Shown: in pieces, positions 1 through 64,000 of the stretch | How positions within the stretch are numbered: the first letter of the stretch is position 1 | Layout: each line of letters begins with the position of its first letter | Source of the DNA: Gemmatimonas sp. | GTDB lineage: Bacteria; Gemmatimonadota; Gemmatimonadetes; Longimicrobiales; Longimicrobiaceae | Assembly: GCA_009380025.1 (NCBI GenBank) | Contig: WHSP01000005.1 | Location: 1-64,000 of the forward strand | Length of the DNA: 64,000 bases | Direction: 5' to 3' | Notes under the pieces: model-generated | The model's input: only the letters and a program-made list of their open reading frames with translations | Told to the model about the DNA's origin: nothing | The model's database searches: none | Made by a program: the position numbers and the translations under genes

Positions 1-71
1 TCGTCGCGCGCCTTGACCTGCACGATTTCTCTTCGGCCTTCGCGCAGCCTGTTTTCTCAACAGCCTTCTAG
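1..71 (-). repeat. Dispersed MITE-like repeat (copy A, truncated by window edge), terminal CTAGAAGGCTGTTGA
   Basis: Reverse complement GCCGAAGAGAAATCGTGCAGGTCAAGGCGCGCGACGA matches copies near 50450 and 51690; ends in CTAG at 68-71. Confidence 0.75.
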
Positions 72-101
72 CCCTCGGCGCGACGCCATCAGGACGCCAT
101 T

Positions 102-1190
102 TCAAAATAGATCGAGCTGCGCCAACGCAGAGTTCCCCGCGTTGCTTGCGGACGGACTCTTCCATGCGTCAAGGGAGAGGGTCTGCCTCTGCCTGTTGAG
201 CCCGTGCTTCTCGCACGCCGCGCGGAAGAGAGCGCGGATCTGCTCGGCATACTCGCCTTCTCCCCGCATCCGCGACCGGAACCGCGAATCGTTCAGCTTC
301 CCGTCACGAATGCTCCTCACCCGGTTCAGCACCTTCTTCCGCCGCTCCGGAAAATGCCTCTCCAGCCACTCCTCGAATAGCTGCTTCACTCCGTAAGGTA
401 GCCGCAGCGTAATGTAACCAGCGCTCGCAGCACCGGCATCTGCCGCCGCCCGCAGGATCTCGGGGATCTCGTGATCCGTCAATCCCGGAATCACGGGCGC
501 CACCATTACCGAGACCGGCACTCCGGCGGCCGCCAGCTTCGAGATCGCACCCAGCCTGCACGACGGAGTCGACGTTCGGGGTTCCATTGCTTGCTGCAGC
601 GACGTGTCCAGCGTCGTGATCGATACGGCCGCCGCCGCCGCCGAGGACGCCGACATCTCGCCCAGGATGTCCGCGTCCCGCGCGATCAACTGGTTCTTCG
701 AGATGACAGTCACTGGATTCCCGAAGTCCGCAAGCACCCGCAGACACCGCCGCGTCAGCTTCAGGCGGCGCTCGACAGGTTGATACGGGTCCGTCACTCC
801 CGACATTGCGATCACCGAAGGCTGCCAGCGCTCCGAGCTCAACTCCCGGCGCAGCAGATCCGGCGCTTCCTCCTTTACGAAGATCTTGCTCTCGAAGTCC
901 AGACCGAGTGACAGCCCGAAGTACTCGTGCGTCGGACGCGCGTAGCAGTAGACGCAGCCGTGCTCGCACCCCCGATACGGGTTGATCGAAAACTCAAAGC
1001 CTACGTCCGGACTCTCGTTTCGCGTGATCACCGACCGACTCGCGTCACGGAAGAACTGCGTCCTCGGACCTCGATCAGCCTCGCTCCCTTCGCCGTCCGG
1101 CTCGAATTCGATTCGAACGAAACGGTTGGCCGGATTGCTTGTCGTGCCTCTCCCACGAATCGTCACCAGTCGATCACTCGGCTTCGCCAC
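102..1190 (-). CDS. PA0069-family radical SAM protein
   Basis: NPYRGCEHGCVYCYARPTHEYFG radical SAM CxxxCxxC motif and family-typical sequence. Confidence 0.9.
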   Translation of the reverse strand: MAKPSDRLVTIRGRGTTSNPANRFVRIEFEPDGEGSEADRGPRTQFFRDASRSVITRNESPDVGFEFSINPYRGCEHGCVYCYARPTHEYFGLSLGLDFESKIFVKEEAPDLLRRELSSERWQPSVIAMSGVTDPYQPVERRLKLTRRCLRVLADFGNPVTVISKNQLIARDADILGEMSASSAAAAAVSITTLDTSLQQAMEPRTSTPSCRLGAISKLAAAGVPVSVMVAPVIPGLTDHEIPEILRAAADAGAASAGYITLRLPYGVKQLFEEWLERHFPERRKKVLNRVRSIRDGKLNDSRFRSRMRGEGEYAEQIRALFRAACEKHGLNRQRQTLSLDAWKSPSASNAGNSALAQLDLF

Positions 1191-1549
1191 GGCGCCTCCA
1201 GAGATTCGGCTTTTATTCGGTAACCTAAGCTAGGCGGGGCAGGGCTCGTCCACAAGTCGCGCGCGTCGGCGTCGCAGGGGCGCGCGATTTCGGGACTGAG
1301 GGATGGATGGAGGCAATCTGGAACGGAAAGAAACAAACGGCGCCAGCGCCGCATGTTCATGGCATGCCCGGACTTACGAGTCGGTCTACGAGAGCGGGTC
1401 ACGAATCGATCGGTCTCTGTGGTGATCATCTTGAAACCGGCTTCAATGAGTTGGCGTAGTGCAGAACGAAGGATGCATCCAGGCAGGGATTCCGAGGGGT
1501 TCGGAGATAGGGCAGAAGATTCACAAATAGATACGGGGAGCCGAAAAGA

Positions 1550-1708
1550 ATGAAGACCGCGCAGAATGCACCTCATGAGGTGAAGACGAACGAGCCGCCG
1601 AGGCCGTGGCCGACGATCTCGACGCAGCGCTGGACGAGCCGGCGGAGTCAGCCTCGACTGGTGAGCCTGGACTGGGCGGCGCTAAGCCCGACGAGCATGA
1701 AGCGCTGA
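1550..1708 (+). CDS. Possible small protein (52 aa) preceding a strong terminator
   Basis: ATG AAG ACC GCG ... TGA open frame followed 22 nt later by a perfect terminator hairpin; no recognised homology. Confidence 0.25.
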   Translation: MKTAQNAPHEVKTNEPPRPWPTISTQRWTSRRSQPRLVSLDWAALSPTSMKR

Positions 1709-1729
1709 GACGATCGCCGCCGAGACAGG

Positions 1730-1776
1730 GCAGAAGCCGGCTCTCGCCGATGACGCGGGAGCCGGCTTCTGCTTTT
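1730..1776 (+). terminator. Rho-independent terminator
   Basis: GCAGAAGCCGGCTC (1730-1743) / GAGCCGGCTTCTGC (1759-1772) perfect 14-bp arms followed by TTTT. Confidence 0.8.
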
Positions 1777-2019
1777 GCGGATCGTTGGATGCAGAAGCAC
1801 TTCCCGCTGGCTTCGGGCGCGCAGCAACGCGACGCCGAAAACCGGGCGCTGCTCCGGGAACCCATCCACTGAACCCATCCACGAGGGACCGAGATCCATG
1901 AACGACGAACGTGGAGCTTTCTACCAGTGTCCGGTCGTCGGGTCATGCGTTGTGGGCGTAGACGACGGCATGGCAGTATGTCATCGTGCATCGTGCCCAA
2001 CCCTTTCTACCTGAGTAGC

Positions 2020-4866
2020 ATGTCTTCCGAAACAGTGAGTGCGCGGAGCGACGAAACGAGCGAGATGGCGGCGAGCGGCGGGAGATCGGCGTCGCCCACC
2101 TCGACGAACCGCTGGCGCGGGCTGCGTATAGGGGCCGAGGGTACGGGGATCTCGCCCGATCTGTCCGAAAAAATCAACCTACTCGGCGAGATGTTGGGGC
2201 AAGTCGTACGAGAGGAGGGGGGTGAGGATGTCTTCGAGGCGGTGGAAGAGCTACGGAACCTCTGCAAGCGAGCAGCGACGGAGAGCGACACACGGCTCAG
2301 GGACCGAGCGGCGGCGAAGATTGCGGAGCTCTCCTTTCCTGAGATCGTCTGGCAACTCCGCGCCTACACGGCGTTCTTCCACCTGGCGAACCAGGCGGAG
2401 CAGCACGAGATCGTTCGCATCAACCGGTCGCGGGCGACAGATGCCGGCGGGCGACCGGAGTCGATCGACGAGGCGATCGCACGGCTCCGTCGTGAGGGAC
2501 TGCCGTTGGAACAGGTGCTGACTCTGCTCGGGGGGCTCGAAATCGAGCCCACACTCACCGCACACCCGACTGAGGCTCGGCGACGGAGTATCCTGGACAA
2601 GCAGAAGGCGATCGCATCGTTGCTGACCGAGTGGAGGGCAAAGCCCACACCCACCGAGGAAGCGGATGCGCTCGATCGAATGTACGCTCAGATCTCGATG
2701 CTGGTGGGTACCGACGAAGTCCGAGCGGAACGGCCGTCGGTCGATGACGAGGTGGACCAGGGGCTGTATTTCCTGGAAGGTTCGATCTGGGAAATGGTGC
2801 CCCGGATCCATCGTGACGTCATCCGCGCGATCCGCGAGCACTACGGACGGACCGTACACATCCTCCCGTTCCTTCGATATCGATCGTGGATTGGTGGTGA
2901 CCGCGACGGCAATCCCAATGTGACGCCGGAGGTAACCCGAAGGACGCTCCAAAAACTCCGCATCGCGGCCCTGGGCAAGCAGCTCGAAGAGCTCGGGGAG
3001 CTCCGCAGGGAGCTAAGCATCTCCGATCGGCGTTCCACGGTGCAGGACTTCCTCTACCGCTCGATCGAGCAGGATGGGAAGGAGGTCGCGCTGCCCGCGT
3101 CGCGTCGGAGGCGGTATGCCCACGAGCCGTATCGGCTGAAGTTGAGCTATATGATCGCTCGGCTGGAATCACTGCTGGAGGCTGAAGAAGAATCGCGCGA
3201 AAGTGTTGATATCGGATACGACGCGGATCGCTACGCTGCGGACCTCGACCTCATCGATCGAGCCCTCCGGGAATCGGGCTTCTCAGAGGTAGCCGAGCAC
3301 AGCCGACTCTCTCGGGCCCGGGTTCTTGCCCGCACCTTCGGGTTCCATCTGGCGGCCCTCGACGTGAGGCAGCACAGCCGCGTTCACGAGGAAGCGGTGG
3401 CCGGCCTCCTCCGCGAAGCTGGTGTGGTGGACGACTACGTATCGCTCGATGAGGCTGCGAAGGTACGGCTCCTCGACGCCGAGCTCAGAAACCCAAGACC
3501 CCTGCTCCCACGCACCAGGCCAGCCCCCGAGGCCGCGGCCGAAGCGTTGGAAACCTTCCACCTGGTGCGCAGTGCCCTGCGCCGGGATGCTGCGTCGATC
3601 GGCAGTTACATCGTCAGCATGACCCATGAGGTGAGCGACCTCCTCGAGCCCCTCCTCCTCGCCAAGGAAGTCGGCCTCTGGAACGAAGCCGAGGGAGCGC
3701 CGATCGACTTCGTCCCACTGTTCGAAACGATCGAGGACCTGGAAGCTGCCGGGGAACGGATGAGGGCGATCTTCGCCGAGCCGATCTACCGGTCCCAGGT
3801 CGCCGCCCGTGGCAACTTCCAGGAGATCATGCTTGGCTACTCCGACAGCAATAAGGACGGCGGCTACTGGATGGCCAACTGGGCTCTCCACAAGGCCCAG
3901 GAACGGCTCGGTCTTACCTGCCGTGAGGCCGGCGTCGACTTTCGGCTCTTCCACGGAAGAGGCGGCACCGCGGGTCGCGGTGGGGGCCGCGCGAGCCACG
4001 CGATTCTCGCCATGCCGCCGGACGCCAGAAATGGCCGGATCCGGATTACCGAGCAGGGAGAGGTCATCTCCTTTCGATACGCTCTCCCCGATATCGCGCA
4101 TCGCCATATCGAACAGATCGTGCACGCAATGATCCTCGCCGGCCGCCATCCCCACGCCAAGCGGGAAGCGGACGAAAACCTCATGATCGAGATCGCCGAC
4201 CGGTCCATGGCTGCCTATCGCTCCCTCATCGACGATCCCAACCTCTGGTCGTGGTATACGAGCATTACGCCAATCGAACAGATCAGCCACCTTCCGATCG
4301 CGTCTCGCCCTATCTCCCGCCAGTCCGCGTCCGAGGTCGATTTCGACACCCTCCGCGCAATTCCGTGGGTCTTCGCATGGACCCAGGTCCGTTACCTCGT
4401 GCCGGGTTGGTTCGGGGTCGGCACGGCGTTCCACGACGTCATGTCCTCCCGTCCCGATGCCGAATCCCTCCTTCGATGGATGTACGACGAATGGCCCTTC
4501 TTCCGGGCTGTCCTCGACAACACCTCACGCGAATTGGCTCGCACTCGTCTCGATATTGCGAGCCTGTATGCGCACCTCGCTGAGGGCCAATCCTCCCGAT
4601 TCCACGATCGGATCCGCGACGAGTTCGATCTCGCCCGCAACGCTATTCTCCAGATCACACAGCACGAAGACCTCCTCGATGAGAGCCCGGTCATCCGCAA
4701 GTCCATCGCCCTCCGCAATCCCTACACGGACGTCCTGAACCTCCTCCAGATCGAGCTCCTGCGGCGCCATCGCCAGTCTGCGGACGAAAACGAACGCCGC
4801 GCCTTGCGGCGCGCACTCTTCCTCAGCGTCAATGGCATCGCGGCCGCCATGCAGAGTACAGGCTGA
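2020..4866 (+). CDS. ppc: Phosphoenolpyruvate carboxylase
   Basis: LTAHPTEARRRS, RSWIGGDRDGNPNVT, GYSDSNKDGGYWMANW, FHGRGGTAGRGGG motifs. Confidence 0.97.
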   Translation: MSSETVSARSDETSEMAASGGRSASPTSTNRWRGLRIGAEGTGISPDLSEKINLLGEMLGQVVREEGGEDVFEAVEELRNLCKRAATESDTRLRDRAAAKIAELSFPEIVWQLRAYTAFFHLANQAEQHEIVRINRSRATDAGGRPESIDEAIARLRREGLPLEQVLTLLGGLEIEPTLTAHPTEARRRSILDKQKAIASLLTEWRAKPTPTEEADALDRMYAQISMLVGTDEVRAERPSVDDEVDQGLYFLEGSIWEMVPRIHRDVIRAIREHYGRTVHILPFLRYRSWIGGDRDGNPNVTPEVTRRTLQKLRIAALGKQLEELGELRRELSISDRRSTVQDFLYRSIEQDGKEVALPASRRRRYAHEPYRLKLSYMIARLESLLEAEEESRESVDIGYDADRYAADLDLIDRALRESGFSEVAEHSRLSRARVLARTFGFHLAALDVRQHSRVHEEAVAGLLREAGVVDDYVSLDEAAKVRLLDAELRNPRPLLPRTRPAPEAAAEALETFHLVRSALRRDAASIGSYIVSMTHEVSDLLEPLLLAKEVGLWNEAEGAPIDFVPLFETIEDLEAAGERMRAIFAEPIYRSQVAARGNFQEIMLGYSDSNKDGGYWMANWALHKAQERLGLTCREAGVDFRLFHGRGGTAGRGGGRASHAILAMPPDARNGRIRITEQGEVISFRYALPDIAHRHIEQIVHAMILAGRHPHAKREADENLMIEIADRSMAAYRSLIDDPNLWSWYTSITPIEQISHLPIASRPISRQSASEVDFDTLRAIPWVFAWTQVRYLVPGWFGVGTAFHDVMSSRPDAESLLRWMYDEWPFFRAVLDNTSRELARTRLDIASLYAHLAEGQSSRFHDRIRDEFDLARNAILQITQHEDLLDESPVIRKSIALRNPYTDVLNLLQIELLRRHRQSADENERRALRRALFLSVNGIAAAMQSTG

Positions 4867-5197
4867 ACGCCCGCACCCCCTCCCACGTCCGGTAGCCGAA
4901 CCGCTTCCCGCCGGTTGCCCGGACCGGCTCTCCCCCCGCCCGCCAGCTAAGCGCCTGACGCGTCATCGCGTTAGGCCAGCGATGCCGCCAGTGCTTCCAC
5001 TTCCTCATTTTGCGAAGTGCTTGACGAATAATACCTAAGAAAATAAAGTTCATATCCGTGTGAGCCGAACGCTATGGTCATGGTCTGACCGTCCGGCCTC
5101 ACGATTCATCGACAGATCCTCTTCGAACATACTGCCCGGCAGGGCCCGGTCGCTGGAAGGAAGGGTCGCATTGCCGAGTTCTGGACGAAGGGGGTTG

Positions 5198-5228
5198 GGC
5201 CGGGTAGGGAACCCGGCCGCCTTTTCAT
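5198..5228 (+). terminator. Terminator/attenuator-like hairpin upstream of the porin gene
   Basis: GGCCGGGT-AGGGA-ACCCGGCC followed by GCCTTTTC, about 25 nt before the downstream ATG. Confidence 0.55.
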
Positions 5229-5250
5229 TCCCAACGTACGGGGGATCCCA

Positions 5251-5985
5251 ATGAAGCGAGCGAAGTCGGTCGCACTCGCGGCAAGCGGCGCGCTGTTCCT
5301 GTCGGTAATCGGGTTGGAAGCACAATCGTCGGAGGTCGAGTTGACCGGCAACGTGTCGATCGCGAGCGACTATACGTTCCGCGGCGTGTCACAGACGTTG
5401 GAGGAGCCTGCGGTTCAGGGCGGACTCGATCTCGCCTTCCCATTCGATCTGTATGCTGGGGCGTGGGGATCGAGCGTGAACTTCGGAGAAGATCTTCCGC
5501 GTGCGCAGATGGAGCTGGACTTCTACGGCGGGATCGCCCCGTCAGTCGCCGGGTTCGACCTGGATCTCGGGGGGATCTACTATCTGTATCCGGGGGCGGA
5601 CGACAACAACAACTACGACTTCCTGGAGCTGTACGGCGGTGCTGGCCGCTCGATTGGGCCCGTGGGATTGGGGATCAGCGGCGCGTACTCGCCGGATTTC
5701 TTTGGGGCTTCAGGGACGGGGATCTGGCTGGGAGCTGACGCATCGGTCGGGATTCCGGAGACCCCGGTGACCATCGACGTCAGCATCGGACAGCAGAGCG
5801 TCGAGGACAACTCTACGTGGGGGACGCCTGACTACATGGCGTGGACTGCCGGCCTCGGCGCCGAGGTCATGGGCGCTTCGATCGGCGCGATGGTGACCGG
5901 GACCGATCTCGACGAAGGGGACTGCTTCAGCGGTACCGATCTCTGTAACACACGAGTGATAGTGAGCGTTGGACGGGATTTCTGA
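5251..5985 (+). CDS. TorF-family putative porin / conserved outer-membrane beta-barrel protein
   Basis: Signal peptide; VELTGNVSIASDYTFRGVSQTLEEPAVQGGLDL is typical of the TIGR02001/TorF family. Confidence 0.85.
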   Translation: MKRAKSVALAASGALFLSVIGLEAQSSEVELTGNVSIASDYTFRGVSQTLEEPAVQGGLDLAFPFDLYAGAWGSSVNFGEDLPRAQMELDFYGGIAPSVAGFDLDLGGIYYLYPGADDNNNYDFLELYGGAGRSIGPVGLGISGAYSPDFFGASGTGIWLGADASVGIPETPVTIDVSIGQQSVEDNSTWGTPDYMAWTAGLGAEVMGASIGAMVTGTDLDEGDCFSGTDLCNTRVIVSVGRDF

Positions 5986-6140
5986 CCCGAACCGGCGCAG
6001 GACCAGAACGTAAGCGTCGGGAGACGCTCGAGGCGGCTCCGATCGAGGTCCCGCCCGATTGGCGGCGCGGACGACGGGTCCTGCCGCAGCCCGGTCCAGG
6101 GGACATTTCTATCCGTGCTTGACACCGGTCCAGGTCGGGA

Positions 6141-6170
6141 TTGACACGTGAGCGGAAGCGGGACTATACT
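6141..6170 (+). promoter_or_regulatory. Sigma70-type promoter for the metK leader
   Basis: TTGACA (6141-6146), 18-nt spacer, TATACT (6165-6170). Confidence 0.75.
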
Positions 6171-6186
6171 CCTGACGCGCCATGTG

Positions 6187-6245
6187 CGCCGCGGCGATTT
6201 CTAGCGATTGCTCCGCGTTACAAATGTGCTAAACCGCGAGGGGGT
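6187..6245 (+). ncRNA. SAM-II riboswitch aptamer
   Basis: CGCGG-CGATTTCTAGCGATTGCT-CCGCG stem-loop followed by TTACAAATGTGCTAAACCGCGAGGGG; closely parallels the SAM-II aptamer (GAUUU...AUUGC loop, GCUAAA 3' strand) and precedes metK. Confidence 0.87.
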
Positions 6246-6276
6246 CCCCAGCGGATAGCTAGGGGACCCTTCTTGT
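6241..6276 (+). terminator. Putative riboswitch expression-platform terminator
   Basis: GGGTCCCCAGC (6242-6252) / GCTAGGGGACCC (6258-6269) hairpin followed by TTCTTGT. Confidence 0.65.
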
Positions 6277-6340
6277 CGCTGCTCCGACCGCCGGTCGCCA
6301 CGACGGCCGGCCCCTGAAATCGAACCCAACTCGACCGCCC

Positions 6341-7486
6341 ATGAGCGCTGTGGAGAGCTCGCTCCGCGCACCAGCGAGGACTACCTATACTTTCACGTCC
6401 GAGTCGGTCTCGGAAGGCCATCCGGACAAGGTTTGCGACTATATTGCCGATTCGATCCTCGACGCCCACCTGGTGCAAGACCCAGACAGCCGGGTCGCCT
6501 GCGAGGTGCTCTGCAAAGAGGATCGGGTCGTTCTGGCCGGCGAAATCACGTCCGGTGCAACGGTCGATCTCGACGCCGTCGTCCGACAGGCGATCGAGGA
6601 GATTGGGTATGTGGATCCGGACCAGCCTTTCCGCCCCGACGCGGTGAAGATCCTCTCCTTCCTGAGCCAGCAGTCCTCGGAAATCGATCAGGGCGTATCC
6701 GCCGGCACCTCTCTTTCTGGCGAGCAAGGCGCAGGGGACCAGGGGATCATGTTCGGCTATGCGACGGCAGAAACGCCCGAGCTGATGCCCCTCCCGATCC
6801 TACTCGCGCACCGGCTCGCCGCGACGCTGGCAACCCACCGCAAAATCGGCACAGTAGACTGGCTCCGTCCCGACGCCAAGACCCAGGTCTCGGTCACCTA
6901 CTGTGGCAACGAGCCTCTGCAGGTCACCGATGTGCTGATCTCGACGCAGCACGCGGCTTCCGTCGACCGCGAAACCATTCGGAACTTCCTCGCCACCACC
7001 GTGATCCCCGAGGCCCTGGCCGGCTGGTTCCACGATGATCTCCGCATCCTCGTGAACCCGACAGGGAGCTTCGTCCTGGGCGGGCCCTCGGCGGACGCCG
7101 GCGTGACGGGACGAAAGATCATCGTAGACACATACGGCGGGATGGGGCGGCACGGAGGAGGTGCCTTCAGCGGCAAGGATTCGTCGAAGGTCGATCGAAG
7201 CGGCGCCTACTTCTGCCGGAAGGTGGCCCGGGAGGTCGTCCGGAACGGCTTCGGCAAGAAGGCGGAGCTTCAGGTTGCCTATGCCATCGGAATGGCGCAG
7301 CCGATCTCGATCAAGGTAGACACGTTCGGTACCGGTGACGACCGGGCCGCCGCCGACTTCATCCGGGACAATTTCGACTTTCGGCCCCGGTCCATCGTGG
7401 AGACACTCGACTTGCTCCGGCCGATCTTCCGAACTACGACCAACTACGGCCACTTCGGCAAGCCGGCGCTGCCCTGGGAACTTTGA
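6341..7486 (+). CDS. metK: S-adenosylmethionine synthase
   Basis: FTSESVSEGHPDKVCDYIADSILDA, GAGDQGIMFGYA, GGGAFSGKDSSKVDRS motifs. Confidence 0.98.
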   Translation: MSAVESSLRAPARTTYTFTSESVSEGHPDKVCDYIADSILDAHLVQDPDSRVACEVLCKEDRVVLAGEITSGATVDLDAVVRQAIEEIGYVDPDQPFRPDAVKILSFLSQQSSEIDQGVSAGTSLSGEQGAGDQGIMFGYATAETPELMPLPILLAHRLAATLATHRKIGTVDWLRPDAKTQVSVTYCGNEPLQVTDVLISTQHAASVDRETIRNFLATTVIPEALAGWFHDDLRILVNPTGSFVLGGPSADAGVTGRKIIVDTYGGMGRHGGGAFSGKDSSKVDRSGAYFCRKVAREVVRNGFGKKAELQVAYAIGMAQPISIKVDTFGTGDDRAAADFIRDNFDFRPRSIVETLDLLRPIFRTTTNYGHFGKPALPWEL

Positions 7487-7522
7487 GAACCGGCCTCCGA
7501 CGCCGATGTATGGAGCGGGTCG

Positions 7523-8038
7523 TCAACATCCATCCCCCAGCACGCCCGACCCACCGCAATAGCTATCGTCCTGGAGCTGGATCGAGATTCCATCGGGATC
7601 GTTGAAGTAGAGCTCGGGTGTCTCACCGCGCATCCGTACCCGGCCCTCGACACCGTTGTCGCGGAGGGTGGCCAGGATCTCGTCGACGTCGAAGTTGGGC
7701 GTCGTGAAGCACACGTGGTTGATGCTTGGGGCGGAGCTGGGGACCTGGTAGATGCCCAGAAACTGATTTCCGGACCCCGCGGCGAGGTTCGTTCCGTTCT
7801 CCTGGACACTCAGCACGGGCATCCCGAACAGCCTCTGGTAGAATTCCACGGAGCGGCCCATGTCTTCGACGAAGAGGCTCACGTGGTTGAGCCCATTCAG
7901 CAGGATCTGGCGGTTATCCCTCTGAGCGGCCGCCTCACGACCGCCCAGCAGGAGCGCGGAGAGCCCGAGCACGAGCTCACGGCGTGAGATCCTGCCCTTC
8001 TCATAGCTTCCCACAAGGCGCTCGACAATCTCGTGCAT
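7523..8038 (-). CDS. VOC-family (glyoxalase/dioxygenase-like) protein
   Basis: GLNHVSLFVEDMGRSVEFYQRLFGMPV...INHVCFTT...ELYFNDPDGISIQLQD. Confidence 0.85.
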   Translation of the reverse strand: MHEIVERLVGSYEKGRISRRELVLGLSALLLGGREAAAQRDNRQILLNGLNHVSLFVEDMGRSVEFYQRLFGMPVLSVQENGTNLAAGSGNQFLGIYQVPSSAPSINHVCFTTPNFDVDEILATLRDNGVEGRVRMRGETPELYFNDPDGISIQLQDDSYCGGSGVLGDGC

Positions 8039-8129
8039 GGTGGTCCGCCCCCTTGCGGATGGTGGTGTGCCAGAGCCTTGTACCCCGTGCGTGAACCATG
8101 ACGAGGTACTCGCGGCTCTCCTCCCAGGG

Positions 8130-8199
8130 GTCATTCCCGCGAAGGCGGGAATTCAGCCAGAATCCAGCCGACTGGATCCCCGCCTTCACGGGGGATGAC
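8130..8199. repeat. Extragenic palindromic repeat
   Basis: GTCATTCCCGCGAAGGCGGGAATTCAG ... CTGGATCCCCGCCTTCACGGGGGATGAC imperfect inverted arms in an intergenic region. Confidence 0.75.
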
Positions 8200-8332
8200 G
8201 ACCTTTGTCCGCTCGCGAGTAAACAGGTACGCTTGATGGCCCCAGCGGCTCGCGCAAGGGGAGGTTACCACCGTTCCCCTGCTTGCGCCATCGTCAACGC
8301 CAGCCATTCCCGTGCGTCGGGGCATCGGCGGG

Positions 8333-9841
8333 TCAAGCGCGATCGACGAGGGCTTCTTCCGATCGATGCTCCGTGCCATCGTAGGACAGCACGACGGGCT
8401 CGTCGTCTACGTCGGTCTCCAGGTTGACCGGACGCTTCCAGATGGCCTGAAGGTTCTCGAGCGTCTCGAGCGCCTCGTCCAGCTTCAGCGGAATGCCTTC
8501 GTAGCGGTGGACCAGTAGCAACTCGCCGCGGTTGAGGAAGTTGGCATCGACGAGGTCGATCGAGGGCTGCCCGAAATTGGTGAGCATGAACAGGAGCCGC
8601 TCCTTCACCGCAGCGAAGTCCCGGTCCGAGATGACATAGCGACCGGCACGCTTGTCGTAGTCGAAGGTGAAGAGTCCCTGGCGGCGAACGAAGTCGGGGG
8701 TGAGGAACTCGTCGATGAAGGTGACGTCGTTGTAGTGGCGGCGCACCTCGAAGATCTTTTCCTGACCGCGCATCTCGCCGGTATCCCAGCGTTCCCGGGC
8801 AGCGAAGTCGTCACAGGATGTCCAGTCCGAGCCGTACCGCCCTTTATCCCAGCGTTCCTCGATATCTCGCCAAAGCTCGATCCCGACCTTGTAGGGGTTG
8901 AGCCGGCGAGGTCCGGTGGCCATCGTGCCCGAATGATGGTCGGCGTAGTCGATGATCTCGCTGGGGTCCAGCAGGCGTTCGGTCATCAGCCGGGAATGCC
9001 AGTAAGAGGCCCACCCCTCATTCATGATCTTGGTTCGCCCCTGTGGGGCGAAGTAGTATGCCTCCTCGCGCACGATGCCGAGGACGTCGCGCTGCCACCG
9101 CTCGAGTGGCGCGTGCTCCTGGAGGAAGAGGAGGATGTCCCGGACCGGCTGCTCGGGCACCGACCGCGGCTCGCGGTGCTCGGCGGCCGCCCGTCGTTCG
9201 CGCTCGGCAGCGAGGGCCGCCGGCGGATTGATGAACGGGTCCATGTAGTTCTTCGCCTTCAGCCGGCGCGGTTCGGTGGAGCGGCCTCCTTCCTCCTCCT
9301 CCTCGCCCTCGACAGCCATTCGTTGCGCATATCCCGTAACGGCCGAATAGTCGATGAGGTTCTCGATCGACAGGCAGCGATCGAGGAAGCTCTCGACAGC
9401 CTCGGCTCCGTGCCGCTCCATGTATCGGCGGACCCGGGAGGCATGGTTCGCCATCTCATCGAGCATCTTCCGGTTCGTTCCGGCAAACATGAAGTTGTGC
9501 TTGAAGAAGTCCCCGTGGCCGCAGACATGGGCCATCACCAGCTTTTGATCGACGTGGTGGTTCGCCGCGAGAAGGTAGGCGTAGGTGGGATCGTTGTTGA
9601 TCACCATCTCATAGATCTTCGAGAGGCCGTAGGCATACGACCGAGATAGCTCGATGTACTCCATGCCGAACCGCCAGTGGGGATACCGGGCCGGGTAGCC
9701 TCCGAAAGCCGCGACCTCGTTGATCTCTTCCCAATCGAGCACCTCGTACACGATATCGAAGAAATCGAGGCCGACCTCGCGGGCGTGCGCTTGGATCCGC
9801 TGCTGAAGCTCCGAGAGCTCCGGTGAAAGGGTCTGGGGCAT
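8333..9841 (-). CDS. SpoVR family protein
   Basis: Sequence typical of SpoVR/YcgB; adjacent to DUF444 and PrkA genes. Confidence 0.93.
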   Translation of the reverse strand: MPQTLSPELSELQQRIQAHAREVGLDFFDIVYEVLDWEEINEVAAFGGYPARYPHWRFGMEYIELSRSYAYGLSKIYEMVINNDPTYAYLLAANHHVDQKLVMAHVCGHGDFFKHNFMFAGTNRKMLDEMANHASRVRRYMERHGAEAVESFLDRCLSIENLIDYSAVTGYAQRMAVEGEEEEEGGRSTEPRRLKAKNYMDPFINPPAALAAERERRAAAEHREPRSVPEQPVRDILLFLQEHAPLERWQRDVLGIVREEAYYFAPQGRTKIMNEGWASYWHSRLMTERLLDPSEIIDYADHHSGTMATGPRRLNPYKVGIELWRDIEERWDKGRYGSDWTSCDDFAARERWDTGEMRGQEKIFEVRRHYNDVTFIDEFLTPDFVRRQGLFTFDYDKRAGRYVISDRDFAAVKERLLFMLTNFGQPSIDLVDANFLNRGELLLVHRYEGIPLKLDEALETLENLQAIWKRPVNLETDVDDEPVVLSYDGTEHRSEEALVDRA

Positions 9842-9880
9842 CTCTCTCTTGTACTGCGTGCGAGTGATCTGGGCCGGGGC

Positions 9881-10978
9881 CTACTTGCCTGTACCGAGGA
9901 GTTCTCGGATCGACCCTACGATGCCGTCTCGGTCGGGTATCTTGGAAAGGACCAGATTATCGGCCTCGATGTTGGCCGCGAGGGCTCCGTGGAATGCACC
10001 CGTCCCGGCCCTGCTTTCGACCTGTCCGTATCCGAACAGATTGGCCATGGGCAGCAGCCTCTCGCGGAGGAGATCGAAGCAGCGCTCATTGTCGCCGCTT
10101 CCGAGGTTGTCGCCGTCCGAGAAATGGAAGAAGTAGAGATTCCAATCTTCGGCGGGGTGCTCCTGCTCGGCGATCTCTGCACCCAGCCGGTAGGCGCTCG
10201 AGATCCGTGTGCCCCCGGACTCTCGGGTGGAGAAGAAGATGTCGCGATCGACCTCGCGCGCCTGGGCGTCGTGGATGATGTATCGGCTGACGACCCCGTC
10301 GTAGTGACTACGAATCCAGTTGTCGATCCAGAATGACTGGATCCGAACGATCTCTTTCTGTTCGTTCGCCATCGACCCCGACACATCCATGAGGTAGAAG
10401 ATGACCGCGTTGGCGACGGGGAGGTACTCGTCCCGCCAGGAGCGGTATCGCATGTCCTCGCGTACGGGGACGACCATCGGCCGCCGCGGATCGTAGTTTC
10501 CCGACGCGATCTGCCGCTTGAGCGCTTCCCGGTAGGTGCGACGAAACGAACGGAGAGTTTCAGGGCCCACCTTGCGGATGCCTGTGTAGCGTCCCTTCAC
10601 GGACTTCAGCGATTCGGCGCCTTTGGGCTCGATCCGCGGCAGCTCGAGCGCCTCTCCGATGAGCTTGGTCATCTCGGTGATGCTCAGCTCGACCTCCCGG
10701 ATGTGCGTGCCCGGCTGGTCACCCGCACCGCTCGGCTCTCCCCCGCCGCTACTCACGGGATCGCCGACTTCGCCGGGGCCCTGCCCCACTCCTCCCTGTT
10801 CACGAGGCCCATACCGAAACTGGGGCAGCTCGATCTGCGGAAGCGGAATCGACACGATCTCGTCGCCCTGCTTTCCGATCAGCTCGCTTTGTGTGATGTG
10901 TCTGCTGAGATCCTGTTTGATCTTCCCGCGAACAATGTCCTCGAAGCGCCGACGGTCGCGCTCGATCCTTCTCACCAT
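9881..10978 (-). CDS. YeaH/YhbH (DUF444) family protein, VWA-like
   Basis: FYLMDVSGSMANEQKEIVRIQSFWIDNWIRSHY...GGTRISSAY. Confidence 0.93.
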   Translation of the reverse strand: MVRRIERDRRRFEDIVRGKIKQDLSRHITQSELIGKQGDEIVSIPLPQIELPQFRYGPREQGGVGQGPGEVGDPVSSGGGEPSGAGDQPGTHIREVELSITEMTKLIGEALELPRIEPKGAESLKSVKGRYTGIRKVGPETLRSFRRTYREALKRQIASGNYDPRRPMVVPVREDMRYRSWRDEYLPVANAVIFYLMDVSGSMANEQKEIVRIQSFWIDNWIRSHYDGVVSRYIIHDAQAREVDRDIFFSTRESGGTRISSAYRLGAEIAEQEHPAEDWNLYFFHFSDGDNLGSGDNERCFDLLRERLLPMANLFGYGQVESRAGTGAFHGALAANIEADNLVLSKIPDRDGIVGSIRELLGTGK

Positions 10979-11073
10979 GCGACTCGTATCCTTGCGTTGA
11001 GGGCTGGTCTGTCAGGGCGTAGCCGGTCGTGATGCACCAGAGAGGGGTATCCCCGGGCCGTGCTGCCGCTCGA

Positions 11074-11391
11074 TCACCGCAACATTCCTGTCGACCCGCT
11101 CTCCCCGCCAAACGGCGGTGGCCGCTTCGGTGTGAACACGTAGAGAAGCTGTCCGAGACAGAAGAGAACGACGACCCCGAGCAGAACAGCTCTTTGTGCT
11201 CGGGTCAGATGGCGCGTGCCTCGAACCGGAACCGGGCTCTGCACCGCCGCCGTCCACCTCGCCCCACCCGACTCCTGCAGCCGCAGCGTCATGTCCCCTC
11301 TGCACTTCAAGCAGATCCGCGAAGCCGGCCCGTTGACATGCCAGCAGTGGGGACAAACGGCGAAATCGGGCGTGTACATCACGTCAGTCAC
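11074..11391 (-). CDS. Small zinc-ribbon plus single-TM hypothetical protein
   Basis: CPHCWHVNGPASRICLKC ribbon and C-terminal TM segment; lies between prkA and DUF444 genes in the same orientation. Confidence 0.6.
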   Translation of the reverse strand: MTDVMYTPDFAVCPHCWHVNGPASRICLKCRGDMTLRLQESGGARWTAAVQSPVPVRGTRHLTRAQRAVLLGVVVLFCLGQLLYVFTPKRPPPFGGESGSTGMLR

Positions 11392-11433
11392 CGAAGGAGG
11401 GGTCGGTATCCTTGGTTCTGCCGGAAACGACGC

Positions 11434-13491
11434 TCAGGAGACGTCTCCGCGCGCGAAGATGCTGGCGACGAAATTGAGAACATCGGTCGCGCAGAGGTCA
11501 CAGTACCCGTGCTCTCTCATCAGGCGGCTCTTGACGACGTCGATCTTCTCCTGGGTTCCCTTATCCAGAACGTTCGAAACGAGGCTCGTCAGCTTGATCG
11601 AGTCCTTCTGATCCTCGAATAGCTTCAGCTCCAGGGCTTTCTGGAGCCGCTCGTTTGTATTGTATCGGAACGTCCTGCCGTCAATCGCCAGGGCTCCGAT
11701 GTAGTTCATGATCTCCCGGCGGAAATCCTCCTTCCGGCTTTCCGGAATACTTATCTTCTCCTCGATCGAGCGCATCAGCCGCTCGTCTGGCTCCTCGTAC
11801 TCCCCCGTATACTTGTTGCGAACCTTCTCGCGCTGCGTATAGGCCTTGATGTTGTCGATGTAGTTCGCGCACAGCCGCTGAAGGGCGTCCTCGTCGCCCG
11901 AGATCGCTCGCTGCACCTCATTCTTGACGATGTCCTCGTACTCCTCCCGAACGACTGCCAACAGCTTCCGGTAACTCTCCCGAAGTTCGTCGCTGGCGAT
12001 GAGCGAGTGGTGACGAAGCCCACTCTCCAGCTCCTTCATCACCATGAATGGATTTACACAGCTCTCATCCACGTCGGCGACGAGGCAGTTGGAGATCTTG
12101 TCCTGAATATAGCGTGGACTGATCCCGGAGAGGCCCTCCCGTTCCGACTCCTTCCTCAGCTCCTTCACGTTGTCCTCGGTGAAGCCCGGCAGTGACTTGC
12201 CGCCGTACAGCTTGAGCTTCTGCAGCACGGTCAGGTTCAGCTTCTTTGGTTCGGAGAGGCGTGTGAGGACGGCCCACATCGCCGCGATCTCGATCGTGTG
12301 TGGGGCGACGTGCTTGCCCTGAATCCGCTCTCGGTTGAAGTCCCGCTCGTAGACACGGATCTCCGCCTCCAGCTTCGTGATGTACGGGATGTCGATCTTC
12401 ACCGTACGGTCGCGAAGTGCCTCCATGAACTCGTTGTTCTGGAGGCGTCGATACTCCGGCTCGTTGGTATGGGCGATGATGACTTCGTCGATGTCGGTCT
12501 GCGCGAACTTCTTGGGCTTGATCTTGTGTTCCTGGCTCGCCGAAAGGAGGTCGTAGAGGAAGGCAACATCCAGTTTTAAAACCTCGATGAACTCGATCAA
12601 CCCTCGATTCGCGACGTTGAATTCCCCGTCGAAGTTGAAGGCTCGAGGGTCCGAGTCGCTCCCGTACAGGGCGATCTTCCGATAGTTGATGTCGCCGGTG
12701 AGCTCCGTCGAGTCCTGATTCTTCTCGTCCTTGGGCTGAAAGGTGCCGATCCCGACCCGATCCTGCTCGCTGAGAAGGAGCCGCCTAACCCGCACATGCT
12801 CGATCATCCGCGTCCAATCGCCGTCGTAGCGAAGGAGGAGCTGGTTGTAGATGTGACGGCACGCGGGGCAGAGGTCTCCTTCCACCGTGATGCGGCGGTC
12901 GCCGGCGACCTTCTGGTTGATCCCTCCGAGGAATTCGCTACGGAACTCGGCGGGGAGGAGCTTGATCGGCTCCTCGTGCATCGGGCATGGGAGCTCTCGG
13001 TTGTTGGCCTCCGGTAGATCGACGTCCGCATCTACCCAGAAAAAGGTGTAGAGGGCGCCCTCTGGCGTACGCGCGTAGTGCTCCAGACCTCTCTTCAGCA
13101 GCCGAGCGATCGTACTCTTTGACGATCCGACCGGCCCGTGAAGGAGGAGAACGCGACGCTCTGGACCATAGCCCATCGCTGCGGCCTTCAGCACCTGCAC
13201 CAGCTTCATGAGGGGGATATCGAGTCCGAAGACGGCGTCGTGCCCTCGGCCGATGGGGTCGTCGAAGAAGTTGTAGTGTGTGATCTCCTTCTTGTACTCG
13301 ACGTACTTCTGGGACCCGAACGACACGATCATGTCGTAGAGTCGCTGGAAACCGTTTCGCGCGATGCCGGGACGATTCTGGACCAGGTCCAAATACTCGG
13401 AGAAACTTCCCTCCCAATGGAGGTCGTGGTAGTCCGTTCGATTCAGGCGGTCGCGAATCTGCTCGATCATTGCGGCGGCAGGACTGGCCAT
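11434..13491 (-). CDS. prkA: PrkA-type serine protein kinase
   Basis: P-loop [26 protein letters not shown] extended upstream, start taken at [16 protein letters not shown]. Confidence 0.93.
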
Positions 13492-13787
13492 AGGCGCGGT
13501 ACTCCTCGGGGGCAGTGGCAGCGATGGCAGGGGATGCCCCTCTAGACCCCTACCGAGAAGAATGCCGGGACAAATCGGCGCCTGAGAAACAGCCGGACAG
13601 AGGGAGAGAGCGCGGCACGCGCGGACTGCTCGGCGGCGGGGTACCAACCGGAGACGCGGACAAGAGGGGCCCGCGTGCGTTACCTTCGCTCGTGTATCTG
13701 CGGGTACACCGGGTGTTTTCGAAAAGATCCGCTCGCGCGTATGGACGGTGGCGCTCTCGCGCAACGCACGACGGGGCCGCCAGAGTG

Positions 13788-15062
13788 TCACCCCAGACGG
13801 GCCTCGAGCTCGCTCAGCTCGGGGGCGATCTCGCGATATTGCTTGGGACGGTCCAGCAACTCCGCCAACTGTTGTGGAACGTCGACCGTGCCTTCGATCA
13901 GAGGTTCGACGATGCTCTCGAACTTGGCCGGATGCGCCGTCGAAACGACGATCCAGTGCGGAGCATCGAGGGATTCGCGGACCGTGATCGCGGTTGCCGT
14001 ATGAGGGTCCCAGATCTGGCCCCAACGCTCGACTCCCTCCGTGATTCCCCGGCGGATCTCGTCATCGGTTACCAGGCGGGCGCGGAGCTCGGCCCGCGTT
14101 GGTACGTCCCCACCGTGTAGCTGCAATAGCCGCTCCATGTTGCTCGGATTGCCGACGTCCATAGCCGTCGCGAGTGTCTGAATCGTCGCGCCCGGTCGCC
14201 AATCGCCTTCCGACAGAAAGCGGGTCAGGGTTTCGTTGGCGTTCGTCGCGAGCACGATCTCCCGAATCGGGAGGCCGGCCTTTCTGGCCCAGAAGCAGGC
14301 GGTCGCGTTGCCGAGGTTGCCGCTGGGAATGACGAACCCGGCCGGCGCTCCCCGCACGAGCTCATATTCGAAGGAAGCGGCGGCATAGTAGACCATCTGG
14401 GGCAGCAGCCGGCCGAGGCTGATGCTGTTCGCGGAGGTCAGGCGTCGTCTCGAGCTGAGGCTCGGGTCCTGGAAGGCCTCCTTGACGAGGCGCTGGCAGG
14501 CGTCGAAGTCGCCGCGAACCCGAAGCGCGGTCACGTTCCCGCCCCAGCAGGTGAGCTGTCGTTCCTGGCGCTCGGAGACCATCCCCGCCGGGTAGAGGAC
14601 GAACACTTCGAAGCCCGGACGGCCCGCGAAGGCAGCGGCGACGGCGCCACCGGTGTCACCCGACGTGGCGACGAGAACTGTCAGCGGCTCTGCCTCGGCG
14701 GGTTGAAGGCGAGCGAGGGCTGCGGCGAGGAAGCGAGCGCCGAAGTCCTTGAAAGCCGCGGTCGGTCCGTGGAAGAGTTCCAGCACGGCGGTGTCTCGTG
14801 CCAGGAGGCGCAGGGGCGCGGGGAAGTTGAAGGCCTCGGAACAGATGTCGGTGAGCTGCTCGCCGAGGGGGTCGCCCGCGAAGAATGGCGTGAGAAGCGC
14901 TTCGGCGAGGGCGGGGAGACCTTCGGTTGCGCGAAGGGCGGCGATATTTACGGAAGGGAAGCTCTCGGGAACGTAGAGGCCGCCGTCGGTTGCCAGCCCC
15001 CGTTCGATCGCTTCGCTGAGGGACGCCGGTGGCGAGTCACCTCGGGTACTGACGTAACGCAT
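13788..15062 (-). CDS. thrC: Threonine synthase
   Basis: [19 protein letters not shown]..., [15 protein letters not shown], operon with thrB and thrA. Confidence 0.95.
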
Positions 15063-15063
15063 T

Positions 15064-16002
15064 CTACTCCTGATGTTCGATCTGCGCTCCGGGTGCGTCA
15101 ACGGGGGACACCCAACCACGCGCTTCCACTCCGGCATTGGCGAACGCGCTGATCATCCGCTCCCGGATCGCCTCTCCTCGCTCCCGTCCTTCACACCAGG
15201 CGAAGAGGCTCGGTCCGGAGCCCGAGAGCGAGCATCCGAGTGCTCTGTCCTCGAGGGCCGCTCTCTTCACCGCCTCGAACCCCGTGACAAGTCGCGCCCG
15301 CTGCGGCTCCACGATCAGATCCTGGAGGGACCGTCCGATCAGCTCCAGATCGCCGCGGTAACAGCCCGCGATGACGCCGGCGAGTTTGCCCGATTGGGCC
15401 ACGTGGTCCGACAGGCAGACCTGCGTCGGAAGGACGCGACGAGCGTCCCGTGTGTCCAACCTGAGGCGGGGATGGACCACCACGCAGAAGAGGGAAGCGG
15501 GGACCGGGATCCGGACTACGTCGAGAGGGTCGCGATCGAGCGCCAGCACGAGACCGCCGAGCAGGCACGGCGCGAGGTTGTCCGCGTGGAAGGAGCCCGT
15601 GGCGACCTCCTCCCCATACATACCGTAGCGGAGCAACTCCGGTTCGGCGAGTGGTTCGGGCAGCACCTGGCTCGCAGCGAGAATTGCCCCCGCGGCCGAA
15701 GCGGCGGAGCCACCCATTCCGGAGCCGAGCGGAATCCCCTTTTCGAGCACCACTTCGAAACCGAATGGAAGGTCGAGGTCCTCCTGAAGTCGGAGGAGCC
15801 CGGCGCCGGCCGTGTTCGTCGCGGGATCGACAGGGATTCCGAGCGCTTGGGACCGCACGACGACCGTCCTCTCTTCGATCCGCGATACCTTCACGCGGTC
15901 GCCGACGCTGACCATCGCGTGGCCGAGGAGATCGAATCCCACCCCGACGTTCCCGACAGACGCGGGGGCGAACACGGTTGCAGTCCCAACGGCCGAGCTC
16001 AT
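15064..16002 (-). CDS. thrB: Homoserine kinase
   Basis: GHMP kinase; IPLGSGMGGSAASAAGAI motif; between thrA and thrC. Confidence 0.95.
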   Translation of the reverse strand: MSSAVGTATVFAPASVGNVGVGFDLLGHAMVSVGDRVKVSRIEERTVVVRSQALGIPVDPATNTAGAGLLRLQEDLDLPFGFEVVLEKGIPLGSGMGGSAASAAGAILAASQVLPEPLAEPELLRYGMYGEEVATGSFHADNLAPCLLGGLVLALDRDPLDVVRIPVPASLFCVVVHPRLRLDTRDARRVLPTQVCLSDHVAQSGKLAGVIAGCYRGDLELIGRSLQDLIVEPQRARLVTGFEAVKRAALEDRALGCSLSGSGPSLFAWCEGRERGEAIRERMISAFANAGVEARGWVSPVDAPGAQIEHQE

Positions 16003-16003
16003 C

Positions 16004-18475
16004 TCAGAGGCTCGCCCCGAGAGAGCTGGAGAGGCGCAGGAGGTCGGCAAAGACGCCCCCTGCGGTGACCTCGGGCCCCGCTCCCGGCCCCTGCACGACG
16101 AGCGGATTCGGCTGGTACCTTCGGGTCCGGAAGAGAACGATGTTGTCGGTCATCTGGATCCGGGCGAAGGGGTGATCGAGGGGGTAGCTCTGCAGTCGTG
16201 CGCTCGCGTTACCTTCGCGGTCGACCCGTCCGACGTAACGAAGAACCTCACCGCGTCGTTGCGCCTTTTCGAAGAGAGCGGCCATGGCCGCGTCCTGTGT
16301 CGGCAATGCCTCGAGAAATTCCGGGACGCTGAGGTGCTCCATCTCGTGCGGAACGAGGCCTTCGACTTCCACTTCCTTCAGCCCCATCGGGATGCCGATC
16401 TCCCGAGCCAGGATGACGACCTTTCGCCCGACATCCATCCCCGAGAGGTCATCCCTCGGGTCGGGCTCCGTGAACCCGCGTGCCTTCGCGTCGGCGACGA
16501 TCTCGGAGAAGGTGCGCGTGCCGTCGTAGACGTTGAAGAGATAGGAGAGGGTTCCGGAGAGGATGCCCTCGATCTCCCGAATCTCGTCGCCGGTCTGAAC
16601 CAGATCCCGGAGCGTCTGAATGATCGGGAGCCCGGCCCCTACCGTGGTCTCGTAAAGATAGCGGGCGCCGTAATCGCGGGTGCTTCTCCGCAGAGTCTGG
16701 TAATATCCGAGGTCGGCGGTATTGGCCCGTTTGTTCGGGGTGATCACGTGAATCCCGCGCTTCAACCAACCGGCGTACTCCTGAGCGACGGTCTCGCTCG
16801 CGGTGCAATCGATGATGACCGCGTGCGGAAGGTGCTCCGCGTGGACGTGATCTGCAATCGCCGCGAGGTCCGTTTGCTCGAAGTCCGAGCCGAGCGAGTC
16901 CCGCCATCGGCCGAGATCCAGTTGTCCCTCGGCCAGAGCGGCACGCTTGGAGGTCGCGATCGCGCGAACGCGCAGGTCGAGGTTGAACTCGCACTTCAGC
17001 TGTCGGGCCTGCTCCGCCAGCTGGTCCAGCAGAGTTCCTCCGACGAGCCCGCAGCCGACGACGCCGATCGACAGGGTCTGAGGCGAGAGGTAGAAGCCCC
17101 CGTGCACGGCTCGCAGGGCGCGGCTGGCGTCCGCATTGTCGATGACGACAGAAATGTTTCGCTCCGAGGATCCCTGCGCGATCGCGCGGATATTGACGCC
17201 GGCCTTGCCGAGCGACCCAAAGAACTTGCCTGCGACGCCCGGATGCCCAGCCATCCTGTCTCCGACGACGGCGAGGACACAGCAATCCGGCATCAGCTCC
17301 ACCGTCTGGACCTGTCCGTAGTGGCGCTCGGCGAAGAAGGCCCGCTCCACTGCACTCCGCGCCCGGTCGCCCACCGATCCGGGCACCACGAAACAAATCG
17401 AATGCTCCGAGCTCCCCTGAGAGATCATCGTGACGGACACGCCCTCTTCGTGCAGCGCTCCGAACAGACGGTGCGCAGTGCCCGGAACGCCGATCATCCC
17501 CGTGCCCTCGACGTTGACAAGGGACACGCCCTCGATCGTCGCGAAGCCCTTCACGTCGAAATCGGAAGATCCGCCCAGATGGATACGGGTCCCGGGGAGA
17601 TCGGGCTGGAAGGTGTTGCGGATGAAGATCGGAATCGAGTTCCTGACCGCCGGTGCCATCGTGCTCGGATGGATCACCCGGGCGCCGAAGTAGGCCAGCT
17701 CCATCGCCTCGTTATAGGAGAGCTCGTCGATCAGCACGGCGTCGGGGACGAGGCGAGGGTTGGCGCTCATCACGCCGTCGACGTCTGTCCAGATGTGGAT
17801 CTCCGCAGCCTCGAGCAAGGCCGCGAAGATGGAAGCGGAGAGATCGCTCCCATTGCGGCCCAGGGTGGTGGCGAGGCCGTCCGCCGTGGCCGCGACATAG
17901 CCGGTGACGACGAGGGTTGGCGGTAGCTCTCCACGACGGGCGACCAGAGCGACCAAGCGCTCCGAGCTCGTGCGCCAATCCACCTCCACCCCGGCTGGCC
18001 CGTGAGCGACGACGAGAACGTCGCGAGCATCCAACCAGCCCGCGGGTTCACCGATCGATCCGAGGTGTCCGGCGAGCATCTGTGCCGACCAGATTTCACC
18101 GTACCCGGTCACCAGGTCCATCGCGCGTTCGGAATGCGAGCGGAGGAGCCACGTTGCGTGGAGGACGTCGGCCACATCGGTGAAGTCGCGGTCGAGGCGC
18201 TCGAGAAGCTCGTCCGCCTCGTCGGGAGGAACCAGAGCCACAATCGTGTTGCGGTGCTGATCGCGAAGCTGCTCGAGCGCCTCCAGGTACCCGCGATCCC
18301 GGCGGGCCGCGAGCTCGACCGCGCGCACGAGCCCATCGGTTACACCGCTCATCGCCGAGACCACTACCGCCCGACGACCTTCCGACCGGCTCGCTAAAAT
18401 CCCCGCCACGTGCCGGTAACGTTCGGCGCTCGCCACGCTCGTCCCGCCGAACTTGTGAACGATCCTTCGCTCCAC
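16004..18475 (-). CDS. thrA: Bifunctional aspartokinase / homoserine dehydrogenase
   Basis: VERRIVHKFGGTSVA N-terminus (GTG start) with C-terminal homoserine dehydrogenase domain (GVVGCGLVGGTLLDQL). Confidence 0.95.
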   Translation of the reverse strand: MERRIVHKFGGTSVASAERYRHVAGILASRSEGRRAVVVSAMSGVTDGLVRAVELAARRDRGYLEALEQLRDQHRNTIVALVPPDEADELLERLDRDFTDVADVLHATWLLRSHSERAMDLVTGYGEIWSAQMLAGHLGSIGEPAGWLDARDVLVVAHGPAGVEVDWRTSSERLVALVARRGELPPTLVVTGYVAATADGLATTLGRNGSDLSASIFAALLEAAEIHIWTDVDGVMSANPRLVPDAVLIDELSYNEAMELAYFGARVIHPSTMAPAVRNSIPIFIRNTFQPDLPGTRIHLGGSSDFDVKGFATIEGVSLVNVEGTGMIGVPGTAHRLFGALHEEGVSVTMISQGSSEHSICFVVPGSVGDRARSAVERAFFAERHYGQVQTVELMPDCCVLAVVGDRMAGHPGVAGKFFGSLGKAGVNIRAIAQGSSERNISVVIDNADASRALRAVHGGFYLSPQTLSIGVVGCGLVGGTLLDQLAEQARQLKCEFNLDLRVRAIATSKRAALAEGQLDLGRWRDSLGSDFEQTDLAAIADHVHAEHLPHAVIIDCTASETVAQEYAGWLKRGIHVITPNKRANTADLGYYQTLRRSTRDYGARYLYETTVGAGLPIIQTLRDLVQTGDEIREIEGILSGTLSYLFNVYDGTRTFSEIVADAKARGFTEPDPRDDLSGMDVGRKVVILAREIGIPMGLKEVEVEGLVPHEMEHLSVPEFLEALPTQDAAMAALFEKAQRRGEVLRYVGRVDREGNASARLQSYPLDHPFARIQMTDNIVLFRTRRYQPNPLVVQGPGAGPEVTAGGVFADLLRLSSSLGASL

Positions 18476-18809
18476 TGACTGGCTCCTCCCCAATCTGTAC
18501 GACGAACTCCAGCACAGCCGGGCCGGCCGATCTGCGGCCCGGCCACAGGTGTGCGGGATCCTCTGGTTCGCGGAGGTGCCAATATGCGGCGTTCGACACC
18601 ACTTCGCCAGCATCGACGGCCATTCTGCGCCCCTCCAGGATGGGGTGGTAGACCAGCCGGACGGCGCTCTTGAGAAGGACCAGAAAGTACAGATTTCCAC
18701 CAGCGGAGGCCGGCCCGTTCTGGCCCATTTCTATTCACTGATTGGCATAGCAGTTGCGTTTGAATTCAGTCGTTTTTGCGTCGAAACACTCTTTGTGGTG
18801 TGATCAGAC

Positions 18810-20018
18810 ATGACCCAGTTGCGACTCTTTCAGGCCCGCCCGGTAGTCGCCCTTGTTCGGGGGGCTATCGGCGTCGTTACGATCGCGACCTTCGCGGTCT
18901 CCCCGGCGTCGGGCCAGAAAGATGACCTTGCGTTCATCAATGGCTCCGGATCGGATCAGTCCGCAACGTACGACGGCCCGACCGCCCTCGAGCGAGGCCA
19001 CTACGCCGTTGTTATCGACCTGGACGAGAATCGCCTCTATTTCAAGCAGGGTGACCTTACGCTCTGGTCCGCGCCGGTGGGGACGGGGACCGGAATGAGG
19101 GTGATCACGAACGACAACGACTGGGAGTTCTCGACGCCGACGGGCCAATTCCAGGTCCAGTACAAGGAGCGTGATCCGATCTGGATCGCGCCCGACTGGT
19201 ACTACATCGAGAACGACCTCCCGGTCCCGCCGGCGAACGACCCCTCCCGCCACAGAGAGGGGGTTCTCGGGGTGGCGGCGGTGTACATTTCGCCGAGTCT
19301 GGCAATTCACGGGACCGATAAGCCGGAGTTGATCGGGGAGCGCGTTTCACACGGCTGCATCCGCCTGGAGAATCGGTACGCGATGCGGCTGTATCACAAC
19401 GTGCAGATCGGCACCGAAGTGATCATCGTGGGAGGGGAGCAGGTAAAGAAGAACGCGCGGGTCGTCGATCTGCGGAAGGGGTACGATCCGTCGCTCGCGT
19501 CGAAGGGTGGTCGGAAAAAGGCCTCCGTCGACAAGGTTTACCAGCGCTGGATCGAGATGGATACGGACGAGTTGGCTGACGTGCTGGAGGAGGAGCTCGA
19601 GGAAGATGTCGACGATTCCCGATGGGACGAGGTTGCCCTGATCCTCGTCGACCGCGCCCAGAATGAGAACGATGAGGCCCTGGACGTGCTCTTCGAGCGG
19701 TCACTTGACCTCCCAACCCGAGCGATCGAACGGGAGTGGGGGACCTTGCTCGCCGATGTCTACCGCCGGGCACCCGAATGGACTCTGGAGATGCTTTCGG
19801 GTCGGACCCCGCGGGAGCGGCGGCGGCTCGCCGGGATGATGGTCGAAGCCTCCGTGACGCTGTACGGAGGTGACCTCGAGTCCCGATCGACCCCGTGGCC
19901 CACCTCCCGCCTGTCGCGCGAAGCCGTCGGCAGGCGAGCCGGGCGTGGCTGGGACCTGCTCGCCGAGGCCGAGCGCCGCCACCGGACGCGAACCGGTACG
20001 GCGAGGACACGGGATTGA
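18810..20018 (+). CDS. L,D-transpeptidase (YkuD) family secreted protein
   Basis: Signal peptide; IHGTDKPELIGERVSHGCIRL YkuD catalytic motif. Confidence 0.9.
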   Translation: MTQLRLFQARPVVALVRGAIGVVTIATFAVSPASGQKDDLAFINGSGSDQSATYDGPTALERGHYAVVIDLDENRLYFKQGDLTLWSAPVGTGTGMRVITNDNDWEFSTPTGQFQVQYKERDPIWIAPDWYYIENDLPVPPANDPSRHREGVLGVAAVYISPSLAIHGTDKPELIGERVSHGCIRLENRYAMRLYHNVQIGTEVIIVGGEQVKKNARVVDLRKGYDPSLASKGGRKKASVDKVYQRWIEMDTDELADVLEEELEEDVDDSRWDEVALILVDRAQNENDEALDVLFERSLDLPTRAIEREWGTLLADVYRRAPEWTLEMLSGRTPRERRRLAGMMVEASVTLYGGDLESRSTPWPTSRLSREAVGRRAGRGWDLLAEAERRHRTRTGTARTRD

Positions 20019-20128
20019 GCCGGGCTACGGCTCGAGCGTGATCCCACAAGTCAGAACGGGGGCGACCCATCCGGCTCGGAACCCCGGGCTCCTCAACGTT
20101 CTGTATACCCGTTGCCGGGGCGGCCCGC

Positions 20129-20875
20129 TCATCTAACCGGGCTCACCCCATCCCCTCGATAGACCGATCCTGAAACGCCGAGAACCTTTTCCGAGTAGCC
20201 GTTTTCCGGGTCACGACCGGCCCGCAGCGCCTGATCCACCGCACCCTGCCCACGGTTGTAAGCGAGCAACGCCAGCTTGACATCCCTGGTGTAAAGGTCG
20301 AGCATGCTGCGGAGGTATCGGAAACCGGTCCGTAGATTGGTTCGTATGTCGAGGATCTGGGCTTCGGTTCTGAGGCTCGGGTCGACGGACCTGGCCGTCG
20401 ACGGCAGGAGTTGAGTCAGGCCGAGGCCGCCCCCCGATCCACGGGCTTGCGGGTCGAATACGCTTTCGACCCGCACGAGACGGAAGCCCAGATCCGGATC
20501 GATCCCTTCCGCGACAGCGCTTTCGACGATCTCGAGGGCGAGCTGACGGGGGATCCGATAGAGACGAGCGAACGCTGCGGCTCGTTCGGACTCCGTCGGG
20601 GGCAGCACTTCGATCTCTACTTCGTTCTGAGAAGGATGACCGAGCAGCCCCCGGTGATCGTCCTTCGAGGTGGGCGGCGGCGTCACCTCCTTACCCAGAA
20701 GCTTTGGTCCCGGCGCCGGCAGCGTATCGAGCTCGACGGGCTGTAATTTCAAACGGCTCGCAGCGGCATCTTCTGCGGCCACGAGCGTGACGAGGATGAC
20801 CACAAGCGGCGCGGTGGCCCTCGCGGTGCGCCTTCGGAGAGTGGCGCAAGGTCGGCCGGCGATCTGGTATAACAA
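20129..20875 (-). CDS. SLT-domain lytic transglycosylase (start uncertain)
   Basis: VRVESVFDPQARGSGGGLGLTQLLPSTAR...LLAYNRGQGAVDQAL. Confidence 0.85.
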   Translation of the reverse strand: MLYQIAGRPCATLRRRTARATAPLVVILVTLVAAEDAAASRLKLQPVELDTLPAPGPKLLGKEVTPPPTSKDDHRGLLGHPSQNEVEIEVLPPTESERAAAFARLYRIPRQLALEIVESAVAEGIDPDLGFRLVRVESVFDPQARGSGGGLGLTQLLPSTARSVDPSLRTEAQILDIRTNLRTGFRYLRSMLDLYTRDVKLALLAYNRGQGAVDQALRAGRDPENGYSEKVLGVSGSVYRGDGVSPVR

Positions 20876-21153
20876 GTTCGCTTGGTGTTCTCGATGCTTC
20901 TCAGTACCACGGTCGTGGCCCGGCCGTGCATGGCCGAGGACCGTAACGAAGGAGAGCCTCGGATACAAGCTTCGTTCCCGACGAAGAACCCATCGCAGAT
21001 TTCGGGAAACGGAGGTGTTCAGCATTGCGCAGAACACATGTGGTATCTTGGACTTGCGTGACTCGTTGACCTGCGGTCCGGGCGCTTGGCTGGAATGAAG
21101 TTCGCAGGGCCGGATGCCATCGGAGAACCACGACGCACAGGAGACAGTGCAGG

Positions 21154-22449
21154 ATGAAACGGTCATATCAGATCGGAGCCGGCGTCTTGCTCATGATGGT
21201 CGGGCTTCCAGGCGTGGCCCCGGCACAGACGCCGGCGTCGACTGCGGGCGCTACCTCGGAACGCTGTGCGAACGGCGCGCGGGTACTCTCCGGCCGGTGT
21301 CCCGCCGAGACATTTTTGCTGGAGGTTCTCGCACGAGACGGGGTTGCCAGCGCCATGGCGACGCTCGATGAGCTCGTTGCGTCGAACGAGGACGTTCGCA
21401 GAGACGCGCATGGTTTTGCGCACGCGATCGGGATCGAGGCATACACGGGTGCGGAAGAAGTAGGTGAGGTTTTCTCTCGCTGCACGCCGGCATACCAGTC
21501 GGGATGCTATCACGGCGTGATCCAGTCGTACTTCGGCCATCAGATAGAGCACACTGGCAATGGTCTGGATCCTAGCCTGATCAATGCGCTCTGTCGCACG
21601 CATCGAGAAGGCAACTCGTCGCGTTGGCTACTCTTCCAGTGTGCCCATGGAATGGGACACGGGCTGGTCATGGTCGCCAGCGGCGACTTGCCTGGCTCTC
21701 TGGAAGGCTGTGACCTCGTAGTCGAGATGTGGGAGCGGGAGGCGTGTTACGGTGGCGTCTTCATGGAGAATATCGTTCGGGCAACGTTACCACACCACAC
21801 CGTTGGCCGCCCTGACGCTGGGACGCACCAGCACGGGGCCGCCGCCGAACCGATGGACCCTCACGACCACGGAGTCGCCGGAGCAGCAGGTGGACAGCGC
21901 GAACCGTTCGAGCCGCTGCGAGCGGATGAGCCTCTCTATCCGTGTAGCGTTCTCGCGACTCGGTATAATCCGGCGTGTTACCAGATGCAGACCTCGGCCA
22001 TCTTGCACTTCAACGGCCAGGACATCCCGGCCGCGGCGAGGGTCTGCACGACCGCTCCGGCCTCCTACCGCGAGATCTGCTTCCAGAGTCTCGGCCGCGA
22101 CGTGAGCGCGCAGACCGGGCAGGATCATGAGCGCGCGATCGAACTGTGCCGAAGCGCCCCGCCGGATTATGAGCCGTGGTGCCACATCGGTTACACGAAG
22201 AATCTCATAGACATCACTGCCGATCCCGCGGATGGCTTTGCCTACTGCCGCATCCTTCCGCCCGGCCAATCGAAAGGATTCTGTTACATCGCGGTTGGTG
22301 AACAGATCTGGGTCCTCCACGAATCGGAGGAGCGCCGGGAGGCTCTGTGCGGAGTGGCGGAGACGCCGTATGTCGAGGAGTGTCGTTACGGGGCTGGACT
22401 TGCCGATGACTCCCCGCCTCCCAGTGTGGAGCGCCTGGGAGCGCGATGA
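21154..22449 (+). CDS. Secreted Cys/His-rich repeat protein of unknown function
   Basis: Signal peptide; serial C-x(10-11)-C units (CSVLATRYNPAC, CTTAPASYREIC, CRSAPPDYEPWC, CRILPPGQSKGFC, CGVAETPYVEEC) and His-rich linker. Confidence 0.8.
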   Translation: MKRSYQIGAGVLLMMVGLPGVAPAQTPASTAGATSERCANGARVLSGRCPAETFLLEVLARDGVASAMATLDELVASNEDVRRDAHGFAHAIGIEAYTGAEEVGEVFSRCTPAYQSGCYHGVIQSYFGHQIEHTGNGLDPSLINALCRTHREGNSSRWLLFQCAHGMGHGLVMVASGDLPGSLEGCDLVVEMWEREACYGGVFMENIVRATLPHHTVGRPDAGTHQHGAAAEPMDPHDHGVAGAAGGQREPFEPLRADEPLYPCSVLATRYNPACYQMQTSAILHFNGQDIPAAARVCTTAPASYREICFQSLGRDVSAQTGQDHERAIELCRSAPPDYEPWCHIGYTKNLIDITADPADGFAYCRILPPGQSKGFCYIAVGEQIWVLHESEERREALCGVAETPYVEECRYGAGLADDSPPPSVERLGAR

Positions 22450-23642
22450 GGCCGGCGGCGGTTCTCAGGCTCAGGAAGGATGAGGATCGCCGCCTGAGGG
22501 CCGGGCACCTCTGGGTATTCAGCAATGAGATCGATGTCGCCACGACCCCACTCGACGACATCGAGCCGGGCCAGGCGGTCGAGCTGCAGGACGCACGGGG
22601 CAACTTCGTCGCCTGGGGGTACGCGAACCCCCACTCGCTGATCACCGCGCGGATCCTCAGCCGCCGCCGGGATCAACCTCTCGGCGCCGATCTCGTGGCG
22701 AAACGGCTCGGATACGCGCTCTCCCTCCGGGAGCGGCTCTTCCCGCAATCTCCCTTCTACCGACTCTGCTTCGGGGAAAGCGACGGCCTCCCCGGCCTCG
22801 TCGTCGATCGCTACGGTTCCTATCTCGTGGTGCAGCCGACCACTGCCGGGATGGAGCGCTCTCTGGACGAGGTGCTGACCTGCCTCACCGAAATGCTGAG
22901 TCCGGACGGCATCGTCGTACGCGCCGACTCCCCGTTGCGGCGGCATGAAGGTCTGGATCTCTATTCGCGAATCGCCACCGGAAATGTGCCGGAGTCCGTG
23001 GAGATCATGGAGAACGGGGTGCGGTTCCGCGTTCCCGTCCTACTCGGCCAGAAGACAGGGTGGTTCTACGATCACCGTCGGAACCGGGCCCGGCTTCGCG
23101 ACTACGTCGCCGGAACTCGGGTTCTGGACGTCTTTTCCTACGTGGGAGGTTGGGGAGTCCAGGCAGCGGTCTTCGGCGCGCGGGAGGTTGTGTGTGTTGA
23201 CGCCTCGACGGCCGCTCTCGCCGAACTCCGCGCCAATGCGGATCTGAACGGCGTCTCCGACCGCGTTCAGGTTGTCGAGGGCGATGCCTTCGAATCGCTC
23301 GAGCGACTCGAGTCCAGCGGGAATCGTTTCGATTTCATCGTTCTAGATCCACCGGCCTTCATCAAGCGGAAGAAGGATCTCAAGAAGGGAGAGCAAGCCT
23401 ATCGGCGCCTGAACCGGGTCGCCCTCACGCTCCTCGCGGCGGACGGCGTGCTCATGTCGGCGTCCTGCTCCTTCCACCTGGGGCGAGACGCCTTCCTGCG
23501 CGCGATCCTTTGGGCGGCAGGGAGGGAGGGCCGGGAAATCCAGGTGATCGAGGAAGGCCACCAAGGGCCGGACCATCCCATCCATCCGGCGATCCCCGAG
23601 ACGAACTATCTGAAGGCGTTCTTCGTGCGGACGCTGAGCTGA
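22446..23642 (+). CDS. rlmI: Class I SAM-dependent rRNA methyltransferase (RlmI-like)
   Basis: RKDEDRRLRAGHLWVFSNEI PUA start, DPPAFIKRKKDLKKGEQAYRRLN. Confidence 0.92.
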   Translation: MRPAAVLRLRKDEDRRLRAGHLWVFSNEIDVATTPLDDIEPGQAVELQDARGNFVAWGYANPHSLITARILSRRRDQPLGADLVAKRLGYALSLRERLFPQSPFYRLCFGESDGLPGLVVDRYGSYLVVQPTTAGMERSLDEVLTCLTEMLSPDGIVVRADSPLRRHEGLDLYSRIATGNVPESVEIMENGVRFRVPVLLGQKTGWFYDHRRNRARLRDYVAGTRVLDVFSYVGGWGVQAAVFGAREVVCVDASTAALAELRANADLNGVSDRVQVVEGDAFESLERLESSGNRFDFIVLDPPAFIKRKKDLKKGEQAYRRLNRVALTLLAADGVLMSASCSFHLGRDAFLRAILWAAGREGREIQVIEEGHQGPDHPIHPAIPETNYLKAFFVRTLS

Positions 23643-23818
23643 TCACCAACCGACACCTCTCAAACTGTTCTGGACCCGGGCCGACAGGCGGGTATGGCAT
23701 TCGGTTGCCGTCGGCGCCCCGGAGCGAGCGACGCGGCTCCGGTCAGAACGTTGGCCGAGTGTCTAGACTGGTGTAGATTCAGGCACATCGATACTCGCCA
23801 CCCCAATCAAGGCCCATC

Positions 23819-24265
23819 ATGGCTGTTCAGATCACCGGGAAGTACCAGGGCGGCTTGAAGATGGAGCTTCGGCACGGCCCGTCGGGCACGACTTTGACGA
23901 CGGCAGCTCCAAGAGACAACCAGGGCGATGGGAGCTCCTTCTCACCGACCGACTTGATGGCGGCCGCGCTCGGCAGCTGCATCGTCACGACCATGGCAAT
24001 CGCTGCTCAGCGTCAAGCGATTCCCTTCACAGGCGCCGACTTCGTCATCGAGAAGCACATGCGGAGCGACCCGCGACGAGTCGACCGCCTTCCGATCTCG
24101 ATCCGAATGCCAGCGGAGCTCAGCGAGGCGGATCGAGACCGCTTGGAGTACGTCGCCCAAAACTGTCCGGTAGCGAGGAGCCTCCTCCCGGAGATCGAGG
24201 CGGTCGTCACCTTCGAGTACCCCGAGCGCATCCCTCTCCAGGCATCGAGCGATACGTCGGGCTGA
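23819..24265 (+). CDS. OsmC family protein
   Basis: FSPTDLMAAALGSCIVTTMAIAAQ motif, NCPVARSL C-terminal Cys. Confidence 0.9.
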   Translation: MAVQITGKYQGGLKMELRHGPSGTTLTTAAPRDNQGDGSSFSPTDLMAAALGSCIVTTMAIAAQRQAIPFTGADFVIEKHMRSDPRRVDRLPISIRMPAELSEADRDRLEYVAQNCPVARSLLPEIEAVVTFEYPERIPLQASSDTSG

Positions 24266-24303
24266 GAAAGGACAGCCAGCCGAACCGCCGGTCCTCGCAA
24301 CGC

Positions 24304-24340
24304 CTAGACGGCTGTTGAAAAACAGGCGGCCTGTTGATGA
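24304..24340 (+). repeat. Partial MITE-like repeat end (copy C)
   Basis: CTAGACGGCTGTTGAAAAACAGGCGGCC resembles terminal repeat CTAGAAGGCTGTTGAGAAAACAGGC of copy A. Confidence 0.6.
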
Positions 24341-24353
24341 CTCGGCTACAGCT

Positions 24354-25415
24354 TCAGAGGAGTTCAGCGATGCGGCGCTGCGCCCGTGGAAGCGCGAACT
24401 CGCCAAGCTCCCCCTCCCTCACCCAACGTACGCCGTCGGCAGCGAGTCCCCGGCTCGGATCGGTCTTCGGGCTAGCAAGCACGGCATCGTAGGTCACCCT
24501 GACGTGGGAAAAGGCGTGGTCAACGCTGCCGAGCTGACGGACGACTGCTACCTTGATTCCTGCCCACTCCGTAGCCGCCCGATGGGCTCCCGCGACGATG
24601 GACTCGCCCGGCGAGCGTGAAACACCGGGAAACTCCCATAACCCCCCGAGTCGACCCCGCCCAGGGCGTCGCACCAGCAGCAGAGTCTCCTCATGCCGAA
24701 CCACGGCCACCGAATGCTTCTCGATGGGCGTTTCACGGGGTCGGCGAGGAGCTGGGCGTTCGCCAACCGTGCCGGCTGCGCGAGCCCTGCAATGGAGATC
24801 GATAGGACAGCGTCCACAGGTCGGAGAGCGAGAAGTGCAAACAGTGGCGCCGAAGTCCATGAGCGCCTGGTTCAGGTCGCCCGGCCTTTCGCCGGGTATG
24901 ATTCGTTCGGCCACGAACCAGAGGCCAGAATCCTTCGGCGCCGGATCGTCGAAAACCCTGGCAAAGACACGACGAACGTTGCCATCCACGACGGGCTCCT
25001 CCCGGCCGAACGCAATGGAGAGGATGGCCCCTGCGGTGTACCTTCCCACGCCTGGGAGCGCCCGGAGCCGCTCCGGATCTTGGGGAACTCGACCGCCATA
25101 TCGATCGGCGACCTCGCGCACGGCCCGATGGAGGTTCCGCGCCCGAGAGTAGTAACCGAGCCCCTCCCACTCCTTGAGCACCTCGTCGAGGGATGCGGCG
25201 CCCAGGGCCGTTAGCGTCGGGAACCTCTGGATCCAGCGTTCGAAGTAGGGGCGGACGGTCTCGACGCGGGTCTGCTGGAGCATCACTTCCGATAGCCAGA
25301 CCCGATAGGGATCGGGACGATCACCCGGCGTCGCTCTCCAGGGCAGCTCTCGGCGGTTTTCGTCGTACCAGTCGAGGAGAGCCTGACGAAGCGCCACTAG
25401 CTCGGCACCCGTCAC
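24354..25415 (-). CDS. mutY: A/G-specific adenine glycosylase
   Basis: VWLSEVMLQQTRVETVRPYFERW...LPGVGRYTAGAILSIAF, FeS cluster Cys motif, C-terminal Nudix-like domain; GTG start at 25415. Confidence 0.95.
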   Translation of the reverse strand: MTGAELVALRQALLDWYDENRRELPWRATPGDRPDPYRVWLSEVMLQQTRVETVRPYFERWIQRFPTLTALGAASLDEVLKEWEGLGYYSRARNLHRAVREVADRYGGRVPQDPERLRALPGVGRYTAGAILSIAFGREEPVVDGNVRRVFARVFDDPAPKDSGLWFVAERIIPGERPGDLNQALMDFGATVCTSRSPTCGRCPIDLHCRARAAGTVGERPAPRRPRETPIEKHSVAVVRHEETLLLVRRPGRGRLGGLWEFPGVSRSPGESIVAGAHRAATEWAGIKVAVVRQLGSVDHAFSHVRVTYDAVLASPKTDPSRGLAADGVRWVREGELGEFALPRAQRRIAELL

Positions 25416-25416
25416 C

Positions 25417-26808
25417 TCACGAGACCTCACGAAATGCCGCCTTCCAGTTCGTGCCAAGCAGTAGCAGGAGGAGCAGCGAGGATCCTGCGGCGAGCGCTGC
25501 ACGAGCGCCAAAGAGCCGAGCGATCGCCCCCGCCTGGAGGTACCCGACTGGTGTCATCCCGAGGAACATCACCACGTAGACCGCCATCACCCGTCCCCTC
25601 AGCCCGTTCGGCACGAGGGTCTGGAGGAGCGAGTTGGCGGTCGCCGTGCTCAGAATCATGGCGAATCCCGCGGCGGCGAGAAGTGCCAGGGAGACGGGGA
25701 AGGAGAGAGAAAGCGCAAACCCGGTGACGAGCGTCGTGAACGCGGTCGCCGACAGGACAAGAAGGCGGCCACGCGGCACGCGCTCCGTGATGCTGGCAAG
25801 AGTGAGCCCGCCGAGCAACGCCCCGGCGCCGGTTGCGGAGTAGAGCCAACCCATGCCCTCCGGTCCTACGACGAGGATGTCGCGAGCAAAGACCGGCAGC
25901 AGCATCGTATAGGGGAACACGAGAACGGACGCTGCGGCGACGAAGAGCACGATGCTGCGTGCCACCCGGTGATGCCAGATCCAGCTGAACCCCTCCCGGA
26001 TGTTGGCCCAGGTCGATACCGTCTGAGGTATCCTCTCGGGTCTCGGCCGCCGAATGGCCAGGAGTCCGCCCAGCACAGCGAGATACGAGATCGCATTCCC
26101 GTAGAAGCAGGCGGCGACTCCCACCGCCGCGATCAACGCCCCGGCGATCGCCGGGCCAATCATGCGTGTGCCGTTGAAGGCGGACGAGTTCAGGGCGATG
26201 GCGCTCGTCAAATCCCTCTCGCCCACCAACTCGATGAAGAAGCTCTGCCGGGTTGGGATCTCGAACGCGTTCGCAGTCCCGAGGGTCAGCACCAGCACGA
26301 TGATCCACCCAATGCCGATGACGTCGAGGTGAGTCAGGACGGCCAGGCCGAGCGCCTGTAGGAAGGCGACGGACTGGGCGACGATCAGAATCGTTCGCTT
26401 GTCGAGCCGATCCGCGATGGTTCCCGCGTACAGCGAAAACAGAAGGATTGGCAGGGACGTGCCGGCATTGACAACACCCAGCCAGAACGTTGAATCTGTC
26501 AGCTCGAGGACGAGCCAGCCGAGCGCGGTGATCTGTAGCCAGGTGCCACCCAGCGAGAGCAGATGGCCAACATAGAAAAGCCGGAAGTTGCGATGGCGCA
26601 GAGCCGAGAAAGTGCTGCGAAATCCACCCGCGAGTCCGCCCGAAGTTACCGGCGGATTCGCGACCTGCGATGCGGACGGAATGTATCTGTTGCTCAGAGA
26701 GACCTTTACCCGAACCCGTAAAGGCGCCAAATATAAGGTCTGAACCGCGGCTCCGTCAGGCCTGCCCGGTTTCGTCCCGGGGGGTCGCCAGCCATCGAGT
26801 CCCAGCAT
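25417..26808 (-). CDS. MFS transporter (start uncertain)
   Basis: FRLFYVGHLLSLGGTWLQITALGWLVLELTDSTFWLG; about 12 TM segments. Confidence 0.88.
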   Translation of the reverse strand: MLGLDGWRPPGTKPGRPDGAAVQTLYLAPLRVRVKVSLSNRYIPSASQVANPPVTSGGLAGGFRSTFSALRHRNFRLFYVGHLLSLGGTWLQITALGWLVLELTDSTFWLGVVNAGTSLPILLFSLYAGTIADRLDKRTILIVAQSVAFLQALGLAVLTHLDVIGIGWIIVLVLTLGTANAFEIPTRQSFFIELVGERDLTSAIALNSSAFNGTRMIGPAIAGALIAAVGVAACFYGNAISYLAVLGGLLAIRRPRPERIPQTVSTWANIREGFSWIWHHRVARSIVLFVAAASVLVFPYTMLLPVFARDILVVGPEGMGWLYSATGAGALLGGLTLASITERVPRGRLLVLSATAFTTLVTGFALSLSFPVSLALLAAAGFAMILSTATANSLLQTLVPNGLRGRVMAVYVVMFLGMTPVGYLQAGAIARLFGARAALAAGSSLLLLLLLGTNWKAAFREVS

Positions 26809-26828
26809 GCCTCACACACGCACCTTCA

Positions 26829-28121
26829 ATGCGCTATACGAACTACTCCCGCTACTCGGGGCATCACGCCGACGCTCTCAACATCGAGGCGCTCCTCGAG
26901 CACCTGTCGGATTTCCTGCTCCAGAGCGGCTTCGCCGGGGGGCCGCACGATCACCCCTACTGGGGGGAGTTCGGCGACGAGGACCGCTCGCTCGACGCAC
27001 TCAAGAACGCTCTGCTACGCGCGCTCGTCGAGAGCGGTCAGCTGACCCCCGAGATGTTGGATGAGCTGCGAGGGAAGGGAGGCGACGAGGAGGTTCAGCA
27101 GCAGATTGCCGAGCTCCTCGACCGACTGGTCCAGCGGCTCATGGAGGAGGGATATCTCGACGTGAATGAGGCGCCGGCGATGCCCGGTGGGCAGATCCCA
27201 CTTTCTGAAGCCGACGGAAAGATCGACGATGCTCGCTCCGCATCGAGGCATGTGGAATTCAACCTGACCCAGAAAGGCATCGACTTTCTGGGATACCGGA
27301 CCCTCCGTCAGCTACTCGGGGCCATGGGCCGATCCGGCTTCGGTTCGCACCAGACCCCGCACCTCGCGACCGGCGTCGAGGCGGAGGCCGCGAGCCGACC
27401 CTACCAGTTCGGCGACACGCTGAACCTGGATATCCCGCGCACTCTCACGAGCGCCCTGGCGCGGGAGGGCCTTCATGACGACGGCACCATTCCCCTCGAC
27501 TACGACGATCTGTACGTCCACCAGGCCGAGTATCGGTCCAGCTGTGCCACCGTGCTTCTTCTCGACACGAGCCACTCCATGATCCTCTACGGCGAGGATC
27601 GATTCACCCCGGCAAAGAAGGTCGCCCTGGCGCTCACGCACCTCATCCGCACCCAGTTCCCTGGCGACACCCTTCGAGTCGTGCTGTTCGGCGACCGTGC
27701 GGAGGAGATCCCCCTGTCGCGCCTCGCGCACGCCCAGGTCGGACCCTTCCATACGAACACCGCGGATGGGCTCAAGCTGGCACGGCGTATCCTCATGGCC
27801 CAGAACAAGGAGATGCGCCAGATCGTCATGATCACTGATGGTAAGCCCTCCGCCTTGACGCTCGAGGACGGCCGGATCTACAAGAACCCGATGGGCCTGG
27901 ACCGCCATGTGCTCCGCGAGACATTCGCCCAGGTCGCGGCATGCAGAAAGTCGGGCATCTTGATCAACACATTCATGCTCGCGCGAGACCCGTCACTTGT
28001 CGCCTTCGTCAACCAGGTCTCGCAGATCGCCCGTGGGAAGGCGTACTTCACAACGACGATGACCCTGGGTCAGTACATCATGCGCGATTTCCTGCGCCGG
28101 AAGACGAGGCGTGCCGGGTAG
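26829..28121 (+). CDS. VWA domain-containing protein
   Basis: [34 protein letters not shown]-like motif; [12 protein letters not shown]. Confidence 0.88.
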
Positions 28122-28145
28122 GCGAAGTAGCACTCGCACGAAAAA

Positions 28146-28171
28146 GGCGACCAGCTCCGATGCTGGTCGCC
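28146..28171. terminator. Bidirectional-looking terminator hairpin
   Basis: GGCGACCAGC-TCCGAT-GCTGGTCGCC between convergent genes. Confidence 0.75.
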
Positions 28172-28223
28172 TCTCCGTTTGTCCGCGCCGAGGGGGGCGG
28201 GGCAGACCAGGCTTCCCCGCGGC

Positions 28224-28823
28224 TCAATAATAGGGATCAGCCCCCGCGTCGTGATCGGTTACGTCTACGATGTTGTCGATCTCGGGAACCTGCTCGCGGA
28301 TCATCCGCTCGATGCCCATCCGAAGGGTTGCCGCCGAAGCGGCGCAGCCCTGACACCCACCGCCCATCCGGATGTACATGGTATCATCGCTTACATCGAC
28401 CAACTCGACTACCCCGCCGTGCGAGGCGATCCCAGGATTGATCACCTCGTCAATCACCTGCTGAACCCGTTCGGCCAGGGGACCCGAGAGCCGTAGGTCG
28501 GAAGCGTCTCTCGGCGGCGTCGGCCGCGCGTTCGGGTCGCTCACCCGGAACCCACTGTTTCCGTTCTCCTCCACCCAATCGACCACCGCTCCACCGAGGA
28601 GGTTCGAGGTGTCCAGGTTCAGGAAGACCCGGATTCCGTCGACATTGACCGCGATCTCCGTTCGCTGCCGCTCCTCCTTGTCCACGAGGAAGATCGCGTA
28701 GCTTCGGGCCAGCGGTGATTGCGCGTTCGAGTCGAGAGTAATCCGCAACGCCGGATCGCGAACGACCTCCTCCGTTACGAATTCACCGATCCTGTCACGC
28801 GCCTGCTGCGTTATCTCGATCAT
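28224..28823 (-). CDS. NfuA-like Fe-S carrier (IscA-like plus NifU C-terminal domain)
   Basis: MGGGCQGCAASAATLRMGIERMI CxxC motif with N-terminal IscA-like segment. Confidence 0.88.
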   Translation of the reverse strand: MIEITQQARDRIGEFVTEEVVRDPALRITLDSNAQSPLARSYAIFLVDKEERQRTEIAVNVDGIRVFLNLDTSNLLGGAVVDWVEENGNSGFRVSDPNARPTPPRDASDLRLSGPLAERVQQVIDEVINPGIASHGGVVELVDVSDDTMYIRMGGGCQGCAASAATLRMGIERMIREQVPEIDNIVDVTDHDAGADPYY

Positions 28824-28954
28824 CGTATCTCCAACTTCCGCTACAAGGAACCCATTGATACACTCGCTCCGTGGTGGGGTTCTTCGCAAGCGGGGCTCGT
28901 TGGACGGCCGACAGACACGCCTCCGATCACGCCGTTGACCGTCGCCGTGTGCCC

Positions 28955-29908
28955 TCAGAACTCCCCGACGAAACCGATCTCGGGTCTGAGCTCGTAGCCG
29001 AGCTCTCGCCGCACGGTTTGCTGCGCGAGGCTGATCAATGCCCGCACGTCCAGCGCGGTCGCTCCCCCGAGGTTCACGATGATATTGGCGTGCTTGTGGA
29101 AGATCTGGGCGTTCCCATGGATGTGCCCCTTCAATCCGCACTGGTCGACGAGCCGTCCAGCACCAACGCCCTCGATCTTCTGGAAGATCGACCCCGCACT
29201 CGGATAGAGCCACAGGTCCGGATGACGGTCGTCCCGCCACTCCAGGTTCTCCCGAATCGTGGTACGCAACGATTCAGTCGGCTCCGGCTCGAGCCGGAAG
29301 GTGACGTTGAGAACGACATCCGGGCGGTCATGAAGGATGCTGTAGTCGTACCCGAACCGGAAGTAGTCGCAGTCCACCGTCCGAACCTCGCCCTCGGCGG
29401 TGAGGATTTCGGCCGAATCGACCACCTCTTCGACGAAGACGGTCCGTTCCCGTTCCGGCGGTGGTGAAAGAAAATGTAGGTTCTGCCAGATCGCCCCGCC
29501 CACGGTGCTCGGAATTCCCACGTAATGGTGGAGGCCGCCCAATCCTCGGGCTGCCGTCGCCTGAATGAGATCGTGGTAGACCGAAACCCCGGCCCCGGCT
29601 CGAACCCTCCCGCCCTCCAGGAACTCGATGCCACCCACTCGGTTTCGAATGACCAGCCCACGGAATCCGCCGTCCCCGATGAGAATGTTCGCCCCGACAC
29701 CGAGCAGGAAGTGCGGAATCTCCTCCTCTCGAACCAGCCGCAGCGCCCGCACCAGCTCTTCCTCCGAGTGCGGCTCGAAGAAATAGTCGGCGCTACCGCC
29801 AATGCGGAAGGTTGTGAAGGGCGCCAGCTCGACATCTTCGCGGACTCGGCCGGAGCCCAGCGCCTCCGAAAGGAGCCGGCCGATTCGGTCTTCGGTTTTC
29901 GTGGTCAC
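28955..29908 (-). CDS. murB: UDP-N-acetylmuramate dehydrogenase
   Basis: TTFRIGGSADYFFEP, LGVGANILIGDGGFRG, PSAGSIFQK motifs. Confidence 0.95.
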   Translation of the reverse strand: MTTKTEDRIGRLLSEALGSGRVREDVELAPFTTFRIGGSADYFFEPHSEEELVRALRLVREEEIPHFLLGVGANILIGDGGFRGLVIRNRVGGIEFLEGGRVRAGAGVSVYHDLIQATAARGLGGLHHYVGIPSTVGGAIWQNLHFLSPPPERERTVFVEEVVDSAEILTAEGEVRTVDCDYFRFGYDYSILHDRPDVVLNVTFRLEPEPTESLRTTIRENLEWRDDRHPDLWLYPSAGSIFQKIEGVGAGRLVDQCGLKGHIHGNAQIFHKHANIIVNLGGATALDVRALISLAQQTVRRELGYELRPEIGFVGEF

Positions 29909-30083
29909 GACGGGCCTTGAGATCAACGTAAGGTGACTTCGCTGAGCGGGTGCAAGCCGAGTGCCGGTTTTGTCTTGCACGGCCTGCTTGCTGGGTAGGC
30001 CTGAGGCATGGAACTTGAACCCCCTGTGAACGCAGGTTGCGAAGGGCAAATAGTGATATGACAATAACTTACAGAACGACATC

Positions 30084-31229
30084 ATGACGGATACACAGGG
30101 GAATCGATCCCCGATCAGGATAGGAAGAAGTCAAGCTGCGACGCTGGCGATCGCCGGGGTCCTTGGCGCTGGCTGGGTGGGCGGCACGGTGGCGGGGATG
30201 GCCAGATACGACTCGACCACCGGCGTGTCGCCCTTCACGGCGGTCAATATCGAGGCCGCCGAACTGGCCAGCTCGGAGTGGGATCTGCCCAATCTGGACC
30301 ACGAACGGGTTGACTACTGGGTCGAGCAATTCACAACGGAAAAGCGAGAGGACTTCACGAATTTTCTCCACCGCAGCGGGCGTTACGTGCCGATGATCTC
30401 GGCGAAGCTCGAGGAGCGCGGAATGCCGCAGGACCTGGTCTACCTGGCGATGATAGAGTCCGGGTTCAACGCCAGCGCCTACTCGCGCGCGGACGCTTCT
30501 GGGCTTTGGCAGTTCATCGAAGAAACGGGGCGACGATATGGCCTCGAGATCAACAGTGCGATCGACGAGCGAAATGATCCGGTCAAGTCGACAGATGCTG
30601 CGCTCGACTACCTGACGTATCTTCACGATCGTTTCGATTCGTGGTATCTCGCGGCGGCGGCGTACAACACGGGGGAGAACCGCGTTGCGCGGATCATGCG
30701 AGAGGAGACGGGGTCCGAGCGTGGAGACGAGGAATCGTACTACCAGATTTGGGATCAGCTACCGAAAGAGACGCGAGACTACGTTCCATTGATGATCGCC
30801 GCCGCTCGGATCTCGAAGGAGCCCGAGATGTACGGGTTCGGTGACGTGGAAATCGAGCCTGCCCTCTCCTACGAGGAGGTCGTTGTCGATCCGGCGACCC
30901 CGCTGGGGGCGGTTGCGCAGGCTGCAGGGACGACCCTGGACGCAATCCAGGATCTCAATCCGCACTTCAAATTGGAGCGTACGCGGGACGACCGCCGCCA
31001 GCCGGTGCGCCTACCGAGCGGCGCGCGCACCGCGTTCCTCGTGAATTGGCCGACCGTCCGGGATCAGGAAACTGTCGCTGTCCAGAAGTACCGCGTTCGC
31101 GCGGGTGATTCGCTGCTCGCCATCGCAAGGCGCCATGGTGTAACCGTGGACGCAATCCAGGAGGCGAACAGCCTCCGGGGGACTCGTATTCTCGCGGGTC
31201 AAACTCTGGAGATCCCGACGCGCGGATGA
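30084..31229 (+). CDS. Membrane-bound lytic murein transglycosylase with LysM domain (MltD-like)
   Basis: LVYLAMIESGFNASAYSRADASGLWQFI; C-terminal YRVRAGDSLLAIARRHGVTVDAIQEAN LysM. Confidence 0.93.
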   Translation: MTDTQGNRSPIRIGRSQAATLAIAGVLGAGWVGGTVAGMARYDSTTGVSPFTAVNIEAAELASSEWDLPNLDHERVDYWVEQFTTEKREDFTNFLHRSGRYVPMISAKLEERGMPQDLVYLAMIESGFNASAYSRADASGLWQFIEETGRRYGLEINSAIDERNDPVKSTDAALDYLTYLHDRFDSWYLAAAAYNTGENRVARIMREETGSERGDEESYYQIWDQLPKETRDYVPLMIAAARISKEPEMYGFGDVEIEPALSYEEVVVDPATPLGAVAQAAGTTLDAIQDLNPHFKLERTRDDRRQPVRLPSGARTAFLVNWPTVRDQETVAVQKYRVRAGDSLLAIARRHGVTVDAIQEANSLRGTRILAGQTLEIPTRG

Positions 31230-31234
31230 GAGCC

Positions 31235-31345
31235 CCTAATGAATCGCACAGCTCTTCGTGGGAAGGATGCTTCCTTCGGGCGCACGTTTCCTCGGGCGCG
31301 GTCCGTCGCGTCCCTCGACTTGCACGATTGCTCGTCGGCCTTCTC
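31235..31345 (-). repeat. MITE-like repeat variant (copy D)
   Basis: Reverse complement contains GAAGGCCGACGAGCAATCGTGCAAGTCGAGG and GAGCTGTGCGATTCATTA, diverged from the 50.4/51.7 kb copies. Confidence 0.6.
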
Positions 31346-31404
31346 TGAATCCCGTCTATCGACGCCTTCGGGGGACCAGGAAGGGCGGGGGGAACCGGAC
31401 CGGA

Positions 31405-31431
31405 AAGAGCCGTCCCCTTTGGACGGCTCTT
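31405..31431 (-). terminator. Terminator hairpin downstream of csp
   Basis: AAGAGCCGTCC / GGACGGCTCTT perfect 11-bp arms. Confidence 0.7.
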
Positions 31432-31470
31432 CTCATACAGCGAAACCACCTGGAACTTAGGGTGGGTCGT

Positions 31471-31683
31471 TCAGGCGCCGACGCGAGCGACGTTTTCGGC
31501 GGCTGGGCCTTTCTCACCCTGGACGAGGTCGAACTCGACCTCTTCGCCCTCGGCCAGAGTCTTGAAGCCGCTTCCGATGATGGCCGAGTAGTGCACGAAG
31601 CAGTCTCGATCGCCGTCGGTCGGGGTGATGAAGCCAAATCCCTTGGCATCATTAAACCACTTCACCGTTCCGGTGGTCCGCAT
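31471..31683 (-). CDS. Cold shock protein
   Basis: [35 protein letters not shown]. Confidence 0.96.
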
Positions 31684-32109
31684 GAGGTACTCCTGTTCTG
31701 CTGATTGAGCCGTACAATACGGCATGACGCGCGTGGGCCCCGATGCCCCCCACGTTGGGCAAAGACAGACTCGCTCTCGCGATTAGATGCGCTGGATGCG
31801 GCTTCGGGTACTGACCTGCGGCTGTAAGTGAGGCGCTGGGCCTGCGGACGTGGCGGTCATCTTCGTTCAGCTCGCGAACCCCGTAGGGGGCAAGCCATCT
31901 CCTTCCTAATGCGGAAAGTCGGCGTCAAGCTACACGCCGCTCCGGCCGGTGTCAAGACTTTTGTGACTTTTCCGAGGGCGGCTCCGAATCCGGCGAGTCG
32001 CCATCCTGAAACGAGGAGTCGGCGCCGGGACCGAAGCCCGGGCGACGGACAATCGCGTGCAAAAGCGAGGGTAAAAGGACCGGATGCAGACCTACCTCGA
32101 GTCGAGGCG

Positions 32110-33393
32110 TCAGTTGGACTCGACGACCATGGCGAAACCCATGGCTCCGGCCGCACATACGGTAATGAGACCGAACTGGTCCCCCCTGCGTCTCAGTTCG
32201 TTCAGGAGGGTGAGGGTGATACGCCCGCCGGTGGCGCCGAAGGGGTGCCCAATGGCGATCGAGCCTCCCGTGACGTTGATCCGATCTTCGGGGGGAAGTC
32301 CGATCGGGTCACTGCGGCCGAGGCGTTCCGTGGCGACGGACCTGGAATCGAACCACTGCATGTTAGAGAGGACCTGGGCGGCGAACGCCTCGTGCATGTC
32401 CATCAGGTCGATCTCTTTCATGGTCAGCTCGGCCCGATCGAGGGCGACCGGAGCGGCGAAGACGGGTCCCTGGAGAAGTTGATCCGCCGGCGAAAGGGAA
32501 GCGTAGGCATAGGAGCGGATGAAGCCGAGAGGCTGGTAGCCAAGGGCTTCGGCCTTCTCGTCGCTCATCAGGAGGATCGCAGACGCCCCGTCGGAGAGCG
32601 GCGATGCGTTTCCGGCCGTGACCGTTCCATAACGTCGATCGAAGACGGGCTTGAGCTTCGCGAGTTGCTCCAAAGAACTATCGGGCCGGATGCCGTTGTC
32701 GCGTGTCACGGCGACGCCGTCGATGAAAACGGGTGCGATCTCGCGGCTGAGCCGACCATCCTCGGTGGCCGCCCAGGCGAGTTGATGCGAGCGAAGCGCC
32801 CAGCGGTCTTGTTCTTCCCGCGAAATCCCGTTCTCCTGTGCCATTCTCTCCGCCGACTGCCCCATCGTGAGCCCTGTGGTCGGCTCGGCGATCGCCGGGG
32901 TGATCGGCTTCAAATGCATTGGCCGGATCCCGCGGAACGCCTTCAGCCGTTCAGGTAGGGTCCGGGCGCGGGAAGCTGCGACGAGAGCGTCGCGCATCTG
33001 ATCGGAGAGGAGGATGGGTACGTCCGTCAGGGACTCGGCCCCGCCCGCGATCACTACGTCCGCGTGTCCGAGAGCGATCTGTTCCGCGGCCGAGGTGATG
33101 GCCTGGTTCGCCGAGGCACATGCCCGGCCGACAACGAAGGCAGGCACGGTGGCGGGAATCCCCGAGCCGAGACCGACCTCCCGGGCGATGTTCGGCTCCT
33201 CGACGGACTGCACCACTGTGCCGTACACAAGATGGTCGATCTCTCCCACGTCCAGGTTCGTGCGACTGATCAACTCCCGCACGGCGACCTTACCGAGCTC
33301 GACTGCGCTCAGGCTCTTGAAGTCGGTGTTCGCCTTGGCGAAGGCTGTTCGACACCCGTCGACGATCGCAACCCTCTTCCCGATCCTCTTCAT
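32110..33393 (-). CDS. Thiolase (acetyl-CoA C-acyltransferase, FadI-like)
   Basis: GRACASANQAITSAAEQI, NVTGGSIAIGHPFGATGGRI, CAAGAMGFAMVVE. Confidence 0.92.
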   Translation of the reverse strand: MKRIGKRVAIVDGCRTAFAKANTDFKSLSAVELGKVAVRELISRTNLDVGEIDHLVYGTVVQSVEEPNIAREVGLGSGIPATVPAFVVGRACASANQAITSAAEQIALGHADVVIAGGAESLTDVPILLSDQMRDALVAASRARTLPERLKAFRGIRPMHLKPITPAIAEPTTGLTMGQSAERMAQENGISREEQDRWALRSHQLAWAATEDGRLSREIAPVFIDGVAVTRDNGIRPDSSLEQLAKLKPVFDRRYGTVTAGNASPLSDGASAILLMSDEKAEALGYQPLGFIRSYAYASLSPADQLLQGPVFAAPVALDRAELTMKEIDLMDMHEAFAAQVLSNMQWFDSRSVATERLGRSDPIGLPPEDRINVTGGSIAIGHPFGATGGRITLTLLNELRRRGDQFGLITVCAAGAMGFAMVVESN

Positions 33394-33601
33394 CGATCCT
33401 CTGGCGCTGAGTCCAATACGCTCGGCCAACCTCGGTTTCCTCGGCCGCAGCGAGCACGAGGCCAGGGCAGGCTACTCGCTCGATTCCGATCGATCCAGCC
33501 ACTGCGAGGCCCGCAAGAGTGCCGCCATTCGAAGGGTGCCGGTTCGCGCCGGAGCACTGGTTGGGTAGCAACGCGCGGGCGGCGATCGCCCGAGATCGAG
33601 A

Positions 33602-34225
33602 TTAACCTCTCTGCATGGGGTATCGAAGCACCTCCTCCCACAAGTCTCGTCCCTCGATCCGAGGTTCGAGTGCGACGAGCTGAACGGTCTGACTCTGCTC
33701 GAAGTCGGCTGCGAGCGCCCGCGTCGTCGATCGCACCACGATCTCGTCATCATCCAGCGGAAGTTGGAAAGGCTGAAACGCTCCGTCGAATTCTCTCTCA
33801 GCCACCAGCGCGCTTCGCTCGAGTCCTTCGATCCGAGCACAGTAGCATTCGATCGACACGACGAGGCGTGCATCTCGGTTGTGGACTCGGAAGACCCTGC
33901 AGCGCCGCCCATCGATCTCCACGGGCGATTCGTCGCATTCGATCTCGAGGTCGCCAAGCAAGGAGCGCACCTGCTCCGGCCGGGGGTTCTGTGCGGCAAC
34001 ATCAACACGATATAGCTGGCGGTTCATCCGGTCGACTCGGAAACGGCCATCGAGTCCGGGAGCGAAGACGAACGTCGACCCACCAATGGAGGTAACGACG
34101 TATTGATCCGTGACGAACTGGGTCTGATGCACCGCAGCTCCGTGTGACTTTAGAGCGCTCCGGATCGTAAAGTCGCCCGCCCGGCTCGCGTCGTCGTGGA
34201 TCGAGGAGTGGAGGAGTCGAGGCAT
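33602..34225 (-). CDS. Hypothetical protein
   Basis: ORF in an otherwise uncovered region with coding-like composition; no family recognised. Confidence 0.55.
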   Translation of the reverse strand: MPRLLHSSIHDDASRAGDFTIRSALKSHGAAVHQTQFVTDQYVVTSIGGSTFVFAPGLDGRFRVDRMNRQLYRVDVAAQNPRPEQVRSLLGDLEIECDESPVEIDGRRCRVFRVHNRDARLVVSIECYCARIEGLERSALVAEREFDGAFQPFQLPLDDDEIVVRSTTRALAADFEQSQTVQLVALEPRIEGRDLWEEVLRYPMQRG

Positions 34226-34406
34226 GGTCGAAGTCCTTCGGCGTGACGGGAGGCCACCGGTCACGGGATGTACGTCGGAAGAGAGGCTGCGGGAGGCGGT
34301 GGCTCGATCTGAAGGCGGAGGATTGCCGCCGAGCCGGAAAGGTAGCCCGGTCAGGGTGAGGAACAACACGAAGAACGGGCGGGCACCGTCACGAGGCGGA
34401 TTTCGT

Positions 34407-34835
34407 CTACCTCGTCACTTCTTTGGCAGATACGAGGGCGTCCCAGGGAACGAGAGCGCAACGGGTCCGGGCAGGGAAGCGAGCGACCCCTGCCAGAGCT
34501 CGTAGATCGCCGAGCAGAGCGTCGGAAGCTGCGGCTCGGTCGCCTCGGAGCAGCTGAACGAAGCGCTCGTGCAGCGTTGCGGCATCGGCGAGGGTCAGTC
34601 CTTCGATCAGTTGCGCCATCATCGACGCTGCTGCCTGCGAGATCGAGCACCCGTGGCCCTGGAAGCGGGCGGTCACGATCCGATCCCCGTCGAGCTGGAG
34701 CTGGAGACGGATTTCGTCACCGCAGACGGGGTTCGTTCCGCACCCCTCGAGGTCCGGTGACTCGATCGCCCCTCGCTTCCGGGAGTTGCGATAGTGCTGA
34801 AGGATGAGTTCTTGGTGGAGCGAGGAGCTGGCCAT
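34407..34835 (-). CDS. sufU: SUF-system scaffold/sulfur-transfer protein SufU-like
   Basis: LILQHYRNSRKRGAI, CGTNPVCGDEI, FQGHGCSISQAAASMMAQLIEG, final Cys RTRCALVPW. Confidence 0.92.
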   Translation of the reverse strand: MASSSLHQELILQHYRNSRKRGAIESPDLEGCGTNPVCGDEIRLQLQLDGDRIVTARFQGHGCSISQAAASMMAQLIEGLTLADAATLHERFVQLLRGDRAAASDALLGDLRALAGVARFPARTRCALVPWDALVSAKEVTR

Positions 34836-34840
34836 GGACG

Positions 34841-35122
34841 TTAGAGCTTCCAGCGGCTGTACAGGCGCCTCCTCAACCTCAGCCATTTCCGCCCAAGTGG
34901 ACCACTCTCCCAGAGCCTCTGCTCGGCCTGAATGCGTTCCCAATCCACCTTCCGCCTCGGATGCCAGAGCGAGAGAACGAAGAGGATTCCGGCCACCAGA
35001 TTTCCAAAGCCTCCGATCATTGCCAGGAGCTGCGAACCGGTCTCCAGAGAGAGCAGGATGGCGGCCGCGCTTCCGATGAAAACCGCGAGAGCGATGTATA
35101 GATAGCCGGGACTCCAACGCAT
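34841..35122 (-). CDS. Small membrane protein
   Basis: Two predicted TM segments, co-oriented within the suf cluster. Confidence 0.6.
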   Translation of the reverse strand: MRWSPGYLYIALAVFIGSAAAILLSLETGSQLLAMIGGFGNLVAGILFVLSLWHPRRKVDWERIQAEQRLWESGPLGRKWLRLRRRLYSRWKL

Positions 35123-35338
35123 TGGATCAATGGCCTGGTGGACGGAGTGTTACGCACTGTGACGACCGACGACGCAAAACCCCAGGAGCGCAAGATTCGG
35201 GGGAGTGCGTCGGGTTCGTCGCAAAAAGGGCGGTTCACGTCATCGGAGTCCACGATGTCCGGGTCGATAGAAAAGCAAAGCGCGAGTGCCGGCTTCACCC
35301 CCGGACTCGCGCTCGACAAAAGGTGGAACCGAACTTCC

Positions 35339-35653
35339 TCAGTTTACGTCGACGAGGATGTCCTCGCCATCTACGCGACAATCGTAGACCGGGATCGGGC
35401 GCGTGGCGGGAAGGGCGATCGCTTCCCCTGTTCGGATGTCGAACCGGGCACCGTGCCACTCGCAAGTAATCGAGCAGTCGTCCGGATCGACCTCCCCATC
35501 CGAGAGAGGGAACTCGCGGTGAGAGCAGTTGTTGGCGAAAGCATAGACTTCGTCCCCGACCCTTGCGAGGCAGACACGCTTGCCATCGGCCTGTACCGCC
35601 AGAACTTCCCCATCTCCGATTTCATCGAGCGCCGCAACCTTCACGAACGCCAT
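35339..35653 (-). CDS. Non-heme Rieske [2Fe-2S] ferredoxin
   Basis: NNCSHREFPLSDGEV...CEWHGARFD Rieske motifs. Confidence 0.92.
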   Translation of the reverse strand: MAFVKVAALDEIGDGEVLAVQADGKRVCLARVGDEVYAFANNCSHREFPLSDGEVDPDDCSITCEWHGARFDIRTGEAIALPATRPIPVYDCRVDGEDILVDVN

Positions 35654-35705
35654 CTCCGGCCTCCTGCGATGCCTCGGCCGGACCGGAACGAGTTCCCGCC
35701 AGCCC

Positions 35706-37061
35706 TCATCGCTCCTGCCGTGTCGCGTAGAGCTTTGCTTCGATTGCGCGAATGAGCTCCTGTCGCACCCCGTCGAGCTCGAGCTGTTCGAGCACTTCGC
35801 CAAAAAAGCCAGAGATCACGAGTCGCATTGCCTCGATGTACCGAATTCCCCGACTCTGGAGATAGAAGAGCTCTTCCTCGTCGAGCTGGCCCGCGGTGGC
35901 AGCATGCGAACAACGGACATCGTCTGCAGCGATCTCCAGGTTCGGCAGCGAATCCGCGCGTGCGCCTGGGGAGAGGATCAGGTTCCGATTGGTCTGATAG
36001 GCATTCGTCCGCTGCGCCTTCGGATGCACCCGGATCAGGCCACGGAAGACCGACCGACCCTTGTCCATCAACGCCCCTTTGAACAACAGATTGCTCGACG
36101 CGTGCGGAGCGATGTGGTCCTGGAGCGTCTCGTGATCGAGATGCTGGGTACCTTCGGCAATGTAGAGGCCCAGCATATCGGCATGGGCGCCGGGTGCCTG
36201 CAGGCTGCACTGGATGTCGGCGCGGGTGACGTCCGAGCCGAGCGCGACGTAGACCGTGGTGATCTGCGCATCACGACCCGGCACCAGTCGATCGGTCGTG
36301 AGATGCCGGACGCCGCGACCAAAGCGCTGTAGCGCTACGTACGTGACCTTGGCTCCCTCCCCCGCGACGATCTCGGTGGCGCCGTTGGAGTAGGTTGGCG
36401 CGTGGAAGTCTCCCGATGCCAGCTCATCCACCAGGGCGACTTCCGCAAACTCCTCCGCGACGACGAGCGTGCGGCCGAACAGCGAGCTCGAGACTTCGTC
36501 GATCCATCGGAAGGACCGGATCGGAAGGGCGACTCGCACGTGGGCCGGAACGTACAGGAAGGTGCCACCGGTCCAGAAGGCTGTGTTCTGCGCTGCGAAC
36601 TTGCCTTCTCCAGGCCCGGCTGCGGTGGCGAGATGCCGCTGGACGAGCTCTGGATGCTCCCGAACCGCCTGCTCGAGACTGGTGAAGATCACACCCTGGC
36701 TCGTCGGCTCCTCGGACAGCTCCCGCTGAACGACGGACGCCCCCACCTGAACGATCTGCCCCGCGCTTTCGCCGCCGGCTCCGATGAGCCTGGAGAGCTC
36801 CGCTGGAAGCTGGTCCGCATCCGTGATCGCCGGTCGTTCTCCGCTCAGGCGGAGACTTCCGAGGTCGAGCAGTTCACGGATCGGGGTATACCGCCACTCC
36901 TCGGGGCGGGTATCAGGCATCGGGGTCTCGGCGAAGACCCGGTACCCCTCCTTTCGCTGCGTTCGAAGCCACTCCGGCTCAACGCGCTGCGTGGACAGGA
37001 TCTCCACCTGATCGGCGGTGAAGGCCCCGACGTCCTCTAAAACATCTGCACTATCCGTCAC
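35706..37061 (-). CDS. sufD: Fe-S cluster assembly protein SufD
   Basis: SufBD core, FKGALMDKGRSVFRGLIRVHPKAQRTNAYQTNRNLILS; GTG start at 37061. Confidence 0.93.
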   Translation of the reverse strand: MTDSADVLEDVGAFTADQVEILSTQRVEPEWLRTQRKEGYRVFAETPMPDTRPEEWRYTPIRELLDLGSLRLSGERPAITDADQLPAELSRLIGAGGESAGQIVQVGASVVQRELSEEPTSQGVIFTSLEQAVREHPELVQRHLATAAGPGEGKFAAQNTAFWTGGTFLYVPAHVRVALPIRSFRWIDEVSSSLFGRTLVVAEEFAEVALVDELASGDFHAPTYSNGATEIVAGEGAKVTYVALQRFGRGVRHLTTDRLVPGRDAQITTVYVALGSDVTRADIQCSLQAPGAHADMLGLYIAEGTQHLDHETLQDHIAPHASSNLLFKGALMDKGRSVFRGLIRVHPKAQRTNAYQTNRNLILSPGARADSLPNLEIAADDVRCSHAATAGQLDEEELFYLQSRGIRYIEAMRLVISGFFGEVLEQLELDGVRQELIRAIEAKLYATRQER

Positions 37062-37165
37062 CGTTCCTCCTGAACGAAAATCAGGTCCCTCCCCGAACCC
37101 TGCGTGGCCCGAAGGTTCTCGGCGAAGTTGGTCGAATCCCGCGCACCGGTGATATGGCCCAACGA

Positions 37166-38575
37166 TCAGCCGACGCTGCCCTCCATCTCCAACTCGATGA
37201 GGCGGTTCAGCTCCACTGCGTACTCGAGCGGAAGCTCCTTGGCGATCGGCTCGATGAAGCCACGAACCACCATCGTCGCAGCCTCGTCTTCCGACAACCC
37301 ACGACTCATCAGGTAGAAGAGCTGCTCGTCGCCGATCTTCGAAACCGTGGCCTCGTGGCCGATGGAGGCGTCGGCTTCCTCGACCTCGATATAGGGATAC
37401 GTGTCCGTCCTCGCTTCTTCGTCGAGAAGCAGGGCATCGCACTCGACATTACTACGCGCGTGCTTCGCACCCGGGTCGACGCGGAGCAGACCGCGGTACG
37501 AGCTGCGTCCCGATCCCCTCGAGATCGACTTCGAGACGATCCGGCTCGACGTGTGCGGCGCCATGTGGATCGCCTTTCCACCCGCGTCCTGGTGCTGACC
37601 ATTGCCGGCGTAGGCGATGCTCAGAATCTCGCCCCTGGCTCCCTCGCCCATCAGGTAGACCGACGGGTACTTCATCGTCAGCTTCGACCCGAGGTTACCA
37701 TCGATCCATTCGTGCGACGCATCGCGGGCCACCGTCGCCCGCTGCGTGACCAGGTTGTAGACGTTGTGCGACCAGTTCTGGATCGTCGTATACCGGGATC
37801 GGGCGCCTTCCTTCACGATGATCTCGATTACGCCGGAGTGGAACGACTCCCGTGCGTACGATGGCGCCGTGCACCCTTCGATGTACTGCACCTCCGCGCC
37901 TTCCTCGACGATGATCAGCGTTCGCTCGAACTGCCCCATCGATTCGGCGTTGATCCGGAAGTATGCCTGAAGTGGCATGTCGAGCTTCACGCCTGCCGGC
38001 ACGTACACGAACGAGCCCCCCGACCAGACAGCCGTGTTGACCGCCGCGAAAAGATTGTCGCGGTACGGGACCACCGTGCCGAAGTACTCCCGGACGATGT
38101 CCTCGTGGTCACGCAGACCGTCGTCCATCCCCTTGAAGATCACCCCCTGCTTCTCCCACTCCTCCTTCAGGGAGTGGTACACCACTTCCGACTCGTACTG
38201 GGCTCCGACGCCCGCGAGAATCCTCCGCTCCTGATCGGGGATTCCGAGCCTCTCGAACGTGTTCTTGATCGTTTCAGGGACTTCGTCCCAGGTGCGGCCG
38301 ACCCCGTCCGACGGACGGATGTAGAAGTAGATGTCGTCGAAGTTGAGCCCCGACAAATCACCTCCCCACTTCGGCCACGGGCGAGCCAGCGCATGCTTCA
38401 GCGCCTTGAGCCGTGTCTTCAACATCCATTCGGGCTCGCCCTTCTGCTCGGACACCTGGCGGACGATCTCCTCGTCCAGCCCCTTCCGGGACTTGAACTT
38501 GTACTCGACCTCGTCACGAAAGCCGTACTTGTATTCGTCGAGCCCCAGCTGGGCGACAACGTCGTTCTGTGGCAT
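37166..38575 (-). CDS. sufB: Fe-S cluster assembly protein SufB
   Basis: [41 protein letters not shown]. Confidence 0.97.
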
Positions 38576-38640
38576 GTGGACTCCTTGATGAGGGGCTATC
38601 AGCTACGGCGTTCAGTACCGAAATAGGCAAATCAGCCCAA

Positions 38641-39408
38641 TCAGGCGAGGCTCAATTCCTTCGCCCACTCGTATCCCTTCTCTTCGAGCGCCAGAGCGAG
38701 TTCCGGCCCGCCCGAGCGCACTACCCGGCCGGCGAGCATCACATGCACGAAATCGGGCGTGATGTAGTTCAGCATCCGCTGATAGTGCGTGATCAGCAGC
38801 ACGCTCATATCGTTCTGGTGCTCCTGCTTCACCTGGTTGATTCCCGCCGACACGATCTTCAGCGCATCGATGTCGAGACCGGAATCGGTCTCGTCCATGA
38901 CCGCGAGCGTCGGCTCGAGCATCGCCAGCTGAAGAATCTCGTTGCGCTTCTTCTCACCCCCAGAGAAGCCGTCGTTCACGGAGCGCTCCGCAAACGCCGG
39001 ATCCATCCCCAGCATTTCCATCTTCGAGATCAGCAGATCCTGAAAGTCGAAGATGTCGATATCCTCGTCCCGATGCGAGTTGAGGGAGGTCCTCAGGAAA
39101 TTGGCGATTGACACGCCGGGGATCTCGACCGGATACTGAAACGCCAGAAAGATCCCCGCACGAGCCCGATCGTCCGGCTCCATGTCGAGAATGCTCTCCC
39201 CACGGAAGAGGACGTCTCCTTCGGTCACTTCGTAGGCGGGATGCCCCGAAATTACCTTCGCGAGGGTACTCTTACCAGACCCATTTGGGCCCATGATGGC
39301 ATGGATCTCCCCCTCCTTCACTTCCAGATTCACGCCCCGGAGGATCTCCGTCCCATCCTCCGCTACCTCGGCGTGCAAATCGACGATCTTGACCAGCGGC
39401 TCGGCCAT
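38641..39408 (-). CDS. sufC: Fe-S cluster assembly ATPase SufC
   Basis: [34 protein letters not shown] signature [15 protein letters not shown]. Confidence 0.97.
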
Positions 39409-39518
39409 TCAGTCCCTCCCGGGCGCCTCGCGACGCGGATAGTCCGGTGTCATCAACTTCCCGAGCCCGATTTCCGCGGCGAGAATTCACCTTGGAGAAA
39501 CGGGCTCGGCGCGTTGCC

Positions 39519-39537
39519 AAGAATGATTCTCCTTATC
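39519..39537 (-). promoter_or_regulatory. Fur-box-like operator upstream of sufC
   Basis: GATAAGGAGAATCATTCTT matches the classic Fur 19-mer GATAATGATAATCATTATC at 15/19. Confidence 0.6.
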
Positions 39538-39705
39538 AATCGAAAGGTAGGCTTCACGCTGAGGCATGTCAAGCCGAAGGTTGGCTGGGCAGAAGCATAT
39601 GCCGAACCCCTTTACGAGCGGGCGCGATGTCCGGATCTTGCGTCGACGAACGAGGGTAGATTCGGCTGCGAGGATCGTGCTCGCCGCCGTTCACAGGGAG
39701 GCACA

Positions 39706-40596
39706 ATGACGTACCCAGGTGAAGAAGTGGAGGAGGGTGAGGGGGGACCAGGCGGGTTCGCTCGGGATCCGCAGGCCGAGCCGCGCACGATCTTGGTGTT
39801 GGGTGGCGGGGGGATGAAAGGGATCGCCCATGTCGGGGTGATCAAGGCGTTGGAGGAATCGGGGATCCGGCCCGACGGGATCGTTGGGACGAGCATCGGG
39901 GCGCTGACCGGTGCATTGCTGGCGGGTGGGCTGGGATGGCGGGAGTTGGCGGAGGTAGTGCGACGGTTGAAGCGGGAGGACATCATTGCGTTCAACCGGC
40001 GAGCGTTGTGGTTCGGGGGAGTCAGGGCATCCTCCGTTTTCGAGGATAGGCCATTTCGCGAGTGGCTCGACCGCATCCTGCCGGCGGCGTATTTTGCCGA
40101 GCTGATCACACCGCTGCGGATCAACGCCACATCGCTGGTGACCGGGCAGGAGGTGTGGTTCGGCGATGACCATCTGAACGACGTGCCTCTGCTGGACGCG
40201 GTGTACGCGTCGTGCGCCCTGCCGATCTATTTTCCGCCCGCGAAGCTGGGCGGAGACGTGTTGGTGGACGGCGGAGTGGTGAATGCTCTTCCGCTATCGG
40301 AAGCGGCGGCGTGGGGAGGCGACCGAGTGATCGCGGTCGACGTGGGTTCCGACCTCGTCCCGCCGCAGGCCGGCTACTTCGACCAGGGTCTGATCGCGAT
40401 CCACGACCGGGTGCTCAACCTGACACTCGTCCGTCACCGGGCCGATTGTCTGGAGCAGCATAGTCATCTGCCGCTGCTGTACATCCGACCGAAGATCGGA
40501 CACCTGCCGACGTTCGACTTCGACCGCAATCAGTTCTTCATGGAGGAGGGGTACCGAGCCGCTCGCGAGGCACTGGCCGCAGCGGAAGCGGCATAG
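39706..40596 (+). CDS. Patatin-like phospholipase
   Basis: LGGGGMKGIAHVGVIKALEE, GTSIGAL, VDGGVVNALP. Confidence 0.92.
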   Translation: MTYPGEEVEEGEGGPGGFARDPQAEPRTILVLGGGGMKGIAHVGVIKALEESGIRPDGIVGTSIGALTGALLAGGLGWRELAEVVRRLKREDIIAFNRRALWFGGVRASSVFEDRPFREWLDRILPAAYFAELITPLRINATSLVTGQEVWFGDDHLNDVPLLDAVYASCALPIYFPPAKLGGDVLVDGGVVNALPLSEAAAWGGDRVIAVDVGSDLVPPQAGYFDQGLIAIHDRVLNLTLVRHRADCLEQHSHLPLLYIRPKIGHLPTFDFDRNQFFMEEGYRAAREALAAAEAA

Positions 40597-40607
40597 GCCC
40601 GGGAGGA

Positions 40608-41078
40608 TCAAGGTGGCGAGGAGGGAGTGGCGGCGGGTGGGGACGCTGCGCCCTCCGAATGGAAAGCGGCGAAGAAGGCGGTATACATCAGGTTCAACCG
40701 CGACACCGATTCAGGCGCCGCGCGCGACAGAAGCGTGATGATCTCGTCTCGCTGTCCGAGGAGGGCGTCGATCTCGGCTCGGCGTGCGGGATTCGCGACC
40801 TGCCCGCGACGGGACTGAAGCTCCGAGAAGACACCTACCATCAGCTGTCTCGCCCGTTCATAATTCGCGCGCTGCGATTCGGCGAGCGCCGCGCCGAGGC
40901 GGGCTTCGACGTCGAGAATCGCGAGATCCGAGGCCATCTCCTCGATTCGGTCCTCCAGACTCTGAGCCCGCCTCCACTGGGGCACGAATCCGAGCAAGAA
41001 GCTGATCGTCAGGGCGGCGACCAACAGGCCGATTCGCGTTGCCCGCGAGCGGCTGAGCGACCGAGGCTTTCCGTTCAC
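40608..41078 (-). CDS. Hypothetical membrane-anchored coiled-coil protein
   Basis: Single N-terminal TM plus helical region. Confidence 0.6.
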   Translation of the reverse strand: MNGKPRSLSRSRATRIGLLVAALTISFLLGFVPQWRRAQSLEDRIEEMASDLAILDVEARLGAALAESQRANYERARQLMVGVFSELQSRRGQVANPARRAEIDALLGQRDEIITLLSRAAPESVSRLNLMYTAFFAAFHSEGAASPPAATPSSPP

Positions 41079-41226
41079 ATCCCTCCTCGTCCGTGGGGCC
41101 GGGGTTCCGCTTCGTCTTGGTTCCCGGTCAAGCGATCGACGGTTCTTGTGTCTTTGGTCAAATCAAATGGCCGTGTCAAGGTATACCGGGCTGATCCTCG
41201 GCGACCTCTGCCCGAACCGTGCCGCG

Positions 41227-41937
41227 TTACGGCCACTCCCGTTGAGTGAGCAGGATCGCGCCCGCGGCGAGCAGGGCGGTTCCATAGAGCAATGCAAACG
41301 CTATCGCACCCCACTCGAGCGATCCGAAGAGCAGTCCGTCCCAGATCGCCTGGAAGGCACCGAGTGGGGGCAGGACCAGCAGAATCGTCTGACGGACTGT
41401 GGGCGCGGCCTGGCTGAGTGCGAGGTTCAGGAGCTGGGGGAAGAAGGTCGGGAGGAAGAAGAGGAAGGCGAGCCAGGTGTCGCCGCGCGGGAGAAAGACC
41501 GAGAAGAAGGCGATCAAGCCGCCGTACACGATGGCCGTGATGGCGGGCAGAATGAGGCCGGACCAGCCGCCGAGCACCGTGCCCCAGGCCACTAGCTGGC
41601 CAAGGACGAGAAAGAGGACCGCAGCGGCGAACGAAAGGAGGTAGGCGAGCATCCAGCGGGTGCCATAATACGCGAGGGGGGAAGTTGGATGAGCGAAGAT
41701 GAGGCGGGAATAGCCGCGATCCCGGTCGGTCGAGACGAAGCCGCCGAGGAGAACGATCATCGAAAGCGCCGCGAGATGGGATACTGCGGCGGAGATTCCG
41801 AGCGGGCCGAGAGCCACGGCGCCGGGGTCGAAGCCCTCGTGCTGATGGAAGCCGGGTTCGAGGGCGAAGAGCAGGACGGCGATCGGCACCAGGCTGGCGA
41901 GTCGCCAGCGCACGTCACGAAGCATGATCGCGATCAT
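41227..41937 (-). CDS. ABC transporter permease (ABC-2 type)
   Basis: Multi-TM protein with 4-nt overlap with the ATPase gene upstream. Confidence 0.8.
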   Translation of the reverse strand: MIAIMLRDVRWRLASLVPIAVLLFALEPGFHQHEGFDPGAVALGPLGISAAVSHLAALSMIVLLGGFVSTDRDRGYSRLIFAHPTSPLAYYGTRWMLAYLLSFAAAVLFLVLGQLVAWGTVLGGWSGLILPAITAIVYGGLIAFFSVFLPRGDTWLAFLFFLPTFFPQLLNLALSQAAPTVRQTILLVLPPLGAFQAIWDGLLFGSLEWGAIAFALLYGTALLAAGAILLTQREWP

Positions 41938-42674
41938 GCTCGGGGCTCCTCGAGTTGAGCGACGCGTTCGAGGAAGAGCTCCTCGAGAGAGTTTCGACCC
42001 GATGGAGTCACCTCGCCAGCAAGCCTGCCGTTGTGGAGGAGAAGCACCCTGGTCGCGAGGCGTTCAACCTCCGAAAGGTTGTGCGAGGCCAGCACGAGGG
42101 TTCGGCCCGGATGTGCAGTGAGCCAATCCGCAATGATGGGTCGAAGCTCGGCGATCCATACGGGGTCGAGGCCATCGGTGGGTTCGTCGAGGACCATCAG
42201 CCGGCGATCACCGAGGAGGGCCTGGGCGATGGCGAGCCGCTGGAGGTTGCCCTTAGAAAGTGCGGCAACGCTGCGATCGGCAAGGGGCGTCAGCCCCAGT
42301 CGGTCGAGGCATGCATCCGCCTGTTCCCAGGTATCGTCGCCGATGTCACCGAGCATCGCGTACGCTCGCAACGCGCTGCGAACGGTCCACCGGCGAGGAA
42401 TGGCCACGCGTTCAGGGACGTACGCCACGCCGTGCCGTTGCGCGTACGAACGTGGCGGCAACCCACCCACGAGGACGGTGCCAGACGATGGTCGGAGATA
42501 TCCCAGAAGGATCCCCAGCAGCGTACTCTTGCCTGCACCGTTCAACCCGACGATTCCAACCGCCGCTCCGGTCTCGATTTCGAGCGTCAGGCCGTCGAGT
42601 GCCCGCACCTGCTTCCCAGCCGGCAACAGTCCCTGACGACGATAGGATTTCGTCACTCCCCTGAGTTCGATCAT
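41934..42674 (-). CDS. ABC transporter ATP-binding protein
   Basis: Walker A GLNGAGKST, signature LSKGNLQRLAIAQALL, Walker B LMVLDEPTDGLDP. Confidence 0.93.
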   Translation of the reverse strand: MIELRGVTKSYRRQGLLPAGKQVRALDGLTLEIETGAAVGIVGLNGAGKSTLLGILLGYLRPSSGTVLVGGLPPRSYAQRHGVAYVPERVAIPRRWTVRSALRAYAMLGDIGDDTWEQADACLDRLGLTPLADRSVAALSKGNLQRLAIAQALLGDRRLMVLDEPTDGLDPVWIAELRPIIADWLTAHPGRTLVLASHNLSEVERLATRVLLLHNGRLAGEVTPSGRNSLEELFLERVAQLEEPRA

Positions 42675-42769
42675 TCGGGTAGTGTGGCGTGTCGGTGTGG
42701 CGAGATGCCAGCTTCGTTCGCCGCGCTCTGGGGCGGCAATCGGTATATTTTCTGCACCCCCGGGTGCCC

Positions 42770-43576
42770 ATGAGCTTGCCCGATCCTGGATCCGGGCCCG
42801 AATCCGATAAGGGTTCGCGGGTCGCCCCCGACGTTACGGGCCGCCGGCCGCTCCCCGAACTCCTCCGGTGGATCGGCGGCCACGTTCGCGGCTTTCATGC
42901 CGCTATCGGTGTCTTTCTCACGCTCGGACTCGTTCTCGCCGCCTCGGCGCTGATCCTGTTCGCGGTGACGGCGGCGCTGGTCATGGACGGTGCGACCCAG
43001 GCGCTGGATGAGGCAATCCTTCTCTGGTTCAACCGCTACGCCACACCGCGGCTGGACGGTGCCGCCGTCGAGCTCACGTCGCTCGGCTCCGCGTACGTTA
43101 CCATTCTGGCGGTCATCGTCGCATCGGCCTTCTTCTGGGAGTCGCGGCATCGTTACTCCGCTGCGCTACTCTGGGTGGCGCTGGTCGGTGGATGGGTGTT
43201 GAGTCGGATGCTGAAGACGCTCTTCGATCGGCCCCGTCCGAATCTCTTCGAGTGGCGCGTTCCGTTCGCCGCCGAGTCGTCGTACCCATCGGGACACTCG
43301 ATCTCCGCGATGGCGGTCTACGCCACGCTCGCCTACCTCGTCTTGCGCCAGGAGTCGTCCCCTGCGCTGAAACGTGTCACAATTGCGGTCTTTGCGGCAA
43401 TCATCTGCGTCGTCGGCCTAAGCCGAGTCTACCTGGGTGTGCATTACCCCGCCGACGTCGTGGGAGGGTACCTCATCGGGTTCGCATGGGCTACCACTTG
43501 CGCGCTTGGATTCGAAGGGATCTCGTATTTCCGCGGACGGCGCCCGGAAGTCATTGGCTATCGCGAGAAAGCGTAG
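42770..43576 (+). CDS. PAP2-family phosphatase
   Basis: KTLFDRPRP ... YPSGHS ... SRVYLGVHYPADVVGG. Confidence 0.93.
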   Translation: MSLPDPGSGPESDKGSRVAPDVTGRRPLPELLRWIGGHVRGFHAAIGVFLTLGLVLAASALILFAVTAALVMDGATQALDEAILLWFNRYATPRLDGAAVELTSLGSAYVTILAVIVASAFFWESRHRYSAALLWVALVGGWVLSRMLKTLFDRPRPNLFEWRVPFAAESSYPSGHSISAMAVYATLAYLVLRQESSPALKRVTIAVFAAIICVVGLSRVYLGVHYPADVVGGYLIGFAWATTCALGFEGISYFRGRRPEVIGYREKA

Positions 43577-43581
43577 GATCT

Positions 43582-44388
43582 ATGGCTCGAACTCTTCATC
43601 ACTCGATGGTCGCTGCCGAGGGAGGAGAGCCTCTGCATTGGCTCTACCTGTTGCACGGTATATATGGCAGCGGTCGCAACTGGGCGAGCATCGCCCGGCG
43701 CCTGGTAGAGGGGCGTCCGGAATGGCAGGTCGTCCTGGTGGATCTGCGGCTTCACGGCCGTTCGACCGGCTTCGAGCCACCGCACACCGTCGAACGATCG
43801 GCGGAGGATCTCACGAATCTCGAACGGTCGCTCGATCACCCGGCGGACGCAGTGCTGGGCCATTCGTTCGGGGGCAAGGTGGCGCTTCTCAGAGCGGGGT
43901 CTGGTCCTCCTCTCGGCCAGGTCTGGGTCGCCGATTCCACCCTGCGGACAGGTGAACCCGAAGGCAGCGCGTGGGAGCTCATCGACATCGTCCGTGGACT
44001 ACCCGATCGATTCCTGTCGAGGGACGAAATCGCCGACGCTCTGCTCGAGCACGGCTACCCGCGAGGCGTCGGTCAGTGGCTCGCGATGAACCTCGAGCGC
44101 GAAGGTGACGCGTTTCGTTGGAAACTAGACTGGGAGGGTGTCGAGGAGCTGCTAATAGACTACTTCCAGACCGAAATCTGGGGCATCGTGGAGCAGCCAC
44201 CCGCAGAGACTAGCATCCACATCATCAAGGCTCGCGCCTCCAATGCGATCGATCCAGCCACGGTCGAGCGGATCGAGCGGGCGGGTGAGCAAAGCCATCG
44301 GGTGTTCCTTCACACGATCGATGGGGGGCACTGGATGAACATCGACAATCCGGATGCAGTCGTGGAACTACTCGTCGAGCACCTCTAG
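43582..44388 (+). CDS. Alpha/beta hydrolase
   Basis: LHGIYGSGRNW, VLGHSFGGKVAL nucleophile elbow, DGGHWMNIDNPD. Confidence 0.9.
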   Translation: MARTLHHSMVAAEGGEPLHWLYLLHGIYGSGRNWASIARRLVEGRPEWQVVLVDLRLHGRSTGFEPPHTVERSAEDLTNLERSLDHPADAVLGHSFGGKVALLRAGSGPPLGQVWVADSTLRTGEPEGSAWELIDIVRGLPDRFLSRDEIADALLEHGYPRGVGQWLAMNLEREGDAFRWKLDWEGVEELLIDYFQTEIWGIVEQPPAETSIHIIKARASNAIDPATVERIERAGEQSHRVFLHTIDGGHWMNIDNPDAVVELLVEHL

Positions 44389-44416
44389 AGCGCAGCCTGC
44401 TTTCAACAGCCTTCCA
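44389..44416 (-). repeat. Partial MITE-like repeat end (copy E)
   Basis: GCGCAGCCTGCTTTCAACAGCCTTCCAG parallels CGCGCAGCCTGTTTTCTCAACAGCCTTCTAG of copy A. Confidence 0.55.
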
Positions 44417-44454
44417 GAAGGCCGTAGGCTGCAGCTTCGCAACGCTTTTGTGAA

Positions 44455-45861
44455 TCAAAGGAGGTGTTTCAAAGCTTCCATCTGCGCCCGCACCGACACG
44501 CCTGCCGTACCGCCCGGAGCCGACCTCGCCTCGAGTGACTGGAGGGGATCGAACAATCCGTCGAGATTCGCATCAGCGAACTCTTTCGAGATTTCGATGA
44601 ACCGGTCCCGCGGAAGCTCCGATAGAGAGCAACCGAGCTCTTCCGCGGCGCGCACGAGCCGCCCAATGCGTTCGTGGGCTTCTCGGAAAGGTATCCCCTC
44701 GCGGACGAGGAAATCGGCCAGATCGGTCGCGAGCATCGCCGGGTCGACGGCGGCTGCACAGCGGTCCACGTCGAAGGTCATCGTCGAGATACTCCCGGCG
44801 ACGGCGGGAAGCAGGGTTTCCAGCTCATCGACCGCGTCGAAGAGCGCCACTTTGTCTTCCTGGAGGTCTTTGTTGTACCCGGTTGGCAGTCCCTTGAGCA
44901 GGGCGAGCGTGCCAACCAGCCCGCCGATGAAGCGACCCGCCTTTCCCCGCGCAAGCTCCATCGCGTCCGGATTCCGCTTCTGTGGCATGAGCGAGCTTCC
45001 GGTCGAGTACGTATCGGCGAGCCTCACGAAGCCGAACTCGGCGGACGCGAACAGGATGACGTCTTCCGCCAGGCGCGAGAGGTGAACGCCAAGAGTCGAC
45101 GCGACGAAGAGGATTTCCGCGACCCAATCTCGATCGCCGACCGCGTCGATGCTGTTCTGCGTGACGGCGAGGAATCCGAGCTCGTCACGAAGGAACTCCC
45201 GATCGATCGGGAACGGACAGCCGGCGATGGCACCGGACCCGAGAGGGAGAGTTCCGACGCGTTCGCGGGTCCCGGCGATCCGCTCTCGGTCCCGGGAAAG
45301 CGCCCACGCGTGCGAGAGGAGCCAGTGCGCTGCGGCGATCGGCTGAGCCCGCTGGAGGTGAGTATAAGACGGCATCACCGTCGCGACATTTGGCTCGGCC
45401 TGTGACAGCAGGGCCGCCTGGAGGTCCCGAACCAGTGAATCGATCCGGTCGAGGGCGCGGAGGGCCCACAATCGCGTGTCGGTCGCCACTTGATCGTTCC
45501 GCGAGCGACCCGTGTGCAGTCTACCGGCGACCGCGCCGACTTGCTCACGAAGCAATCTTTCGACAAGGGTATGGATGTCCTCGTCTGCGGCTGCATGCCA
45601 CCGGGCCGAGTCGAAGCTCCGCAGGCGCTCCGCGACCTGCTCCAGACCCTCCCGGAGCGTCGAAGCCTCGTCCTCGGTCAAGACCTCTGCCCGGCCCAAG
45701 GCGGTGGCCCACGCCAGGCTTCCTTCGATGTCCTCACGCCAGAGGCGATGGTCCACCGGAAGGGACCGATTCAGGCGATCCATCTCGACCGAGGGAGATC
45801 CCTCGAATCGTCCGCCCCAGAGGCGGGTCGATTGGACAGCTCCGGCATCTGGCTGCTCCAT
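44455..45861 (-). CDS. argH: Argininosuccinate lyase
   Basis: GSSLMPQKRNPDAMELARGK signature; LWGGRF N-terminus. Confidence 0.97.
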   Translation of the reverse strand: MEQPDAGAVQSTRLWGGRFEGSPSVEMDRLNRSLPVDHRLWREDIEGSLAWATALGRAEVLTEDEASTLREGLEQVAERLRSFDSARWHAAADEDIHTLVERLLREQVGAVAGRLHTGRSRNDQVATDTRLWALRALDRIDSLVRDLQAALLSQAEPNVATVMPSYTHLQRAQPIAAAHWLLSHAWALSRDRERIAGTRERVGTLPLGSGAIAGCPFPIDREFLRDELGFLAVTQNSIDAVGDRDWVAEILFVASTLGVHLSRLAEDVILFASAEFGFVRLADTYSTGSSLMPQKRNPDAMELARGKAGRFIGGLVGTLALLKGLPTGYNKDLQEDKVALFDAVDELETLLPAVAGSISTMTFDVDRCAAAVDPAMLATDLADFLVREGIPFREAHERIGRLVRAAEELGCSLSELPRDRFIEISKEFADANLDGLFDPLQSLEARSAPGGTAGVSVRAQMEALKHLL

Positions 45862-45958
45862 GGCTCTCCTGGCTCGCAATATCAGAATCGAAACGGGGCA
45901 GGCGCGCCCTTCCACGCCCGCCCCGTGAGTCGAGAGCGCAAATCAATCGACCGACAGC

Positions 45959-46531
45959 TCATATGTCGAGGGCAACAGCGATCTCGTCGCAGGCATGCAG
46001 TTTCGGGCAGCTGCGACAGTCTGCCCAGACCTTCTGGGGGAACTCGTCCTTGGGAACGGTCTCAAAGCCGAGGCGACCGAAGAAGGCGGGATTCAGGGTC
46101 AGGGCGAACACCCTGGCGATTCCCAGGTCGCGGGCGCTCTCGAGCAGACCCACGACGACCTGCCGACCCAGACCCGCTCGCTGGAGCGGGGGGTCCACGG
46201 CGAGCGAGCAAACCTCTGCCAAGCCCTCTCCGTAAACCCGCAGCGCCCCGCACGCCGCGACGCGTCCGCTTTCGTCGCAGGCGACGATGAACTCTCGGAA
46301 GTTCCGCGCGAGGTCATCGTAGCCCTTCGGCAGCATCAAGTTGTGCTCCGCGAAGTGACGGATGAGGGGTTCGACATCCCTCATATCGGAGATCTTCGCG
46401 GGCCGCACGACGATCTCACCGACAGGCTCATTGCGAGGCGGATCTCCAACCGGCTGCGTCGTGGCCACAGCTGACTCGCTCGACAGGTCGAGCGCGGCGT
46501 TCACCCACCGTGGGGAAATCTGAACGATCAT
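45959..46531 (-). CDS. GNAT N-acetyltransferase, probable ArgA-type N-acetylglutamate synthase
   Basis: VRPAKISDMRDVEPLI...EVCSLAVDPPLQRAGLGRQVVVGLLESARDLGI; overlaps argD start by 4 nt. Confidence 0.8.
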   Translation of the reverse strand: MIVQISPRWVNAALDLSSESAVATTQPVGDPPRNEPVGEIVVRPAKISDMRDVEPLIRHFAEHNLMLPKGYDDLARNFREFIVACDESGRVAACGALRVYGEGLAEVCSLAVDPPLQRAGLGRQVVVGLLESARDLGIARVFALTLNPAFFGRLGFETVPKDEFPQKVWADCRSCPKLHACDEIAVALDI

Positions 46532-47712
46532 GCCTGCAGGACCCCCTCGAGGATCTTCACGCCTTCGATAAGGTCTTCATCCGTGGTGGTGAGCGGTGGC
46601 ACCAGCCGGACGACCCGTGGACCCGCACCGACCAGGAGCAGCTGTCGGTCGAGCGCCGCAGAGACGATCTCGGCGGCGGGCACTGTGAGCTCGATCCCCC
46701 ATAGGAGGCCCGTTCCACGGACGGCGACGACTTTCTCGTTGGCGAGCGCGATCGCTCCCAACATCTCCGACACGACCTCGCCTTTCCGTCGAACCGCCTC
46801 GAGGAAGCCTGGTTCCCCGATCTTTCGACAAACGGCAAGGGCCGCAGATGCGACGAGCGGTCCGCCGCCGAAGGTGGTGGCATGGTCCCCCGGCTGGATC
46901 GCGGACGCCACTCGGTCGGTCAGGAGGACGGCTCCCATCGGTAGGCCGCCGGCGAGGGGCTTCGCCAAAGTCATGATATCCGGTTCGATGCCGCTCGCGT
47001 CGTGAGCCCAAAGCCTTCCGGTTCGGCCGAGGCCAACCTGGACTTCGTCGAAGATCAGGAGAGCTTCCGCCGCATCGCACGCCTCGCGCACGGATTGCAG
47101 AAACTCATGGGGGACCGGGAGTATCCCACCTTCTGCCAGAATCGGCTCGATGATCACCGCCGCCGTCTGCTCGCCGCTGACAACCCGTCCGAGTTCCCCG
47201 ACGTCTCCCACAGAAAGGAACCGGACACCGGGCATCAGGGGCTGGAACGGCTCCTGAAACGCGGATCGGTCGGTTGCGGCCAGTGCGCCGAAAGTGCGGC
47301 CGTGGAAGCTCCCGCGGAACGCCACGATCTCGACCTTGTCCCTCGACCGCTCCCGAGACCACCGCCGCGCGAACTTGAAGGCCCCTTCGTTCGCCTCCGC
47401 CCCGCTGTTACAGAAGAAGACGCGATCGGCAAAGGAACGTTCGGTCAGCCAGGCTGCCAGTTCAGTCCCTGGCACGGTTCGGTACAGGTTGGAGGTGTGG
47501 ACCAGGCCGGTGTCGAGGGCAGCCCGGACGGCGTCGTCGAAGGCCGGATCGCCATAACCGAGCGCGTTCACGGCGATGCCGCTGACGAAGTCGAGATAGC
47601 GCCTCCCGTCCTCGGCGATGAGGCGGGACCCCTCCCCCCCGACGAATACGGGCCCGGCGGGTCGATAGACTTCCAGCAGAGAACCGGTATCCTCACTCAC
47701 AGGCAGCGTCAT
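46528..47712 (-). CDS. argD: Acetylornithine aminotransferase
   Basis: FFCNSGAEANEGAFKFARRW, LIFDEVQVGLGRTG, TLAKPLAGGLPMGA. Confidence 0.92.
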   Translation of the reverse strand: MTLPVSEDTGSLLEVYRPAGPVFVGGEGSRLIAEDGRRYLDFVSGIAVNALGYGDPAFDDAVRAALDTGLVHTSNLYRTVPGTELAAWLTERSFADRVFFCNSGAEANEGAFKFARRWSRERSRDKVEIVAFRGSFHGRTFGALAATDRSAFQEPFQPLMPGVRFLSVGDVGELGRVVSGEQTAAVIIEPILAEGGILPVPHEFLQSVREACDAAEALLIFDEVQVGLGRTGRLWAHDASGIEPDIMTLAKPLAGGLPMGAVLLTDRVASAIQPGDHATTFGGGPLVASAALAVCRKIGEPGFLEAVRRKGEVVSEMLGAIALANEKVVAVRGTGLLWGIELTVPAAEIVSAALDRQLLLVGAGPRVVRLVPPLTTTDEDLIEGVKILEGVLQA

Positions 47713-47753
47713 TTCGATTCGCCACGTGTTCGGGTTTCGGGTCGAGGGGTGAA

Positions 47754-48530
47754 TCAGGTTCTCGGTGAGGCCGCGGGAAGCTCCTGACGCACGATAGTCG
47801 TACCCGCTTCGGGATCGGAGAGCAGGTTCAGCCCACCGATCCGTACCTCTTGCACGCCCGCCCTCGCGGCCCGCATTGCCGCCCTCAGCTTCGGAACCAT
47901 CCCGCCGCTCGCGACGCCGCTGGAGATCAGCACCTCCAGCTCTTCGGTCGTAACCCTTGGAATTCGTTGCCCGTCGCGTAACACACCGGGAACGTTCGAG
48001 ACGACGAGGAAGCGCCGCGCATGGAGTGCCGACGCGACTGCGGACGCGGAATCGTCCGCATTGACGTTCAACGCGCCGCCGTCGGGTCCACGCGAGACCG
48101 GCGAGACAACCGGGATGATACCGTGGTCGAGAAGTGCGTGCAGAAGGCCCGTTCGGACTTCGCTGATCTGCCCAGTACGTCCGAGCTGACCTCCACGCGC
48201 GGGGACCGCCTCCAAAGTAGGGCCGTCCTCACCAGAGATTCCCGCCGCCGTCACCCCGGCTCCGATCAGCGCCGCTACGAGCCGCTTGTTGACGATTCCG
48301 GAGAGTACCATCGACACTGCCCGGAGCGCCGCCGGCGTCGTCACCCGGAGGCCTTCAGACCACTCGGGTTCCGCACCGAGCGCGCGTTGTAGATCCGTTA
48401 CCTCCTTGCCCCCACCATGGACGACGACCACGCCCCGCGGAGAAGCGGCAACCGCTGCGGCGAGCCGGGCGGTCCAGGTTGGGTCGTCGACCTCATTCCC
48501 GCCAACCTTGACGACGGTGGCTCCTTCCAT
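47754..48530 (-). CDS. argB: Acetylglutamate kinase
   Basis: VVKVGGNEVDDP, VVVVHGGGKEVTDL, ALNVNADDSASAVASALHA. Confidence 0.93.
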   Translation of the reverse strand: MEGATVVKVGGNEVDDPTWTARLAAAVAASPRGVVVVHGGGKEVTDLQRALGAEPEWSEGLRVTTPAALRAVSMVLSGIVNKRLVAALIGAGVTAAGISGEDGPTLEAVPARGGQLGRTGQISEVRTGLLHALLDHGIIPVVSPVSRGPDGGALNVNADDSASAVASALHARRFLVVSNVPGVLRDGQRIPRVTTEELEVLISSGVASGGMVPKLRAAMRAARAGVQEVRIGGLNLLSDPEAGTTIVRQELPAASPRT

Positions 48531-48534
48531 CAGC

Positions 48535-49539
48535 TCACGTCAGCCCCTCGGTTTCGCGCCACCCTTGCATCAGATTCAGGTTCTGGAGGGCCTGTCCAGC
48601 TGCCCCCTTGAGCAGGTTGTCCTCCGCCGCAAGCACCATCAGCAGCGGAGAGCTGACGCCGGCAAGCGGGACGGCAGCTATCGACAACAGGTTCGTTCCG
48701 ACGACGCCGGCCAGTGAGGGAGTCCCGTCGCGCAACACTTCCACAAACGGCTCCTCGCCATAGTCTTCTTCGTAGACTCCTGCCGCCCCCGTCGCTGATA
48801 GCTCCTCCACGAGCGGGACGTAGATGGTTTCCAGGATCCCGCGACGCACGGGGAGCAGGTGAGGAGTGAACACCAGCTCTGGCGGCCGCTCCCCAGCAAG
48901 CCTCTCGACCTGATCCCGCATCTCCGCCAGGTGTCGGTGAACGTTGCCTACCGCGTACGCACGAAAATTCTCGGCCGCCTCGGCAAAGAGAAAATCCCGC
49001 TTCGGCGACCGCCCCGCACCCGTGATCCCGGATGCCGCATCGATGACGACCGGCGCCTCGCCCACCAGCCCTCGCCGTACCAACGGTGCAATCGCCAAGA
49101 TCGCAGCCGTCGGATAACAACCCGGATTCGCAACCAGCTCTGCATCCGCAATCTGGTCCCGATACAGCTCGGGAAGCCCGTAGACGGCGCCCCGCGCCCA
49201 TTCGGGCATCTCCTCCGTCACCACCCGCAGATCCGCGGATAGATCGATCCCCCGCGCACCCGCCCGACGGATCCTCTCCACCCATCGCATCGACGCCCCG
49301 TGGGGAAGGCACGAGAACACCGCCTCCACTTCCTCCAGCCGGGCATCTTCGGCCCGGATCATCGGGATATCGGGCGCGCCTCGCACAACCCGATTCAGCG
49401 GCTTCCCTGCCTCGCTTTCGGACGTCGCGAACGCGACCCGGAGCCTGGGATGGCCGGTGATGAGCCGGACCATTTCCCTGCCAGTATAACCGGTAGCTCC
49501 CAGCACACCGACGGGGAGCAGTGAGGATTCATGCATCAT
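48535..49539 (-). CDS. argC: N-acetyl-gamma-glutamyl-phosphate reductase
   Basis: VGVLGATGYTGREMVRLITGHP, ANPGCYPTAAILAIAPLV. Confidence 0.95.
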   Translation of the reverse strand: MMHESSLLPVGVLGATGYTGREMVRLITGHPRLRVAFATSESEAGKPLNRVVRGAPDIPMIRAEDARLEEVEAVFSCLPHGASMRWVERIRRAGARGIDLSADLRVVTEEMPEWARGAVYGLPELYRDQIADAELVANPGCYPTAAILAIAPLVRRGLVGEAPVVIDAASGITGAGRSPKRDFLFAEAAENFRAYAVGNVHRHLAEMRDQVERLAGERPPELVFTPHLLPVRRGILETIYVPLVEELSATGAAGVYEEDYGEEPFVEVLRDGTPSLAGVVGTNLLSIAAVPLAGVSSPLLMVLAAEDNLLKGAAGQALQNLNLMQGWRETEGLT

Positions 49540-49545
49540 GAGCGA

Positions 49546-49573
49546 AATATATTCACTTTCCCCGCTTCGTCAA
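49546..49573 (-). promoter_or_regulatory. argC promoter implying a leaderless transcript
   Basis: Minus strand: TTGACG, 16 nt, TATATT, then TCGCTC and ATG. Confidence 0.6.
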
Positions 49574-49921
49574 GCCAAAGGAGCGCCAAACTAGAGGGTG
49601 GAAGCCTTTGGCGCACGTGTGGTACTGCATGGGTTGGGGCGCTCGAGATGGTGGCGCTTGCGATGTGGAGAAGAGGGGGCCCCCGGTTGGGGTTCGTTTC
49701 TATTCGAGAGGGTCGGCGCTTCTCGGTCGGGCAGACGACCGTGCCCTTCTGGCCGCAGGGCTCTTGACGATGGTTAGTGTGGTTTTGGGGGGTGTTCGGA
49801 TGAGTCGAGGTACAGCTTGGCGGACCGACGAAGAGAGGGAGCGTTGCCCTCGGGCGGGGGGTTCGGGTAATATGCGGCTTCCGCAGGGTCATTTCGAACG
49901 TCGGAGCCGACAGGGGGACAC

Positions 49922-50365
49922 ATGAGCGGGAGCGCATCGAGGAGTCTGGGGTTGTTGCTGATCGGACCGCTCGTCCTGGTGGGATGTGAAAGCGGCGGAG
50001 GGGGAGGAGGGGAGGAAGCGGCACGAGTGGAGATCGTGGAGCCGGCTGAAGGGAGCACCGTGTCAGGTACGGAGGTTCCGGTGGTGCTGGAGACGTTTGG
50101 TGCTCAGGTGGAGGCAGCCGACAACCGGCAGACGGAGGGACGTGGGCACCATCACATTTACCTCGATCAAGATGTCGCATCGGCGAGCGAGCCGATTGCG
50201 GCGGGAGTCGACGGAATTGTGCACATGGGCGACGGATCGGAGGAGTACATGTTCACTGGCGTTACTCCTGGCGAGCACCGGTTGATCGCCGTGTTCGCGT
50301 ATGGAGATCACACCCCGATTGGGGAGGTTCGGGCAGATACGGTGACCTTCACCGTCGGGCCGTAG
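49922..50365 (+). CDS. DUF4399-domain lipoprotein
   Basis: Lipobox LVGCES; GRGHHHIYLDQD...GEHRLIAVFAYGDHTPI. Confidence 0.82.
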   Translation: MSGSASRSLGLLLIGPLVLVGCESGGGGGGEEAARVEIVEPAEGSTVSGTEVPVVLETFGAQVEAADNRQTEGRGHHHIYLDQDVASASEPIAAGVDGIVHMGDGSEEYMFTGVTPGEHRLIAVFAYGDHTPIGEVRADTVTFTVGP

Positions 50366-50400
50366 GCCTCGGAATTCAGCTGCTGTTGGCTGGAATCGAG

Positions 50401-50445
50401 AGAGCCACCGCGACCATGCGTCTGCGGTGGCTCTTGTTTGTTCGG
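50401..50445 (+). terminator. Rho-independent terminator
   Basis: AGAGCCACCGC / GCGGTGGCTCT followed by TGTTTGTT. Confidence 0.8.
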
Positions 50446-50448
50446 TGC

Positions 50449-50574
50449 GAAGGTCGAAGAGAAATCGTGCAGGTCAAGGCACGCGACGAGCTGCGAGTGA
50501 GCGTACTTTCGTACCCGCAGGGAGCGGCGAGGAAGCGTAACGCGGAGCTGCGCGATTTATCAACAGCCTTCTAG
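50449..50574 (+). repeat. MITE-like repeat (copy F)
   Basis: About 126 bp closely similar to 51681-51807; ends TCAACAGCCTTCTAG. Confidence 0.9.
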
Positions 50575-51023
50575 CTGCCGGCGAGGCCCCGCAGGCGAGT
50601 GCTGACGGAATCCAGATGCGTCGGGCTGCGCAGGATGACGAGGATGGTGTCGTCCCCGGCGACGGTTCCGACGATCTCGGGCCACTCTTCCCAATCGAGG
50701 GCGACGGCGATCGGCTGGGCGCCACCGGTCAAAGTCTTGACCACGAGGAGGTTGCCGACGCCGTCCGCGCCGAGATACAGGGCGGGAAGGAGCCTCGCGA
50801 GAGCGGGAGTAGGGTCGGTGATGTGGGTGGGGATGGTGTACGCCGAGCCGCCTTCATCGTCTGGCACCTTGACCAGTCCGAGCTCCCGAATGTCACGCGA
50901 GAGGGTAGCCTGGGCGACATCGACACCGCGTCTAGCCAGTTGCTCTCGGAGGACCTCCTGTGAGTGGACACGTTTGTGCCGCACGATGTCGAGGATCTCT
51001 GAATGGCGCTGAGGCTTGTGCAC
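50571..51023 (-). CDS. argR: Arginine repressor
   Basis: HSEILDIVRHKRVHSQEVLREQLARRGVDVAQATLSRDIRELGLVKV; GTG start. Confidence 0.93.
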   Translation of the reverse strand: MHKPQRHSEILDIVRHKRVHSQEVLREQLARRGVDVAQATLSRDIRELGLVKVPDDEGGSAYTIPTHITDPTPALARLLPALYLGADGVGNLLVVKTLTGGAQPIAVALDWEEWPEIVGTVAGDDTILVILRSPTHLDSVSTRLRGLAGS

Positions 51024-51119
51024 CGTGGTGTGGGATCGTGAAGGGAATCGTCGGAGTGCGGAGATCTTAGGGACCCTCGGTCAGGCCCGGCAAGACCTCT
51101 GTCGAGTACGATCCCCCGT

Positions 51120-51509
51120 TCAGGGAAGGGTTTCCGGTTCGTAGTCGTCACCGATCGCCGAGATCGTGATGAGCAGGGCGCTTGGCTGGGTGGCGGTGAT
51201 GTCGTGCGCGTGACCGGGGCCGAAAAAGAGGACCTCGCCCTCACGGAGCCGGTGCTCACCGTCGTCGGAGCGGTACTCGATGTTCCCCTCGATCACGTGG
51301 ATCGTCAGCGGGCTGTCGGCTTGATGTGTTCCGATCACGTTCCCTTCGTCCATCGCCACCAGAACGAGTCGCATTCGTCCGGCCTTCGCCAGGGTCCGTC
51401 CGGCGCGCCCTCCGTGGCGGAGATCTTCCTCTCGCCGCAATTCCTCGATCGCCTCCCGAAGTCTGAACGTGAGCATTGGTCCCGAAAGCGGGCGATTGAT
51501 CGACGACAT
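51120..51509 (-). CDS. Cupin-domain protein
   Basis: HVIEGNIEYRSDDGEHRLREGEVLFFGPGHAHDI. Confidence 0.82.
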   Translation of the reverse strand: MSSINRPLSGPMLTFRLREAIEELRREEDLRHGGRAGRTLAKAGRMRLVLVAMDEGNVIGTHQADSPLTIHVIEGNIEYRSDDGEHRLREGEVLFFGPGHAHDITATQPSALLITISAIGDDYEPETLP

Positions 51510-51589
51510 GCGGGCCTCCCGTGGAGGGTTGGTGGCGGTCGGTGGGGATGAATCGGGATGCAAAGAGGGGACCGGACGGGGGCGGCAAG

Positions 51590-51650
51590 GAAGCGCGCGC
51601 CCGAAGGAAGCATCCGTTACCATGCGGAGCTGCGGGATTTTATCGAGGGC
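51590..51650 (+). repeat. Truncated MITE-like repeat (copy H)
   Basis: GCGCCCGAAGGAAGCATCCG...CGGAGCTGCGGGATTTTATCGA; shares the GCGCCCGAAGGAAGCATCC block with copy D. Confidence 0.55.
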
Positions 51651-51680
51651 CGTTTCGAAGGCTGACAGCGCGGCCTCCGG

Positions 51681-51807
51681 AAGGCCGAAGAGAAATCGTG
51701 CAGGTCAAGGCGCGCGACGAGATGCGAGTGAGGCGTACTTTTGTACGCCGCAGGGAGCGGCGAGGAAGCGCAACGCAGAGCTGCGCGATTTATCGAAGGC
51801 CTTCTAG
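51681..51807 (+). repeat. MITE-like repeat (copy G, most complete)
   Basis: AAGGCCGAAGAGAAATCGTGCAGGTCAAGG...GGCGTACTTTTGTACGCC...GCGCGATTTATCGAAGGCCTTCTAG. Confidence 0.9.
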
Positions 51808-53903
51808 TACCAGTAGGTGAGGCCGAAGTACCAACGGGCATCCAGGTCTTCGTCATCGAGGGGCTGAAGTCGTTCGATGGTGACGGCGTCATCGAAGAAG
51901 CTGATACCGAAGCCAACCGAACTGCGGAAGCCGTCCGTCTGGCGGGCTCCGAGGCGGAAAAGGGCCGGCTCGAGCGAGGAGTCGATTTCCGTCCAGCCAG
52001 TCTCCGCCAGGAGCACGAGGTTCGGGCGGAGCGGTGGGATGAGGAAGAGGCCGACCCGGGCGAGGGGCTGTGCGGATCGAGGGGGCAGTCCGATCAGAAA
52101 GCGGCCGCGGCCAAGGATTGCCGTCGAACCTCCGAACTCATTCGACTCGTAACCACGGAGCCCTTCGATCGAGCCAAATCGAAAGAGTGCCTGTGGCGGA
52201 GCGTCGCCGTGGACGTGTCCCGCGTCGCCACGGGCAGCCAGGGTGAACGGACCCAGGCTGTACCGCGCGCTGATCAATCCGATCACGCGCTGGTACTGGA
52301 AGTCACCGAAAGCGGCTTGGGTTTCAATCCGGGTAAGAAGGCTGTTGCCGATTCCGAAAGCACCAGGACCCGCGGAGTATTGCGTTCCGAGTTCCAGAGC
52401 CAGCAGGTCTCCCGGTTCCACGCCGGCCAGGCCTTCGGGGTCATCGAGGGTCCCGAAGAGGAATCGGTCAGTGTTGACTTCGACTGAGTCCTGGCGCTCG
52501 TAGCGGAGGGTGCCACGGCCGCTCCAGCGGTTGCGTTGGGCGATCACCGAAGTCGCCCCCCCGATCGCATCGTAGTAGTCGCGCGGATCCGAGCCCCAGA
52601 TGAACGCGGGGAGGGTGTAGAGCCAATCCCAGGAGAAAGTAGGTCGGAATGTCTGGATATCCCGGAGCTCCCGGTAGACCGAAGCTTCGAAGCCCCAATC
52701 GATTTCGTCGCCGGGCAGTGGTGTGACGGCAGCCCCCCGTCGGTAGGCGAGCTCGCCGCGAACGGTTTGTTCCGCGAACGCCCAGCCGAGTGTGCCGTAG
52801 ACCTCCCAGCGATCTCGAGTGGGGTTGGGTGGGATCAGGTGGCCGCCAACCCCGACGAAGAGGCCCTCGACTCGATTGTAGCGGAAGAGGTGATTGCCTC
52901 GGTCGTAATAGAGCTGCACCTGGGTCCCGGTTTCGGGGGCATCCTCGGCCGACACCGCGAGGCGGAGGTCGGCGAAGTCGGCGATTGCGAGATCGGACTC
53001 CTCGTGGCCCACCGGAGCCCTCCAATCCTCGAACGCCGCACGTTGATCACCCAGATTCCAGGTGAGCTGAACCAACTCTCCCGTGGGCATCCAGCCCGTA
53101 TTCAACTCCAGGTCGGTGACGCGGTTCACCACCCTGGCGGTAACGCCGCCACCGATGAGCTGCGATTCGAAGAGGATATCGCGTCTTTGCCGGAACGGTA
53201 GCCAGAACTGTCCCTCCCACAGCGCGTTCTCCAGCTCGAGAAAGGTCTGCACCTGACCGAAGGAGCGAGGCAGCGTCCTCTCTTCACCGGGAAAGGCAAG
53301 GCGGGCCCGCGCAACGGCAGCTCGATTCACATCGATGGAGAAGGTTCCGACGAGGAGCTGAACATCGTCGTCAACGGCTGTTGTTCGAGGACGCACGGTA
53401 ATCGGTACGAGCGTCACCGTTTCGTCCGGGAGTCTGATCCGGAGGGTGTCCCCAGCGATGTAGCTGTAGTACGCGGGGCCGCTCGCCCCGAAGGGGTTGA
53501 TCGCGGCGCGCCCGCCCAGAGGGGTGTAGATCCGAAGCCCGTAGAGGTGCGGAATGACCCAGACCCTCTCGTAGATCGTTGCGAGCGTATACGGTAAGGG
53601 TACGAGGACCCGCGTCCGGTGGCCGATCACCTCCTGGTGCAGGTACCCCCGACGTTCCCACCGGACCTCGGAGACCAGCTCGTCGACCGTCGCCGGAAGG
53701 TCGGCCACGCCCAGCGTGTCGGCAGAGATCGAGATCTGCATCGTCGTCTGCACGTCCGCCCGGTAGTCCCGCAGCGCCGGGGGCACTTGCCCAATGGCCG
53801 CGATGGTCCGGGTCACGAGGGACTCGGTCGCCGGAGAGTCGAAGATCCGAATCGTGTCCGGAGTCTGGACCAGGAGGGCGGCAGCGAGAGCGAATGCGAT
53901 CAT
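51804..53903 (-). CDS. Outer-membrane beta-barrel protein of unknown function
   Basis: Signal peptide, C-terminal aromatic LTYWY end, beta-rich repeats and RGYESNEFGGS segment reminiscent of surface antigen/BamA-type barrels. Confidence 0.65.
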   Translation of the reverse strand: MIAFALAAALLVQTPDTIRIFDSPATESLVTRTIAAIGQVPPALRDYRADVQTTMQISISADTLGVADLPATVDELVSEVRWERRGYLHQEVIGHRTRVLVPLPYTLATIYERVWVIPHLYGLRIYTPLGGRAAINPFGASGPAYYSYIAGDTLRIRLPDETVTLVPITVRPRTTAVDDDVQLLVGTFSIDVNRAAVARARLAFPGEERTLPRSFGQVQTFLELENALWEGQFWLPFRQRRDILFESQLIGGGVTARVVNRVTDLELNTGWMPTGELVQLTWNLGDQRAAFEDWRAPVGHEESDLAIADFADLRLAVSAEDAPETGTQVQLYYDRGNHLFRYNRVEGLFVGVGGHLIPPNPTRDRWEVYGTLGWAFAEQTVRGELAYRRGAAVTPLPGDEIDWGFEASVYRELRDIQTFRPTFSWDWLYTLPAFIWGSDPRDYYDAIGGATSVIAQRNRWSGRGTLRYERQDSVEVNTDRFLFGTLDDPEGLAGVEPGDLLALELGTQYSAGPGAFGIGNSLLTRIETQAAFGDFQYQRVIGLISARYSLGPFTLAARGDAGHVHGDAPPQALFRFGSIEGLRGYESNEFGGSTAILGRGRFLIGLPPRSAQPLARVGLFLIPPLRPNLVLLAETGWTEIDSSLEPALFRLGARQTDGFRSSVGFGISFFDDAVTIERLQPLDDEDLDARWYFGLTYWY

Positions 53904-54096
53904 CGAGCGGGTGTGAGGGCGTATGTTCGCCGTATGTCGGGATTCGGCGACCCGCGGCGCGAGGTTCGCGCGGTCGGCCGGCTGCGGTGGGCAAGGGTCG
54001 AGCCATCGAGCACGCTGGCGGGAGGCAACGGTTCGCGAGGCTCGAGGCGAGGCTCGCTACCCTCTGCAGTCGATCACGCGGGATCGCAGGATCCAG

Positions 54097-54801
54097 TCAG
54101 CAGCGATCCAGGTCCGCTCGGATTGCAGCCGCTACCCCGGGATCATCCGAAATCAAGCCGGCCACACCCCTGCACAGGAGGTGTCGGATGCGCTCCGGGG
54201 AATTGACCGTCCAGACGACAACCGGGATTTCTTCCCTGTCGAGCTCGGAAAGGATGACGTCGAGGCCACCATCGTCCCGCAAGCAAAGCCCCTGAGCGTC
54301 ACAGTTCACAAATTCCCGGATTGTCCGCGGTCCCCAGCGGTTCGCGAGCAGATAGCGATGCAGCTCGGGGGCAACCTCAGCGATGCGACAAATGATGGTG
54401 GGCTCGAAGGAGGAAACGACGATTCGCCCCTCGAGCTGAAAGGATCGGATGATCCGCGCCGCTTCTTCCTCGACGCCAGCCGCCTTCAGTTCAATGTTCA
54501 CCCATGCTCCCGCAGCCGCGGCCCAGGCCAAGGCCTGTTCCAGGGAAGGGACCGTCGCGTTCGTCGAGCGTTCGATGGTCGCCCAGGGCAAACCGGAGAC
54601 GCGGCCCGTTGCCGACGTCGTTCTGGCGAGTGTGTCGTCGTGAATGACGACCGGCACTCCATCCGCGCTTCTCTGGACGTCGAGCTCGACTCCATCCGCG
54701 CCGAGCTCGACGGCCCGTGCGAGAGACCGGAGCGTGTTCTCGGTCGCCTCGCGTCGGGCACCGCGATGCCCGAGGACGAGGGGTCTCGGGAACGGAGTCA
54801 T
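54097..54801 (-). CDS. Glycerophosphodiester phosphodiesterase
   Basis: LGHRGARREATENTLRSLARAVELGADGVELDVQRSADGVPVVIHDDTL. Confidence 0.95.
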   Translation of the reverse strand: MTPFPRPLVLGHRGARREATENTLRSLARAVELGADGVELDVQRSADGVPVVIHDDTLARTTSATGRVSGLPWATIERSTNATVPSLEQALAWAAAAGAWVNIELKAAGVEEEAARIIRSFQLEGRIVVSSFEPTIICRIAEVAPELHRYLLANRWGPRTIREFVNCDAQGLCLRDDGGLDVILSELDREEIPVVVWTVNSPERIRHLLCRGVAGLISDDPGVAAAIRADLDRC

Positions 54802-54909
54802 GGGGTGGTCGAGATTTCGGACATAGCTGAACCGAAGTCAGAGTGCAGCCGAATATGCACCGAGCCGGCACGGGCGCCTCATGGCGTACTCGGGGCCTCA
54901 CCCGAGCCT

Positions 54910-55857
54910 TCACAATGCGGTCCAGACGAGGAAGCCAATGTAGGTGGCGAGGAGTATGCCGCCCTCCCATCGGTAGATCCGACGGTTCACCAGGACGAGG
55001 GGGAGGAGGAGGGCGCTGATGGCAATCGCGATCGGCGCGTCGACTCGCAGAACCGTCTGGCTGATCGGAATAGGCCGAACGATCGCCGAGACGCCGAGGA
55101 TCAGGGCCACGTTGAAGATGTTCGAACCTACGACGTTTCCGATCACGATCTCGCCCTCGCTCCGTCGAGCCGCGCTGATCGAGGCGGCCAGCTCGGGCAG
55201 CGACGTTCCGAGGGCCACCAGCGTCAACCCGATGACGACCTCCGAGATATCAAAGGTCACGGCGATCGCAACGGCCGAATTGACGAGCAATTCCGCTCCG
55301 GTCGCCAGTACGACGAGCCCGAGGACCGCGAGCAGCAGGTCTCGGCCAAGGCTGTGTTGCGGGCCGTCGATTTGGTGTTCCTCGATTACGCGCTCCGGGT
55401 CGAGCGACTGACGCCGTGCGTCGACCGCGAGAAATCCGAGGTACGTCACGAACAGCAGGAGAAGGATCGCTCCTGCTACCCCGGAGATCGATCCGCTAAC
55501 CCCGAACACTGGCACGAGGATGGCGAACCCGATCATGATCGGGATGTCGCGGACCACGATTTCCCGCCGGACGGTGATGCCGCTGATCAGCGCAGTGACG
55601 CCCAGGATGAGTGCGATGTTGGCGATATTCGAACCGAGAACGTTACCGATGGCAAGGCTTCCGTTTCCTTGGTAGGAGGCGACGACACCGACCAGAAGCT
55701 CCGGAGCGGACGTTCCGAACGAGACGAGCGTCAGCCCGAGGAGGAGCTTGCTCACGCCGAGCCGGGCGGCGATCCGCGCGGCACCGTCGACGAGCCACTC
55801 GGCGCCGTAGAAGAGCCCCGCTAGGCCGACGGGAAAGAGAAGAAAGTCGAGAAGCAA
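54910..55857 (-). CDS. CaCA-family calcium/sodium antiporter
   Basis: Duplicated GTSAPEL / GTSLPELAAS motifs and paired GNVLGSNIANIALILG / GNVVGSNIFNVALILG; TTG start. Confidence 0.93.
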   Translation of the reverse strand: MLLDFLLFPVGLAGLFYGAEWLVDGAARIAARLGVSKLLLGLTLVSFGTSAPELLVGVVASYQGNGSLAIGNVLGSNIANIALILGVTALISGITVRREIVVRDIPIMIGFAILVPVFGVSGSISGVAGAILLLLFVTYLGFLAVDARRQSLDPERVIEEHQIDGPQHSLGRDLLLAVLGLVVLATGAELLVNSAVAIAVTFDISEVVIGLTLVALGTSLPELAASISAARRSEGEIVIGNVVGSNIFNVALILGVSAIVRPIPISQTVLRVDAPIAIAISALLLPLVLVNRRIYRWEGGILLATYIGFLVWTAL

Positions 55858-55884
55858 CCGACGATGGGATGCGAGAACGAGGAC

Positions 55885-56267
55885 TCAGCCGCCGAGTGGA
55901 CGCGCAACGAGAATCCCGGTGGCCCGTCTGATATCCTCAACGTACTCGGCGACGGGCGAACGGGTGATTTCGACGACCCCACCGGACAACGGCGCATGGA
56001 GCACTCGCATAATGCCGTCGTCGTCGCGGTACGCGAACGCCGCGTGCGTCACGTCGAGGCCTTCGATGGAGGTCGCCACTCGCCGAAGTAGTGAAGGCGC
56101 GAGGTGTAGCCCTTCCGTACACCGACAGCGGTCGCCGAATCGTCCAATCGAGGCTCCGTCTCGCTCGCGTCGCTACACCCGCTGATCGGTTGAGGTAGCG
56201 CGGCCGCGGCTGCCAAAGCGGCGAGCCGACGAAGCGCGTCACGGCGTCCCAGGCCTCGATCGTTCAT
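55885..56267 (-). pseudogene. Degraded DUF1460-like (NlpC/P60-like amidase) gene
   Basis: Two frames: signal-peptide frame ending VRKGYTSRLHYFGEWRPP, then another frame GLDVTHAAFAYRDDDGIMRVLHAPLSGGVVEI...TGILVARPLGG; middle of the domain missing. Confidence 0.55.
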
Positions 56268-56289
56268 CGCGATGTCGTGGGTGCATGAT

Positions 56290-56656
56290 CTTGGCCACGG
56301 TGGCGGCCGGAGATCCCCCTCAAGCTGTTCGAACGGGGCCACATCCGAACTACTGGCGGACCGATGGAAGAGATGGGCCTATCCACCCCATTGGAGCATT
56401 CCTTCACCTTCCTGTACAAGAGCAACGTGGGTGACGGTCTGTGGGAGCATGAGCTCGATCACGTATTCATCGGCCAGACCGACGAGACCCCCCGTCCCGA
56501 TGTCGTGGAAGTCGCGGAGTGGGGTTGGACGCCGGAGACGAGAGTGCAGGAGCAATTGTGGCCGTCCAGCCCGGCATCTTCACCGCTTGGTTCCCCATCG
56601 CTTACGAGCAACTCCGTTGGCAGCGAGCCGAAGGCGTCATCACGCTTCCCTGGTAG
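56290..56656 (+). pseudogene. Degraded isopentenyl-diphosphate delta-isomerase (type 1, Nudix)
   Basis: MEEMGLSTPLEHSFTFLYKSNVGDGLWEHELDHVFIGQTDETPRPDVVEVAEWGW, then a frame change to FTAWFPIAYEQLRWQRAEGVITLPW*; no intact N-terminus. Confidence 0.7.
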
Positions 56657-56727
56657 ATTCCAGTGGTTGCTCGGATGTCTCCAGCCCACGGTCGGGGAGC
56701 GGTCGGTCCAGGCGGTCGGTCCAGACG

Positions 56728-56756
56728 TTGACCTTCCGACGCGATCGTGTCATACT
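56728..56756 (+). promoter_or_regulatory. Promoter of the MocA-like gene, leaderless architecture
   Basis: TTGACC (56728-56733), 17 nt, CATACT (56751-56756), then GGTAAG and GTG at 56763. Confidence 0.55.
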
Positions 56757-56762
56757 GGTAAG

Positions 56763-57455
56763 GTGGACCCAACCGCATATCCGATCAGGATTCCGGCCAC
56801 GGCGCGGGTACTCGAGATCCCGCGCCATCCGTATTTTCCAGACCGCTTGTCCCTCGAGATCGGCTTGTTCGCTGGCGTAGTACTGGCCGCGGGAAGATCG
56901 AGCCGCATGGGCTCCCCGAAGGCCCTCCTGACGCTGGAGGGTCAAACTTTTCTGTCGCGGGTCACCGATGCAATGGTCGGCGGTGGGTGTGACCCGGTTG
57001 TTGTGGTGACGGGTCCGGAGACCGAGCCGGATTCGCGGCGGATCGCCGAGCTCGCGCGGTCGCTGGGGGCGATGACCGCAATCAACCCGGACCAGGGCTC
57101 CGATCAGATCGAGTCGCTTCGCGCCGCGTTGCGCTGCCTTCCCACGGACCTTGCAGGCGTTGTCGTCTCGCCGGTGGACGCGCCCGGGGCGAGCGCGGGA
57201 GTTGTGACAAGGCTGATGGCCGCCGCACCGGGGGCTGCTGTTGTGATGCCAACGTTCGGGCTGCGTCGTGGCCATCCGGTCCTGTTCGGCCGCCAGGTCT
57301 TGCGGGAGTTGGCGGAGGGCGATCTCCCGGAGGGCGCCCGTACGGTGATCGAACGGCACCAGCAGGCGGTGGTCGAGGTGGCTGCGGGGCCGGAGGTCTT
57401 ACTCGATATCGACACTCCGGCCGAGTACAGGGATTTGGTAGGGCGGTCTGCGTGA
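56763..57455 (+). CDS. MocA/MobA-like nucleotidyltransferase (molybdenum cofactor)
   Basis: GVVLAAGRSSRMGSPKALLTLEGQTFLSRV; DQGSDQIESLRAAL; followed by XdhC genes; GTG start proposed. Confidence 0.82.
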   Translation: MDPTAYPIRIPATARVLEIPRHPYFPDRLSLEIGLFAGVVLAAGRSSRMGSPKALLTLEGQTFLSRVTDAMVGGGCDPVVVVTGPETEPDSRRIAELARSLGAMTAINPDQGSDQIESLRAALRCLPTDLAGVVVSPVDAPGASAGVVTRLMAAAPGAAVVMPTFGLRRGHPVLFGRQVLRELAEGDLPEGARTVIERHQQAVVEVAAGPEVLLDIDTPAEYRDLVGRSA

Positions 57456-58267
57456 CTCCAGCTGAGGCGGCCGGCCATGTCGTGGAAGCACTCTCGGGTG
57501 GAGAGCCGCTAGTTGAAGTCGTGGTGGTTGGCACCGAATCGAAAGAGGTGAGGCTGGGAGAGCGTCTCCTCGTCTGGAAGGGTCGATCGGCGGGCTCGCT
57601 CGGTGATGTGATGTTGGATCGAGCGGCGGCGGCGGCGGCGAAGGAAGTGCTCGAGTCGCGGTGTTCCAGGTCGGTGCAGATCGGGGCCGCCTCGCTCTTC
57701 CTCGAGCCGCACTATCCGCCGGACGAGCTCGTCATCGTCGGGGCGGGGCACATCGCCAGGCCGCTCTGTCGGTTCGGTTCGATGCTCGGCTTTCGAGTCA
57801 CGGTGCTCGATGATCGGCCCAGCTTCGCCACCCGCGAGCGCTTCCCCGAAGCCGCAAAGGTCATCCGTGCGGACTTCAGCGATCCGTTTCGAGGCGTGCC
57901 GCTCGGACGCGGCTCTCACCTCATTCTGGTGACCCGCGGCCACAAGTACGACTACGATGCCCTTCGCGACGTACTCCTCCGCGGTGTCGACCTCGCCTAT
58001 ATCGGCATGGTCGGTAGTCAACGTCGGGTAAGAGCTGCGCTCGAGCAGCTCGTCAAGGAAGGGATCGCGCGAAGCGCCCTCGAGAAGGTGTATGCGCCAA
58101 TCGGTCTGGATATCGGCGCGGAAACGCCGGAGGAGATCGCCATCTCCATCGTCGCGGAGCTGGTCCGAGTCCGGCGCGGAGGAACGGGCGTGTCGTTACG
58201 CGACCAGGCGCGGGTCCTGGAAAGGTGGATTGTGGATCCCCGCAAGCCAGCAACGAAAGAACCATGA
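57452..58267 (+). CDS. XdhC/CoxI-family protein with Rossmann domain
   Basis: LVIVGAGHIARPLCRFGSMLGFRVTVLDDRPSFATRERFPEA; DLAYIGMVGSQRRVRA; GLDIGAETPEEIAISI. Confidence 0.9.
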   Translation: MTPAEAAGHVVEALSGGEPLVEVVVVGTESKEVRLGERLLVWKGRSAGSLGDVMLDRAAAAAAKEVLESRCSRSVQIGAASLFLEPHYPPDELVIVGAGHIARPLCRFGSMLGFRVTVLDDRPSFATRERFPEAAKVIRADFSDPFRGVPLGRGSHLILVTRGHKYDYDALRDVLLRGVDLAYIGMVGSQRRVRAALEQLVKEGIARSALEKVYAPIGLDIGAETPEEIAISIVAELVRVRRGGTGVSLRDQARVLERWIVDPRKPATKEP

Positions 58268-58370
58268 TTCGCCGCCAGATGTCGTTGATTTCGTGGCCAC
58301 TCTTCCTCGGCAACGACGATTCGGCCGGAATAGGTGACACAGTCCACCTCGTGAGCTGCATGAGTGTGAC

Positions 58371-58688
58371 ATGACCGAGACCCACATCGTTTTCGACGCC
58401 GCTGTTGCCGCCGCTCAAGATGGCCGGCGAGCAATCCTTGCCACTATCGTACGGGCGAAGGGTTCGACGCCTCGCGGAGTGGGGAGCCGGATGCTCATCG
58501 ACGTGGAGAGGGGGCTCGTGGGCACGGTGGGTGGTGGTTGCGGCGAGGCTCAGGTCATCGAAGCCGCCAAGGAAGTGCTGGAGCATGGCACGCCCCAGGT
58601 CGTTCGAGTCGATCTCACCGAAGACCTTTTCTCCTGGAGCCCGGCGGTGTGTGGCGGCATCTTCGACGTCCTTATCGAGCGGATCTGA
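58371..58688 (+). CDS. XdhC N-terminal-domain protein
   Basis: ATIVRAKGSTPRGVGSRMLIDVERGLVGTVGGGCGEAQVIEAA. Confidence 0.88.
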   Translation: MTETHIVFDAAVAAAQDGRRAILATIVRAKGSTPRGVGSRMLIDVERGLVGTVGGGCGEAQVIEAAKEVLEHGTPQVVRVDLTEDLFSWSPAVCGGIFDVLIERI

Positions 58689-58885
58689 GGCCGTGATGGT
58701 TTTCGAAGAGCAGCCCCGGCGGTCGACCGGGTGTCCCTGAAGCCGTCGTCGTCCCTCGATGGAGACCGAAGCCCCAGCGATTCTCCAGAAGATCCTCGGC
58801 AGCCCGAACGCGGTCCCAGCCGGATTCCCTTCGCGCGTCATCCAGATGCGCGTCATCCCCGTTTCACTTCGCACGAGAGCCCTCA

Positions 58886-59248
58886 ATGAGCCCTCCTCAG
58901 CCGCAGCCCCTCAACGATCAGCAGCTTCTACAGATTCGCGACGAGCTGGAACGTCGTCTGCGCCGGATGGATCGGAGCAACGGCAACGGGTCGAATGGCG
59001 ACGTCCGAGAGATCGATCAATCGGCAGTGGGCCGGCTCTCCCGGATCGAAGCGCTTCAGAACCAGGGACTCACGGACCGCCTGAAACAGCGGGAACGAAC
59101 CCAGAGGGACGAAGTTTTGCAGGCCCTGGATCGCATCACGGAGGGCTGCTTCGGATACTGTCTCGGCTGCCAGGCGCCCATCCTGTTCGAACGGCTCCTC
59201 GTCTTCCCGGAGGCGCGAACCTGTTCCGAGTGCCGAAACTTCGTTTGA
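58886..59248 (+). CDS. TraR/DksA-type zinc-finger protein
   Basis: LDRITEGCFGYCLGCQAPILFERLLVFPEARTCSEC. Confidence 0.85.
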   Translation: MSPPQPQPLNDQQLLQIRDELERRLRRMDRSNGNGSNGDVREIDQSAVGRLSRIEALQNQGLTDRLKQRERTQRDEVLQALDRITEGCFGYCLGCQAPILFERLLVFPEARTCSECRNFV

Positions 59249-59289
59249 ACCATCGTGCGACCCCAAGAACGTATTCTGAGCCGCTGATC

Positions 59290-60087
59290 GTGATCCGACG
59301 AATCCTTACCGCCTGGACCTGGCTGGCGACGGCTGTGATCGTAACTGCACTGCTACCCTTGATGGGAGTGGCATTCCTCTTCACCGCCTGGCGGGATCCC
59401 GGTCGGTATACGGTGGGGCGAATCCTCAGACGCGGCGCGATGGCCTGTGTCAGCGTCAACCCGCTATGGCGTTTCAGGACGTCGGGCTTCGTGCCGGCCG
59501 ATCCCCGCCGACCCTACGTGGTAGTGTCGAACCACGAATCCCTGGCGGACATCTTCCTCATTAGCCACCTCCCCTGGGAGATGAAGTGGCTCTCCAAGGA
59601 CACCATCTTCAAGCTACCCGTCATGGGGTGGCTCATGCGGATGGCCGGCGACATTTCCGTGACTCGCTCCGATCGCTCCAGTCGCGCCGGGGCGATCGAG
59701 CAATGTCGTGACCGGCTGCATCGCAAAGTGTCGGTCATGATTTTCCCGGAAGGGACCCGCTCCCGAACCAAGGATCTGCTCCCATTCAAGGACGGGGCGT
59801 TTCGTCTCGCGATCGAGCTCGGGGTCCCGATCCTACCCATGGCCGTCGCCGGAACCCGAAGCGCCATTCAGAAGGGGTCGCTGCTCTTCGACCGGGCCCG
59901 CGCCGAAGTGAGGGTGCTCGAGCCCATCCCGACAGAGGGTATGACACTCGCCGAGGTCGGCGCTCTCCGGGATCGGGTGCGCGCCCTGATCCAGACCGAG
60001 CGCGACAAGCTCCAAGGCGAGCTCGAGCGATCGACACGGGACGTTCGAACGGGCGGTACCGACCCGCGCCAGGTCCCAGCCTCCTGA
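59290..60087 (+). CDS. 1-acyl-sn-glycerol-3-phosphate acyltransferase (PlsC family)
   Basis: VVVSNHESLADIFLI (NHxxxxD), IFPEGTRSRTKDLLPFKDGAF; GTG start proposed. Confidence 0.9.
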   Translation: MIRRILTAWTWLATAVIVTALLPLMGVAFLFTAWRDPGRYTVGRILRRGAMACVSVNPLWRFRTSGFVPADPRRPYVVVSNHESLADIFLISHLPWEMKWLSKDTIFKLPVMGWLMRMAGDISVTRSDRSSRAGAIEQCRDRLHRKVSVMIFPEGTRSRTKDLLPFKDGAFRLAIELGVPILPMAVAGTRSAIQKGSLLFDRARAEVRVLEPIPTEGMTLAEVGALRDRVRALIQTERDKLQGELERSTRDVRTGGTDPRQVPAS

Positions 60088-60114
60088 GCCATAACTGACC
60101 GGGGCCGAACCTCT

Positions 60115-60915
60115 ATGTCTCTCGATATCGTCCAGGTGGATGCGTTCAGCGATCGTGCGTTTACCGGCAATCCCGCCGCCGTGTGCATTCTACGTGACGG
60201 GTCGGTCTTGCAGGATTGGCAAATGCAAGAAGTCGCTCGGGAGATGAACCTCTCGGAAACGGCCTTCGTCCTGCCTCATGGCGACGGATTCGATCTCCGC
60301 TGGTTCACTCCCCTGGTCGAAGTCGACCTGTGCGGTCACGCCACTCTCGCGGCTGCCCACGTCATCTGGGAGGACGAGCGGCTGCCCCCCGAAGTCCCAG
60401 CGCGCTTCCACACGCGCAGCGGTGTTCTGACGGCGTTCCGTGAAGGGAATTGGGTCGAACTCGATTTTCCCGCAGATCCGGTGGAACAGGTCGATCCGCC
60501 GGAAGTTCTCGAGAGGGCGTTCGGCGTTCGCCCACTCTGGGTTGGACGTGGACGACACGACCTCCTTGTCGAACTACCCGACGAGAAGGCAGTCCGTACC
60601 CTTCAGCCGAACTTCCCGGTGCTTGCCACCGTTGACGCCCGCGGCACGATCGTCACCAGCAGAGCGGTCGCCGATCAGTTCGACTTCGTCTCTCGCTTCT
60701 TCGCACCCCGTGTCGGGATCCCCGAAGACCCCGTCACTGGATCGGCGCATTGCACCCTTGGGCCGTTCTGGTCGGATCGTCTCGGGCGCGACACCCTTGT
60801 CGGCTATCAAGTCTCCGATCGTGGCGGCACTGTCCGTGTCGCCGTCGATCGCGGTGATCGCGTGCTTCTCGCCGGTCAAGCGGTCACCGTGATGCGAGGA
60901 ACGATCTTCGTGTGA
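60115..60915 (+). CDS. PhzF family protein
   Basis: VDAFSDRAFTGNPAAVCIL; MNLSETAFVLP; EDPVTGSAHCTLGPFW. Confidence 0.95.
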   Translation: MSLDIVQVDAFSDRAFTGNPAAVCILRDGSVLQDWQMQEVAREMNLSETAFVLPHGDGFDLRWFTPLVEVDLCGHATLAAAHVIWEDERLPPEVPARFHTRSGVLTAFREGNWVELDFPADPVEQVDPPEVLERAFGVRPLWVGRGRHDLLVELPDEKAVRTLQPNFPVLATVDARGTIVTSRAVADQFDFVSRFFAPRVGIPEDPVTGSAHCTLGPFWSDRLGRDTLVGYQVSDRGGTVRVAVDRGDRVLLAGQAVTVMRGTIFV

Positions 60916-60958
60916 TCCCCGACGGGAGGATTCCGGAACCGCACCCTCGACAAACGGA

Positions 60959-60992
60959 TCGCAGACACTCGACAGAGCGTCTGCGACCCGTC
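60959..60992. terminator. Terminator hairpin between convergent genes
   Basis: TCGCAGAC-N12-GTCTGCGA followed by CCCGTCTTATT. Confidence 0.65.
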
Positions 60993-61017
60993 TTATTCGG
61001 CGTCGACCGTCTCGCGA

Positions 61018-61404
61018 TTATCGAGGAAGTGGCTGCGGCTCGTCGAGCACACGTTGGACTTCGTGAAGCAGCCGGCTAGGCTCACATGGCTTCGTCAGCC
61101 GTCTTACCGCAGCAATCGTCTCCGCTGGTTCGCCAAGCTGTGTCGGAGCGGAATCCAGAATGATCAAGCGGGTCTCCGCCAAGCGCTCATCCGTTAGCAG
61201 GCGGTCGAGCAGGCTCGTGTCACCGACCGGCGGACCGTAGAGCGCTGCAACCACCACATCGGGCTTCTTCTCGACAGCCTGCCGAAAGCCATCCTCCGCA
61301 TCATTCGCCTCGATCACCGAGAACCCGTGATGCTGCAGGATCAGTGTGTAGATCGCGATGCTGTCCGCATCGCTGTCGATCAGCAGGATGGTGACGGGAG
61401 CCAT
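61018..61404 (-). CDS. Response-regulator receiver domain protein, phosphoacceptor Asp apparently absent
   Basis: ILLIDSDADSIAIYTLILQHHGFSVIEANDAEDGF...PDVVVAALYGPP...LTKPCEPSRLL. Confidence 0.8.
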   Translation of the reverse strand: MAPVTILLIDSDADSIAIYTLILQHHGFSVIEANDAEDGFRQAVEKKPDVVVAALYGPPVGDTSLLDRLLTDERLAETRLIILDSAPTQLGEPAETIAAVRRLTKPCEPSRLLHEVQRVLDEPQPLPR

Positions 61405-61586
61405 GCACGGGATCCGGTGCGCAGTGCGCCGCGGCGAAGAACCGCCGTCAATCGGAAAGTGCGCGCCCGGGAAGGCGTTCACTCAAGGGATGGTAAGGGT
61501 CGAGGTGAAGCGGGGCAAGTATTTTGTGTCCCTATAGGGACGGGTACAGGAGGACGTGTGGGGGATTCGATCGGCCCCTACAACTC

Positions 61587-63281
61587 CTACAGAAGGGCCA
61601 GTAGCAGGTAGGCGACGAGCATGATGGCGACCCAGAGGACCATACTCCCCACCGGCCAGCTTCGCGCGAGCGGCCCATGAACGCGGACTGCCTGATGAAT
61701 CAGGTCGTTCAGCCCACCAACCACCGATTGGCGCAGGGCGGCGTCGGCTCGGTGGACAGCTGAACCGACGGTGTGTACGACGCTGGGCGCAGCGCGGCGG
61801 TAAAGCCAGTCGGAGTCGAGGTTGACCGACGGTAGTTCGGGAGGATAGATCCCGGATCGCATCAACCAGACGACGCCGAGAATGGCGAAGAAGAGCAGTT
61901 GCAGCTGGGTGAGGACGTGGGTCAGGTCATACGGTTCATAGGCGACCGGCCACGGGAGGAGGTCGTAGAGCAGAGTGGGGAACGAACCGATAGCAATGCA
62001 GAGAGCGGCAGCGATCCCCATAGCGAAGAGCATGTTCCTGGGAGGCTCGCTGGTCCTGATCCCGGAGTCGTGAGCGAAGAAGGCAAAGAAGGGGATCTTG
62101 ATCCCGGCGTGCTCGAGGACGCCCGCCGAAGCGAAGAGCAGGGCCAGCCAGATCCAGGTATGCCCTTCCTCGATGGCGGCCGTCATCACCATCGACTTGC
62201 TGACGAAGCCACTGAAGAGGGGGAATGCGGAGATGGAGGCGGCGCCGACGATGCAGAAGATCGTCGTCAAGGGCATCGACTTGTACAGGCCACCGAGGTC
62301 CGATCCGTGAATCCTGCCGGTCATGTGGAGTACGGCGCCCATAGACATGAAGAGCAGGCCCTTGAAGATGACGTCGTTGAACGCGTGGGAGACGGCACCG
62401 TTCAGGGCGAGTTCGGTACCCAGGCCAATTCCCACGACCATGAAGCCCACCTGGTTGATCATGCTGTAGGCGAGCACTCGGCGCAGGTTATTCTCGATGA
62501 CCGCGTAGAATATCGGGAAGCAGGTCATAACGACGCCGATGTAGATCAGTACCTCAGTGCCGGGGAAGCCGCGCGCGAGGGCGTAGACGGCCGCCTTGGT
62601 GGTAAACGCGCTCAGGAAGACGGCCCCCGTTGCTGTCGCTTCGGGATAGGCGTCCGTGATCCAGGTGTGCAGCAGCGGGAAGCCGGCCTTGATACCGAAG
62701 GCCAGGAAGATCAACCAGGATCCGACGCCATCGAGGCCGATGAGATTGAATTCGATGCTTCCCGTCTGGGAGGAGTAGATCAGCGTGCCGCTCAGGAGGA
62801 ACAGACCCGACAGGATGTTGAAAGCCAGGTAGCGTAGGCCGGAGCGGACCGCACGTTCCCCTGGTTGCGCCCAGATGAGGAAGACGGAAGCGAGGGCGAG
62901 GATCTCCCAGAACACGAAGAGGGTGATCAGGTCGCCGGCGAACACCACGCCGAGACCCCCTCCGGCGTAGAGCAAGGCCGCCGCGTGCTGAAGCGAGGCG
63001 CGGTCTTCGCGCTTGAGATGAAGGGCGAAGAGGATGCCCAGGAAAGCGGCGATATGGAATAAATAGCCGAAGAGAAGCGATAGACGGTCGACGCGGTACG
63101 GCGTCAACACGTACCCCAGGAAATCGACCTGAAGGTGCACGCCTTCCCCGACACCCACGAGGTTGAGGCCGCCGAGGACGGGGACGGCCAGCATCACGGC
63201 CGCCCTCGCCCACCCGCGAAGGAAGGGTACGAGCAGGGCGGCCACGAAGAACGGGACGAAGGGGGGCAGATCAACCAGCAT
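61587..63281 (-). CDS. Proton/cation antiporter subunit D-like (Mrp/complex I NuoN family)
   Basis: Multi-TM; FWEILALASVFLIW, KAGFPLLHTWITDAYPEA, SHAFNDVIFKGLLFMSMGAVLH. Confidence 0.9.
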   Translation of the reverse strand: MLVDLPPFVPFFVAALLVPFLRGWARAAVMLAVPVLGGLNLVGVGEGVHLQVDFLGYVLTPYRVDRLSLLFGYLFHIAAFLGILFALHLKREDRASLQHAAALLYAGGGLGVVFAGDLITLFVFWEILALASVFLIWAQPGERAVRSGLRYLAFNILSGLFLLSGTLIYSSQTGSIEFNLIGLDGVGSWLIFLAFGIKAGFPLLHTWITDAYPEATATGAVFLSAFTTKAAVYALARGFPGTEVLIYIGVVMTCFPIFYAVIENNLRRVLAYSMINQVGFMVVGIGLGTELALNGAVSHAFNDVIFKGLLFMSMGAVLHMTGRIHGSDLGGLYKSMPLTTIFCIVGAASISAFPLFSGFVSKSMVMTAAIEEGHTWIWLALLFASAGVLEHAGIKIPFFAFFAHDSGIRTSEPPRNMLFAMGIAAALCIAIGSFPTLLYDLLPWPVAYEPYDLTHVLTQLQLLFFAILGVVWLMRSGIYPPELPSVNLDSDWLYRRAAPSVVHTVGSAVHRADAALRQSVVGGLNDLIHQAVRVHGPLARSWPVGSMVLWVAIMLVAYLLLALL

Positions 63282-63570
63282 CGTAGTATCCCCTATCCTT
63301 CATCACGAGCCGACGAAGCTGCTTGGCGAGGAGAACGAGCACGACGATTCCCACGAATCCGTAGATCGGGTAGAAGTCCGGCAGGCTCTCCCAGGGATGG
63401 ACGACGTGACGCTCGACGAAGAAGTCCGCGAGGAAAAGAACGGCGCAGATGGCGTACAGTGCCCAGAAGAGGCTGCGCACGTTTTCAGGACGGTCGAATA
63501 GATGGACCTTCTCACCGGGTGGGGCGGTGCCGTGCCCGCCGCCCGGCGCGTCCGGGGGAAGATCGCTCAT
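63271..63570 (-). CDS. Small two-TM protein between antiporter subunits
   Basis: MSDLPPDAPGGGHGTAPPG..., overlaps both neighbours (ATGA-type overlap). Confidence 0.7.
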   Translation of the reverse strand: MSDLPPDAPGGGHGTAPPGEKVHLFDRPENVRSLFWALYAICAVLFLADFFVERHVVHPWESLPDFYPIYGFVGIVVLVLLAKQLRRLVMKDRGYYDAG

Positions 63571-64000
63571 GATTCCACCACCATTCGAACCAGGTCGAAC
63601 AAAGGATCGGGAAAGAAGAACAGGCCGATCGAGACGGAGGCCGTAATGACCATCGCGATCAGGATCGGCATCGGCGCTTCGCGGACAGGGTGGGCCAGGA
63701 GCTCCGGATCCGCGGGTGCGAAGAAGGCTCGCGCGGGAATGACCAGCAGATACCCGATATTGAGCAATGAGCTCAGCATTAATACCGCGAGTAGGATTGG
63801 CTCCCCCGCCTCGAGGGTGCCGAGGGCGAGATACCACTTGCTCCAGGTTCCGCCGGTGGGTGGCAGCCCGGTTATGCTGAGGGCACCGATCAGAAAGGCC
63901 GCCATCGTTACCGGCATCATCCGTCCGATCCCGTCGAGCTGGCTGACCTGCGTCCGGTGTGCGGCGACGAGAATCGCCCCCGCGCCGAAGAAGAGCGTGA
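63567..64000 (-). CDS. Antiporter subunit D-like protein, C-terminal part (continues beyond window)
   Basis: AFLIGALSITGLPPTGGTWSKWYLALGTLEAGEPILLAVLMLSSLLNIGYLLVIPARAFF; frame open to the window edge. Confidence 0.88.
   Translation of the reverse strand, partial: TLFFGAGAILVAAHRTQVSQLDGIGRMMPVTMAAFLIGALSITGLPPTGGTWSKWYLALGTLEAGEPILLAVLMLSSLLNIGYLLVIPARAFFAPADPELLAHPVREAPMPILIAMVITASVSIGLFFFPDPLFDLVRMVVES

Follow-up and report, generated by a model that had tools for sequence, protein, structure and literature searches.

The closest described relatives of the leader reported here are the SAM-II riboswitches (RF00521) of S. meliloti metZ and A. tumefaciens metA. These fold helices P1 and P2 into an H-type pseudoknot with a GAUUU / UUGC / GCUAAA ligand pocket, lie just downstream of a promoter, are followed by a terminator after P2 and serve methionine/SAM genes. 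Transcription of alphaproteobacterial SAM-II leaders usually starts a few nucleotides before P1 (PMC1273637). Most or many SAM-II elements are predicted to act via transcription terminators (PMC6061858, PMC2258182, PMC1273637), which contradicts the view, taken in an earlier sequence-only reading of this DNA, that the class is usually translational; the termination step at S. meliloti metZ is itself a structure prediction with indirect support (PMC9373788). No metK is listed among the targets of SAM_alpha in ~200 proteobacterial genomes (PMC4239095). Other SAM-sensing leaders, namely SAM/SAH (RF01727), SAM-III and SAM-VI, do occur before metK, with folds that differ from SAM-II and without a match in the DNA analysed here. 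All three are described mainly as acting on translation.

The window, a 64,000-nucleotide stretch of contig C434 from a 5.0-Mb draft genome (97% complete), contains a leader that resembles the metZ and metA riboswitches in pseudoknot, pocket, upstream promoter and downstream terminator. Unlike them, it occurs in Gemmatimonadota and precedes metK, it has an additional hairpin (P0) adjoining P1 and a short 3-bp upper P2, and it scores far below the Rfam cut-off. We consider it very likely that this leader is a SAM-responsive transcription attenuator (an OFF switch) with SAM-II architecture, which would provide end-product feedback on the only SAM synthetase gene identified in this genome; the earlier proposal of SAM-II/terminator attenuation of metK is supported as a reading of sequence features. 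The promoter, P0, P1, P2, pocket, antiterminator and terminator are based on sequence and comparative evidence, from which we infer the switching.

All features discussed here are on the plus strand. A strong promoter (6141-6170) comprises TTGACA at 6141-6146, an 18-base spacer and TATACT at 6165-6170, as previously described and now confirmed by direct reading and a script check; 11 of its 12 letters agree with consensus, with 0.1 such occurrences expected in shuffles. The 5' start of the transcript is expected near 6176, and the leader is ~165 nt long. metK (6341-7486) encodes a 381-aa S-adenosylmethionine synthetase that scores 489 bits against TIGR01034 (cut-off 309) and is the only metK match in its genome. 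Its start lies 64 nt beyond the terminator tail, close to the earlier estimate of about 65 nt. The gene is apparently transcribed alone, because its 5' neighbour encodes a TorF-type porin (same strand) and its 3' neighbour lies on the opposite strand.

The SAM-II-like aptamer occupies 6190-6237 and is defined by pattern, by a family-specific model (R2) and by covariation. P1 pairs CGCGG (6190-6194) with CCGCG (6213-6217) and encloses L1, with GAUUU at 6196-6200, together with the 5' strand of P2 (6204-6211), which consists of GCG (6204-6206), A6207 and UUGC (6208-6211). The 3' strand of P2 and the rest of the pocket follow at 6228-6237 (GC-U-AA-AC-CGC), where CGC at 6235-6237 pairs with GCG at 6204-6206 and U6230 corresponds to U44 of PDB 2QWY. 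Conserved blocks are GAUUU, AUUGC (6207-6211) and AAAUGUGCUAAA (6222-6233), and the composite SAM-II pattern occurs once in the 64 kb and never in 100 shuffles. P0 is a 5'-terminal hairpin at 6177-6189 (GCGC 6177-6180 / GCGC 6186-6189) and is included in constrained folds of the leader. Most of 37 relatives have a similar hairpin of differing sequence, whose 3' end is the base before P1 or a neighbour of that base, and P0 may stack on P1. The plain minimum-energy fold of the leader (z = -1.6) is uninformative, because that method cannot represent P2.

Rfam gave a mixed answer to the SAM-II assignment. RF00521 is the sole family reported for the metK leader and matches over its full length (1-79), at only 14.5 bits against a gathering cut-off of 36, so we label the element as SAM-II-type, divergent subfamily, rather than as a plain RF00521 member; the cut-off is a database threshold and not a biochemical criterion. 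At gathering thresholds no Rfam family matches within the window. RF00521 also has no match in the whole genome at E 0.001, which marks a sensitivity limit because control genomes are silent as well. Leaders of the same type among 16 searched in relatives score 19-25 bits. In 12 of 61 genomes of the order, other SAM-II copies score above the Rfam cut-off, which places the class in the phylum. The ambiguity is settled in favour of SAM-II by covariation and model R2, and the SAM-II-type aptamer claimed in the sequence-only reading therefore stands. R2 was built from 11 sequences of other families in the order, with the window and its own family left out to avoid circularity. It matches 6189-6238 at 56.7 bits, with E = 1.5e-11 in the window (next match E = 2) and E = 1.2e-9 across the whole genome. 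An alignment of 29 distinct sequences shows P1 paired in 100% of cells, with exchanges at one pair (G-C in 16, C-G in 13) and at another (G-C in 26, A-U in 3). At the top of P2, five of these sequences have A-U in place of G-C (GCG/CGC becomes ACG/CGU). P1 and P2 together are paired in 99.4% of cells in this set, compared with ≤52% when the partner is slid, and their covariation is 0.176 against 0.071 after shuffling. A different pseudoknot SAM class has a claim to be considered, since SAM-V has the same core fold as SAM-II (PMC6061858) and SAM/SAH controls metK in Rhodobacterales (PMC4239095). Such an assignment is scarcely credible here: searches up to E = 10 return none of SAM-V (RF01826), SAM/SAH and SAM-VI, either for the leader or for the 16 related leaders.

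The pocket bears on which ligand the SAM-II-type aptamer would bind. Thirteen nucleotides form the SAM pocket of PDB 2QWY (U10-12, U20-C23 and G42-A47), in which the O4 atoms of U11 and U21 recognise the sulfonium of SAM (PMC3764141). All 13 are present in the leader as U6198-U6200, U6208-C6211 and G6228-A6233. Drift of a SAM-II-like pseudoknot to another ligand, such as S-adenosylhomocysteine, would fit the divergence from Rfam SAM-II and the replacement of GAUUU by GAGUU in seven of 16 aligned metK elements (L034-L036, L039, L040, L048, L049), in which G replaces U10 beside the adenine site; rare spermidine-sensing variants of a SAM aptamer are also reported (PMC10853860). For the window such drift is most improbable, given that its entire pocket is of SAM-II type, including U11 and U21, and that the genes served by these elements are metK, metX, metY and metH. 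Judged by its sequence, the leader very probably senses SAM.

Beyond the aptamer lies the strong hairpin with TTCTTGT noted earlier, an intrinsic terminator at 6241-6276 with arms 6241-6252 and 6258-6269, a bulged A6261 and a stability of -21.5 kcal/mol. Its T tail (TTCTTGT, 6270-6276) is imperfect, and a simple terminator scan missed the hairpin, probably because of the bulged A. An equivalent hairpin with a T-rich tail occurs in nearly all relatives. Overlapping it is a predicted antiterminator (6234-6254) in which CCGC (6234-6237) pairs with GCGG (6251-6254) and GGG (6240-6242) with CCC (6247-6249), with a stability of -10.5 to -11.6 kcal/mol. This antiterminator is the terminator's own 5' arm refolded, so that 6241-6252 belongs to both hairpins, and its CCGC strand doubles as the 3' strand of P2. 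P2 and the terminator are therefore compatible, while the antiterminator excludes both. Among 35 distinct relatives, 32 have a predicted antiterminator that begins directly after GCUAAA (L099, L106 and L118 have none), compared with an expectation of 16.9 when the downstream sequence is dinucleotide-shuffled. The relatives in this comparison are not statistically independent, and the GCGG partner of CCGC is also found within the terminator region. Outer pairs in relatives are CCGC/GCGG, GCGC/GCGC or CCGC/GUGG, with both sides changed in two relatives (GCGC/GCGC) and one side changed in others (GUGG); inner pairs vary. A different role had been suggested for CCGCG at 6234-6238, as an alternative partner of the P1 strand CGCGG. 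Only 19 of 37 relatives reach four of the five pairs of this alternative, and changes in P1 are not mirrored in it; the pairing is not conserved and was rejected.

These overlaps suggest how the switch could work. When SAM is scarce, CCGC in the emerging RNA would pair with GCGG, and the resulting antiterminator would trap the 5' arm of the terminator so that metK is transcribed. Plentiful SAM would bind the P1/P2 pseudoknot and stabilise P2, which would retain CCGC and block the antiterminator; 6241-6252 would then pair with 6258-6269 and RNA polymerase would stop at 6270-6276, before metK. In predicted folds of RNA ending at 6254-6262, the free leader forms the antiterminator and a leader with P1 and P2 held does not. 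Once the RNA extends to ~6266, minimum-energy folding yields the terminator whether or not P1 and P2 are held. Because the terminator (-21.5 kcal/mol) exceeds the antiterminator (-10.5 kcal/mol) in stability and is the minimum-energy fold in both states once complete, the switch would have to be kinetic and decided during transcription. Dominance of the completed terminator in both states would equally suit a constitutive terminator, uncoupled from SAM, behind a genuine SAM-II aptamer, with any regulation acting on RNA stability or translation, as described for Sinorhizobium meliloti metA, where the terminator after the aptamer is not predicted to be SAM-responsive (PMC9373788). We regard this arrangement as unlikely at metK: sharing the same four bases between P2 and the antiterminator, as in the 32 relatives, would be needless for a constitutive terminator, and the vicinity of the aptamer shows no obvious ribosome-binding sequence, the metK start being ~100 nt further downstream.

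SAM-responsive attenuation also fits the genes that carry these elements. A survey of related metK leaders, suggested in the sequence-only reading, located the same element immediately before metK in 20 genomes of Gemmatimonadota, including the window's own (20 distinct sequences from three families). Relatives with the element are mostly metagenome assemblies labelled Gemmatimonadetes, Gemmatimonadota, Longimicrobium or Longimicrobiaceae, and on this basis the window's genome is assigned to Gemmatimonadota, within or close to Longimicrobiaceae. In some of these genomes metY lies 3' of metK. The window's genome has a SAM-II element of the same type before metX (C445) and a second form before metH (C55), which scores 23.7 bits with RF00521 and whose gene was judged by eye. 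Elsewhere in the phylum, SAM-II elements precede metY and, judged by eye, metH- and metF-like genes. Together these genes make up a methionine/SAM regulon whose final step is metK. No paper on SAM-II in Gemmatimonadota, or on a SAM riboswitch in Gemmatimonas, turned up in the literature covered, and neither did a SAM-II element before metK; priority is not proven. Read from its sequence, the leader is a genuine riboswitch of a known kind whose details are new: a divergent SAM-II variant in Gemmatimonadota, with a readable antiterminator, that would act on metK by terminating transcription. It brings SAM-II to a phylum and a target gene, that of SAM synthetase itself, without an earlier report in the literature covered, and SAM-II control of metK would close the product-feedback loop directly.

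Several relatives have a second pseudoknot in the metK leader. This element (type B) is SAM-II-like, with the form GCUUUGA..CGACAGCUUGGCG..CGCCUAAAGCGUCG, and stands in tandem with SAM-II between the first terminator and metK, usually followed by a terminator-like hairpin of its own. It occurs in 13 of 159 genomes of the order, in the metK leaders L032, L034, L035, L037, L039-L042 and L044 and also at L132-L135. Its core is UUU / UUG / CUAAA and its P2 is longer; P1 covaries, and the 12-bp P2 is nearly invariant and so depends on complementarity alone. No Rfam family matched type B in the related leaders searched. Away from metK, type B is also found behind a SAM-II element (G065/G140), and it stands alone before a gene for a hypothetical protein (G054/G055). 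In another family, a single metK-leader variant (type C; L045-L047, L145-L148) consists of a CGACUUGACGG..CCGUCUAAGUCG pseudoknot with a terminator; it does not have the A that matches A47, and its ligand may therefore differ. SAM-II/SAM-V and SAM-II/SAM-II tandems are known (PMC9481103), so the tandem principle is not new; the second elements of the relatives appear to be. These tandems and the metK leaders of several relatives alike place two SAM-type pseudoknots in series; unlike the known cases, the second element of the relatives falls outside Rfam, and the window has the first element only, without type B. The second element of these relatives is thereby a candidate that can be tested as a further SAM-type aptamer. 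More tentatively, and at somewhat less than an even chance, Gemmatimonadota may have their own SAM-feedback system on metK: a divergent SAM-II subfamily, marked by P0 and a shared-strand antiterminator, would act in many relatives in series with a second pseudoknot class outside Rfam (type B, with the single type C in another family), and type B, as a new SAM-II-like aptamer, would sense SAM, or else it would sense a related metabolite, so that control of SAM synthesis would have two inputs or be steeper.

Two metK genes are present in many relatives (L050 and L052-L059 versus L031-L049). One copy is ~60-80% identical to that in the window and usually has a SAM-II or type C leader; the other is ~54% identical and, in at least L055, apparently adjoins ahcY-like sequence. 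The window's genome has only the metK type that usually carries a SAM-II or type C leader. At four distinct loci (L009, L011, L069, L126) a gene for a RimK-like ATP-grasp protein lies directly behind a SAM-II element, which makes the protein a candidate methionine/SAM-related enzyme. In other genomes of the order, SAM-II elements occur in up to three copies per genome before genes for short hypothetical proteins, a histone deacetylase-like protein and proteins without a Pfam match (L114-L116, L124, L125); these copies are possibly mobile or spread by duplication.
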